From assembly GCF_019175385.1 (NCBI RefSeq), contig NC_083337.1, positions 45,856,938-45,920,937 on the forward strand: DNA of 64,000 bases, read 5' to 3'. Shown here in pieces: positions 1 to 64,000 of the stretch. This DNA comes from Lycium barbarum (lineage: Eukaryota; Streptophyta; Magnoliopsida; Solanales; Solanaceae). The position numbers were made by a program, and so were the translations under genes. The notes beneath the pieces were generated by a model. The model saw only the letters and a list, made by a program, of their open reading frames with translations. It was not told where the DNA came from and made no database searches. How positions within the stretch are numbered: the first letter of the stretch is position 1; every line of letters begins with the position of its first letter.

Positions 1-3000
1 GTTGGCTATCAAATAACGCTAGAGTTCCCTCATATTATAACTTCACTATCATCCCGTAACTCGCTTGTTCTGATTGTCTCGGTGAAATCATTTTGTAATT
101 TCCCTTAACCTAACTGGAAATACTTTAGGCATATTATCTCGTGTCGTTTCTTTATTTTTGACTTAAACTCTTCTATTGCTCCTCTACTCAAATTTTCTCT
201 TAGTTCTCCTATCACGCATCCTATTGTAATCATTACACAAGTATGTGTAGGTGCTCAAGTCAGCCCGGAAAATACCTTAGCGTCGCCAATTCCCTTATCT
301 CTTTCCATTGATATCAAGGCTCAACTATGGCTTTTGCCCTCAGTACTAATTTCATCTCTGTAGTTTTGCCTCAAACCATCTTACACCTTTCTTTGATGTA
401 CCCAAACTATCGCAACCGCCTTGTTATTACTGAATCCTTACTCTTCTTATCAAGTACTCACTTGGTCTCATCCTTAGCATTCAAATATTCGTAGGTTGCA
501 TAACTATTCTTGTACAATTCGTACGAAGTGCATCCAATCTTAGTCATAGTCTTTCCTTCCCCTGGTTTATTCTGCTCTACATATCTTATTGTACTAAAAC
601 TCACTTGCTGTCTATTTTGTCATACTCCTTCCCCTTCCTTTACTACATATGTGTCACAGTATCATTAGCAAGCAACCCCATTGCCAACCCCTTAACCTCT
701 AATCCAGTATAGCGTTGCTATCCTTTATAATATCTCTTAAGCTACTCGTTACCATTTTCTTATCGTATTCTTCCTTTTTATAAGCATTCACTTTCTAATG
801 TCATATTATACATAATCTTTACAAATGATCCTTAGTCTTGTCTCAAATACCATCCTATCTTCTATCCATTCGTTGCTGGCTATCCGAGCTGATTAACTTG
901 TTTCAGCAAGGGATCTCTATTGGAATTTAAGCATCTATATCAAATATATTTCAGTGTCAATTGTTTCCATTTATACTTACTTTGCTTTCACCCGCTCCCC
1001 CCCTTTGGGGTTGTACTTATACCATATCCATGTCTTTTCTTTATCATTTATAACTTTGATTCCCCACATACGAAACCTTAACCAAATCACGAAGCGATGA
1101 GAACTCTCGATATATAGTACAAAATCTTATCTGATGGTTGGTACTCGAGTAATATAATTAATGTAATGATTTATCCAAAGCCACATTCCATTTATTCCGA
1201 TCAGTAATTAGCTAGTGCTTATAGTCGTTTCAAATTCTCAATTAGGTAGCACTTATATTCTGATGATAAGTGTCCCAAGCTTTCCTATAACACTATCTTT
1301 ATCCCAACGGTTATCATCTGTTTCTTCTAATAAATTCACAATACGTCAGTTGTTTCGCAAATCCACAATCCTTGCCTTTTAAGGATTTCACTATTTCCGA
1401 GGTGAAGTTACATACACGCAGTACTCCTTTATGCCTCATGCTCTTTCACCCTTGTTTTCTAACTTACTCAAAATCATATCAAATTCGTTTTAATAATGGT
1501 TTTGTCTTACCACCTTCTCGTCATACTACACCATAAGTTTGTAGCTATATATTTCCTTTTTATCCTATACTCATACTCAATTAATTGCGTCTGGCTTGAG
1601 TGTTTCCTTTAGTATTCCTTTCGTTTCTCCAATCTATGTCCATCTTTTATTTTGTGCACGAGGAATCTCATGCTACTCCTGTATCCTTCGGAAAACACTA
1701 CTTCTACATAACCCCTTTCTCATTTTCAAAGTATATTCTGTTCATCCCTATTTGTTCTTATCATACCAGTCATTTCTGGCATTCATTCTGTCCCGTTGCT
1801 CATCTTCCTTTAGTTCGGTCTCTCACAATTCTGTCGCTTATATTACTCATTTTCTCAGCTATACATGTCATAACACATTGCTACACTGTAATCCCACTCG
1901 CTTTCTTCCTATCTTCTTCTTTCAATTAACTTCTTCTCTTCCTGTGCTCGCTTTTACTTTCGTTACCACTTGATTTCTATTCTGAACTTTCCCTATAGGA
2001 CTAGTAGGTCTTTCTTATTCGTTCTACATCTGCTTTTTTCATTTCACACTAATCACATCATATACTTTAGTTACTTCCTTGCTAGGCTTTACTTATTTCT
2101 ATAACAATCCTTATGGTATTCACATTACATCCTATTCGTAATCCATCCTATAACGTAACACTCCTTAACCTTATTCACGATTCATACTATGTTTTAATTA
2201 CACTCTGTGGACTAGGCGTACTTAACCCTTCACCCTTCTTGATCAATCTTATCCTTAATATCTCACAAGCTGTCTTATTTATACCTTCATAATTTTTCAT
2301 AATTCTTCCTCCTCCGTACTTTTATCTCAATCATACTATCACTCATTTTAACTGTAAACTCGTCGTAATTTATCCCTACTTATCAGTTCACTCGATACCT
2401 CAATAAAATGTTTTGTTAAGATTTGCCACCTTTTTCTAAATCATCCCTTAGTATCACAAGCCCTTCCAAATTATTCTAGCATCTCATCAACAACACGCGA
2501 AACACATGATCCATGACAACTCACAAGTTTGAGTTTTCCTTCCACAAATTCCATCTCCAATTAGTTGATTAAGACTAATAAACTCAAAGAACACAAGAAC
2601 ACTCCCACTCCAAGGTTACGTCACCATGAAGCGTCCTCCGAAACCACACCCGAAGAACTAGAATTCGACAAGCACCACGAGACTTCCATCGCTTAACTCA
2701 CATAGTTTACCCTCGGAATTTTTTTTGGGTCATGAACGAACTATTTAGTTCACAAACTAGTTGTTGTATGTTTTGTACTCTTCCAAAAAAAATTAAACTT
2801 AATTGTGGACGTTTTTACTCTTCAACATGAGCCTCTTCTAAGGTAAAATATGACTGGAAAGTATTTTGATCCATTCAAATGAATTCCAAACTTTACTGCT
2901 CATATATGCTTCTTCGAAATAAAATTTACCAAATAAGGATGATGCTTCTTACGAATGACATGGAGGGTATCTCTTAAGCTTTAATCCAGTATGATAAATT

Positions 3001-3736
3001 TACCATATCGATACCGACCTCATAATTACTATCACTATCAACTCAACGGTTAACTTATTCCTCGAAGTCAGCTGTACTCACCAATTAGTCAAATCCTATC
3101 ATTACTATCGACACGACCTTTCAAGAATATAACGAACTTATATCTCATTCCCTTTTTATTTCTAGGAATATTTTTGGCATAGTTTCCTCTGTATTACTTA
3201 CTATCTCAAAACCTGCACGCAAGAAATACCAACAATGCCTCACAGGGCCAACATATATACGGATATATCATATCGTATCATAGCCACACAGGGCTCCCAA
3301 TTTCCAGTAAAAAGTATAAAGGTGTCGGAACTTACCTCACATATCGCACCTCGAGACGTACCTGATCCTTTAACGATCTGTCCTGTTATACCTCTCCATC
3401 TACCTTCTATTTTATCCTTCAACTTTACATTTCAACCATATTTCAATATTCTTACCTTATCCAACATGCCTCTTTCGCACCGTTACTTACCTGTGTACTT
3501 TGTAGCTTCCAATATCGTCAGTCGCTTCCTTCTGTCGATGTCGTTCTTCAGCTGAAATCAAAGGTTAGTATAAAAAATTTCATTTCCTATGGCTGGGCTC
3601 TATCGCACGATCTTAGATATGAAAGAAAGGTAACATCCTAAATGTCCTGTACCTTCCTATTTATAGATGTGGTGCACAACACACCGATAAACAAGACTCT
3701 ACTAGACACGGTCTGTAGACACTACGAGGATGAACT
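1..3736 (-). mobile_element. Element A interior (decayed LTR retrotransposon)
   Basis: This is the interior of an LTR retrotransposon read on the minus strand. The assignment rests on the primer site at 3,737-3,748 and the LTR to its right. The leader just inside the primer site (about 3,590-3,720) matches the leaders of elements D and F in the same position, including a stretch resembling ATCGTGCGATAGAGC in the sense strand. No gag or pol domain could be recognised in the rest. The plus strand is pyrimidine-rich, so the short open frames here look like chance frames. The element continues beyond the left edge, so its polypurine tract and 3' LTR are not seen. A possible splice acceptor (pyrimidine-rich then CAG, near 3,553) lies in the leader. 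It is probably a non-autonomous relative of elements D and F. Confidence 0.65.
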
Positions 3737-3748
3737 GCTCTGATACCA
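3737..3748 (-). promoter_or_regulatory. Primer binding site, initiator tRNA-Met type (element A)
   Basis: The minus strand reads TGGTATCAGAGC, the standard plant LTR-retrotransposon site complementary to the 3' end of initiator tRNA-Met, where minus-strand cDNA synthesis starts. It lies 4 bases from the LTR edge at 3,753, the usual spacing. Confidence 0.9.
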
Positions 3749-4070
3749 CTTTTGTCACGACCCAGCCCCGTAGGCCATGACTAGTGCCCAATCTGGACAC
3801 CCACATGTACCTGTCAAACATAATCGGACTGATACTATAGGTCCTTAATTAATCACATCATAATAACATACGCAAGCCGACGAGGCTGCCACGGTATATA
3901 TCATTATGCTACCAAACCGATAAGGTTGCCACTACATATCAGAGTATTACGCAATAACTATATAGACACAGCTGATCAAATCTGTATATAACCCACATAC
4001 ATGTCTACAGACCTCTAAGAGTATCAATAGTGAAATATGACGGGACAGGGCCCCGTCGTAACCCTGGACA

Positions 4071-4073
<3 letters not shown>

Positions 4074-4114
<41 letters not shown>
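4074..4114. repeat. (AT)n microsatellite
   Basis: An uninterrupted AT dinucleotide run inside the element A LTR. It explains the repeated Tyr-Ile runs in overlapping open frames, which are not genes. Confidence 0.95.
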
Positions 4115-4119
<5 letters not shown>

Positions 4120-4466
4120 GAAGGTCTGTACCAAAATCTAGGCTCCGGAACAACGGAGCTCTCCAAGACAGCTGAAACGGAATCCTAAGCTAAGGGGGGA
4201 TCACCAAATCGAGCGTCTGTACTTGCAGGCATGAAATGCAGCCCCCCGAAGAAAGGGGGTCAGTAAGGAATATGTACTGACTATATAAAGCATGAAATAC
4301 AGTAATAAGGATCATAACTGAAATAAGGTGTACAGAAAACAAGTACAATGTCCAGAATACCAAAACACTTGCCCTTTGAAACATAAATCATGTATGTCAA
4401 TATCATATATCATATCCGGCCCATTATGGGACTCGAGGAACATGGTCGCCACCCCGTCTTTGGCGC

Positions 4467-4538
4467 CATAACACAGCGTAACACCATAAACACATCATAA
4501 CGCCATAACACAGCATAACTCCATAACACAGCATAACA

Positions 4539-4575
<37 letters not shown>
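4467..4575. repeat. Short tandem repeats followed by (AT)n
   Basis: Units of about 17-18 bases built on CATAACACAGCATAAC repeat with small changes up to about 4,543. They are followed by an AT run at 4,544-4,575. All of it lies inside the element A LTR, and no coding role is supported. Confidence 0.85.
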
Positions 4576-4577
<2 letters not shown>

Positions 4578-6085
4578 TATTCCAGCCCTCTAGTGAGGGA
4601 CTCGGTGAACAATGCAGCGAAACTGTGCACGATAACATACCCGACCCGGGACTCGGTGAAAGACATATTGAGGCATGCACGAGCAGAGTAGTGAGCAACC
4701 ATATGCAATTTAAAACATTATCAAGACTCAAACAGAACAAGAAGAAGGGATTTACATCTGAGTATCAATAGCGACAATCATATCAAATATCCCTCGAACG
4801 TTATCATAAATAATATCAAAAGAGCCTTAGGAACCATAAACATATGTCGATATAGTATGCAACAGCTTATAGAGGTCAAGGACATCAGTTATCGTAGAGT
4901 TTCTAAGAATAAGAGCTTATATATATCGACTACTATCCAACGTATAGGAAACTGAAGAGGGAAGCTCAATCACTTAAGAGTTATAACATCAAGAAATGAA
5001 TAAGAAGCATGAATCACACTCAAGACTTATGAATAGGATTACCCCAAAGCTCATATCATTCATCACTTAAATCTAAGACATTCCAAAAGAAAGAAGGGAC
5101 AGCTTTACATACCTGCTAATGACTAATCGCAAACCCGTTCGCTTCGTCGCCCCTTTAGCCTATTTAATATAAAAGTAACACTATCGTTAGTACTATACTT
5201 TCTAGTTCGTAATTCCGCAGCTTATCGCTTATAGAACTTATTCTTTTACTCATACTTTCTCATTTAAGGTTTTTCATTAGTTAAGGACTTAACGGAAATC
5301 GGGCAGCATTTCCCCTATATATTCGCCTAACCCGAACTTCCAATTATCCTCCTGTTATCACAGAAATACCAACAATGACAGTAATAGCAATATTCATTTA
5401 GAATCCTTACAATTCAGCCCATAAAAAACTCTAACAATCCAACAACCCTTTTTAATCCTTTTCTACCCACAATTTCGTATAACAACGATTTCATGCAATT
5501 TCTTACTTCCAATTTCATCCAATCAAATTTTAATCCTTCCATTACAACACCATAATACAATTATAAATTAAAACAAGAAAATCTTACCTTAATTTTCTCG
5601 GAGGAATTCTTACACTTAATTGCTCCAATTTCACGATTTCTTCTTCCTCAATTCAATATCCAATGTTGCTATCACTTCCTTGAACTTGCAATTTACTTGG
5701 AACTTGACCAAAATATGCAACAAAACAATTTTTCTCCCCTCATCCGTGGCTGGCCGTGAGCAGCCATGGAAATTGTTAAAAAAAAATATTCTAAGTTTCA
5801 ACTAAAAGAATGAATGGAATAGTTGTTGATTCCTTAATAAACCCATATATGTATGGATCTCTTTATAATGACACGCCAGTGTCCTAAGTGCAGCCCACAT
5901 GGTGCCACGCGGCAGCCCATTGCCACCTTATTTATTTATTCATTTTTTCGGGTGGGGCCCACAAGGATTAATTAAATTAATTAATCACTAATCCCTTACT
6001 TAATAATTTAATCATAATTAATTAGTTCCTAATCTCCAATAATATTTCTACACTAAATAAAATTTATAAAAAATTTATGTACTAA

Positions 6086-6757
6086 TTAAAATTGAAACTT
6101 AAAAGTTCCTATTTCATGTCCGAAAATAATCCTGTCTTTAACTTGAGTCGATTTGCTTGCGAATAATTCGGCGTATAAAAATACAGGGTATAACATTAAG
6201 TCAAAGTATTTGGTGTCTTCTTGTCGAGTTATGCCATAAAAGATAGCATGGGTGACTGAGATGACTCGGATGTCTATGGCTAAGGTTCCATCTTTAGGAA
6301 AGACCATGAGTCCTAAGAAGCAAATGGAAAAGACTAAGAGTCGGGTGGCTTCCCACTTGGCATAGGTTTTGAATTCAGCAGGGTGTTCCACAAATCCACT
6401 TGGGTTACCGAATCTTTTATATAATTCTCTTAAGGGTATGGTTGGACCGAATGCCCAATTAGCGTGGGATAAGGAAAGCATTTTGAGTATTTGGTTGGGG
6501 TTAGGAGTTTCTAGGATTAGGATATGTTTGTCAGGGTACTTCCTTCTTTTGAGACCCGACCCTACGCTAGTTAGGACATATCTCAATTCTTCCAAAGTCA
6601 GGGTCGTTTCTATATTATCCCCAAATAGGAAAACCATCCTATCTTGGTCCCAAAACCCGGTTATCACCTCTATTAGCTCCCTACAACCTTTCATCGTCAT
6701 TATAGAGGGTAAGTTTCCTAAGTGGCAAGAGATTCTCTTTCTTTCTTCTTGGCTCAT
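6086..6757 (-). CDS. Plant mobile domain (aminotransferase-like) protein, C-terminally truncated
   Basis: An open frame of 223 codons starts MSQEERKRIS. It carries the pattern typical of plant mobile domain (PMD) proteins: a helical start, then FWDQDRMVFLFGD with TLTLEEL about 10 residues later, near residues 36-60, then a long helical region. PMD proteins occur as host genes (the MAIL1/MAIN family) and inside transposons and some Ty3/gypsy elements as extra frames. Here the frame lies about 600 bases inside a Tat/Ogre-type primer site (7,367-7,383) and in the sense direction of that element, so I read it as an extra 5' frame of element B. The last residues run into the junction with element A, so the natural C-terminus is missing. 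The absence of stop codons over 670 bases is unusual in this decayed region. It could instead be a separate transposon-borne copy. Confidence 0.6.
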   Translation of the reverse strand: MSQEERKRISCHLGNLPSIMTMKGCRELIEVITGFWDQDRMVFLFGDNIETTLTLEELRYVLTSVGSGLKRRKYPDKHILILETPNPNQILKMLSLSHANWAFGPTIPLRELYKRFGNPSGFVEHPAEFKTYAKWEATRLLVFSICFLGLMVFPKDGTLAIDIRVISVTHAIFYGITRQEDTKYFDLMLYPVFLYAELFASKSTQVKDRIIFGHEIGTFKFQF

Positions 6758-7366
6758 CCTACCCCACTATATGTGTAACAAATCTGATGCATCAATAACC
6801 ATGTCTAACTGCAAATCAATCGTCATATACAAAACAAAAACAAGGTTAATGCCCCCCCCCCCCCCCCCCACTTCAATAGGCAATGGTTTAGCACATAAGC
6901 ACATAACATGTCTCCAATTAGCACATAAATGAGATGCGGTGTCTTTCGGGTCATAGACTGTATTTCACACGAGGTGGTCCTCCTATCGGGTTTCAAATAC
7001 GTCTCAAATATCCAAAACCCTTCTAGTTCATCTTTGAATTTGGCTTAGCTCTACCCTAGGCATATGCAAGAGCGGGTTTACAAAGTGACCTTGAACCCGA
7101 GTGGACTACTCGGGGTGAACTGTTGTCGGTTGTTGGATGACCGCACACCAACTCCGCCTTCAACGGGTTCCAAAGAAAGGGTGTCCGTGTTTTTAGTGAA
7201 GGCTAGACCATAAGCCCGCGTGTCCCCTTTGAAAACATGCTTTTTTCCAGCAGTGGCGGAATTTTATGATATGAATGCATGACAATTTATAATTGCAAAA
7301 AAGTAAACAAATAAGCATAATTAAATTACATTATATTGAAACCCTTATGGTTAGAACCTAGAAAAT
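6758..7366 (-). other. Leader region of element B
   Basis: No coding region is visible between the PMD frame and the primer site. The stretch is moderately GC-rich with C-rich and G-rich patches (around 6,960-7,230) and looks like the untranslated leader of a Tat/Ogre-type element read on the minus strand. It also contains a cytosine homopolymer. Confidence 0.45.
6852..6869. repeat. C18 homopolymer
   Basis: Eighteen consecutive cytosines on the plus strand, upstream of the PMD frame on the minus strand where they read as guanines. Length is likely to vary between individuals or assemblies. Confidence 0.95.
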
Positions 7367-7383
7367 CCTCAGCGGAGTCGCCA
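7367..7383 (-). promoter_or_regulatory. Primer binding site, tRNA-Arg type (element B)
   Basis: The minus strand reads TGGCGACTCCGCTGAGG, the primer-site type used by Tat/Ogre Ty3/gypsy elements and complementary to a tRNA-Arg 3' end. Two bases separate it from the LTR edge at 7,386. Confidence 0.8.
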
Positions 7384-7385
7384 AC

Positions 7386-10326
7386 TGTTACGGTTCATTT
7401 TTACGCTGGTGCATAAAGGCTACTAAGAGGTTGTTGGTGCTCTAAATTGGATTTAGTATTTTTAGAGTCGCCACCTAATTTTATAACGGAAATTAGGAAA
7501 ATCGGGTTAAAAGGGTTTATTCAAACAAGAGAAAAATCTTTTTTAGACCAGAGGTCGAGGTAAGTATTCTGGTGATACCCTAGCGAAGGTTTTAAGTACC
7601 CTAGTATTAAGGATCTGTAGAATACAGTTGGCCTACTAGCTTTAATATGTGATTATTGTAATTATGTGCTTAAAATGTTTTCTTTATCGCAAACACATCA
7701 TGCTTATCATAAATTCAAATTTCCAGCAAAATGTCCCCTTAGAAAAAGTGGTTTTTGGTTTCAAAAAATTCATATAAGCATTCAACTCACTTCATTTCCG
7801 GACCAAGACACACTCGGGATTTCTCCTGAGTAGAGTCACTATTAGTTTGGTCCTAATGATATGAGTTTAGTTCCTATAGATTTTTATTACTTATATAAGA
7901 AAACAAGTGGAGTATATCTCATTTTTATTATATAAGTATAAAAGAAATTATCGGGTCCATTTAGTTCATTGAAGCTCAATAAGGTCAATCATATTCTAAC
8001 TCCAAAGCCATCTTATTCTCAAACTAGTCCAAGTGTATTTCCTCTTGTTTTATCCCTTTAAGTTTGGGTTTTTGGCCCCCAAAATGCTTTGTTATTTTTT
8101 CTGAAAATTTGTCTAAGTTAGGCAAATAAAGTTCATTTTAGATTTTGAAAATCCCAAGTCCTCAAACTTTCCATTGTCAAAGTTTTGCCTTAGTTCTGAA
8201 AGAGTTTTCCTTGTAATCCAACAATCTTAAGCCCATTTCTGATTTAGTCCGGTTTAATATTAAAGTCCAAAGCACACAGTTTTGTCTTCAATTAAAAGAG
8301 GCCTTTTGTGGGCTTAAGGCCCAAAAAACTACTTTTATTTCTAACCCCTTTGTTTACAGAATTCGGAAAGGGGCAAAAGGCCTAAAAATTGGGACTTAGC
8401 TCCACTTTCAGAAATCATTTAGACTTAGCCGTGTTATTAAACCAGTTTTTTACTTGAAGAAGACTCTTAAAACATTAAGTACCCATTTCATGTGAGTGTT
8501 GAGATTAGCCAAGTTTTTTAAATTGTTTTAGGCGACTTCCTAATAATAATATGCATTTTTCCTAAGATCTAGGCACATAAAAGGGTTTCAATATTCAAAT
8601 GAGTTTTTTACAAATACATATGGATACACTAACTTGTAACTAATGAGAAAAGTTTAGGCTGGTGGGCCTACCTAAGCCCATCAGTTGCCTATTTTCACCC
8701 ATAGGTGGGCTTTCAATATATTAGCTTCCGATTCCTCCGGACCCGATCAAATAATAAGAGTTGGGCCTCGGGCCTAACAGGTTTCATAGGGAAAGGAATG
8801 GCCCAAGTGGCCTCGGTATTTTTACATGCAACACAAAGAGGAAAAAGAAAGTATTGGGTTAGAGAGTATCTAGAACTCAATCTTTTACTTAACATAAACT
8901 AATTCTAATTTATACAAAACAAACACACACATTAATATGCTTTCAAACAAATGGCATAACTAATTGAGAGGCCTAATCCAAAATTTAGACACAAAAGAGA
9001 TGTCTACACAAACAGGGCCCAATTTGCAGTAATAATAGCCAAGGATATGGCCCAAGTAGGATCAATCAAAGAACAAATGAAAGGGAAAATCCCAATGCAA
9101 TAAAGGTAAGGAATCAGGCCCAAATCAAGACAATTTTGTAATGCTAAAGCTAATAATTCGAAGCCCACATAAGTGGTATACCATGTTTATGCCCAATATA
9201 CAAGTTCTTTTATACTCAAGGTATATAGAATTGTATATGCCTAATATATTCAGGTATATCTTTTGTATATCTGAACAGAAATCAACATTTAGCTTCAGAG
9301 CGGGACATATTTCATTCTTACTTGATATTGATACAAAAACAGGACCCAAAAAACAGGCCAGGATGCAACGTGGTATACATAATATGCAGAAAAAGAAGGC
9401 ATTTCATATCATTCTTTTAACTCTTAAATGGCAATTTAGCATGTTGTGTACATATGCTCCTACTTGTTTTGACCTTAGAGGGTCCCATGGTGTGTGATTC
9501 CATATAGGGGAACTGCAGCAGCATAGAGTGAAGACGACTAAGCTGAGTTTTACTAGAAACTCCCGCCTTATCCTCTTCCTCCTGGCCCTGGATAAGTCAT
9601 ACCTATGGTCAAACCCAAGTGACAGCCTCTTATGTATGGCACATTATCAACTTATTACTTAAGTGCATATCATGCAGGTTCTTAACTTGATTCACACTAA
9701 GCGTGGATGCTCAGGACAGACACCAACAAGGTCATAGAGAAATGAAAATGCAAAGTTTCATGATTTTGGTTACGGTTATAAATTTCAGAGAAAGCTAACC
9801 AGACATGAACATGGCAGGGATGCAAGGCAAGACTCTTGAGCTTTATTTAACAAGACAGATATGTGCACTAAATAATTCATTACTAATGGTAACCTTATAT
9901 GATGAGATGAAGCAGAGTAAGCAAATTTTTCACATAAAGGACTAATAAATGCCAGCATTCAGGGTTCAAAGAGTGCTCCTACAAGGAAAATACACATTTC
10001 AAGTTTATGTGGCAGAAATAAGACAACATACATAGCATTCAGAGGAGGGACAAAGGAAGGAACATGCTCAAGTATGGAGAAACACCACACCAAAAAAAAA
10101 CACCTAACCTTAGTCAACCAATACAGAGTTTCAGAGATCACATATTGGACTTGGCATATCACTTTCTAAGCTCCAACACATAGAGTACTCTTTTATATTT
10201 AACTGGTATGAAAAAATGGATTAGGTGTGCACATTTGATACTCAAAATAACTGGAGGCAATGATGGGGCATACTAATTAAAGCATACATATCAACACTTG
10301 TTTAGCAAGGAAACTTTACATTTGAT
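7386..10326 (-). mobile_element. LTR of element B (Tat/Ogre-like), primer-site-proximal part
   Basis: The LTR edge is at 7,386, where the plus strand reads TGTTACGG directly after the primer site. No coding potential is seen over the 2.9 kb. Short frames near 8,705-8,902, 9,141-9,497 and 9,959-10,162 match nothing and are not supported. The LTR is interrupted at 10,327 by a C-family LTR and appears to continue at 16,228-16,330, 20,659-23,162 and 24,083-24,168. That would give about 5.6 kb of LTR after removing insertions, in the size range of Ogre LTRs. The continuity is inferred from orientation and from the LTR-start match at 24,168 with the plus-strand copy at 42,511. Confidence 0.6.
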
Positions 10327-11504
10327 TGTCACGACCCAATTTCATTAAGTCGTGCGGACACCTACCTTTCCCACCTCGATAGGCGAAACCTTAACTCAAC
10401 ATTCACAAATAATAGAAAATAGGGGAAGAAGTAAAATAGCAAAAGTCTCACAATTATAATAGAAATAAGAAAATACGGAAGTAAATGAAATCCGCCCCAG
10501 TATCTGGTCTGGTCATACAAGTGCATCTAACAAAAATCTACAAGTCAAGAACATTAATAATACATCAAGTCTGAATATGTCTCGAAATAGGAAATAAGAC
10601 ATAAATAAAATAGAATCTTCAAGGCGGCGGACGTCTTGTGCTCACCCTGTAGACTCTAAGCAACTCTCAGAGCGACTTTCAGCCACGAGAAACAGAAGTA
10701 GATCCAACCCAGAATTCCGCATTCATGAAAGAATACAGCAAGTGCAGGTTACTACAAAACCACAGTACTTGTTTGTATCATCGGCCGACTAAGTATAGCT
10801 AACATAATTCAGACAATAAAGTAAGATAAGCAGATAAATGAAAAAGTATAAGTCAACCACAAACAAAATCATGTACACGTCATCACCTAGGTATAAGCAT
10901 CTAAACCCAAATGTTCCAAGTCTCAATATATCTAATCTGAAACCAACATCACAAGTAAAACACCAGATTATCACAGTATAAGCCATAATTCAATGCAATG
11001 CAATAATGTATGAATGCAAATGCAATGCAATGCAATGCTGTGTACACATGTACTCCGAACGGAAGTATCGACATCTAGGTACCATAACCGAAGGTGACTC
11101 GTGAAGTCTAAGTGCCACTCATCCCGGATCTTTGCCCAACAGACAAATGAGACCCTGGATCTTTGCCCACGGGGGGTTCTCACCGACACCACCTGGGGGA
11201 CCTACGGAGTCTATGCACTCACTCAATCTATGATTCCGGAACGAACATCGAATATCGAACTCTGATGCCACTCAAGTAAAAAACCAAGCCTATCTTATCA
11301 CAGTGTTTCATCAAGTATCAACTCACACAATCAACGATTTTGGAACGAACATCGGATATCGGACTCTCATGTCACTCAAGTAAAAACCGAACCCAAATCA
11401 TCACAATGTTTCATGAAGTATCATCAAGGTATCAATAGTGAATCATGAATGGATGAGAATGCGTGCAATTCATGTGTCAACATCAATAATCTGATCAATA
11501 TCAT

Positions 11505-11700
11505 AAGTACCAACATGGGTACGCCAAAAATATATCAATGTCACAAGTACCAACATAGGTACGCCAATAATATATCAGTGTCACAAGTACCTACAGGGAT
11601 ATGCCAAAAATATCAGTGTCACAAGTTCCAACATAGGTACCCCAACAATATCAGCGTCACAAGTACCAACATAGGTACACCAACAATATCAGTGAAAGAC
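11505..11700 (-). repeat. Diverged tandem repeats in C-family LTR
   Basis: About five copies of a roughly 40-45 base unit containing CACAAGTACCAACATAGGTA and AATATATCAGTGT. The same arrangement, inverted, occurs in the related plus-strand LTR at 45,585-45,690, so it is a family feature. An open frame over it (MDENACNSC...) is only a by-product of the repeat. Confidence 0.8.
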
Positions 11701-12527
11701 TACACAAGTAATATAGAACTCTATCCCCGTATCAACATCAACTTATAAGATATTATAGTATCATAATCAAGATGGAACAAAAAATTCCAATATCTACTAA
11801 CAACACGTGGCAGCAAGCCAACATAATATAGCAATCAAGTCACAGCACAACGGGGTGGCTAGCCCCAATCACGCAACAGGGCCCAACCTAAGACAATATC
11901 GAACCCAACTTCATACCCGAAGGTTTACATGCTTTCTCCGACAATATCATCTCAATATATGCTTCACTACACATAGTCTCACCAAGGGTAAGCCATAACC
12001 TACCTGGAAGGCCGAACAACAATATCACCAACAATTACACCTTAGCCTTTTCTTTCCTTGAGCCTCAAGATCAAGAAAGCCTATTCATATTAGAAATCTA
12101 GATTAGAAATCATGAAGATCAATACCTATATTGCTATCATTCAAAATGGGTGAAAACTAACCCTAGAATTTGGGGAAATGTTACACCTCGGAAATTCCGT
12201 ATGTGTTGCCTTGTGGATAGGCTAATGTAAGCTTAAGGTGGTTTTGAAATCCCTATGAGGTTAATGGAAGGATTAGATAGCCTGAGGTTCATACAATAAT
12301 ATTTTGAATTTTTATGAATATGTGAAGTTTAGTTTGTTGAAGGGAGCGAAACGTAAGTCGTGTTCGGAAAGGTTCTGCTATGATTGAGCTAATGTTTATG
12401 TGGTGATGTTTTTAAGGGCTGATATAGAGCCTATTGTATGGATAATGAAGTATTATACAAGTGTTTAGAAGGTTCCATAAGGGAGATCGAACGAAACGAC
12501 GGAAACCATTTCAGGGAAGTGGAGTTA

Positions 12528-12675
12528 TACGACCACTTATACGGTCCGTACAACTTTATACTGTCTATATAAGGTGTCTGTATAACTACCAGTAGGGAGT
12601 TGATTTACTGGTTGGTGAACCACAACCACTTATACGGGTCGTACAATACTATACGGACCGTATACGTGTCCGTGG
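12528..12675 (+). promoter_or_regulatory. Repeated quasi-palindromic upstream block in solo LTR-1
   Basis: Two related blocks start CCACTTATACGG at about 12,533 and 12,626. The second is followed by the inverted repeat TATACGGACCGTATA at 12,650-12,664. The block ends about 30 bases before a TATA box, so it sits where an LTR enhancer is expected. The binding factor is unknown. Confidence 0.5.
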
Positions 12676-12705
12676 AAGTCCCGGCGGGCTGTTTTTTAAT
12701 GTTTG

Positions 12706-12714
12706 TATAAATAG
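12706..12714 (+). promoter_or_regulatory. TATA box of solo LTR-1
   Basis: TATAAATAG sits about 530 bases into the LTR, downstream of the palindromic block. Its sequence and position fit the U3 promoter of an LTR retrotransposon. Confidence 0.6.
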
Positions 12715-13637
12715 ATGCCTTGGGTTCTTTTACCTCATTTTTTCATATTCTACAAGTGTTGAGAGCTCAAAAAACCCCTCCTCTAAGCATATTCCACTCA
12801 AGCCCAAGAGAGCACAAAGATCAAAAACTAGAATCAAGTGTTTATGTGTTAGAAAGCTTCCAAGGGTCAGAGGACCACAAGAAATTCCATTGGAGGAAAA
12901 CTAGGGTTTGGTTCAAGTGAAGCATTTCCGCTCAAGATTCATTCCCACACCATCTAAGGTAAGTTTTATGGTATTTCCATGTTGTTTAGGGTGTTTGAAA
13001 GTTGAAACACTTGGATTGTAGAAGAATATAGAAAATTGGTCTTGAATGTGGGAATAGTGTCATCTTTGAGTAATAGTTTGGATTGAGTAATGATTCGTGA
13101 TATGATATGATTATAATCATGTTGTAAATGATGTTAAGAACATGGGATAGACATTGTATATGAATGAATATAATCGTGTGTTATGACCATGGATATGGAT
13201 GATTGGAAGTGAATTGAGAAATATGGTTAATGTAGGAGAATAAAGACTATTGTTATGATGTTATGAATGTATTATTGATGTTTGGGAGTTGATATATGAT
13301 ATGGAGGAAGTCATATAAACAAAGGAGATGCTGTCCAGTTTTCTCTAGCTTAGTCATGTATGCTAGCTATCGATTTTCTAATGATAGTATAACTCTAATG
13401 AAGGTAGAAACATGAGCATTGAAGGAGAACGTGCAAGTGATAGAATAGTTGAATGGAAAGGTATGTAAGGCTAACCCTTCTTTCATAAGGCATGGTTCTT
13501 TGGCAGAATATCTACTCTTCTATGAGCCTATGATGCTCTCCAAATGATTCTATCTTCAAAAAGCTACAAAGCTTATAATTCTTAATATGTATTACGATTG
13601 TACTAAATTCCTCATATGACGAATAGTCCCATAAGGT

Positions 13638-13740
13638 AATGATGATAATGGTAACGACGATAATGGTAATGATGATAATGATGACGACAATAATAGCGAT
13701 AACGATAATGATGACGATGATAGTAGTAATAACACTAAAG
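13638..13740. repeat. Imperfect GATAATGAT/GACGATAAT repeats
   Basis: Short ATG/GAT-rich tandem units inside solo LTR-1. The overlapping frame rich in Met, Ile and Thr is an artefact of the repeat. Confidence 0.85.
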
Positions 13741-13811
13741 ATGCCTATGAGCTTATATGTATGTGTGCCTATGTATGGCTATTATGAAACTCCGAGCTTA
13801 TATGGCCAGGT

Positions 13812-13845
13812 AGAGTATATATATGTAGATATATATATATATATG
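13812..13845. repeat. AT-rich microsatellite
   Basis: Imperfect then perfect AT dinucleotides inside solo LTR-1. Confidence 0.85.
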
Positions 13846-14017
13846 ACGATGCGCACGCACCACTGCAGTTGGGTACGAATAACACTGAGCCTTGGTAGGG
13901 CTAGGTATGTGTAACACTGAGCCTTGGTTGGCCAGGTATGTATGATAACCGAGCCTAACCATGGTCGGGTATGTGAAACACCGAACCTTCGTGGTTGGGT
14001 ATGCTATGTAAATGATA

Positions 14018-14178
14018 TGTATATGATATAGATATGAGTATGAATACGAAAACGAATATGATACGAATACGAATATGAATATGATACGAATACGAATAAG
14101 AATACGTATATGGATACGATTATGGATACGAAATATAAATGAGTACGGATACGAATACGGATACATATATGGATGTAT
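14018..14178. repeat. GATACGAATA hexamer-like tandem repeats
   Basis: Many imperfect copies of GATAYGAATA/GAATATGA-type units. They produce the Tyr-Ser-Tyr and Ile-Arg-Ile runs seen on the opposite strand, which are not proteins. Confidence 0.85.
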
Positions 14179-14321
14179 GTACACAATCACGCATTAGAAG
14201 TGGAAAGTCCCTATGAACGGCAAGTAAATGCTTATGACGATAATACTACTATCTTCCATATTATGTTATCTCTTATGTTGCTTATATGCTTCTATAATGA
14301 TATTGATCATGCTTTACATAC

Positions 14322-14362
14322 TCAGTACATTCTTCGTACTGACGTCCTTTCGTTTGTGGACG
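14322..14362 (+). promoter_or_regulatory. Double hairpin near LTR 3' end (solo LTR-1)
   Basis: TCAGTAC (14,322-14,328) pairs perfectly with GTACTGA (14,336-14,342). Directly after it CGTCC (14,343-14,347) pairs with GGACG (14,358-14,362). Elements A and D carry the same layout with C-run and G-run in the second stem, so the pairing is kept while the bases differ. This is about 500 bases from the LTR end, where the R region or 3'-end formation signals would lie. Confidence 0.6.
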
Positions 14363-14751
14363 CTGCGTCATGCCCGCAGGTGGCCAGGGAGATAGGCTTG
14401 ATCCATAGGTATATTTCTCAGGGACTGCATAGCGGAGCTCCATTTCATTCAGAGCTATATCTTTTGGTATTGATTCTTTGTGTACATATTTATGGGCATA
14501 GCGGGGTCCTGTCCCGCCTATATGATATGAAATACTCTCCTTAGAGGCTTGTAGACATGTGTATATGGTTAGATGTATTTAGCCTTGTCGACCTATATAT
14601 TGGAAGTCATTTTGTTAGCCTCGTCGTCTTATGTACATTACTATGGGCATTGCCATTAATAGTGATATGTATATATGTATTGTTGCCCAATGGAAAAAAG
14701 TATGATTTAATATGTGACTCACCTAGATGTAAATGAAAAGGTATATTAAGA

Positions 14752-14820
14752 GGTGCCCGGGTGGGCTAGTACCGGGTGCCCGGGTGGGCTAGCACCGGGT
14801 GCCCGGCGTGGCCCTCCGGT
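14752..14820 (+). repeat. GC-rich tandem repeats at the LTR end
   Basis: Three copies, the last partial, of a unit containing GGTGCCCGGGTGGGCTAG lie just before the end of solo LTR-1. Confidence 0.85.
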
Positions 14821-16227
14821 TGGGTCGTGGCAGGAAACGGGGCCCACAAGGGCAAAATGGAAACTTCGAGTGTAAATTATCCAAATTATCCAATTAAACA
14901 CTGAGTGATCAAAATCCATCAACTAATTGCTAAATTAACACAAGGATTCATCCAATTTCGAAATTTAAATCCCCAATTTTAGGTATAAACCCTAACTCTT
15001 AAATTCAAGAATTCAACACTAATAATGGAAGGCATATGATTAACAACCTTAGATAAATCATAATCTAGCATAAAGCCAATAAATTTCATCATTTAAAGCA
15101 ACTTAGGAAGTCTAACCAATTTTATGAACTTCTCAAGAAAGACCCATTAAACCTTCTTCATGAAAAACCTCAATTTCCTACTTCAGAAATCATGGATTAA
15201 AGCATAAACCAAGGGAATGAATCTAAGGGAAATACTTAGATTATGATTTAGACCTTACCTCATGGAAGAAACTTGAAGAACATACTTGAATTCTCTCAAA
15301 CCCAAACTTTCAATAAGAGAAAAACTCCAACAACATTAATAGCCAAAAAAGCTAGTTGTTCTGACTCGTTTCTTGTGGCAAACGATCCCGAAACTCACTT
15401 TTGATGCCTCCAATGGATTCCTTGTGAAATTCCAGTAGATTTTGTCTTTTGAATAACTCCATTTGACTTTATAATGAAGGAGATATGTTGGTTTCAATAT
15501 TTGGAATAGTCCAGATTTTTAAATACGAATGCAGTGGCAATTTCGTAATTAATCTAAAGAATCTAGACCCCCAATTCTTAGTAAAATGACCACAAATCCC
15601 TCATATAATGTCGAAACATGATGATTTCAATTACTATGGTTCCAAAATTACGATACAGATATAATGGTTCAGTCGAAACATGAATCAAACGCCGTTTGCT
15701 CAATATGGTACCATTTATGCTCAAATCGATATCGACACGGAAAACAATCACCATACAACCCAAACTTATCCAAAACTCATCGGAAGCTAACCAAACTTTG
15801 TGGACATGTCCAAAATCATCATACAAACTTATTGAAACTTTCAAAACATCGACACGGGATCATCTTGACCCAATGTTGACCATGGTCAACTCCAATTATA
15901 ACTTAACCAGTTTCTCAACCAATGACCCAACTCACACTCGAACCCTTCGGGAACCAAACCAATGACACCACAAAGTCATAAATCACCCTCCGGACCTAAT
16001 GGAACTGTTGCAATTCGATTACGGGCACGTCTACCCAAAAGTTAACTTTAAGTCTAACGATTTTTGCTTTAATAATAAATTTACTAAAAGTCATTCCAAA
16101 ACCCAAAACGGTGCCTAGGGAACTGTGACACGGTCCCCGCATGTCAAAATAGTACTAACAAGGCTCGGGGACGAGTCAACAAGGGAAAAAACGGTAAAAA
16201 CGCAATAAGACCAAATGGGTCGTTACA

Positions 16228-16330
16228 TCGACTCAACACCAAAAGGAAAATGCATCACTCATACTAACACATAGCTTATCATTTTTGACTTGTAGACTAG
16301 CATGGAGATCTTAATTAGATCCTGTGAGGC
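16228..16330. other. Short segment between C-family LTR and LINE
   Basis: About 100 bases with no coding potential. It may be element B LTR sequence or a stub of C-family interior. The last 14 bases are the left half of the LINE target duplication. Confidence 0.3.
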
Positions 16331-16331
16331 T
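16317..16331. repeat. LINE target-site duplication, left copy
   Basis: AGATCCTGTGAGGCT is repeated with one change (AGATCCTATGAGGCT) at 20,644-20,658. The T-run of the LINE 3' end follows directly. The last T may belong to either. Confidence 0.85.
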
Positions 16332-16916
16332 TTTTTTTTAATTAAATCCACCATAAAAGGTGGTAATTTATTAATAAAATCAAATTGTACAAGCAAACAA
16401 AAAGGAAAAAAGAAGAAAATCTAAGAATATAGAGATGCAAAAACTATGCTAATCCTAATAACACCACAAAAAGAAACTAACTGGCTCCAAGCCTTGTCTT
16501 GTATCCATTTTTCACATCTACTAGTCTCACAGATTCAATGAATCAAGAACTCATGAAGTAGAACTTCAGACTTTTGGTTATGATAAGCCTCTTCCAGTAG
16601 TGGTTTTATAGGACTTGCATAGCTTCACCATATAGATCCAAGCTTCTCAAATCAGCACAGATCTGCATAGGTTGCTGAAAATCTTCCTGCAAACTGATCC
16701 TTCAAGCTAATTGAACCTTGTCCAGTTATCATGCACTGTGTAGTACTTCTTGTAGCCATTGTATTAGAGCTGATCCAGTCTTCAAACTCCAGATCATTCT
16801 AATATTAGTCTAACATACTACCAACTAGATATAGTACATCCTTCAGTAGATTGAATAAAACATTAATACCACACACTGAAGGTTGCACTATATTAAGTTT
16901 ATTCCCTCCCTATGAT

Positions 16917-17292
16917 TCAATACTGATTCTTTGATCTTATTCTAATGTTTGGAGTTTTAACTTTTTCCATGTTGATTATCCTTCTGCCTATAGATAGAAC
17001 TTCCTGAAAATTATGAAACTGCATGGTACTTGCAAAATCAAAAACAATGTTAGTGAAGAAATTTGCCAGGCTGTTTCCTTCCCTCAGCACATGAGTCACA
17101 CAAATCTGCTTCCCTTCTCTCAGCCTTTGAATTCTTTTAACTACCAAAGATATCCTCCACGGCACCTCCCATAATCCATCTAATATCTTCTGCATAGTCA
17201 ATGAATCAGTTTCTACTATCAAAGGTAATAGTTGGTGATCTACACAATATTGTATTCCATATTCAATTGTAACTGCTTCAGCTATTATATTT
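16917..17292 (-). pseudogene. LINE RNase H, C-terminal half
   Basis: The translated part includes MIVETDSLTMQKILDG with the second catalytic aspartate context and VLREGNSLANFFTN, the usual C-terminal motif of plant LINE and RVT_3 RNase H domains. Its N-terminal half lies at 18,340-18,543 on the other side of solo LTR-2. Residues after the domain are the LINE C-terminal tail. Confidence 0.85.
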
Positions 17293-17724
17293 GTAGTTGT
17301 TACACCTCAAAAATTTTCGCGTCATGTGCATTGTGAGTAAACTAACGTAAGCTCGGAGAGTTTATGGTACCCTTATAAGGTTAATGAATACTCTTAACAA
17401 GAGTTAGGCAAGCTTCTAAAGGTTCCGGGATCAAGCAAATCGAAGAAAATAAGTTTGTCGAAAATTTGAAAAAGAAATTGATAGAATTTTGGGTCAACTT
17501 TGGAGGGGTATATCTCCAAGTATATTAGAAGTTTTAAGGTGTTCCAAAAATCCTAAAATGAAGCTCGTCGAGTCTAGTTTCCAATGCAACAAACTGCTCG
17601 TCGATACAACATCGGAGTAAAGAATTATGGATGTTACAAGTTAGGCTAACAGAGCAGAAACGCATGCTACAGTAACCGACGTGCTACAGTAACTACTACA
17701 GTGTCTGAACCGACTTTATCCATC

Positions 17725-17732
17725 TATAAAAG
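17725..17732 (+). promoter_or_regulatory. TATA box of solo LTR-2
   Basis: TATAAAAG lies about 430 bases into the LTR, matching the position of the TATA box in solo LTR-1. Confidence 0.6.
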
Positions 17733-18171
17733 AGTCAAAACCCCATTTTTTTCACCAAGAATCAGATCTAAAGGCTCAGCAACATATAGGGTCATTTTGG
17801 TCATAACAAATTGAGGGATTTGAGTGACTTTAGCTAATCAAGGCTCGGGTGGTGCATAGTTGTGACTATAGCATCGTTTTGCGGTGGAACAAGGTGTGGA
17901 TTCAAGGTGAACATAGGAGATATTGTTGTTTTAATAAGATTAATCTATGAATCTTTCCTTATTAATGTTGCCTTAGGGTTATTTATGAAGGTAGAGCGAT
18001 TAAATGAGCGTATATTTAATTTATCGGTTAAGAAATCAGATAAACATCGTATGAGATGTCTTATGGAGTATGTTGATGTTAGTGATGATGTTGTTGATGT
18101 TGGTATTGTTGTTATTTTTGTTGGTTATTGGTAATTGCGATTTCGGGCAAGGGATATAAACAAGGGAGATG

Positions 18172-18189
18172 CTGCCGAAATTTCGGCAG
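18172..18189. promoter_or_regulatory. Perfect palindrome in solo LTR-2
   Basis: CTGCCGAAATTTCGGCAG is its own reverse complement. It is preceded by GGGAGATG, and it is the best-preserved symmetric form of a motif present in seven LTRs of this window. Confidence 0.8.
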
Positions 18190-18339
18190 ATTCTAGAAAG
18201 AGTTTGTTTGAGGGCTTAAGACAAGCCTATGAAGATGAGTCTAACAGTAGTATAAATTTTCTTGAATATAGATTTACGAGCCTGAGAGGTCAGCTTCTGG
18301 GTGTCCGTGATAGCCCTCTGGTTGGGCTGTGATAGTAGT

Positions 18340-18543
18340 ATTCTCCAGTCTTTTCCCTGCTGCATACACTAGATCTCCATTAAGATCTATAATGCAGAAA
18401 GCTACTGAACTTGGGCTTGGGTTACCCCTTAAGGTGCCATCAGTATTTCCCTTGTATCTCCCCTTTCTGGTGGTAACCAGGTTACTTTCTTGTGAGTAAA
18501 TGTCATTCTTAAGTTCTCTAAATATTGTACAAAGAGAGGCCAT
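18340..18543 (-). pseudogene. LINE RNase H, N-terminal half
   Basis: The frame contains KGNTDGTLRGNPSPSS, the first catalytic aspartate motif of LINE RNase H, then FCIIDLNGDLVYAAGKR. It ends where solo LTR-2 begins, and the last residues of the open frame are LTR-encoded. Confidence 0.85.
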
Positions 18544-18812
18544 CTTTTTGGAAACTACTTCCTGCCAGGAAATAGGCTTTGTGCCAATAACAATAAACCT
18601 CTATTGATCTCATAGATAACCTTGTTCACAGTGATAGTACCTCCATGTCTCCTTGTATTTCTACCCTTCCAAAGTTGCCACAAAATGAAAGCTGGAACTG
18701 CTTGATATAAAGTCTTCAACTGAGCTTTAACAGGAGTATTCTACCATTTCAGGATTGCATGTTTTACCTAAATTAGTGGTCCTAAAATTCCAGTTGCATC
18801 ACAATAATATTT

Positions 18813-19088
18813 CTAGACTTTCATTGCAAATGGACCAGTTAAGAATAAATGATCCATTGTTTCTTGATGATTATGACAACACCAGCATCTTAAAGCTACA
18901 GAAATATGCATCCTTTGCAAGACCTCATCAATAGGTAACTTATAAAACCAAACTCTCCAAATGAGAAGAGATATTTTAAAGGGCATGCCTTGGATCCAAA
19001 ACCTTGAACAATAAGAGGAAACCTGCCTTCTTTGCCTTATGAACTCCCATGCACTACTTACTGAGAACTTACCAGAACTAGTAAGCAT
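18813..19088 (-). pseudogene. LINE zf-RVT zinc-binding region
   Basis: It contains GKFSVSSAWEFIR, IWRVWFYKLPIDEVLQRM and the cysteine/histidine cluster CWCCHNHQETMDHLF, the typical order of the zf-RVT domain found between RT and RNase H in plant LINEs. The junction to the RT part upstream is broken by frameshifts. Confidence 0.88.
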
Positions 19089-19334
19089 CCAATGAGGTTT
19101 GTCTATTTCCTAAGATTATATCAGATTTCCAAGCTTACTATTGATCAACAACACCATTTCCTCACAAAACAAATGTTGTACCTTTTCCATATCCTAATGA
19201 TCACCTTCCATTATCTCTGCTAGATCTTTTAAACTGTCATCCTTGTAAGCTTGAAACTGAGGTTGATCATTCAAAGCACCTATCTTAAACCAGTTGTCAT
19301 ACCATATTGATGTAGAACCCTGATGAGGCTCCCA

Positions 19335-20628
19335 TCAGATATGCTGCCCAATATCATTCCCAGCTTCTAACATATACATCCATGTCTGAGTTCCACTATT
19401 CCATTGAACAAGAGTTGTTCTAACCTTCTTACAGTATTTATTCCACATAAAGTTTGACCATAAAGAATTACTTCTTCTGAACCTCCACCAAAGCTTTGAG
19501 AAAATAGATCTTGAAATATCATTCAATGATTTGAATCCTAACCCACCTTCCATCATGGGATAACACAATTTGTTCCATTCAGACCAATGCTTACATTTAC
19601 CATCTTCCTTTATTTGCCAGAAAAATCTATTAAACAATTTATTCAACTCTTTGATGACACATTTTGGAGGAACCATTGCTGATAACAAATATACAGGAAT
19701 GCTTTGCAGCACACTGTTAATCAGTATAGCTTTTCCACCAAATGAGAGTAACTTTCCTTTCCATGCTTGCAATTTATCTCTAACTTTTTTCATCACATCT
19801 TTATAGAATATCTTCTGTTTTCTTGCATGAAAAAACTGGACATCCAAGGTAAATAAAAGGAAATTCACCTCTTGAGAATCCTGTAATCTGCTGGACTTCA
19901 TGCGCCAGTTCACTAGATACTTTCTTATACATGTAGAAAGCACTCTTATGAGCATTAATCTTTTGACCAGACACAGCTTCATACTCATGTAGAATCTTCA
20001 TAATCCTTTGTAGTGACCATTTGTTAGTAAAGGCAAAAACTATTGTGTCATCAGCATATGACAAATGATTCAGATTAGAGCTCCATTTAGGCAATCCATA
20101 TCCCCTAAACATCCCTTCATCAAACAAGCTATTTAAAGCTCTTGATTGTACTTCAGCAGCCAAGATGAATAAGGCAGGTGATAGTGGATCACCTTGCTTT
20201 ACTCCCCTTGTAGAATGAAAGAAACCAGTATCCTGACCATTAATGAGGATTGAATACCAGTTATTAGCTAGGATTCTCCAAATCATATCCACAAACACAT
20301 CTGAAAATCCCATCCTCTTCATCACCTGAATCAAATAATTCCAAAAGACCCTATCATATGCCTTTGCCTTGTCTAGTCTGAGAATCGCATTTGTTGGCTT
20401 CCCCCTCTTTCTAATATTTGCAACAACCTCTTGAGTAAGTAACACATTCTCTATAATATTCAATCCTTTTACAAAACCAAATTGATTCTGAGAGATTAAA
20501 TTAGGCAGAATAGATTCCACTCTGTCATGAATGATTCTAGTAATGATCTTGTTGATGAAGTTGCTTAAACTGATAGGCTTGAGATCAGAAAAGCTGTTAA
20601 TAATCTCCTTTTTTGGTAGTAACACCAA
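19335..20628 (-). pseudogene. LINE reverse transcriptase, two frames joined by a frameshift
   Basis: The upstream frame (19,801-20,628) starts at LLPKKE and carries the RT palm motifs GVKQGDPLSPALF and LSYADDTIVF, the latter with the catalytic YADD, then GFSRGEFPFIYLGCP. The frame shifts near 19,805-19,830 and continues in 19,335-19,988 with the RT thumb and connection region (KLQAWKGKLLSFGGKAILI, GGLGFKSL). It copies LINE RNA at the nicked target. The fingers region and the endonuclease are missing because the insertion is 5'-truncated. Confidence 0.93.
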
Positions 20629-20643
20629 GTTAGTGTGAGTGAC

Positions 20644-20658
20644 AGATCCTATGAGGCT
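20644..20658. repeat. LINE target-site duplication, right copy
   Basis: AGATCCTATGAGGCT pairs with the copy at 16,317-16,331 with one substitution. It marks the 5' truncation point of the LINE. Confidence 0.85.
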
Positions 20659-21987
20659 AAAAAAGGGTCTGACCTTGTTATTTTGGTAACAATCATGTCC
20701 TTTTAAGTAATCAATACCACTTCTGGGTGTGGGCTCTTATCTTTTTAAAGATTCAATTATCCAGATACAGATGGATGTTTGAAACCAAGCAAGATTACAC
20801 ATAGGCAAGTTCTCATACTTATTTCCACATTTCAAGCTTAGGAGACACTGACCAGACCAATATATGTCCCTTTAACCATTTTTACTTAATGTACATATCA
20901 AAATGCATTTAACAGAACGTCACAATAGACCTAAGTTCACTTGAATCTCATTTTTTAATACATAGGCATACACAGGCTCAAAAGAATTTAAAACACGCTC
21001 ATTCATGGTATTTTACAAGTAACAAGATGACAGTGGTGTTAATCAAGTATAACCAATCAGTTCTACATGAGTCTAATAATAAGCTAGACATGTTGTATTC
21101 ATTTGTTAATTATCAGAACCTAAGTCTAACTTCAAATTATGCCAATATTTCCCTTTACTTACATTGTAACACACCAGACCAATCAATCAATAGAAAGACC
21201 TCAGACTAGTCACAAATATACTTCTGTCCAAATATCAATCATGCTACTCATATTTACACAACATGGTAGCTGATAGGTGCACTAATATGTTGATTATAGA
21301 CATGCAACATAGTCTACACAAATGGATTTAAGAGCATAAATAGAGCCTAAACAAGAGAAATAGCATCTAAACATGGTTTAAACTACTGACACCATAATCT
21401 CAACATAATAGGGGCTGAATCACTAAACATATAGCAGAAAAACGTAGCTAAACAAGACTAAAGCCAACAACATACTAAACAGAACCTAAACAGGTATAAG
21501 GTTGATTGAATTCATCATTTAACATGCTGAACCTAACTGAACAGAACCTAAAATAATAAATAACACACATAATCAGGGATTAAATACTCTTAAACATAAT
21601 TAAACTTAGTCATTAAAGAACATAACCATAGCAAGACTAGCGTCAAACACATATAAGCCTATTTTGAACTAACAAATATCATAACTATACTAGCAGCTTA
21701 ACACATATGAACAAAATACAAATAAAATACCAAAAATACTAAAAGAAAGAAATTTACCTTTTGTGAGTGCAGCCTGTTGTCGAGAAAGAAGGAATCTTTG
21801 CTTCCTGAGCCCTTAATACTCAAGCCACAACACAATGGAGAAATAGAACAAAACTTTTTTAAAAAAAAACTTAAACTTAACTCGAAAAACCTAAAGGTCT
21901 CAAGAAAAATCACTAAAACCCTAGGTATTTTTGTGTTTTCATGAATATGTAGGATATTTGGTATATGCAAAGTGTAAATTTGGGGTT

Positions 21988-21997
21988 CTTTATATAG
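21988..21997 (-). promoter_or_regulatory. TATA box of element B LTR
   Basis: The minus strand reads CTATATAAAG. The sequence around it changes from AT-rich repeats upstream to leader-like sequence downstream, which fits a U3/R boundary. Confidence 0.5.
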
Positions 21998-22479
21998 AAT
22001 CCAAAATCTGAGAAAACCCTAATCCCAACTCGATGTGGGACTGTGGTCAGTTTTTTTGGGAACAAATCCCGCAATTCATCAATCAATGGATAGGATTTAA
22101 GCAAACAAAGGCATAAAGGGTCCTATTTGACCTAAGTTTGGTCAATCCATTTGGTTCCGTGTGAACCAATGAGAATCTGCAATTCAAAAATGATACAAGA
22201 CAAGAAATATTAAGGTTTTGTAGTTATTTGCCCGTTGATTTGTAGAAAAGTAAGAGAAATGCAAGCAAATACACGTATACATGTATATTCATGTATATCT
22301 ATGTGTATATGTAGAGGCGTCTCATATACATACACGTATACATACGCGGTTCATACGTATATATATAAGAAAGACTTAGCACTTTAGGAGAATAGCTAAT
22401 TAAGTAAGCAAATTAATTTAAAACCCCTTTAATTATGGCTTAAAAATAATTAACCAATTGGCCTAGACTAAAGACACGG

Positions 22480-22870
22480 GTAATTATGCAATTTTGCAAT
22501 TATGACCCTAACTAAATCTTAAACCATAGAATTGGTCATTTTCAATCATGGCCACAATTAAAGACAAGGCTAGCCTTAAATTGCAATTATGATCTTAATT
22601 GATTCGATCATGAAATGGGTCATTTCAATTATGGTCCTATTTAACCAACCTAAAGGCTAGTTTGCAAAATACGACCTTAATTGACTTAAACCATGAAATA
22701 GGCTGTTTCAATTGTGGCCACGTTTAGTTAAATTAAACAATTAACGACTAAATTTGCATTAATGACCTCAATTGACTTTAAGCCATGGAATTTGGCTATT
22801 GCAATTAAAGCCAGACTTGACCAACAAATTGATCATTTCAATTGTGGCCCCCATTGACCATATAGTGAGC
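22480..22870 (-). repeat. Diverged tandem repeats in B-type LTR
   Basis: Four to five units of roughly 85-100 bases repeat the pattern of a CAATTATGGCC-like core, a TTAATTGACTTAA-like stretch and a CATGAAATGGGT-like stretch. The same pattern occurs inverted at about 42,900-43,160. Confidence 0.75.
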
Positions 22871-23297
22871 AATTTTATAAATTTAACCAAAATTAAACAC
22901 GTGATTAATTATGGTTAGCTCTAAAAATTGCACAAATGCAAATAGAATATGCAAAACATAAGATTTGAGAAGTAAAATGGTTAATTAATGTAATTAATCA
23001 GGCTTCTTGAGTTAAGCGGAGTAAAATGCTTGCTAACTGATTTTCTGATGATTTTAACAATTAATTAAACAATTTTTTTGAATTATCTTCCTGATTAAAC
23101 TTGGAAAATGCTTCATATTAATTATAAAAATGTGCAAATCAATTTCTAAATGATTTACAATAGGGAAAAGGGTCAAATTTACCCCTGTACTTTGAACTAA
23201 GGGGCAAATTTAGCCCTAATACTTTAAACTTTTCACCCCTACCCCTACTGTTATCAAACTTTGCAAAAATATCCCCAACCCTAACGGCATACTGAAT

Positions 23298-23338
23298 GGC
23301 TGCCCAGGTGGCTTGCCATGTCAGCCACCTGGGCAGCC
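23298..23338. repeat. Inner palindrome of the foldback element
   Basis: GGCTGCCCAGGTGGCT pairs with AGCCACCTGGGCAGCC around a 9-base loop. A similar but less perfect inner palindrome occurs in the right arm (about 23,933-23,980). Confidence 0.9.
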
Positions 23339-23704
23339 AGTTAGCATGCCACGTGGAAAATATTTTTAAAAAAATAAAAAATGATTTATTAATAGAAATT
23401 AAAAAAAAAAGTATTTGTATAATTCTTTTTAAAAATTATATTTTGTATATGAACCTATCATCTGTTTTGTATAGGAACATATCATCATTTTCTGAGGTAC
23501 TCACAATCTTTAGCCCAAGGGACCTATCATAATTTTGTCTTCTCTATACCATGATTTTTCTATACAAATTTTTTATGTTTTCTTCATTTTTATAGTAGAA
23601 TGAATTAAAATGTAGGGAAAAAAATTAATGCCTAATAACTAAATATTTGATAAATAATTGAATTCCCTATGAGGAGATACTGAATTTTAGGAATGATAAA
23701 GTAC

Positions 23705-23739
<35 letters not shown>
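23705..23739. repeat. (TA)n microsatellite
   Basis: A TA dinucleotide run in the centre of the foldback element. Confidence 0.9.
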
Positions 23740-23741
<2 letters not shown>

Positions 23742-24082
23742 GGAGAAATATTTACGAAACGTGACGATAGTTTTCTATTTACAAAACATAGCATTACAAA
23801 TCCTATAAAAAACAAACATTTTAAAAAGAATTAGAAAAATACTTTTCTTTTTATTTATTTTTCAATTTATTTTTTTATTTCTTTAAAAATAATTTTTTAA
23901 AAAATATATATTTTCCACGTGGCATGCTGACTGGCTGCCCAGGTGGCTGACATGGCAAGCCATCTGGACAGCCAGTCAGCATGTCGTTAGGGCTGGGGTT
24001 TTGCAACGTTTGATACCAGTGGGGATAGGGGTGAAAAGTTTAAAGTATTTGGGGTAAATTTGACCCTTTTCCCTTTATAATA

Positions 24083-24168
24083 TTATTGAAGTTATTTTAC
24101 ACATTTCACTCCGTTTGATATCCAAGGACTCTGATTAATTAAAATAAATTATGGGAGGTCAAAAAATA
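24083..24168 (-). mobile_element. Start of element B LTR, cut by element C
   Basis: On the minus strand this reads TTTTTTGACCTCCCATAA and then continues as in the plus-strand B-type LTR start at 42,511 (TGTTGACACCTGATTTTT...). The first dozen or so bases are missing where element C's LTR begins at 24,169. Confidence 0.6.
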
Positions 24169-24386
24169 TGTCACGACCCATTTTCACTAAGTCGTGAGGG
24201 CACCAACCTTTTTCACCTCGGTAAGCGAACCCTTATCCCAGCAATCATAAATACATAAATAAAGCGGAAGAAGATACAAAAAACGTAAGTCTCACGATAA
24301 TAATATAAGAAAATGCGGAAATGAAAGAAATACACCCCAATATCTGGTCTGGTCATACAAGAGCATCTAACTAAATACTACAAGTC

Positions 24387-24387
<1 letters not shown>

Positions 24388-24472
<85 letters not shown>
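24388..24472. repeat. (TAA)n trinucleotide microsatellite
   Basis: About 28 uninterrupted TAA units inside the element C LTR. Confidence 0.95.
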
Positions 24473-24474
<2 letters not shown>

Positions 24475-26198
24475 ATCAATAGTATCAAAATCATGTCTTA
24501 GAACAAGAAATAAAGACATAATAGAAGGAAAAGTCTTCGGGCAGCGAGAGTCCTCATGCTCACCCTGAAAGACTCGAATTAGCTATCCTTGAATATCAGC
24601 CACGAGGAGTAGAAATTGATCCCACCTGGTACTCTGCATTCATAAAAGAATATAGCAAGTGCAGGTCAGTACAAACAACAAGTATTGGTAGATATCATCG
24701 GTCGACTAAGACTAGCTAACGTATATAAAAACAACAAAGCAAGATAAACACATAAATCAACAAGTACAGGTCAACACGAATCCATATCCATAGCACAAGT
24801 CAACACCTATGTTATAGCATCTAAACCCAACTGTGCCAAGTCTCAGTATAATCAATCCGAACCAGTACATCACAATCATCTCACAACAAGTCATGACCTA
24901 TGCTATAGCATCTAAGCCCAACTGTGCCAAGTATTAGTATAATCAGTCCGAATCAGTATATCACAATAGTATCACGACATATCACCGAAAATCAAAGGCA
25001 CAATGCAATGCAATAATGTATGTATGATGAATGTAATGCATATGCACCTTTGCACAACATGTCCTCGACGGAATAACTCCACGTCTCGGCGATCATGACT
25101 CATGAGGGACCCGCGAAGTCCATGTACCACTCTTCTGATCCTGGCAAGACCTCAAGCGTCGGACACTCAATCGTTCTCGGAAAGAAACCTCAGGCAACAT
25201 ACACTCATCTTTGTTTTACGCTCTCCGGCAAAGACCTCGAAGGCTACACTCTCTCACTTATCATCATCAGTACCATAACCATGCATATATCAATCTATCA
25301 TGGAAATGCATATGAATACAATTCAATGTAATATCAACAACCAATTCAATCCGAAACAGTACAACGCATGGTACATAAGTAATATCAGTGGTAAGGCTGC
25401 ACAATAAGCCACAATGGAATCAGCATTCTCATCTTAATATCAATCAAGCAAGGTACCGCAATGTCATAGCCATGATAAATCACTAGTCACAAATACCCAA
25501 AATCTCAACGTGGCAACGAGCCAACAAGTAAATAGATCAAGATAAGTCAACAACACAATGGGGTGGCTAGCTCCCAAATCATACAACAAGGCCCAACCTA
25601 AGACAATATCCAACCCAACTTCATACCCGAAGGCTTACATGCATTCTCCGACAATATCATCTAAACATACATTTCGCTAATCGAAGTCTCACTATAAGGT
25701 AAACCATAACCTACCTAAAAAGCCGAACAACAAAGTCTCCAATAGTCAAACCTTAGTCTTGCCCTTCCTTTGTGCCTCGTGATAATGAAATTCTAATCGT
25801 ATCCGATATGAAATTAGAATCAAGAAGAAAATACCCAATAACCATATTCCTAATCAAGTCGCAAACCCTAACTTATGGAACGGGGAAAATGAGGGAATTC
25901 GAAGGATACCCATAATAGTCTTAGATGAATTTTGGATCAAAAGGTTAGTTAAAAAATCCATTCCCAACCTCAAGGGGAAAAATGGTCATTTCATAAGAAA
26001 ATCGGGTTCAATAAGGTTAAATTATTAATCTAGGAATTCATATGACTCCAATGGTACCCATATTGACATACTTTAAATCTGAACCCAAAAAGTCTCAAAA
26101 AATAGGAATCCGAGCCCCGAGTGGCAAAATAGGAAATTTAGTTCAAAATCCCATTATTATGGAGCCTATATACCAAAAATGAGTGAAATCCATCCAGT

Positions 26199-27410
26199 AG
26201 GGGTGTACATGGACCGGGTTGGTTCGGATTTTTTAAACACCAAACCAAACCAATTGCGTCGGGTTTTTAAATTTATACACCAAACCAAATTAATAAAATT
26301 CGGGTTTTTCAACCTTGGGATTTCTTGGGTTATTTGGTTTCTCGGGTTTTTTGGGTTTTTTTTTCCGGAATAGTCTTGATGCAAAACATATATACTTTTA
26401 CTTCAAATATTTCTTTAGTCCTAGTAAGATACAACTATAATTAAGGTGTTTCTTAAGAAAACAACACAAAATGTGAGAAGAGTGACGACATTGTATTAAA
26501 ATATTCAACAAAAGATAATAAAATCGGTTAACATAAATATTGTTAATTAATAAGCCATAAAGAAAATGATCATAATCTAGAAATACTAAGTCATGCTAAA
26601 ATAAATACAGCTAATAAGTACAAATTACATAACAAAGAAAAAAATACTTGAGTTATATATTTTCACTCTGTAAACCAGTTATGCAAAACTAAAGAATAGG
26701 AGCCCGTTTGGATTGGCTTATAGCTTAAAGCTGTTTGCAGCTTATAAGCTGAAAAAAATAAGTTGGGGTAATCCAACTTATTTTTTTTGGCTTATAAGCT
26801 GTTTTCAGCTTATAAGCTGCTTTAGATAAACTAAGTTAAATGGGTCCAATTATTTTTTTGAGCTTATTTTAAGCATAAAATGACTTTAAGCTGGCCAGCC
26901 AAACACTCAAAAAAGCTGAAAACAGCTTATAAACCAACTTATAAGCCAATCCAAATGGGCTCTAGATATCCAACATTATTATCATTCCTAGTGGTAAATT
27001 GAATTTCTTTTGTTAGCATTTGTGTTTAGTTGGTTTTGGTTTGGACTTTATTTGAGTTATTAACATCCATAGGATATAAAACTTATTGACATTCAAAATT
27101 CTAAGTTCAAGCTTGAATAATATGATAATAAATAAATAAAAGTATGCAAAAATTTAAGAAATATTTATAAATTACATTACAAATAAATATTTTTATGTAT
27201 AAAATATTTTAAAAATTCAATATATATAATGTCGGGTTGGTTTGGTTCAGTTTGACTTTTTTTAGCTAAAACCAAACCAAACCAATTATGGTCGGGTTGT
27301 TTTTTTTCAACACCAAACCAAGTCAAACCAAACCACTAGTCGGGTTTTTTTCTCGGTTTGACTCGGTTTATCGGTTTGGTGCGGTTTCTCGGTTTACTTT
27401 GTACACCCCT
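26199..27410. mobile_element. Mutator-like DNA transposon, non-autonomous
   Basis: The ends read AGGGGTGTACA and TGTACACCCCT as inverted repeats. They are followed inwards by biased GGTTTGGTTTGG-like arms. Nine-base flanks CCATCCAGT (26,190-26,198) and CCATCCACT (27,412-27,420) differ by one base, with one extra A on the right. No transposase is present. It is interrupted by a MITE at 26,700-26,962. Confidence 0.75.
26700..26962. mobile_element. Small MITE nested in the Mutator-like element
   Basis: Inverted ends GAGCCCGTTTGGATTGGCTT and its complement bound 263 bases made of repeated CTTATAAGCTG motifs. A TAG triplet flanks both sides (26,697-26,699 and 26,963-26,965). A 3-bp duplication and short inverted ends suggest a PIF/Harbinger- or CACTA-type non-autonomous element; the superfamily is not certain. 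Confidence 0.85.
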
Positions 27411-28893
27411 ACCATCCACTAATTCATGTTTAATTGAAGAAAAACCAAGTTCAAGCCTAGAGTTTCAAATCCCTAAATTACCTCCCTTAATTAGAGAATC
27501 TTAGCATGAAAAATCCTACTAAACGATGAAATAATCATAAAAAGGTGTTTGGAATCTTACCCAAATGATAAATCATGAAAGAGTCTCTTCAAGTCTCCCA
27601 AAATCGAGCTTCTAAGATTGTGAGAAACCCCAAGAAAATAATAAGAACGAAAACACCCAGCTGTCCGATACATATCTAGTGCTAGAACGATCCCAAAGCT
27701 CACTTTTGATAACTCTAGTATATTCCATGCGAAATTTCACTCAAGTTAGGCTTTTGAATCACCTCATCTGGCCTTATAATGAGAGACATGGTGGTTTCAA
27801 TTTGAGGAAGAAGCAAAAATTTAAACGAAAATCTCAGTGGCAATTTCGTAATTTTCAGCAAAAATCACACTAGAAAATCTACACAGCAAAATATTAGGAA
27901 AATGCACATATCTCCCTCATGCGATGGAGAAACGCGACGATTCTTGTTGCTACAGTTATGAAATTACGATACGGATCTAACGATTCAATCAAAACATAAA
28001 TCAAAGCTCGTTTGTTCATTATTGTACCCTTTTTGCTCAAAGCAACGTCGAAACCAAAAACAAATACCATACAAACCAAACACATCTGAAACTCATCAGA
28101 ATCTAATCAAAATTTGTGGACAAGTCCAAAATCATCATACGAACCTGCTCGAACTCTCAAGACATCCAAACGGGACCGTCTTGACCCGATGTTGACCATG
28201 GTTAACTCCAAATCATAGCAAAAGCTAGTTTCTCAACTAACCACCCAAATTACACCCGAACCTCTCGAGAACCGAACCAATGACTCGACTAAGTCATAAA
28301 TGATATTCTGGACCTAATGGAACTTTCGAAATTCGATTATGGACATGTTTACCCAAAAGTCAACTTTTGGTCAAATTTCTCAAAATTAAGCCTTCAAAAT
28401 TCCAAATCTTAGATTTTCTTCTTTGATTCTCATCCGATCACCTCGGGAATGGAGTCACCCATCCCCACAAGTCATAAACATTACAACAAAGCTAACAGAA
28501 ACAACAAATCTCTAGTCCAGGTATAATTTCTTCTTGTGACCATCTTTTCACCATAAATAGGCATATTAAACATTAACCGACTTAATTATCAAAAACCAAC
28601 CAGACGAACACCAAAATTTGCCCCGTCAATTTCCACAGATCATAAATAATATTTCAAATCTAATCGAATCTTCATATTTGACAATCAGAGCATGTTTTCC
28701 CAAGGTAAACAATTTATTCAAATAATTGAATGCCGGAATTTCCAAAGTGAAACCTTCTATCGAATTGAACCAAATGATATTCGTTTGACTTCAAATTTGG
28801 CTAGCAAGTCAAAATAATTATAACGGAGCTTTTGGAATAGACGACACGCAAACTAGAGCACCGGTTCTCAAAACGACCGATCGGGTCGTTACA

Positions 28894-29499
28894 TTAGATA
28901 CCAATTAAACAATCATTCATCCTCGAACGATAAAGAAGAGTACAAAAGTTGACGACAACCAAGGAATCTCTAAAATAACAATACGGACGCCTCCACGGTA
29001 TGAAGTATGCAAAAATCACTGCTCATTCATCTTATCGGTCAAAACTTTCTCTAACTTAGCTAAAAGACCAAATTTTTCATATTTCCCACACTCGGAATTT
29101 CTTTCACCGATGATCCCCATATAAGAACTGCTTCTACTAAAATTCTCTAATTCGATATAACCATACCTCTAAACGCGATCGATAGGTCCCACAACGTTCC
29201 TCAAAACAACACAACCCTTTAGAAATAGACACAATCATAGCCCACTCTGAACCGGTAAAATATTATGATTCTACTAACCTTTATTTCACCCATCTAAAGC
29301 CATTCTTCAAACCACGATTTCTTCAAAACACATAAACACAAGCCCGAAACTATGACTTACTCTTGCTAGAATAGAATTCTTGCTTTATCAAAGCAACTCT
29401 AAGCAATTCCATCAAATTGATCTTACTCATAGCCAACTTCGCTAGTTTCAAGTCTTCTTAGACCTTCAAATCACAATACCAAAAAAACAAAATACCACT
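28894..29499 (-). mobile_element. Element C interior, 3' end
   Basis: It carries the GTTCGAGGATGAATG box and a decayed polypurine tract next to the LTR (28,894-28,930). The rest is non-coding now. It stops at the insertion of element D, whose target duplication CCACT is at 29,495-29,499. Confidence 0.65.
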
Positions 29500-29714
29500 T
29501 GTTATATCCCGCATTTCGCGCATTCGGATAATTCAAGCCAATTGTGGGAGGTTGAGAGCAAGCTCACATTTTAACCTTGATTAGCACACAAGTTGTTTAT
29601 AAGAGTTATGGGTGCGGAAATATAGAGGAAGGCTAAGGGCAAAATTCGAAACTTAAAAAAAAAATGGCCGGCCCGTTAATGGGCCAAGGCCCATGTGGGG
29701 GTTTAATTTATGGA

Positions 29715-29722
29715 CTATAAAG
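29715..29722 (+). promoter_or_regulatory. Possible TATA box of element D
   Basis: CTATAAAG lies about 215 bases into the 5' LTR. The 3' LTR has CTTAAAAG at the same place, so the 5' copy is the better candidate. Confidence 0.4.
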
Positions 29723-31863
29723 ATGACTAAGTCATCTTCAATTCATAGAAAGATCAAGAAGCTTGAAGAAAACAAAAGACCACCCCATTTTCGGCTATGA
29801 CCATGGAAATTTAGCTCCATGAAATCTTGCTCCAAAAATTATTTTCTTCATGTATTCCTACTAATTCAAGGGTCCTCTACAACGTGGTGTAGTTGTTTCG
29901 GAAGATAGGTCACTCGTTTCAACGTTTGCACACTTTACCTAAGTGGAGAAGTTGAGAAGAAAAGGTAAGATTTAATCCCTTTTTATATGTTATGAAGGGT
30001 TTGTTTAAGTTGTAGTAAATAGAAATGGATAGAATTCACGAAAATATGAAAGTTTGCATGGTGTGTGTGTGTGTATGTATGGGCCGTGTGTGTGTGTGTT
30101 GTGTGTAGGGAAGGTGAAACAATTTCTATGAAGTAATTTGATTGTTGTAGATGTGTATTCTATAATGGAAATGAGAATTTGATGATTTAAATTGATGTTG
30201 GAAATGTTATGGGTTGATTTGGAAGCCAATATGATGTTAGTGTCGTTTCTTTATTCATGAGTATAATGTTGTTAGAATGTGTGTTGTTGGGATAGTTCAT
30301 GAAATTGGAAGCAAGAAATGCATTAAAATTGTTTCTAGGGAAGTTGTGGAGTTTTGGGGTGAAGTGTGGTTTTGATGGGAAATGTTGGAATATTGTGTAG
30401 ATTGCTTAAAATATTCTTGAATCATGTTTGAACGATCTTGAATTAGTAAATGAATATGTAAGTATTGATATTGATTTGAATGTACGTAGTTGGATTGAAA
30501 GATGATGTACTATGTAGAAAAGAAGATTACTTATGTTAGAATGTATTTTGAATGGATGGTTGGTGTTGTTAGTGTGATCCTTGGCATTGTTGTTGATGTT
30601 TTGGCCGAGTTAGATTCTCGGGGATGTTGAATTTATAGGGGAGATGCTGCCCAAATTTCTGTAGACAACTGTTACTTAAGATTGAGTACCTAAATGCCTA
30701 TATGTTAATGTTGGGTAATTGTGACCTTTTGTATATTTTGAGGAGTTTGGGAATTGGGTTTGGATAAGCGTAAGGAGCGAATAAGGTATGTAAAGCCCTA
30801 CCTTTTCTTTCTTTGGCATGTCTTAGTCATAATAGGTTATGACATGAGTCTCGGGGGAAACTCTATTCCTAGAAATCCGAGCTTAGGTTTGGCCCTTAAA
30901 TATTCAATGTAATTGAATTATGAACCTATGTTTTGTTGGAAAATATGTTTGAACATTTTTACTTCTAAAAGAGTCTTGCGCCATAAAACGTCCATAACTT
31001 TCGCAAATAAATTCGGAATGCCCCGAGTCTTTTTGCAAACGAATCCATAAAACCTAAGGTTCGTAATTTATGTACACCACCTCGGCTTGACCCGAGGTGG
31101 GCCCACTGATCCCCAACCCTTTCCATATTGTTCTATTGGACTTATTTTCGAGCGACATTCAAAGGAAACTTTTGACTATTATTCCGATTATTAACAAAAA
31201 TTGTTTTAACTATCCTATGGAGACCTATGATATATTTTGACATGTACAAACGAACTCAGAAGTTTTGTTTTGACATAATCCGTTGTATCGTCTGAAAGGT
31301 ACGTGTTATGACTACCGTTTGACTTCTTTCCTAAATGACCTGTCGTCCGGATTATTATGTCGAGTCTTTGTAAATATTTTATGATGCATAAGTTTCTCAC
31401 TACTCTACTCGTGGATGCCTCAATAGTTCCTTCACTGAGCCCGGGCCAGGATATGTTATCACGCGTATTCCACTGCATTATTCGCCGTGCCTCGATGTGA
31501 GGGGGCAGGTATACATGTACATGGGTTGTGGAGTATGCTGTGCCATGTACACACATTCTGATATATGATGATATGATGTGATATGGCCATCTGATATGTT
31601 TGATATGTGCCCATTCTGATATGATATGATATGTTATGGAGCTATTCCCTACTCTGGAGTATGCTGTGTTGTGGCGCCAGTGACGGGGTGGCGACCACGT
31701 TTTGTCCACCGTGCCCCATAATGGGGCCGGATATGGCATATGTTCTGACATGCATTACCTATGTTTTATGAGTAAGCATTTTGATATTCCGGTTATTGCA
31801 CTTATTTTCTGTACCCCCTGTTCAGGTTATGATTCTGTTTATTGTATTTCATGCTTTACATAC

Positions 31864-31901
31864 TCAGTACCTATTTCGTACTGACCCCCTTTCTTCGGGG
31901 G
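31864..31901 (+). promoter_or_regulatory. Double hairpin in element D LTR
   Basis: TCAGTAC (31,864-31,870) pairs with GTACTGA (31,878-31,884), followed at once by CCCCC (31,885-31,889) pairing with GGGGG (31,897-31,901). The 3' LTR copy near 39,142-39,178 keeps the second stem, with one change (CATTAC) in the first. Confidence 0.6.
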
Positions 31902-32329
31902 CTGCGTTTCATGCCGCGCAGGTACACCCAGATGATCTGGAGTTATTATAGAGGATGTTCCAGTAGAGTTGGCAAGCTCCATTTGTTCCTGGGGTGCCAC
32001 TGAGTCAGAGTTTGTATGTGTGCTTCCTCTGGATTGATGTTAGAGACTTTGCAGACAGAGTCGTGGGTATAGTATGTCAGTTGTGCAAGCGGCTTCATCA
32101 GCCGATATGTCATTCTTTACTATATATTAAATTTTATATACGATGACAGATTCTGTTTGATTTGGATAACCTCGGAAAGAGTATTTTGAAGAATTTATTA
32201 TGTATTTTATCTTTATTTGATTTAAAGGTCTAATAAGATTTTATGTGTCCCGAAGGTCTGTGGGTTCGCTCGGCTCCGGATGTGGGGCCGGGTGCCCACA
32301 CACCGTAGCAGAATTAGGGTGTGACAAAG

Positions 32330-32341
32330 TGGTATCAGAGC
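32330..32341 (+). promoter_or_regulatory. Primer binding site of element D
   Basis: TGGTATCAGAGC, initiator tRNA-Met type, three bases after the 5' LTR. Confidence 0.93.
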
Positions 32342-32988
32342 AGGTTTGTCCTAGGGATTGTCTGCAAAGTCGTGTCCAGTAGAGTCCTGTTTATGGTGTG
32401 AAGCGCACCACATTTATAAACCGGAGGCTACGGGGCATCTAGGGATAGTTGACCTTCTTGCTATCTTAGATCGTGCGATAGAGCTGAGTCATAGAAAAAT
32501 GAAATTCCTTATGCGAGCTTTACATAAGACAGGATGAAGCATGGAAAGGAAACATTGTAAATAGACGGTAAGTGGGATGTGATATTTTAGAAAAGCTACA
32601 GATTTGGGCACGACGTGAAGAACGATTGTAAGAGAGATGATTAACAGTCCGAAGAGTTAAAAAGGGATAAAAAAATTTGAGGTTAGTAAGAACAAGGTTT
32701 GTTGGATGATTCAGAGAAAGTTAACAATCAGTTTTGCTGAAGATTAGTAGGTACGGATGGTAAGAGGAAATTTGTATATCCGGATACTTGAGTAATTATA
32801 GGTAGTGGCGAGGAAGGTATGTCCGCCACCATCGGTAACCCGGAAGCCCAGGATAGGCAATAATCATACACCTAAGTGAAAAGGGTAAAATAGTAATTGT
32901 ACAAAGAAGGACGTATTACGAAGATGCCTCGGAACCTGTAAGATCTTGACTGGTCCCAAATTACGTAATAAAGGCCATATGAGAAAGT

Positions 32989-33082
32989 GAATGCGATTAT
33001 ATCAACATTAAGGCATTGAATCCCCTCGAAGTTTCGAGGTTAAGCGTGCTAAGGTGGGAGGACGGGTGACCCCCCTGGGAAG
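32989..33082 (+). ncRNA. 5S rRNA-derived segment (element D)
   Basis: The segment begins GAATGCGATTATATCAACAT and ends GGGTGACCCCCCTGGGAAG. In order it matches plant 5S rRNA from nucleotide 1 to about 103: the GCGATCATACCAGCAC start, the ATCCC block, the A-box region TTAAGCGTGCT and the C-box GGGTGACC..CTGGGAAG. About 10-15 bases between the A-box and C-box are missing relative to 5S rRNA. It lies in the sense direction about 650 bases after the primer site. It is a remnant and not a functional rRNA gene. The homologous place in element F holds a better-preserved copy. Confidence 0.85.
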
Positions 33083-34573
33083 GATGCAAGAATTCTATAT
33101 ATTTAGACATAAGAGACAGATGAAAAGCTAGGATAGTTTGAAATGAAATTAGAGTATACGGGATGGTCAGAGACCATGAAAGGCCACACAGCACGCGACG
33201 GACTAGACTAGAAGAGAGACAGACAGTACGCCACCGCTCTGGAATTAGGATAGGCTTGAATAGCGTCTGGAGGTGATTTGTGGGCCAGTTGGTAATAATC
33301 ACATATGCATGTATAAATGCGTATGACATCCTATATGTGATCGTATTGGCGGACATGTGAGTCCCAGCAACCGACATTACGGTGTGGAAGGCATTAATTG
33401 AGTAAGGGCACCGAAGCTTAAATGACAACAGGAATAAATGGTGCAAGTGCTATAAGGCAAGCTGTTATTATTTTCACTACAGGCTAAGGCTGGAAAGGTT
33501 ATAATACAATGATATTTGAAAATGAAAGAGAGTGAGTAGATGGAAGACAAAGAGACCAAAATGTCAGAAAAAGGTAAGAAATCCCGGTAAGGGAAACCGA
33601 GAGAAATTACTGGCAAATTATGAGACTATGAAAATAAAAGTTTGAAGATAAGCACATGAAAAGGATAAGATGCGGTTATATGGAGCGAAAGAGGAATGTG
33701 TGAGGTTCGAGAACCAATTTCAAAAAAACAAAGTGGGACTAAAGAAATAGTGACTACGACAAGGAATGTGAAGTAAGAAAAAGAACGATAAAGCCTTGTG
33801 ACGATGACAAGGGATTTGGCATATAAAGGGACAATATGCAGTCGCGTTAATGTGATTACCTCGAATGTAAAAGTATTTGCCTGGAAGAATGATCTAGAAA
33901 TGAAACAGATTTGCGAGCCTAAAGTGAAAATTTTGTAAACTCCAGAGTCGATGCCACAAATGGCAAAATCAGAAAAGTATTCGAGGAGGAAAGAATCCAA
34001 GGAAGATTAAGGATGAAAGTAGGAAGAATACTTTGACGAATTAGCGATAAGGAACCCGGGTACGCACCAAATAAAGAACAAGTGTAATGGGATGACACTG
34101 TCGACTGGGAGATTAATGACATGGAATAATAATTCATGCGGAGTTCGACAAATTTGATTTTGGAGGAAATGGAATGAAGTACAAGGAACGAGCTAGGAAG
34201 ACTGCTCGATCATAGTGTTATAAGAATAATTAAAAGCTCAATGAGTAAAGATAGAGAGAGTGTAAACTGTATGGACTTTGTGTTTAGATAAAAAAGTAGG
34301 GGATGCTCAAAACGTATGGATACACAACTGTGGCACCGATGCATAATTAAGAAGACTTACGAGTATGTGAATTAGATAGGTGATAGGATTAATAGTGAGT
34401 GAAAAAGGACGGAAATATGGACAGAATGACGATATAGACAGGAATTAAAAGGGAAATTTAGGATAAGGAGTTTTGATATGTTATGTACGGAACTGGAAAT
34501 AAGGACGAGGAATGAGGTAATTATCGTAGCCGAAGGTACTCGAGGACTGTTCGCACATAAGGAGCCCCTTAAA

Positions 34574-34588
34574 GGGGGGGGGGGGGGG
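34574..34588. repeat. G15 homopolymer
   Basis: Fifteen guanines in the element D interior, preceded by AAA. It resembles a polypurine tract but lies 2.1 kb from the 3' LTR. Confidence 0.9.
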
Positions 34589-35562
34589 AGAACGTATTAT
34601 ATTAGACTTAGAACGGCATTACAATATCTTCAGGTGTTAAGAAAGAAAATCTATTAACTCTAAGCCAGAGCTTAAACATATCTACATACCAAGGGAATGC
34701 AGGAAAGAAGTAGAAATAAATTGATAATGAGTGTGCCGAGAGGCCGACATAAAGGGAAAGAATGAAAGATACCTTAAGAAAATACTTCTTGCCAAAATGA
34801 ATTATGATATTTATGTCATGATTTGAATCCCTTCTATCGGGTAAACTGGCGTCGTACCTAAGTACGCATTAATATGTTTTAAAGAATAGTAATGAAGGCA
34901 AGAAAATGGCTACGAGTTAAGTTCCTAAAGAATAATGGAGAGAATTATAAGACTCAAGGGATGTTTCGGATAACAACGATTATCGTAACAGGGATACCAG
35001 CGCTGGGTAGTTTGGAAAATTTTGAAAGAAAGAAAGGACGTAGTGCCTATGAATGAAATAAAAGAGTTTGTTAATGCTAGAAAATAGTTCGTGGACCGTT
35101 AATGATATGAAACATGAAAAGATACGCCATGAAATTATGTGGATCATCGGTGTGAAGTGGTGTTCGATCATATTCGTAAGGAATCCGTACTGGAGGGCCA
35201 ACAGGGAATAACGATGGACGGAACGGGATGTGTAAAACAGAACAAATCAGGCGATGGGAAGAATATGTCTGAGATCGAATACCTTCTATATGAATATACA
35301 AGAATGGTTATGCAACTTATGAATATTTGTATGTTAAGCAAGCCAAGTGAGTGAGTACTTGATAACTGAGAGAAGTTAAGAAAAAGCGTAGAGAGTGGTA
35401 AAACGTCGCGAAGGTATTTCTTGAGCTAACGTGCGTGTTTTCACGTGTCCTCGTAAAGATTGTGACCTAATGAGTGACAAAAAGTTAAGAGCAAGACCGC
35501 GGAGAAAGAGCAATAGAAGAATTTGAATTGAAGGCAAAAAAGTGACACGAGGTAATAGGTCT

Positions 35563-36470
35563 AGGGTATGACGAGTTAAATTAAGGAAATTATGGAATGA
35601 TTTAAGCAGGACGATCAGGACTATGTAAAGTCATACCTCCAGAAGGCAGTGAGATTTCACAAGGTTTCCACATCTATTATATCGGACAGAGGTCATAGTG
35701 TATAGTAATTTCTGGAAATATTTTCAGAAGGAATTGAGAACACAAATAAGTCTTGCCACAGCACTAGCTTTCCATTAACAAACAGACTAAGCGTGTTATC
35801 CAGACGCTAGAAGATAAATTGTGAATCCGTGTCGTTTCTTTCAGAGGCAGTAAGAATGGGCACTTGCCATCTGTTGAGTCTACTGACAATAATAGCCACT
35901 GTTCTAGCATCTAGAAGATACCGTATAAGGCTCTGTATGGTAAGAGGTGTGCGCCATTACTTGGCTGGTTTAATTGTGACAAGGCCAAGTTACTTGGCAC
36001 GGATATAATTCAACGGACAGTTAACAAGGTGAAACTCACTGGGGAACTACCATTGACAGCCCGGAGTCAACATAAATTATACGCAGACGGCCGACGTTGA
36101 CATTTAGAGTCCAAGTCGGTGATTGGGTACTTCTAAAAGTATCTCATATGAAAGGCGTTATGAGATTCGGTAGGAAAAGAAAACTCAGCCGAGATATATG
36201 AAACCTCATCAAAATCGTTCGTAAGGTAGGAAAGATTGCCGGTGAATTAGACCTACCATCTAACTTAGAGACGGTACATCCAGTGCCCCACGTATCTATG
36301 ATTTGCAAATGCATTAGTGACCCTTCCAAAAATGGTTTTCGTGGAAGACATCCAAGTGACAAAGTGCACAAAGGAATTGTCCTACGAGGTACAGCTAATA
36401 GCCCTACCGGATTGTCAGGTGAGGAGATATCGTAATAAAGATGTGGCATCCGTTAAACCATTTTGACGAA
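35563..36470 (+). pseudogene. Ty3/gypsy integrase remnant and C-terminal region
   Basis: Fragments in shifting frames match the integrase core and tail of Ty3/gypsy elements: SIISDRGH followed by a FWKYFQKELRTQ-like stretch near 35,680-35,750, an ALYGKRC-like stretch near 35,930, and RKVGKIAGELDLPSNLE near 36,215-36,265 followed by a VHPVPHVS-like stretch. These are the catalytic-core end, the GPY-type module and the tail that precedes the 3' LTR. Integrase joins the cDNA to chromosomal DNA. Stops and frameshifts are frequent and no frame is usable. It shows that the family descends from a coding Ty3/gypsy element of the chromovirus/Del-like kind (lineage inferred). Confidence 0.85.
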
Positions 36471-36644
36471 ACAATAATAGGAAGAAATTATAAAGGAGGC
36501 GAAGAAGGAATAACTCACCTGGTTCCTATACCCATATGTAATCAAAATTTCTTATTTGGCTGTATTGGTGAATGAATGAATTGCATATGATAACCATAAA
36601 AAGAAACTCCCCCAAAATGCTCAAATTCCCGATAAGGCTAGAGT

Positions 36645-36682
36645 TTAACATTCGAGGACGAATGTTTTAAAGGGGGGGAGGA
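36645..36682 (+). promoter_or_regulatory. Polypurine tract and upstream box of element D
   Basis: The CATTCGAGGACGAATG inverted repeat is followed by AAAGGGGGGGAGGA directly before the 3' LTR. This is the standard plus-strand primer context of plant Ty3/gypsy elements. Confidence 0.92.
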
Positions 36683-39602
36683 TGTTATATCCCGCATTTC
36701 GCGCATTCGGATAATTCAAGCCAATTGTGGGAGGTTGAGAGCAAGCTCACATTTTAACCTTGATTAGCACACAAGTTGCTTATAAGAGTTATGGGTGCGG
36801 AAATATCGAGGAAGGCTAAGGGCAAAATTCGAAACTTAAAAAAAAATATTTTCATAAACTACAAAAATTGGTCATGAACTAATTGGGCTTGACATGAGAA
36901 AAAAAATAAAAAAAATAGTGGGCTTAGACTAAAGGCCAAGGGTGGCCGACCCCTTAATGGGCCAAGGCCCATGTGCGGGTTTAATTTATGGACTTAAAAG
37001 ATGACTAGTCATCTTCAATTCATAGAAAGATCAAGAAGCTTGAAGAAAACAAAAGACCACCCCATTTTCGGCGATGACCATGGAAATTTAGCTCCATGAA
37101 ATCTTGCTCCAAAAATTATTTTCTTCATGTATTCCTACTAATTCAAGGGTCCTCTACAACGTGGTGTAGTTGTTTCGGAAGATAGGTCACTCGTTTCAAC
37201 GTTTGCACACTTTAGCTAAGTGTAGAAGTTGAGAAGAAAAGGTAAGATTTAATCCCTTTTATATGTTATGAAGGGTTTGTTTAAGTTGTAGTAAATAGAA
37301 ATGGATAGAATTCATGAAAATATGAAAGTTTGCATGGTGGGTGTGTGTGTATGTATGGGCCGTGTGTGTGTGTGTTGCGTGTAGGGAAGGTGAAACAATT
37401 TCTATGAAGTAATTTGATTGTTGTAGATGTGTATTCTATAATGGAAATGAGAATTTGATGATTTAAATTGATGTTGGAAATGTTATGGGTTGATTTGGAA
37501 GCCAATATGATGTTAGTGTCGTTTCTTTATTCATGAGTATAATGTTGTTAGAATGTGTGTTATTGGGATAGTTCATGAAATTGGAAGCAAGAAATACATT
37601 AAAATTGTTTCTAGGGAAGTTGTGGAGTTTTGGGGTGAAGTGTGGTTTTGATGGGAAATGTTGGAATATTGTGTAGATTGCTTAAAATATTCTTGAATCA
37701 TGTTTGAACGATCTTGAATTAGTAAATGAATATGTAAGTATTGATATTGATTTGAATGTACGTAGTTGGATTGAAAGATGATGTACTATGTAGAAAAGAA
37801 GATTACTTATGTTAGAATGTATTTTGAATGGATGGTTGGTGTTGTTAGTGTGATCCTTCGCATTGTTGTTGATGTTTTGGCCGAGTTAGATTCTCGGGGA
37901 TGTTGAATTTATAGGGGAGATGCTGCCCAAATTTCTGTAGACAAGTGTTACTTAAGATTGAGTACCTAATGCCTATATGTTAATGTTGGGTAATTGTGAC
38001 CTTTTGTAGATTTTGAGGAGTTTGGGAATTGGGTTTGGATAAGCGTAAGGAGCGAATAAGGTATGTAAAGCCCTACCTTTTCTTTCTTTGGCATGTCTTA
38101 GTCAAAATAGGTTATGACACGAGTCTCGGGGGAAACTCTATTCCTAGAAATCCGAGCTTAGGTTTGGCCCTTAAACATTCAATGTAATTGAATTATGAAC
38201 CTATGTTTTGTTGGAAAATATGTTTGAACATTTTTACTTCTAAAAGAGTCTTGCGCCATAAAACGTCCATAACTTTCACAAATAAATTCGGAATGCCCCG
38301 AGTCTTTTTGCAAACGAATCCTTAAAGCCTAAGGTTCGTAATTTATGTACGCCACCTCGGCTTGACCCGAGGTGGGCCCACTCATCCCCAACCCTTTCCA
38401 TATTGTTCTATTGGACTTATTTTCGAGCGACATTCAAAGGAAACTTTTGACTATTATTCCGATTATTAACAAAAATTGTTTTAACTATCCTATAGAGACC
38501 TATGATATATTTTGACATGTACAAACGAACTCAGAAGTTTTGTTTTGACATAATCTGTTGTATCGTCTGAAAGATACGTGTTATGACTACCGTTTGACTT
38601 CTTTCCTAAATGACCTGTCGTCCGGATTATTCTGTCGAGTCTTTGTAAATATTTTATGATGCATAAGTTTCTCACTACTCTACTCGTGGATGCCTCAATA
38701 CTTCATTCACTGAGCCCGGGCCAGGATATGTTATCACGCGTATTCCACTGCATTGTTCGCCGTGCCTCGATGTGAGGGGTCAGGTATACATGTACATGGG
38801 TTGTGGAGTATGTTTTGCTATGTACACACATTCTGATATATGATGATATGATATGATATGGCCATCTGATATGTTTGATATGTGCACATTCTGATATGAT
38901 ATGATATGTTACAGAGCTATTCCCTACTCTGGAATATGCTGTGTTGTGGCGCCAGTGACGGGGTGGCGACCACGTTTTATCCACCGTGCCTCATAATGGG
39001 GCCGGATATGGCATATGTTCTGACATGCATTACCTATGTTTTATGAGTAAGCATTTTGATATTCCGGTTATTGCACTTATTTTCTGTACCCCCTGTTCAG
39101 GTTATGATTCTGTTTATTGTATTTCATGCTTTACATACTCATTACCTATTCCGTACTGACCCCCTTTCTTCGGGGGCTGCGTTTCATGCCGCGCAGGTAC
39201 ACCCAGATGATGTGGAGTTATTATAGAGGATGTTCCAGCAGAGTTGGCAAGCTCCATTTGTTCCTGGGGTGCCACTGAGTCAGAGTTTGTATGTGTGCTT
39301 CCTCTGGATTGATGTTAGAGACTTTGCAGACAGAGTCGTGGGTATAGTATGTCAGTTGTGCAAGCGGCTTCATCAGCCGATATGTCATTCTGTATTATAT
39401 ATTAAATTTTATATACGATGACAGATTCTGTTTGATTTGGATAACCTCGGAAAGAGTATTTTGAAGAATTTATTATGTATTTTATCTTTATTTGATTTAA
39501 AGGTCTAATAAGATTTTATGTGTCCTGAAGGTCTGTGGGTTCGCTCGGCTTCGGATGTGGGGCCGGGTGCCCATCACACCCTAGCGGAATTAGGGTGTGA
39601 CA
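36683..39602 (+). mobile_element. 3' LTR of element D
   Basis: It starts TGTTATATCCCGC and ends GGGTGTGACA, followed by the duplication CCACT. It is nearly identical to the 5' LTR, with an extra block of about 93 bases at roughly 36,850-36,945. Its GCTGCC-type motif is at 37,914-37,940. The minus-strand frames in it are shadows also present in the 5' LTR. Confidence 0.95.
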
Positions 39603-41342
39603 CCACTGAATACCTCGCCGAGCCAAGTTCGTAGGAAACCTTCTGACCACTCTAAAGACCTGTTGCAACCATGGTACCTCCTGAAATCATACCAAGTACC
39701 GACATAAACCATTACATTTGTCCGAGTAGTTGCTCTCGGTAAATTATCATTAAGTCCACTCACAACCCTAATAAAGCTCGGTAAAACCTGTCATACCTTA
39801 AATCTGAACTGAAAATCATCGAATATGTGAGGGTGATTTGCTAGGAAACCCATAAGTCCTTCTGGAATATAAACATAGTCCATCAAGCTCTAATTACAAT
39901 CCTGACCCGGAATGAATGCACAGCCCCTGAATCCCACTGATAGTTACTCGAATTGACTCCAACTTTTCGAAACCAATCACAGTCCTGTCACACATCTGTA
40001 GTGGCCAATTCTAATCTTTTCCTGACGCATAATCAATCATGTCTGTCACCCTAAACTCCAAAAGTTGAGTCCTACCCAAGTTGTCAACTTAGTACCGAAG
40101 AACTATACCTTATGATTTCAATCTTCATGTTTCTCAACCTTTACCCGATACGCAAATCCAATACAACCCCGAAATTTTCGACGCAAAAATTGAAGCCTCA
40201 TATAATAATCATTTACCCATCGAACCTCTCATTGTATCACCTCGATATGCCCATATATTTTCCAAAGGTATCCAATTTTCAACTACCACTTTAAACTTCA
40301 CGTAATTACTCCCAAGTCCTTAATATCCAAAGTGCTCACTCAAGCTATCCAGTCAATGTTACTTGCAACATAATACACTACCACGAATATGGTCTCATCT
40401 CAAAAATATAACTCTAGCCTCAATATAATAGGGATTTCCACAATTCCTTTCTCTTAAACCACACTAACTCATCCATTGTAGAGCATTACAAAAATTTTCA
40501 ACTGTGTACCACACAAGCCACTTCCATAAGCCTTCACATGTTTGTTACCTGAAACTTGTTTCCCACTAATCGTTGATAACAAATCCTCACGAGACCTCAT
40601 CATATCGCTTGGTCCATTTCTGTAGACTTCCTTCTTTAAGCTACTCAACAATCACACCCCATGTGGAATATGGAAGAAAACGACACCACAATCTATACTG
40701 ACCTAAGAAATCCCCAAGATGTTCCTTTTCTTGTCGATTCTTAATCAACTATACCTTTTCTTAACTTTTTAATTCCTAAATTGCTATTAGTTCACATACA
40801 CCGACATCGTCTGACCATTACTCGAACCCACTCAATAGTCCATCACAAAACCATAAGTCTCGTACATGTCGATTCACTAAAACATGCTTATCACTAGTTA
40901 CCGTTAACGAACCTCGCCAAAGTTTCCTCATATCACTTAGTCCAACATTTGGTGCAACACCTGATTAACCCTCCAGAGAACTAACTTTTAAACTGGCCCA
41001 ACACTGATAATCATTCCATCAGCCAATCACTGGCCCTATTAGCTCATGACATAATTGAAAATTCCAACTCATCCTTAAACTCTTAAGCCTACTCTACATT
41101 GAACAATCGCATCCAAGCTCTCACATCACTAATTCTTGTCTCAACGATTTTCTTTCTGTCCTTAACCTCAAAGACACCACTCAACCTCATCGGTCACACC
41201 TTTTACTGAAGATTATAATATAATGCCTCTGCAATCCAAACATGACTCAAGTACCCATACTATCTCATCCCAAGTCTTACGAACTTTAATCCCCTGAACC
41301 CGATAACAAAATGCCTCCTTGTAGTCCGTCAGTTTTCGTGTT
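39603..41342 (-). pseudogene. Element C interior: decayed pol
   Basis: This is minus-strand sequence between the RT start at 41,343-41,552 and element D, where RT, RNase H and integrase should lie. I could not find clear catalytic motifs by eye. It is interrupted by many stops and is assigned to pol only by position. Confidence 0.45.
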
Positions 41343-41552
41343 TCATTTAAAATTACTTTTATCACTATCAACCAACAAACACTCAAATCCATAATGTTTC
41401 TTCAAAAATAACACCGGTGCACCCCATGGGGACACACTAGGATGAATAAACCCCTTGCTCAACATATCCTGCAGTTGGTCTTTCAATTCCTTCAACTCTG
41501 CAGGAGCCATCCGATAGGGAGGGAGAGAAATGGGCCTGACGCTCGGCTTCAC
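41343..41552 (-). pseudogene. Element C reverse transcriptase, N-terminal part
   Basis: The frame contains [18 protein letters not shown] and then a [24 protein letters not shown] stretch, the classic start of the Ty3/gypsy RT domain. The YVDD-type catalytic loop is not visible downstream, and the frame ends soon after the FLKK stretch. Confidence 0.92.
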
Positions 41553-41909
41553 ATCGATAAAAAAATCAATCTCCTGGTCCGGAGAAACACCTGGAAGATC
41601 AGCAGGGAAAACCTATGGAAACTCTCTCACAACTGGTACCGAATCAAGTGGAGTAGTCTCGGCACTGGTATCACGAACATAAGTAAGATAAGCTAGGCGT
41701 CCTTTCTCCACCATCTGTCAAGATTTAAGAAATGACACAATCCGCTTAGGCGCGTGGCTAACCATACCCTTCCATTCTAACCTAGGAATCCCAAGCACGG
41801 CTAAAGTAACTGTCTTGGCACGACAATCAAAGATTGCGTGGTACGGAGATAACTAACTCATGCTTAAAATGACATCAAATTCTGTCATATCTAAATTCAT
41901 CAAGTCAAC

Positions 41910-42131
41910 CTAAGTCTCATAACCCATTAAAGTAACTACACAGGATCGGTACACCCGATCTACCACTACGAATTCTCCCACCGATGTAGAAACATAGATA
42001 GGAACATCAAGAGATTCGCACATCATATCTAAACCCGATGCAAAGTAAGTAGACATATAAAAATAAGTAGAACTCGGATTGAATAAGACAATAGCTGATC
42101 GGTGACAAGCAAAAATAGTACCTGTGATCAC
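41910..42131 (-). pseudogene. Element C aspartic protease remnant
   Basis: The frame reads VLFNPSSTYFYMS, then VPIYVSTSVGEFVVVDRVYR and CVVTLMGYET, the usual Ty3/gypsy retropepsin pattern. Element E has LFDPGSTYSYVS at the same place, so the catalytic aspartate has become asparagine here and the following glycine is changed. This protease would be inactive. It would normally cut the Gag-Pol polyprotein. Confidence 0.9.
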
Positions 42132-42139
42132 ACCATCTG

Positions 42140-42432
42140 AGGCGTCTGCCTCGGGTCTACTCGAAAATGCACAACACTAAGCTCTACCACTATCACACTG
42201 TGAAACCCCATGACCACCTCCACGGCCGGTCTAGGTGCCACCCCTACCCGAATGGGAACTCCCCCTGCCACTCTTTAAACCACTTCTTGATGGCTGACTA
42301 ACTGGTATCGGAGTAAAAACCTAAAAATTGGGGTGCGAACCACCCTGACAGACCCTGGGACAATCCCTGGGACAATCCCTGGCATAATTCCCAACCTTAC
42401 CACGCTCATAACACCCACCATGGGCTATTGGC
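42140..42432 (-). pseudogene. Element C gag C-terminal region with broken zinc knuckle
   Basis: CYERGKVGNYARDCP is a CCHC zinc knuckle (nucleic-acid binding) whose second cysteine has become arginine and whose histidine has become asparagine. A short in-frame duplication repeats RDCP. The linker to the protease follows. The rest of gag is missing because a different LTR begins at 42,511. Confidence 0.8.
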
Positions 42433-42510
42433 TGCTGAGAAGAATGGAGTAACCACCACGACCTCCGAGTCGAGAATGTGATGAATGAGAGCCCTGTCCC
42501 AGACTGTACC

Positions 42511-44100
42511 TGTTGACACCTGATTTTTGTCCTTCCATAATTTATTTTAATCACCCAAAATCCTTGGGTATTAAACAGAGTGAAATATGTATTTTTAGAA
42601 GCCAAAATGATTTTATAAAATTATTTAGATAATATTCTATCATTCTCATTTGGTAAAATAACTTATATAAATATTATAAATCATCTGGAAATTAATTTAC
42701 ATATTATTGCAACAATTATGGTACTTGCCTAAATCAAAAGCATTATAACAATTATCTTGTTTAATTAGTTGCCCAAATTAGCATGTATTTTACCCTGTTT
42801 AACTCAAGGAAATTGATTAATTAAAATAAATAATCATTTTTCCCCTTAACTTTAATTTCTGCATAAACAAATCATATTGAAAAATTTCAAATTAATCATA
42901 GTTATATTTGTAAATTTGCCTATTATGTGTTTAATTACGGCTATAATTGAAATAATGAATGATTAGTCTAACTCCGGCCTTAATTGAAATAGCCCAAAAA
43001 TTCTCTGGTTTAGATTAATTAAGGTCATAATTGCAAAATTGGCCTTTAAGTGTTTTTAGTCCAGTTGCGGCTATGATTGAAATAGCCAATTTTATGACTT
43101 AACTTGATTAAGGTCATTTTTACAATTTGATTCTTTTCTAATTAGTTTGAATGTGGCCATCTTTTAGATGTCCAATTTAAAGATGTTTCTTTAATACGAC
43201 TATTTGTCAAAATCTGCATATACAACCCTCTATATATACATGTGTATACGGCTATATACATGTGTAAATGTACACATACACGTATATCACATATACACAC
43301 ATATATATAGGCTGCTCCTTATTATTTTTGTGTCAGCTGAGTCCAGGCCCAAAAGGACCTAACCCGGCCCAACTATACATTTACCCTAAGGGCCTTTTCT
43401 TTCCTAATGGGTAATGAAACCCTAGCCGCTACCCCTCCCCTTCCCTATCTCCTATGTCATCTATGCCGGAAATGACAAAGAAAGAAAGGGCCCGCTTTGG
43501 TTTTGGACCGTGCATGGTCGAGAATGGCGAGAGCATTAATTGCTCTGACATTTCTCACCCTTTTTCCACCAAACTCAACCAAAACTAGGTATCACCACCT
43601 CTTATCTCTTACTTTTCTGCAAAAATCAACGTTTGTTAGGACGTATTTTTAATGGGTTTTGTCTTGAGGTGAGTTTGAATCCTCAAACCCCATTGGTCCG
43701 ACTTTAACCATAAGGATCCTTTGAGTTCTGGTTGCAAATCCAACCCTTTATTTGTTGCATGCATTGATCATAGCCTTACAATTACTTGTTTGTGAGGAAC
43801 AAGTCCAAATTCAAGACTTGTCCTACCTCGGTGAATTAGGGCTTTTTACGAATTTGCCCAATTCACCATTTGAGGCAGAGGTTGTTTTTGGGGAGATTTA
43901 CAACAGAAAAACTCGAAATAATTAGTTTTGTCATGCCTTTGCTTTGAAACTTAAATTTTCGAGTTAAGTATAATTTTTAAATATTTTTTACTTTTTCTGT
44001 GTTGGTGTGGTTGAGTGTTAGGATTAAGGAGCAAGGAGATCTATCAAAGTTCGGCCCGTTTGGTTGTTATAGTCCTTTCGGCAAGTTCGGCCTTTCCCGA
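42511..44100 (+). mobile_element. B-type LTR start, plus strand
   Basis: It starts TGTTGACACCTGATTTTTGT at 42,511 inside element C gag. It matches, inverted, the outer part of element B's LTR (24,168 leftward), including the TAATTTATTTTAAT stretch, the tandem CAATTRTGGCC units (42,900-43,160) and the CGAGTTAAGT stretch near 43,960. Its right end is not resolved. Around 44,050-44,150 the sequence becomes C-family LTR. A run of GTATATACATGTG-like repeats is at 43,220-43,310. Confidence 0.65.
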
Positions 44101-44547
44101 GCATTGATTAGCTCACTTGTGACCCGAGGGGACCGTTGATGCGCTTCTCGAGGTATCTAGATTGGATTCAGGCAACCTTTTGTGAAATATAGGCTTAAAG
44201 TGAAACGAGTTGATCCAAAGTTGACTTTTTGGTAAACGGACCTTTTTCGAAAATTCATCGATTTCGAAAGGTTTGGATGGTCATTCAGAACTTGTGTATA
44301 TATTTTGTTCTGTTCGTAATGCACTCAGATGCATTTTGGGACTTGGGTTAGAAAATTGAAATTAAGGCATCAGGGTTGACTCGGTCAATGAGACTTTTGT
44401 TGGAAATTTTGAGGCCACGGGTGCGTTCGTAGCGTATTTTTGTATGGGTCTATGTATGTTGTTTGTGAGCAGATGGCCTCGGGAGTGGTTCAGGATTTCG
44501 ACCGAGACTTAGAAAAATTGGGGGATTTTTGGTACCTGGTGTGTGCA

Positions 44548-44700
44548 TTGGCGGCACCGGTGCCGTCCCAGCGGCGCCGCTGTTGCGGCTGGTTGATCGC
44601 TGGGGCGGCCAAGGGCAATTGGCCCAGACCGCCATGGCAGTTAGTTGGACGCTGTAGCGGCACCACCGTTGCGGCCTCGTTACCATTGTGGTGGTAACGG
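44548..44700. other. GC-rich block within element E LTR
   Basis: About 150 bases dominated by GCGGC/GCCGC and GGTGCC motifs, far richer in GC than the surrounding AT-rich LTR. Open frames on both strands here are composition effects. Its role is unknown. Confidence 0.6.
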
Positions 44701-45584
44701 GCCTATTATTTTATTAAGTGTGATTTAAATAAGACTTTAGACCCTCATTTATTTTCTTTTTGAAATTAGAGCTTTGGGGACTGTTCTTGGAGATATTTTG
44801 GGAATACTCTTGGAGCTAAATCTTGCTATCCCTCTTCTATTTAATTAATCTTAATCATCATAGATTACTCTTTTCCTTAATAATTCCTTAGTAATGGAAG
44901 ATAAAAGTGGAGCTAAAGAATGTACTATCTAGGCTTATAAATAGTGAAATTGATGGGGTTTATGTTAGTTTTTGATGAATCTAAGGTTGTTAGTCATATA
45001 TCTTCCATTTCTAGTGTTGAATTTTGGAATCAATGAGTTAGGGTTTATACCCAAATTGAGGGTTTGGCTTCAAATTCATAATTGGGTAAACCTATGAGTT
45101 AATTTAGCCATTAGCGGTTGAGTTATGATCACCTAGTGCTTAATTTGATATTTTGCTATTGAATTTTCCCGCTTTGACCTTGTGGGTCCTGTTTTCCCAA
45201 ATTTTAGGGTTAGATTTGACCTAAATTGAATGATGACAATATTAGTATTGTTCTTCATGATTTCTATTCTAGATTCTGATTATGCCTAGACTTTATTGAC
45301 CTTGAGGCTCAGTGGAAGGGGAAGGCGATAGAGTGATTTGTTGGTATTGCTGTTCGGCTATCCAGGTAGGTTATGGCTTATCTTTGTGAGACTTCGCATA
45401 GCGAAGGATATATTTTGATCATATCATCAAAGAAAGCATGTGAACCTTCGAGTATGAAGTTGGGCTCTTTTGTGTGTTTGGGACTAGCCATCCCATTGTG
45501 TGGTGATTGATTGTTCTATTATGTTGGCTTGATGCCATGTGTTGTTAGTAGATATCGACAACTGTTGTTGCATATTGATTATGA

Positions 45585-45690
45585 TATTGTTGGCATACAC
45601 ATTGTTGATACTTGTGCTTCGGATATATTGTTGGCGTACCCACTGTGGTACTTGTGATTCGGATATATTTTTGGCGTACCTACTGTTGGC
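45585..45690 (+). repeat. Diverged tandem repeats in element E LTR
   Basis: Three units of about 40-48 bases containing TTGGCGTACC, ACTTGTG and TTCGGATATATT, the counterpart of the repeats at 11,505-11,700. Confidence 0.75.
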
Positions 45691-46738
45691 CCTTGAGATA
45701 TTGAGCATAATTAGTGATGTAGAAGCATGCATTTCATGCACTCTCATTCTTCATGATATATTGTTGGGATACTGGTGATACTTGATAAAACACTGTGGTG
45801 AGCTGTGCTCAGTTTTTACTTAAGTGTTGTGAGAGGCTGATATCCGATGTTAGTTCCGGAATCATTGATTGAGTGAGTGCATGGACTCCGAGGGTCCCCC
45901 GGAGTGGTGCCAGTGAGAACCCCTCGTGGGTAAAGCTCCGGGGTCCCGTCTGTCCCTTGGGCAAAGATCTAGGATGGGTAGTACTCAGACTTCCCGAGTC
46001 ATACTGGATTGTGCTACCGAGATGTCAATATTTCCGATTGGAGTACATGTGTACACAACATTTGTATGGCATTGCATTGCATCTATACATTAGTATATTG
46101 CATTGCACCATGGCTTACTTTGAGATGTTTTGGTGTTGTACTTGTGATGTTAGATTCAGACTTGATATATTTAAACTTGGCATATTTGGGATTAGATATT
46201 CTACTTAGGCGATGATGTGTACTTGGATTCGATTACATTTGATTTATACTTGTTGGTTTATCTGCCTATATGCTTTCTTATCTGAATTGTGTTAGCTATG
46301 CTTAGTCGGACAATGATGCCTATCAGTACTGTTGTTTTGTACTAACCCGCACTTGCTGCATTCCTTTATGGATGCATAGTATCAGGTTGGATCTGTTTCC
46401 GTTACATATGGCTGATAGTCGCTTCAGCATTATCTTCGAGTTTTCAGGGTGTGCATGGTCGTTCGCTGCCTTGAAGACTTCTCTATCATTATGTCCAATT
46501 TCTATTCAGAGACATAGACACTTTATATATGGACCGAACTATCTCACGACGTTTTGAACCCAGCTCACGTACCGTTTTAATTGGCGAATAGCCCAACCCT
46601 TGGAACATACTATACCCTCAGGTGGCAAAGAGCCAACATCGAGGTGCTTATTATTCCATACTTGTATTATTTCCCTTTTAGATGCTCTTGTATTACTCAG
46701 ATTAGACCTGGGGGTGTTATTATAATTCCGCACTATGC

Positions 46739-46741
<3 letters not shown>

Positions 46742-46780
<39 letters not shown>
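46742..46780. repeat. (TA)n microsatellite
   Basis: A TA run near the end of the element E LTR. Confidence 0.95.
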
Positions 46781-46782
<2 letters not shown>

Positions 46783-46920
46783 TGAGACTTACGTGTCGCT
46801 TCTTTTCCATTGTTTGATTTAATTATTCATGTCTTAATTATCATTGGGTTAAGGGTTCACTTACCAAGGTGGGAGAGGTAAGTGCCCGCACGGCTTATGC
46901 CAAAATGGGTTGTGACAAGT

Positions 46921-46932
46921 TTGAATCAGAGC
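46921..46932 (+). promoter_or_regulatory. Decayed primer binding site of element E
   Basis: TTGAATCAGAGC stands where TGGTATCAGAGC is expected, three bases after the LTR end. The mismatches suggest an old insertion. Confidence 0.7.
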
Positions 46933-47130
46933 CGTAGGTTACCTGGTCTATAATATAAGAGCGTGTCTAGTAGAGTCTCATGGATCGGTACGATGAGCTC
47001 CGTACTTATCTCCGAGAGGTTATAGGACATTTCAGAAATCTCACCTTTTTTCATTCTTTCATGCTACTTTATTCTAATTGGTAACTGAAAAGATCAAATT
47101 GGTATCTGAATCTTATCTCTTCTCTCACAG

Positions 47131-48655
47131 ATGGTGAGGACTCAAGCTACAATAGTTCTAAGTCAGGTACCAGAGCCCGGAGCTACGGGTTGCACCCGTG
47201 TGCGAGCGGTAACCAGAGGGCGCGACAGATCGAGAGGGCGACGGGGTTGCCCCTGCTAGGGGCAGGGCCCGTGCGGTAGGAAAGTGCGGAGAGAGATCGC
47301 CGTGTCCTGAGCCCGAGGAATGTGGCTCCAGCATACACACAGCCCGAGGTTACTTTCGTTCAGGCCATGCAGGATACTATAGCCAGGGTCTTACTTCATC
47401 TTGATGCCCAACAGGAGGCAGCCAGTGTTGCTACTCCCCGTGGGGGTTCACAGACTAGGATTGGGGTGCAGACTCCTTAGCAGGGAGTTACGTGGGCAGC
47501 ACATCCCGCCGCAGCTATGGCTTCTCGCATTGATGCGATACTCACTCCTGGTGACAATTTGAGGCCCATAGAGGGTGATGTTATGACTGTGTCTGATTAG
47601 GACCTGGTTGGGAGATTCAGGAAGTTAGAACCACTGAGGTTCTCTGGTACTTCGTATAAGGATGCTTATGAGTTTATTCTTAATATGCATAAGTTGCTGC
47701 ACCGTATGGGGATAGTGGAGACCCACGGGGCTGATTATGTGTCCTACCAGTTTTGCGCCGACGCGAAGATGTGGTGGAGGTATTTCATGGCATGCAGACC
47801 TGGGTTTCCCCTCCCTTGACTTGGATTCAGTTCTACAAGGCCTTCTTTGAGAAGTATATGCCCGGTCTTTGAGAGAGGCACGTAGGGAGGAGTTCTTATA
47901 TCTTGAGCAGAGGGGCATGCCTTTGGAGTCCTATGTAACCCGCTTTCTTTATCTAGCCTGTTATTTTACTCTGTTAATCCCTACTAAGGCCGATAGGATC
48001 AGGCGTTTTGTTGGGGGACTAGTGGGCTCTTTATAGATTCCTTGTTTTCAGATGGAGTCTATGGAGGCTTCCTTTCAGTCCATTATCGAGCATGCTTCTA
48101 TGGTTGAGGGCGCTAAGGCCCGTACTTTTGGTGGTGGTGAAAAGAGGCCACATCAGACTGGGAGTTATGTTGGTTCTAGTTCGAGGGGCACCGGTCAGTT
48201 TTCGAGGTCGCATCAGCCATATTCCGATCGTCTTGTGCATTCAGCGTTATAGGCTTCCCCAGTGAGCTACCCAGGCAGAGAACTCTTGAGAGTTCGTTCT
48301 CTAGACTCGTTGACAGGGCTGCTTCATCTGGGTCTTCGATTTCTGTGTATCAGCATTCGTCTCCCATTACCTATTTTTCTTGTGGTGAGGTTAGGCATGT
48401 TGCTAGGAGATTTCGCTGACCCAGGCGGGATTATCAGCCGCCTAGGACTCCTATATCATCTGGTGGTCGAGGTGGGACTTCTTAGAGGGGCGGTGCTCAG
48501 TCAGACCGCGGTGCTTCTCATGGTTCTACAGGTGGTTCCCAGCCAGCTATAGGTGTTTCTCAAAGTGCGAGAAGGGGATCTCAGACTTGGCGTGGTGGAG
48601 CCCATTGTTACTCATTTCTGAGTAGGCCCGGGGTAGAGGCCTCAGATGCTGTGAT
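47131..48655 (+). pseudogene. Element E gag
   Basis: It begins at ATG (47,131) just after a pyrimidine-rich CTCTCACAG. The N-terminal part is basic and Arg/Gly-rich. The retrotransposon gag core follows in pieces: FRKLEPLRFSGTSYKDAYEF from about 47,614, an MHKLLHRMGIVE stretch, then REARREEFLYLEQRGMPLES near 47,875-47,935. Gag forms the cytoplasmic particle that packages element RNA. An in-frame TAG is at 47,598-47,600 and frameshifts occur near 47,775 and 47,870. A degenerate CCHC zinc knuckle (SCGEVRHVARRF, last cysteine lost) lies near 48,380-48,415. The following linker runs into the protease. Confidence 0.88.
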
Positions 48656-48659
48656 TTCA

Positions 48660-48933
48660 GGTATATTTTTGTTCGTCATAGAGCAACATCGGTGTTATTT
48701 GATCCTGGATCCACCTATTCGTATGTATCTGCATTTCATGCTGTTGGTTGGGATATACCTTGTGATAACATAGATATACCTGTTCATGTGTCGAATCCGG
48801 TCAGAGATTCTGTTATTCTTGATCGAGTTTATCGATCTTGTTTGGTTACTTTTATAGGTTACGACACTTGGGTAGATTTGATGATTCTCGATATGGTTGA
48901 CTTTGATATTATATTGGGGATGTCCTGGCTTTC
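48660..48933 (+). pseudogene. Element E aspartic protease, cut by element F
   Basis: The open stretch contains SVLFDPGSTYSYVS with the catalytic aspartate in the family's DPGS context, then VSNPVRDSVILDRVYRSCLV, and ends FDIILGMSWLS, the last conserved retropepsin block before RT. Unlike the copy at 41,910-42,131 the active-site region is preserved. Element F begins right after this block at 48,934, so RT and the rest of pol are displaced beyond the window's right edge. Confidence 0.92.
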
Positions 48934-49050
48934 TGTCACGACCCAATCCGATGGGCCGTAACAAGTCCCCGACCACTACTGGCCCAGTAGTCTTATGCTT
49001 GCATTTACTTCTCATTGACACTCCTGGGCCCGTACACAATCTGTTACTTA

Positions 49051-49440
49051 CACTACAAAAAAAACTGGTTTTAGCGACGAACGAAATCCGCTGCTAAACC
49101 ACCCAAATCCGTCGTTAAAGCCGTTTAGCGACAGATTAGCGATGGAATTTCGTCTGTCGCTAAAACGCTCGTAGCTAAGCTTTTAGCGACAAAATTTTGG
49201 CATCGTCACTACATTTAGCAATAGATTAGTGACAAAGAATTCCGTCACTAACCTTAGCGACAAAAATTTTCGTAGCTAATACATGTAAAATCCGTTGCGC
49301 ATTTGGTTGTTCATTTCATCATCGGGATATATTAGCTACGGAATTTCCATCAGTATTCCGTCGCAATTTATATAATATTATTTCTAAAATACTATATTTA
49401 TTACATATTTAGCTACGACAAAAAACGTCGCTATTTTTTG
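49051..49440. repeat. Left terminal and subterminal repeats of CACTA-1
   Basis: The 24-base terminal repeat is followed by about ten copies, in both orientations, of GCGACGGA-type motifs (for example TTTAGCGACA, CCGTCGTTAA, CGTCGCTATT). Confidence 0.9.
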
Positions 49441-51754
49441 CTTATATATTCTTATATATTATCCGAAATCATCGTAGAACATATTAAATGAAAGTAGCAA
49501 TTCAACAAACATTACAAGAACCTGATTTCATATAAATAATTTGAAGATTAACAATCAGATTCAAAATTACATAAATCCCAAAGCATCAACAACTTTCATA
49601 ATTGTTGTTTAACTAATAGAAATAGAGCCTGAAAGACAAAGCTAACTAATGTGGTGTTGGAGAGTGATGTTCATCGGGATCGAAAGTAGGACCCAAGGAC
49701 ATAAACGCTTACCTTCATCTGTCCTCCCACAGTCTCGTAATATATCCAAGTTGCAACGTCCATCTACTCCTATTGAGATCACTATTACTCTAACAATTCA
49801 TGAGCTATATCCTGTAAATAAAAGAAAATGAAAACCTTTTAAAAAAAAATTGGACATTCAATTTATCCAACAAAAAAGATATGAATATGTCATCTATAAG
49901 GGTCAATAAGATCACATAATATTTTATTGCCCAAAAAAAAAAAGATCACAGAATATTTACTTCGTGCACAATTCGAAATCGATCACCATGTACAAAAAGA
50001 TTTTCCACCATAGCTATGTATATAAATATGCAAATGTATCCGAGTTCGTCGGACCGAACAAAATTTTGTATAAGCAATTAATTTGGTATCATAAAATTTG
50101 AGTCTACTACTGATTATTTTTTGTCACAGTACTCCTCTATCTATGGCCATGCATTATGTCAAGAAACACACTTTAGAGTTTAGATTGGAAGATTTAAAAA
50201 AAAAAGAACAAGCACTAGAAACCCAAAGGACCAAACAAAAAAACTTTTTACTAGTCTTTACTCTTCTTGGCGATGAAGTCTTACAGCGTAAGTACATAAC
50301 TTAATATATTTAGAGAAAATCACACGCTACTGAGCATGGAAAATGTAATACATTATTCAATCTTTCGTTTAATGATCTCAAAGCAAATAAAGCTGGTTCA
50401 ACAAAAATATGAAGAACAAAGCATTAGAATTATTCCCCAAAGTTATAGCGGTGGACTGTGGTAGTTAATTAAACAAGCATTAGAAGTTCGTGAAAAGCAA
50501 TGTGGACATCGCATTCAGCAAAGTGTCAAAAGTCTAAGTAAGGCTAGAAGCTTTGACCCACCCTTACATTTTCACGCCAACAAGTACATGCTCAAGCAAA
50601 ATGTACTGCTTCTTTTATTCTCAAATTATAAGAGACTTTGAAATATATGTCATACTTGTCATTTGAAGCACCTAATTACTTCAGATTCCATTTTAAACAG
50701 AAATAATGAAATTAATACATTGTATCTTCTAAAATACATCATCCTAACTAAAGTCTAAAGGACAGCCTGTCTGTTACAGAAGAGACTTTGTTTCGCTGTT
50801 TTAATCTGTGGACCTAGTGTTGGAGCTCTAAATTGTCGAAGCAGAACTCATTCAACACTATCAAAAAGTTAAATATGTATTTGATTAAATGTAAAGTTGA
50901 GATGCATTACCTGAACTGTTAAGCAATGAAATTTCAAAATCATACTTCAATAGCAGCCATCAACATAAAAGTAACTCTAGAACACCCCCACAAAGCTCAT
51001 TGTTTCCAACAATTGAAACCTCGCTGCCAATAGCAAATCAATTTTTAGCATCAGTTCAAATTTTTTAACAAAGACACACACATATACTTGACTATGTTTG
51101 GTGAGAAAGATCTTTCAGAACAATAGGACAATAAACCAACAAACATAAGAAGCTACCGATAGTGACAGAGCAGCCCGTGTGAGTCCAAGCGGCTTCTTCA
51201 CTCCTACCACCACCACGTGTTTTTGAAATTATTTCCGACTTTTAAACACACTTAGGATCTTCTCAAAGACATGTTCACTTGTCAACTTCCTTTTCTGTGA
51301 ACTAAATGCAGCAAATCTCTCCCACGTGCAGTATTTTCTATCTGAAAATTATATTAAGTTCTTAAATAGTTCTTAAATGAGGTCTTGTGCAAATAATAGG
51401 ACTTTAGTTCAAGAAACAAAATGACATTACCATATCTTCTTCTATCTTCTTGCTTGTTGTTTATCAAAATATGAATATATTCGTTTACTTAGAACATATG
51501 CCTTAGTTTCTAGTCTCTAGACCATGAGAATGCTCAAACATAGAAATTATAGATCGCATAAATCAATGCCAAAAGATGTGCAATATATCTAATCTAGACT
51601 TCAAAGTGAAAGAGGAGACTAATTAACTTGACTATGAGCACACAACTGCCAAGAAAACAACATGGTCAAGTGTAACTAAATGGCATATTCCTGCTGTTTC
51701 ATCACTGATTTAGTCACAACATATATCACAGTGCAGGTAAAAAGATCCAAATAA

Positions 51755-51840
51755 TGCTGCGTACAATAGACCCTTGTGGTCCGGCCCTTCCCCGGACCCC
51801 GCGCATAGCGGGAGCTTAGTGCACCGGGCTGCCCTGTTTT
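51755..51840 (+). mobile_element. SINE 3' fragment (TS/SolS type)
   Basis: It contains GCTGCGTACAATAGACCC, TGTGGTCCGGCCCTTCCCCG, CGCGCATAGCGGGAGCTTAG and TGCACCGGGCTGCCC, the highly conserved 3' body of tRNA-derived SINEs of Solanaceae. The tRNA-like head is missing and the T-tail is reduced to TTTT. It lies inside CACTA-1 and moves with it. Confidence 0.88.
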
Positions 51841-53162
51841 ACACCAGTCGCTACACTATCATATGGTACGACTTCAGACACTCACAGGTGTTTAGCTAAA
51901 ACAATCCCAAACTTGCACATGATTTAGTTCACAAAACATAAAAACAATCTTGATTCCAGGGATTGATATTTTCAGTAGACCCATCATTCAAACAGTTGTG
52001 GGCGTAAAATCATAGCGATTTAATATGTAACTGTAAATGTATTGCACCATCCCAAATTCAATGGGAAATATAGCTAACAGGTGCACAGTGATTCAAACAA
52101 TACTCAGACAAGTAAGAAGGATAAGAATTGCACTACATAACATAGACCACAAAGGATAAGTTCAGCAATTTAGCTCTAGGGAAAACTGAGAAGGATCTGA
52201 GAGAGAAAAAATACAGAGAAGAGAGGGGAAAGGATCTTACCTGGTAGTCTTCTGTGATCTGAGAAGGAGAGGGATGGCCAGAGCTGGACAGGGGTGTGGA
52301 GTGATTTATTCTTCTTCTAGTTTGTGTGATTCAGTAGCAGAATTCCAATGAAGCACTAAATAATGCAATTTTCAAGTTCTAACCAACAACAAATCAATGT
52401 CTAATGCCAAAAGTTTACAGCAATAACTCAAATTTATCCTCGAAGCTTGCAGCTACTTTCCAATTTTAATAAACTTAAGATCTTATTGTCCTTCAAGGGT
52501 TCTAGCTAGAGTAATATTTTGTATATTAAGAAGTTCTAATTTGTTAAAGTACATCATACCTCTGATATCTAATGTTTGAACCACTCACTGAAAGATTAAT
52601 AACTTCTGTCACCACTCATGCAATTTCGCCCAGAACATGCAAAATAGGAGAAATTTATCCACATCGGTTATGAAACTAGAATTAATACCCCCTCAGCCAT
52701 CCATACTCTTGTACATCCAACCACGCTCTAGATTATCCATATTTCTATTTGGTGCTGAAATAAACAATAAAACTAGAGTTCTTTTCTTTTAATAAGTAAG
52801 TCTTCTAAAGCGAAGAACAAGTTGAGTTTAAAAAGAAGACTTTAAAGTTTCAAATCACACAATGCCTAACTGGAATCTCTACCAGTTAAACTAGATACAA
52901 ATAAGAAATGAAGAAATTCAAAAGGCAAGCTAAAACTATATATCTGAATGACTCAAAGTAAACTATGGGGCAGTTAAATTACACTTACTATATGAATGAA
53001 ATTCCTCGAGCCAGCTTCTACATTTCTAATATTCTTCTAAGAATATACCAATCAATAATACAAAAAACTACTACCTGCAGGTCAAAAGACTAGAATCACA
53101 AACCCTGACATGAACTACTAACGACATTGTTGAGTCAAAGAACAACAAATGTAAATAATGAG

Positions 53163-53600
53163 GAACAAAAATTCAGTAGTTAGTGCAGAATAAAACTGAC
53201 TTTCGGCTCTGAGTCGGCAATGCTTGTATCAACCATAATGTCGTTCCAATTAGAAGCCAGAGCATCTTCATCATTGATTACAAGGTCGGCCCATTCCTGC
53301 CAATCACTTTGTTTATTGCTACAAGCTACCTGGCTATTCTGGACAGGGAATGGATCAAGGAAATTAGGCAATGGATCTATACACCAGGGTTCATTGTTTT
53401 CAATCAAATATTGGCTTGATGTTGTAGATTGAAGAACTCCCGAATGAGGTGGTGTCGTGATGTTAGTTCCAGCAGTAGCTTCAAGAAAGGGAACTTCTGG
53501 GACTCAAGATTAGGTTCCTCCTCCATTGAAGGATTAGACTCCTCCTCCATTGAAGGTTCACAATGATGAGACGACTCAGGTTCAGTATTTATCAAAAAGC
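53163..53600 (-). pseudogene. Captured host-gene tail in CACTA-1, transcription-factor-like
   Basis: Two overlapping frames joined by one frameshift near 53,495 give an acidic tail. The first part has two PSMEEE repeats. The second includes an SGVLQSTTSSQYLIENNEPW stretch and SDWQEWADLVINDEDALASN followed by WNDIMVDT, ending in EPKVSFILH and a stop at 53,180. The acidic, tryptophan-spaced end resembles activation regions of plant R2R3-MYB proteins, but no DNA-binding domain is present nearby, so the family is a guess. CACTA elements are known to pick up gene fragments. It could also be a remnant of a CACTA-encoded protein. Confidence 0.4.
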
Positions 53601-54499
53601 GAATCAATACAAAACTGGTTTTGACACGAGTCAGAAACTTAACAGACACCACGAATGGTATTGGAGTTGTTTACTTTCTCTTCACTAATCACATAGCTTT
53701 TTTACCTAAAAACAAAACCAATAGGCGACACACACACAAAAGGTATACTTCACACAATCGCAATTTTTCCCCAAAATTTAGGTTCTTTAACAACACCTAA
53801 GTCAAAGCATAAACATTAAACATAATAGAAAAAGAAATGAAGAAACAGATATGGAAGAGCAAAAGATCAATCATTAACAGAAGAACAAAAATGGAAGAAC
53901 CCCAAATGAATAAACACTAAAGAATGAATCAAAAAGCTAAAAAAATGGTAATACTCATATATTATTGAGGAAATTAGGCAGATGAATAAAGACACAAACT
54001 TTCCTTCATAAACATGCTTAATAAGCAAAAATCAAGGCTTTTAATCAAAGAAAGAACATTCCTTTTACTCATCAGCAAAGCAAACAAAGATCCAACAAGC
54101 TAAAAAAAATTTCCCGAAAAACAAGCTAAATAGTTAAAAGAAGATTAAAAAAAAACAGAAGCTTCATGCATTACTAAAGAATAAAAATGGAAGAAACCCA
54201 GATGAATACAACACTAAACAATGAATCAAAAATGCTACTAATACTTACAGATTATTGAAGAAATTAATTAGCCAGATGAAAAGAACATGTTTTTATGTTC
54301 TTGAAAACCAAGAGAAACCCTATCTAACAGAAAAGGGAAGAGAAAAGAGAAGCAAAGACAAACCTAAGTAGAGGCGGAGAGAGCAAGACAAGTTTCAGTG
54401 GTTTTGTGTGTTTGAAGAATGTTCTAGGGTTTTGAAGTTTTAGTGTGTTTATTAGAGACCATTTTGTTTTATTTCTTTGATAAATAAAATTTTATTTTT

Positions 54500-54905
54500 T
54501 TTGCTGACAATTTTACCAACGGATTGGTTCCGTCGCTAAGATTAACATTAAATTTTACCATTTTTTAAGTTAACAACGGAAATATCCGTAGCAATTACTA
54601 TTAAAATATGGTGATACATACATATTATCTAACGACAAACATAATCCGTCGCTAAGTTGTAATAATTTTTGCCGCCAACAATTTGTCGTAAATTTTGTAC
54701 CTAAAATAAAGGCGCTTAATTTTAGCGCCTAAATATAGCGACGGATATTAAATTCTGTCGCTAGTCCGTCGTTAGTTTAGATATCATTTCGGTTTTCCTT
54801 TTTTTGGCGACAAATTTGTAATTTCGTAGGTAATTCGTCGTTACATAGCGACGGCATAAATTTTGTTGCTAAAATCCGTCCCTAAAACCAGTTTTTTTTG
54901 TAGTG
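54500..54905. repeat. Right subterminal and terminal repeats of CACTA-1
   Basis: Repeated CCGTCGCTAA/TAGCGACGGA motifs are followed by the terminal repeat ending GTTTTTTTTGTAGTG, the exact complement of the left end for 24 bases. Confidence 0.9.
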
Positions 54906-56857
54906 TTAACTGTACTGCCTCCCGAACAATCAACATAAGAGACACTGTGCCGGGAACTCACGACCAACACACACATATAGTCATAAATACTGGGAGTAAC
55001 AGCGCAAGCCGATTCGACCGCTACATATATGCTATACAACAAAAATGAGGGTCAACGAGGTTGCATAACATCATGGCTACATATACCTGTCTACAGACCT
55101 CTACGGAGTACGAACTGTAGAAAGGACAAGACAAGGCCCTGCCATACCCATATATGTACATAACAGAACAACATACCAAAAGGACTGTAGCTCCGGATCA
55201 ATGGAGCGTACTGACTGCTGCTAATGGGAGGTCCTACTGCGGTGGATCGTCTGGCTGGCTATCTGATCCTGCGGGCATGAACGCTACTGCGCCCACAAGA
55301 AAGGAAGTCAGTACGAGTAATGTACCGAGTATGTAAGGCATGAATAATAACATAGTAAAGGATGTAAAGCATGAATAATAACAGAATGGAAATATAGAGC
55401 ATATCGTAAGATAAAAGAGTAACCTGTACATATGAGTGCCACTTAGGGCGGATGCCATGCATGCTTAGATTTCTTTGAAAAACATTTCTTGTTCATATAT
55501 ACAGAAAATATGCCGAGAAACGTCAGCCCGATCCATTTACCCACATATGTCCCGTGTCCGGGCATCTCGCGTCCGGGATGATATCATATTACACCAACTG
55601 ATCAGGTGGTCATGCGTCTATAGCGCCACTCCCTTTTTCCAATATTCCCCATATAAATATACATATATCATATAAGCAGCATGCAGGAGAGCCCAAAGAA
55701 AACTATATCTCTATCGGAGTGACGTAAGGTCGGTAACCTCAGATTACATTGTGGAATAATCATGATCGTCATGTCTCACTTTGAAGGAACAATTATTATA
55801 AGGTGAAACTTTCAATGAACAATAACATCAAGAGAAAACGTAGAATAAGATCGTAAATCTCACAGGGTGTCAATTCATATGCTTTGAAGTCTTTAGAAAA
55901 TACAGCCATTATCAAAAATTAAAGTTGGGGGTCAAGAAATAGTTCAACATTCACATAGAAACCAAGAGCTTGGAACATTTGATCATCAAATCATCATTAA
56001 CATGATAGAAGATGTTCCCATCTTTGGTATCACCCTCATCGTTGTGAAAACATGTTCATCGTTGTTATCATAGAGCTTACGGAGTCATAAATCACTGATT
56101 TAGAAAATACGGACATTTGGAAAACATTTATGAATTATTAGGAAATGAATTATGCCTTGGAGTCACAAACATCTAACTTTTGAAAACAAGGAAGATATGG
56201 AACATTTATGAAGTCATAACATCGGAATCATGCCTTTGAAAGAAAGGGACGAGCCTTAACATACCTGTTCAACCTCCTATTAGCTACGCTTATGTGTCCG
56301 AGCTCACAAGTCTACATTTAAGAGGATTTACACTAACGTTAGCCTCTTTATTGCACACTTGTTCCAAGTTTCTAATCAAACTATTCTATATTCTGCCGAA
56401 AATCGAGCAGCATCTCCCCTGTTTATATGCCTAGTCCGAATTCTCAATTCAACAACCAACAACAACAATAACAATACCAAAACCAATAGCATCATTTTCA
56501 ACTCCAAAGTATTCCATAGAACAGCCCATATGGTGTTTGTCCCATATTTCCACCAACAGAACTAATTTACAACAATTTAACAACTCCTTCTCCGTAATTA
56601 AATCAAGATTAACGTTAATAGCAAGAGATTCATGCCTTTATCTCGATAATAATGCTATATATTCACTCCTCCACCTTGAGCTTAAGCCACAATTCCTCAA
56701 TACACAATTTTGAAATCGCAACTATACACCGTCTGGACCGGGATTTGGGAATTATACCTGCTTTTGGGCTAAAAAGTTGATGATGAAAAGTTTGGGAATT
56801 TTGTGGAAGGTTTGGGGAGGTTTGGGTGTGTTTGGGGTGAAAAATAAGGGGGCCTCC

Positions 56858-56867
56858 CCTTTTATAG
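56858..56867 (-). promoter_or_regulatory. TATA box of element F LTR
   Basis: The minus strand reads CTATAAAAGG, about 610 bases into the LTR, just downstream of the GGTCCAGG/CCTGGACC inverted repeat. Confidence 0.6.
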
Positions 56868-57474
56868 AATGGTCCAGGTTCTGCCTGGACCGACCTAAAA
56901 TTAACTCAGCGCGATCGCTCCCCCTTTGGGCGCGTTCGCGCAACCTTAATTGTTTTGACTGCGCGTTCGTTCAGTAAAAAGGTCATAACTCTTGATCCCG
57001 ATATCGTGTGAAGGACAACGACCTATTGTTGGAAAGCGAATTCAATTATATTCAACTTTTATTCTTGGCGCGTTTCCAAATTCCAAACTTATAATATCGT
57101 TTTGTCCCCTTCAATTCAGATCATCCGAAAACGTTTCTTTAAATCATCTCTTTGGAGGGCTTGTGCCCATATTTGGCTTAAGGGTCTTTCTTAGGACTAG
57201 CTCAACTTTCCATGTACTACTCATATATCTCTTCATATGTCCTTTATAAAACTCCAGCATGTGGGCCCCACTTAGCTTACAACAACGAGGGCTTTTCGTC
57301 AGGTGACATATGAACCAATTCACCCCATATGATCTCCACATATCATATATATACCATTATTACACTATTATAATACAACTTTTCTCCTTAATCCTCGCAT
57401 AACTTTACTCTTCCTTTGGCCAATACTAAGATGTTTACGACCTTGGTAGAGCAAAAATTTTCCGGGGTGTAACA

Positions 57475-57508
57475 TCCTTCCCCCTTTTGAAACATTCGTC
57501 CTCGAATG
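57475..57508 (-). promoter_or_regulatory. Polypurine tract and upstream box of element F
   Basis: The minus strand reads CATTCGAGGACGAATG, then TTTCAAAAGGGGGAAGGA immediately before the 3' LTR, as in element D. Confidence 0.92.
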
Positions 57509-58312
57509 TTGCAGTATTGTCAACCCACGACATCATCTTTGATTCCTTAGAACAATTATTCTTCCCTTAGGGTCCGATTACCGTTTACCTAAACTATATC
57601 TTGGGTCAATCCCTTCTCATTCTTCCTTAACTTTTTTATTGCCTTCAGTCAGTTTTTTTTTTCACTTCTTTGTCCTCATGTACATGATCGAAATTTAACT
57701 AGTATCTCGCTCTCATTTTGTCTCCATTATTGTAGTCTTGACTTTCCGTGCCATAACTATTCATCGTCTGATAAGTATTCTCTCTTTTCTCGCTTCTTGT
57801 TTCCTTGTTAGTGGGCAATTACCTTTCTCATATACGTCGTCCTCTTTGTGTTTACTTCTTCGGTGCCATCTCGGGCTACTCTTTTTGATATCCGTTGGTC
57901 TTAGATACACACTGTACCGATTCTTTGTATTTCATTAGTCAGTCTCTCTAATCCTTACATCCTTGTCGCCATCTCTCTTACCCTTACATTCCAAATGCTT
58001 ATTCAACATTACTTTATCGTTATTGAGCATAATGGCTGTATCCCTTAAGTTATTCTCCCTAGTTCCTTTCCAAGACCAGTTATATCAATATCTAAAATAC
58101 GTATATACATAATGTTTCTTCGCCATTGATTATCCTTCGTAGTATAGTTACACTTATGGCAAACTCATAATCCGAGTTCAACTAAATTTGTAGCTCGCCA
58201 CATTTCTGAGCTCCTGCCACAACAGTTTCTTTAACCTCCTTCCCTTAAATCTCACAATACAACCCAGAAGCATAGGGCTACAACAATTTTCACTCCATTA
58301 CGACTCTCTTAC

Positions 58313-58337
58313 AACATATACATACATACATACATAC

Positions 58338-58398
<61 letters not shown>
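58313..58398. repeat. (CATA)n followed by (TA)n
   Basis: A tetranucleotide run, then about 60 bases of TA. Confidence 0.95.
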
Positions 58399-58399
<1 letters not shown>

Positions 58400-60100
58400 A
58401 GCTTCGATTTCCTTGTACCGGCGGTCGCTTCACCCGTTATTATTCCTTATTGGCTTTCTGATGTGGCCTTTTTACAATTGTAGTTGGGCATAGCTTCACA
58501 TTGACGGTTCATGTAATTCCATAGCACATGCTCTCATGTTCAGTATAATTAGCGATCCATGATGTGTTTTCTAATATCCGGTGAACTCTTTTATTTCCAT
58601 GCACAAGAGCAACATTCTTCCTTTCCTCGGAAAATTACCCAACTACCAATCTTTGTTGCTTTTGTTACAATCTTCGTTGTCATCCCAAATGTCCTTTGAG
58701 TTTGTCACTCTCTCTATCACCCTTGGTGAATTTAACTTGGAGATGTTTCTTGCTCTTTTTATTACCCTTTAAGGCATATCACTGCATACTTAGGTACGGC
58801 ATAATTTTACCCGATGCGAGGGATTCAAATCATGGTCTAGAAATATCGTAGTTTATATTGGCGTGAAGTGCTCACTTGAGTTGTTTTCCATACTTCCTTC
58901 CTATGTCTGCCTCATGGCATCACTTATTTTCGATTTGTGTCTACTCCTTTTTTATGCCTTCTTGATATGTCGATACGCCCCGAGATTGGCCTTGAGCCGA
59001 TAAATTTCTTCTTTGGAGTTTAAGAACATCGTAATTCCTTTCAAGTCTAATATAATATGTCTTTCCCCCCTTATTAAGGAGGTCCTTATATGCCAATAGC
59101 CTTCGAGTACTCATCGTCTTCGATAATTATCTGCCGCCCTTCAAGACCTTCTTATGGCCAGGGTTCTGTCATCGTATGGTCTGACTTATCTATCTCCTTG
59201 CTAATCACACTCTTGTATCCAATCGGAATACTTATAAGGGTTAGATCTAATTCTGATGCCTTATTTTCCGTCTTTTCACACCTCTGTCTTTTATGACTAG
59301 CGATTTTTCGGACACGCAAGTTAATGGGGGCATCGAGATTTACCACGTCATTTATGAAGTCTTCGATTATACCTTACTCCTCGTCTCTCTTCCTGACTTT
59401 GCTTATAACATATCTAAAACTTCTTACCCTGAGTTCTTCTTCCATTTATGTCTATATCATCATTCTTTTGTCAATATTTCCATACCCTTCCATCCATTAC
59501 TAGTCCTTTCTCCTGTTTAACTCACTTATTCATAATTCTTCTTAACTACGCGTTTGTGTTGCAGCTGTGCATCCAAGTTTTCAGAGTGTCCTGCTACTTC
59601 TTACTCTTAGCACAGAATTCTCATAATGTACTCTCTCTCTCCATCCTCGTTCATCGAGCCTTCATCCGTCTTTCTGATACCACGGCCAGGTTGTCTTCCA
59701 TGCACATTCCTTACATTACACTCTATTTCCTTTATAATTGAATCTCTCGGTTTTTACAGGAATTCTTGCCTCATGTCATTAATTTTCTAATCATATGTGT
59801 CGCCCCATCATCCTCGTTCGTATCTCGGTGATTGATCTGTTTCCTACTGCCAACTCGTTAAAATATCCTTCTTACTCCAATGGTTAAGATTTTCCCTGTT
59901 ATTTTACTCCTAAATGCTCTCCTCTTCCTTCGATCAGCCCATTAGTATATCTTCCCTATTTTCACCCTTAATCCTCTTTAGGTTCCTTTCTTCTCGAGCA
60001 CCCTTCTCCTCTTTGTTATTTATAGTATCGGCTCGGAAGTTCATGAAATATTCCTTTGAACGTGCAAATCCGTTCTATTCTTAAGTCACCTTTTAGGAAA

Positions 60101-60182
60101 GCTTCTCCATGTCTGAGGCAACTATGTTAATATGACTACACGCTTCTCCATGTCTGAGGCAACTATGTTAATATGACTACAC
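60101..60182. repeat. Perfect 41-base tandem duplication
   Basis: The unit starting GCTTCTCCATGTCTGAGGCA occurs twice head to tail (60,101-60,141 and 60,142-60,182) with no differences seen, so the duplication is recent. Confidence 0.9.
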
Positions 60183-60195
60183 ATTTGTCCCTTTA

Positions 60196-60219
60196 TATAT
60201 ATATATATATATATATATC
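60196..60219. repeat. (TA)n microsatellite
   Basis: A short TA run in the element F interior. Confidence 0.9.
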
Positions 60220-60720
60220 TTTCGAGAGTTGGAAATATTTTAGCATCGTTGCAAGGCTTAATCATTCTTTCTCTTACTTCACAATCCTCTTCGTGGTCAC
60301 TATCCTTTTTGCCCCACTTATCGAAATCTGTTCTCTAACCCCACACATTTCTCTTTTGTTCCATAGTACCACACTTTATCGCTTTCACCTGCCTACCTTC
60401 GAATTTTTACCCAAATAGTCTCATGCTTTGCCCGTCGTCTCTCTTGGAGGCTTCACTCACTCATGTTTCTTACTTCTTACTTTTTCGACATTTTGATCTC
60501 CTTAACTTCCATATACTCACTTTCTTTCTTTTCCAGATGTCATTGCATTAGAACTCTCCAAACCTAACCTATAGTTAAAATAACATCAGCTTATCTGGTA
60601 ACGTTCTTCTATCACTTTAACTTTATTACCTTGTTCGATCAATGCCTTCAATATACCGCAACGCCGGTTGCTGGGATACACATACCCATTAATACAGCCA
60701 CATATGGGATATCATACGCA

Positions 60721-60723
<3 letters not shown>

Positions 60724-60791
<68 letters not shown>
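60724..60791. repeat. (AT)n microsatellite
   Basis: About 34 AT units. It accounts for the Tyr-Ile frames on both strands. Confidence 0.95.
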
Positions 60792-60793
<2 letters not shown>

Positions 60794-61003
60794 TAACACC
60801 TCGCTTACAAAGTGTTTCCAAATGCTACTCAAACTCACCCTAGTTTTGGAGTTGTGATGCACCTTCTTCCTCTTCACCGGTCTAATCCGCCTCATCCTTC
60901 GTGATCTCTTAAAGTTTCTAACCACTCCGCATACTCCAAATTCCCTTAGGCTACTCTAGCTTCTTATCTATCTCTTATGTCTGGATTATAGGACTTTTAG
61001 TAC

Positions 61004-61106
61004 ACTTCCCAGGGGGTCACCCATCCTAACATTTCTCTCACCCCAGCATGCTTAACCTTAAAACTCTGATGAAATCCGGTGCGTTAATGCTGGTATGATC
61101 GAATCC
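61004..61106 (-). ncRNA. 5S rRNA-derived segment (element F)
   Basis: Read on the minus strand it begins GGATTCGATCATACCAGCAT, continues through GCACCGGATTTCATCAGAG, AGGTTAAGCATGCTGGGG and AGGATGGGTGACCCCC, and ends TGGGAAGT. This is plant 5S rRNA from its first nucleotide to about position 103 of roughly 120, with a small number of substitutions and one short gap. The internal control region is readable: the A-box (AAGCATGCTGGGG for AAGCGTGCTTGGG) and the C-box GGATGGGTGACC. The last 15-17 nucleotides, which close helix I, are absent, so it is not a functional rRNA gene. It lies in the element's sense direction about 1.04 kb after the primer site. The flanks on both sides align with element D around its own 5S-like segment. 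Confidence 0.93.
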
Positions 61107-61447
61107 ACCTCACCGCATGACCTTAATCACATAATCTAGAGCAAATTGAAGTCTTAACAGGTTCCAAAACATTCTTGTAACGTATCTCCCTCCGAATTAG
61201 AAAGGATCTCTTACTCTCCCGACCACACAATTACTATTTTGGCCTTTTCAATCCTCAATATTCACCTTTCACCTATGTGCATGGCCACCCTTCATCTCAG
61301 ATTTCCAGATTCCCAATGGTGGCAAAAACACCTTGGTCATTGTTACTTATATATACTTGGTTATCTGAGTCCCTTAAAATTTCCGCTCGTCGCTATTATG
61401 TAATAATCTACAACAAATACACAAACATAGAAAATTCCAATGAAGGC

Positions 61448-61940
61448 TCATATACCTGTAGCCGATCGGTCTCTAGTTTGATCTTGTGGGCTATAAGGTG
61501 AAGTGTGCTCCTCATCATTGTCTACCCACCATCTGCTCGTCTGGCCTTCATCATCTCTCTCATCTGAGTCCGAGGGATATAGATAACCGGGTAACTCCTG
61601 GTTTACCGACGACCAGGATAGAGGGATAGAGTAATCCATAATACTCACTGAGGAGGCTGGTCTGATGTAGTGCTCTACCATAGGAACAGCTGGTACGGCC
61701 TCAGGAATCTCCTCCTCCGGTGTCCCAGACGAATACTTGGACGGATTTGTATCATAACTGCCCTCAGGGGGGTCCTCCTCCCTGGAAGTCAAACTCTGGA
61801 GGAATCATCGCTGGGTCTTCCGAAGGATCAGTCTCAATGGAATAACTGAGGTTCCTCCGACTCAGTCTTGGAGCATGGGGTCCTGGATATACTTTAGGGG
61901 CCTTATTAGCACCCCCACTATCTGAAGCTGATCTCTTCAT
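61448..61940 (-). pseudogene. Unrecognised frame in the gag position of element F
   Basis: A first frame starts at ATG (61,938-61,940), MKRSASDSGGANKAP, and runs 58 codons to a stop at 61,764-61,766. A second frame overlapping it continues to 61,448 (through EEDPPEGSYDTNPS, an SVSIMDYSIPLSW stretch, DSDERDDEGQTSRWW). One frameshift near 61,764-61,795 would join them into about 160 residues. The product is acidic and rich in Ser, Pro, Glu and Asp with no domain I recognise. It lies 20 or so bases after a CTGCAG/GTAAGT junction. It may be a divergent gag start or a family-specific accessory frame. Confidence 0.45.
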
Positions 61941-62145
61941 CTCTCGTCAGTCTACACTTACCTGCAGGAAAAAGGATCAAAAGCGATCTCTCCTAGACTT
62001 TGGCTCTAGCGCACGATCTAAGATAGAAAGAAAGGTCAATAATTCCTAAATGCCCCGCAGCCTCATGTTTATAAGTGTGGCCGGCTTCACACCCATAAAC
62101 AGGACTCTACCGGACACGGTCTGTAGACAATCACTAGGACGGACT
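61941..62145 (-). other. Leader of element F
   Basis: It matches the leaders of elements A and D in order: a TAGAGTCCTGTTTATG-like block, then TATAAACATGAGGC, then ATCTTAGATCGTGCG. A strong pyrimidine-rich acceptor-like sequence ending TTTTTCCTGCAG (minus strand, near 61,962) precedes the unrecognised frame. Confidence 0.6.
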
Positions 62146-62157
62146 GCTCTGATACCA
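62146..62157 (-). promoter_or_regulatory. Primer binding site of element F
   Basis: The minus strand reads TGGTATCAGAGC, four bases inside the LTR edge at 62,162. Confidence 0.92.
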
Positions 62158-62161
62158 CTTT

Positions 62162-64000
62162 TGTTACGACCCAAGCCGATGGGCCGTAACAAGTGCCCGA
62201 CCACTACTGGCCAAGCACTACTATGCTTGCATTTACTTCTAATTGACTATCCTGGGCCCGTACATAATCAGTAACTTAACTATACTACCTCCCGAACAAT
62301 CAACATAAGAGACACTGTGCCGAGAACTCACGACCAACACACACATATAGTCATAAATACTGGGAGTAACAGCGCAAGCCGATTCGGCCGCTATATATAT
62401 GCTATACAACAAAATGAGAGTCAACGAGGTTGCATAACATCATGGCTACATATACCTGTCTACAGACCTCTACGGAGTACGAACTGTAGAAAGGACAAGA
62501 CAAGGCCCTGCCATATCCATATATGTACATAACAGAATAGCATACCAAAAAGGGCTGCTGCTGATGGGAGGTCCTACTGCGGTGGATCGTCTGGCTGGCT
62601 ATCTGATCCTGCGGGCATGAACGCCGCGCCCACAAGAAAGGAAGTCAGTACGAGTAATGTACTGAGTATGTAAGGCATGAATAATAACATAGTAAAGGAT
62701 GTAAAGCATGAATAATAACAGAATGGAAATATAGAGCATATCGTAAGATAAAAGAGTAACCTGTACATATGAGTGCCTCTTAGGGCGGATGCCATGCATG
62801 CTTAGCTTTCTTTGAAAAAAATTTCTTGTTCATATATACAGAAAATATGCCGAGAAACGTCGGCCCGATCCATTTAACCACATATGTCCCGTGTCCGGGC
62901 TTCCCGCGTCTGGGATGATATCATATTACACCAACTGATCAGGTGGTCATGCGTCTATAGCGCCACTCCCTTTTTCCCATATTCCCCATATACATATACA
63001 TATATCATATAAGCAGCATGCAGGAGAGCCCAAAGAAAAGTATATCTCTATCAGAGTGACGTAAGGTCGGTAACCTCCGATTACATTATGGAATAATCAT
63101 GATCGTCATGTCTTACCTTGAAGGAACAATTATTATAAGGTGAAACTATCAATGAAGAATAACATCAAGAGAAAACATAGAACAAGATCGAAAATCTCAT
63201 AGGGTGTCAATTCACATGCTTTGAAGTCTGTAGAAAATAGAGCCATTATAAAAGATTAAAGTTGGGGGTCAAGAAATAGTTCAACATTCTCAAATTCACA
63301 TAGAAACAAAGAGCTTGGAAAATTTGATCATCAAATCATCATTAACATGATAGAAGATGTTCCCATCTTTGGTATCACCCTCATTGTTGTGAAAACATGT
63401 TCATCGTTGTTATCATAAGAGCTTACGGAGTCATAAATCTCTGATTTAGAAAATACGGACATTTGGAAAACATTTATGAATTATTAGGAAAGGAATTATG
63501 CCTTGGAGTCATAAACATCTAACTTTTGAAAACAAGGAATATATGGAACATTTATGAAGTCATAACATCGGAATCATGCCTTTGAAAGAAAGGGACGAGC
63601 CTTAACATACCCGTTCAACCTCCTATTAACTACGCTTATGCGGACGAGCTCACAAGTCTACATTTAAGAGGATTTACACTAATGTTAGCCTCTTTATTGC
63701 ACACTTGTTCCAAGTTTCAAATCAAACTATTCTATATTCTGCTGAAAATCGGGCAGCATCTCCCCTGTTTATATGCCTAGCCGGATTCTCAATTCAACAA
63801 CCAACCAACAACAATAATAATACCCACACCAACAACATCATTTCCAACTCCAAAGTATTCCATAGAATAGCCCATATGGTGTTTGTCCCATATTTCCACC
63901 AACAGAACTAATTTACAATAATTTAAGAACTCCTTCCCCGTAATTAAACCAAGACTAACGTTAGTAGCAAGAGATTAATACCTTTATCTCGATAATAATG
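62162..64000 (-). mobile_element. 5' LTR of element F, truncated by the window
   Basis: It starts TGTTACGACCC on the plus strand next to the primer site and matches the left LTR in order through the hairpin region (about 62,636-62,672) and the GCTGCC-type motif (63,739-63,765). By comparison about 0.85 kb of it lies beyond the right edge. It shows the empty target site of CACTA-1 (TAACTTAACTATAC near 62,273). Confidence 0.9.

Follow-up and report, generated by a model that had tools for sequence, protein, structure and literature searches.

What is a piece of a 5S rRNA gene doing in the middle of a large LTR retrotransposon, and is it still in use there or simply carried along? The question is raised by an element, here called F, of Lycium barbarum. 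The window, that is, the whole 64,000-nucleotide stretch of DNA analysed here, covers NC_083337.1 45,856,938-45,920,937, and copies of the element were searched for within the same 1.67-Gb genome. The A-box and the C-box of a 5S gene are read by TFIIIA and TFIIIC; in 5S numbering, which is used throughout, we take these boxes to be nt 50-64 and nt 80-97.

A 5S-derived segment in the body of a non-coding LTR element

The initial annotation, made from the letters of the window, described about 103 bases collinear with 5S rRNA from nt 1, lying in sense inside the body of an LTR element and containing a readable A-box and C-box, and this description holds in each of its parts. The segment of F was compared with L002, a true 5S gene of this genome that reaches 115.3 bits in the Rfam model, where the genome's best 47 matches reach 107-116 bits; the two are identical at 86 of 103 positions over nt 1-103 without a gap. 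The covariance model search proposed at that stage yields an RF00001 match on the minus strand, at 60,990-61,106. Its score of 43.6 bits exceeds the gathering score of 38, and over the window as a whole E is 9.6e-06. The segment is on the minus strand like F itself and starts about 1,040 nt past the primer-binding site (PBS), and both boxes are present, that for the C-box without a single difference from genomic 5S (Table 1).

Element F has a 5' LTR of 2,665 bp and an interior of about 4.7 kb. A nested insertion (about 49,056-54,905, some 5.85 kb) divides its 3' LTR, the main part of which gives a K2P divergence of 0.061. Within the interior, a stretch of about 40 bases is directly duplicated (about 60,100-60,182, plus strand), as spotted by eye. 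The window also holds a related element, E, with an interior of about 4.4 kb and a 5S segment beginning 648 nt past its PBS. E and F are 85% identical in the leader, and a number of blocks in their interiors match at about 67-71%. The LTRs of E are 98.05% identical (K2P 0.0198), and this low divergence of about 0.02 indicates that E moved recently. A third element (3,596-3,789, minus strand) has the same PBS, at 3,748, and its leader resembles the one in F at about 80%. No 5S segment is present in the part that the window covers, where the best 5S alignment score, 12, lies within the shuffle range. Elsewhere in the window, a bacterial-type LSU rRNA fragment (46,536-46,645, minus strand; 80.1 bits, model positions 2523-2632) presumably represents plastid- or mitochondrion-derived DNA.

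Table 1. Coordinates of elements F and E and of their 5S-derived segments in the window
Feature	Position	Strand	Remarks
5' LTR of F	62,162-64,000 in the window, to 64,826 in the genome	minus	ends 826 nt past the window
Primer-binding site of F, TGGTATCAGAGC	62,146-62,157	minus	
5S rRNA-derived segment of F	61,004-61,106	minus	Rfam RF00001 and alignment to genomic 5S; nt 1 at 61,106
A-box region of F	61,043-61,057	minus	5S nt 50-64; well-kept core nt 51-62
C-box region of F	61,010-61,027	minus	5S nt 80-97; identical to genomic 5S
Best-kept 20-base window	61,006-61,025	minus	5S nt 82-101
Sole sense ORF of at least 80 aa in F interior	61,448-61,804	minus	118 aa; no Pfam match
Purine tract of F	57,475-57,488	minus	adjoins 3' LTR start at 57,474
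3' LTR of F, main part	54,906-57,474	minus	
3' LTR of F, last part	48,934-49,055	minus	past the nested insertion
Target duplication of F, GAAAG	48,929-48,933 (one copy)		on both sides of F
5' LTR of E	29,500-32,326	plus	2,827 bp
Primer-binding site of E, TGGTATCAGAGC	32,330-32,341	plus	
5S rRNA-derived segment of E	32,989-33,083	plus	nt 71-79 deleted (9 nt); one extra C in C-run
3' LTR of E	36,683-39,602	plus	target duplication CCACT flanks the element on both sides

The interior of E has no sense ORF of 80 aa, and because the only one of at least this length in F has 118 aa and no Pfam match, F is regarded as a large non-autonomous element. No pol was detected among the ORFs read in these two copies, so the label "Ty3/gypsy-type" first attached to F is not established. 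What both elements do possess is the structural outfit of a LARD, namely two LTRs, a PBS, a purine tract and a target-site duplication, together with a long interior that has no gag-pol coding capacity in the ORFs read. TATA motifs are found within the LTRs (TATAAAAG at 615 in F, TATAAAG at 217 in E), and the genomic RNA is thus presumably transcribed by pol II.

Distribution of the segment across the genome

DNA searches with F-type and E-type queries of 401 and 351 bases around the segment returned 5,724 and 4,482 first-look candidates, of which the best 40 per query were scored; these stand at 88-100% for the F-type and 86-100% for the E-type query. The segment is present in all 60 loci fetched by similarity around it (30 F-type, 30 E-type), and its 5S part begins at nt 1, or at nt 2-6 in some loci, and ends in local alignments at nt 101-103. 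An unbiased set was obtained with a query placed 404-854 nt downstream of the segment, which listed 41 matches; the 20 new copies fetched from these carry the segment without exception, with scores of 47.5-73, where 1,000 shuffles reach 16.5 at most. An element-specific derived form of nt 49-70, a variant of the A-box, has 4,245 exact matches in the genome (reversed control, 0) and none in viral contigs, and among the matches listed, all on C1, the three free positions of this pattern hold eight different strings. The segment is thus carried by the family, in F-type, E-type and unbiased copies alike, and the 60/60 and 20/20 loci together with the 4,245 pattern matches leave no room for a lone copy without relatives.

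Twenty further copies (L073-L092) were chosen by the A-box pattern, which does not cover the C-box. Their nt 82-101 are free of substitutions and deletions in 16 of 20 (maximum 2), and their nt 1-49 differ from 5S at 17.1 positions on average; with the limits set at nt 80-97, eight of the 20 are difference-free, one divergent variant being changed at nt 81. The Rfam gathering score for 5S is reached by 8 of 20 loci scanned (7/10 F-type, 1/10 E-type). Three equal-score element matches at C10:64049123, 64057180 and 64065236 lie 8,056-8,057 bases apart, and this looks like a tandem array.

Origin of the segment

Seven fixed differences from genomic 5S (nt 20, 34, 43, 44, 46, 50 and 67) are identical in F and E, their segments have the same ends and the flanks can be aligned, all of which places the segment before the split of the two types. 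C to T is the commonest change, accounting for 248 of 503 substitution cells in F and 264 of 555 in E. As far as it can be read from sequence, the 5S origin, the position and the shared derived changes are best read as a single old event, in which a non-coding LTR retrotransposon took up 5S, in sense, in the leader region of its body. From the sense orientation, the start at or next to nt 1 and the internal 3' break at nt 103 we infer capture by template switching, in which reverse transcriptase would have jumped from element RNA to 5S RNA, reached the 5' end and jumped back; the lineage that took up the piece would later have diversified into several variants, thousands of copies strong.

Either a 5S gene or a Cassandra LTR had been named as the source in the initial annotation; derivation from 5S as such is supported. 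Cassandra is a plant TRIM with a 5S promoter in its LTRs, whose A-box and C-box are kept while the linkers vary (PMC10853983), and so a Cassandra LTR, in place of 5S RNA or a 5S gene directly, could have brought the same promoter boxes into a plant element. The homology, however, runs from nt 1 or next to it up to nt 103, whereas the core common to Cassandras is about 70 bp, albeit more than 100 nt in Malus (PMC10853983), and a Cassandra source is disfavoured on these grounds. A 23-nt Cassandra-like motif matched 21 places, of which the two examined (L113, L114) both belong to the present group, and no Cassandra was identified in this genome by this motif in those 2 of 21 matches. As an account of the origin alone, a Cassandra source is considered very improbable.

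Constraint on the promoter boxes

Copies decay after insertion, and the lineages that are still transposing show what must be kept. This rationale underlies a ratio test in which changes were mapped by parsimony onto a tree built from the flanks only, internal changes being those of lineages and terminal ones mostly post-insertion; its flanks are short, its parsimony is crude and indels are not counted. It was run on 80 copies selected independently of the A-box pattern and on a larger set of 100, all of them from the best-scoring matches. In the 80 copies the internal to terminal counts are 279:487 in the flanks and 0:37 in nt 80-97 (p=1.2e-7). The A-box core, nt 51-62, has 2:19 (p=0.01), nt 1-49 drift like the flanks with 75:146 (p=0.5), and the remaining stretches give 10:9 (nt 63-65), 1:8 (nt 66-72, p=0.17) and 12:15 (nt 73-79). 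At nt 63, which is T in 5S and A, G or C in the element variants, six internal changes fall in a tree of 80 copies, although the neighbouring nt 51-62 are kept. The same two stretches, nt 80-97 and nt 51-62, yield 0:30 (p=0.00025) and 1:18 (p=0.054) in 50 F-type copies, and 0:23 (p=5.6e-5) and 3:10 (p=0.39) in E plus the 20 unbiased copies.

With 100 copies the flanks have 483:739 and nt 1-49 have 103:203 (p=0.07). Around the A-box, nt 50-60 give 2:17 (p=0.009), the whole box, nt 50-64, 13:26 (p=0.51) and nt 65-79 24:39 (p=0.9). Around the C-box the counts are 2:14 for nt 80-89 (p=0.036), 2:42 for nt 80-97 (p=2.6e-7), 7:47 for nt 80-103 (p=4e-5) and, with limits chosen after the first ratio test, 0:42 for nt 82-101 (p=1.2e-9). 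Fixed substitutions, 24 events in all, avoid both nt 80-97 (0/24, P=0.008) and nt 80-103 (0/24, P=0.0013); nt 50-64 and 80-97 together take 4 of the 24 (P=0.07), and nt 51-62 plus 80-102, limits set after the data had been seen, give P=2e-5.

A scan of 60 copies (1,678 columns over about 1.9 kb, 1,659 windows of 20) ranks nt 82-101 first, with 0 internal changes where the median is 28, and nt 43-62 second with 6, a rank shared by an upstream window at -164 to -124. By these ranks no stretch of the aligned interior is better kept than the C-box, and the A-box is among the next. In 2,000 column shuffles the minimum was never below 6 internal changes. A further upstream window, -62 to -42 relative to 5S nt 1, also has few, 7 per 20 columns.

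These patterns have to be weighed against the possibility that the segment is an inert passenger, a 5S capture copied along with the element whose apparent conservation comes from low mutability, from the choice of copies or from the tree method. Terminal rates in nt 80-97 and nt 51-62 are indeed below those of the flanks, and nt 80-97 contain no CpG; against non-CpG flanks the p values are 0.004 for nt 80-97 and 0.105 for nt 51-62. Smaller tests were also weak: the first ratio test (80 copies, nt 80-103) gave p=0.07 against the flanks and 0.17 against nt 1-49, turning strong once 20 copies chosen outside the segment were added, and when fixed changes were set against private ones, p was 0.38 for the 20 unbiased copies and 0.003 for E. 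The terminal changes are, however, the ratio test's own control for mutation, and with this control nt 80-97 stand out in three subsets (p=1.2e-7, 5.6e-5 and 0.00025); likewise, 75 non-overlapping windows of similarly low terminal count show at least 6 internal changes each, with a median of 13. An inert passenger is thus regarded as an improbable account, at about one chance in six.

The comparison of copies shows that the C-box is kept in transposing lineages beyond the level of the flanks, and the A-box core (nt 51-62) is probably kept as well, if not in every subset. The 5S piece is not simply decaying, and the far smaller change in its promoter motifs than in the rest suggests that the elements still use them. 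Length changes are nonetheless part of the picture: E-type copies are without nt 71-79, part of the intermediate element, 22 of 30 of them are longer by one or two bases after nt 90, and with strict motifs a C-run of six is seen in 17 of the 30 E copies, one of five in 17 of the 30 F copies.

DNA motifs or RNA structure

That the segment might mimic 5S rRNA, as had been suggested initially, is not supported, and an RNA mimic was rejected as a candidate. With nt 104-119 absent, 13 of the 34 model pairs of 5S are missing, and the remaining pairing is 0.867 against 0.890 in a same-base column-swap null (P=0.76). Raw pair counts looked well kept before this control, C-to-T changes making U-G pairs from C-G; two-sided pair changes reach P=0.07 to 0.17 against the same-base null, and a retained 5S secondary structure, taken as a mark of membership, is lacking. 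P5SM, an exonized element in the TFIIIA gene of plants, likewise places 5S-derived sequence inside a longer transcript of pol II. P5SM, however, acts in splicing through its RNA structure, whereas pairing in F and E is not above chance.

A narrower role in RNA would have the helix IV hairpin with its GUGA loop, together with nt 51-62, act in the element RNA, in packaging, in dimerisation or in the binding of TFIIIA or ribosomal protein L5. Such a role would agree with the sense orientation, with the intactness of pairs 85-92 and 86-91 (95/99 and 93/96 cells), with two helix III pairs showing two-sided changes, pair 31-46 in 44 copies and pair 34-41 in 42, and with the varying length of the C-run, tolerable for a hairpin. 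Yet the overall pairing does not exceed the null, nt 104-119 are gone, nt 73-79 on the side of loop E vary or are deleted, and the kept stretches coincide with the promoter boxes. We consider function at the RNA level, these named roles included, unlikely, at somewhat under one chance in five; the pairing results point to DNA motifs instead.

Of the parts of a type 1 (5S) promoter, the A-box core and the C-box are kept, and nt 71-79 of the intermediate element are deleted in E-type copies. No TATA-like box near -28 was found in the 24 of 60 upstream stretches inspected, and the first run of four T past the segment comes at a median of 368 nt in F and 192 nt in E (28/30 within 182-194). No complete transcription unit of the 5S type is evident. 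The loss of nt 71-79 in E, the poor upstream and terminator signals and the subsets with a weak A-box count against a docking function. On the other side, the maintenance of the C-box and, less firmly, of the A-box core in transposing lineages fits recruitment of TFIIIA and TFIIIC, and we lean towards the captured 5S being kept as a DNA-level recruitment module for these factors, from which pol III initiation would be possible.

Comparison with known systems

Cassandra, like F and E, is a non-autonomous LTR element with a 5S-derived stretch and kept boxes (PMC10853983). There, however, the 5S stretch is part of short LTRs and the element stays below about 1 kb, whereas in F and E nt 1-103 lie in the interior of elements of about 10 kb with LTRs of 2.7-2.9 kb. 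The segments are situated 1,040 (F) and 648 nt (E) inside the PBS and not in the LTRs, and neither miniature size nor short LTRs are found (2,665 bp in F; 2,827 bp for the 5' LTR of E). The conserved 5S boxes are common ground, strongly for the C-box and moderately for the A-box core, with the intermediate element partly lost in E. Since the tests of LTR position and of size both fail, F and E are not Cassandra by anatomy; by function, their module may work like the Cassandra 5S module.

Ajax, a nemertean TRIM with a 5S-derived LTR, and the TRIMp3 group are likewise non-autonomous LTR elements with a captured small-RNA-gene promoter, but differ from F and E in being miniature, in having the 5S part in the LTR and in occurring in animals (PMC10886601). 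LARDs share LTRs, PBS, purine tract and a long interior without detected protein genes, but are described without a 5S promoter module in the available text of PMC7215508. SINE3 also brings a 5S-derived pol III promoter into a mobile element (PMC10886601); it depends on non-LTR elements and has 5S at its head, whereas the piece in F and E is in mid-body of an LTR element. In the literature found, 5S promoters of LTR elements occur only in LTRs, those of Cassandra (PMC10853983, PMC7215508) and Ajax (PMC10886601), and a search of open-access full text yielded no description of a 5S promoter in the interior of a large LTR element.

A proposed docking module and its significance

Under the recruitment reading, the lineages that continue to transpose would keep the C-box and, less firmly, the A-box core, and the rest of the piece would drift. 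The boxes would bind TFIIIA and, through it, TFIIIC, and might thereby mark or open a pol III-type site in mid-element, with a body transcript perhaps starting at the boxes beside the ordinary LTR promoter. Such a transcript could not be the element's genome, because it would be without the 5' LTR and the PBS. As a tentative proposal, to which we give slightly less than an even chance, a large group of non-autonomous LTR elements keeps, under selection, a mid-body docking module for TFIIIA and TFIIIC derived from captured 5S, using the pol III machinery in cis for an internal transcript or against silencing, and the LTR promoter for genomic RNA.

In Cassandra and Ajax 5S sits in the LTRs of miniature elements, and its benefit is read, in the papers found, as that of a promoter for genomic RNA. 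The module of F and E is placed where it cannot fill this role alone, yet its C-box is conserved in a large and partly young family. If the module works, binding of TFIIIA and TFIIIC would aid a retrotransposon in some other way, through chromatin opening, a boundary function or an internal non-coding transcript. A single genome offers more than 4,000 natural copies, which vary in the intactness of their boxes and make the idea testable, and counts of dispersed "5S" in such plants may include segments of these elements. If true, this would be a second way of using a 5S promoter, with no need for a position in the LTR.
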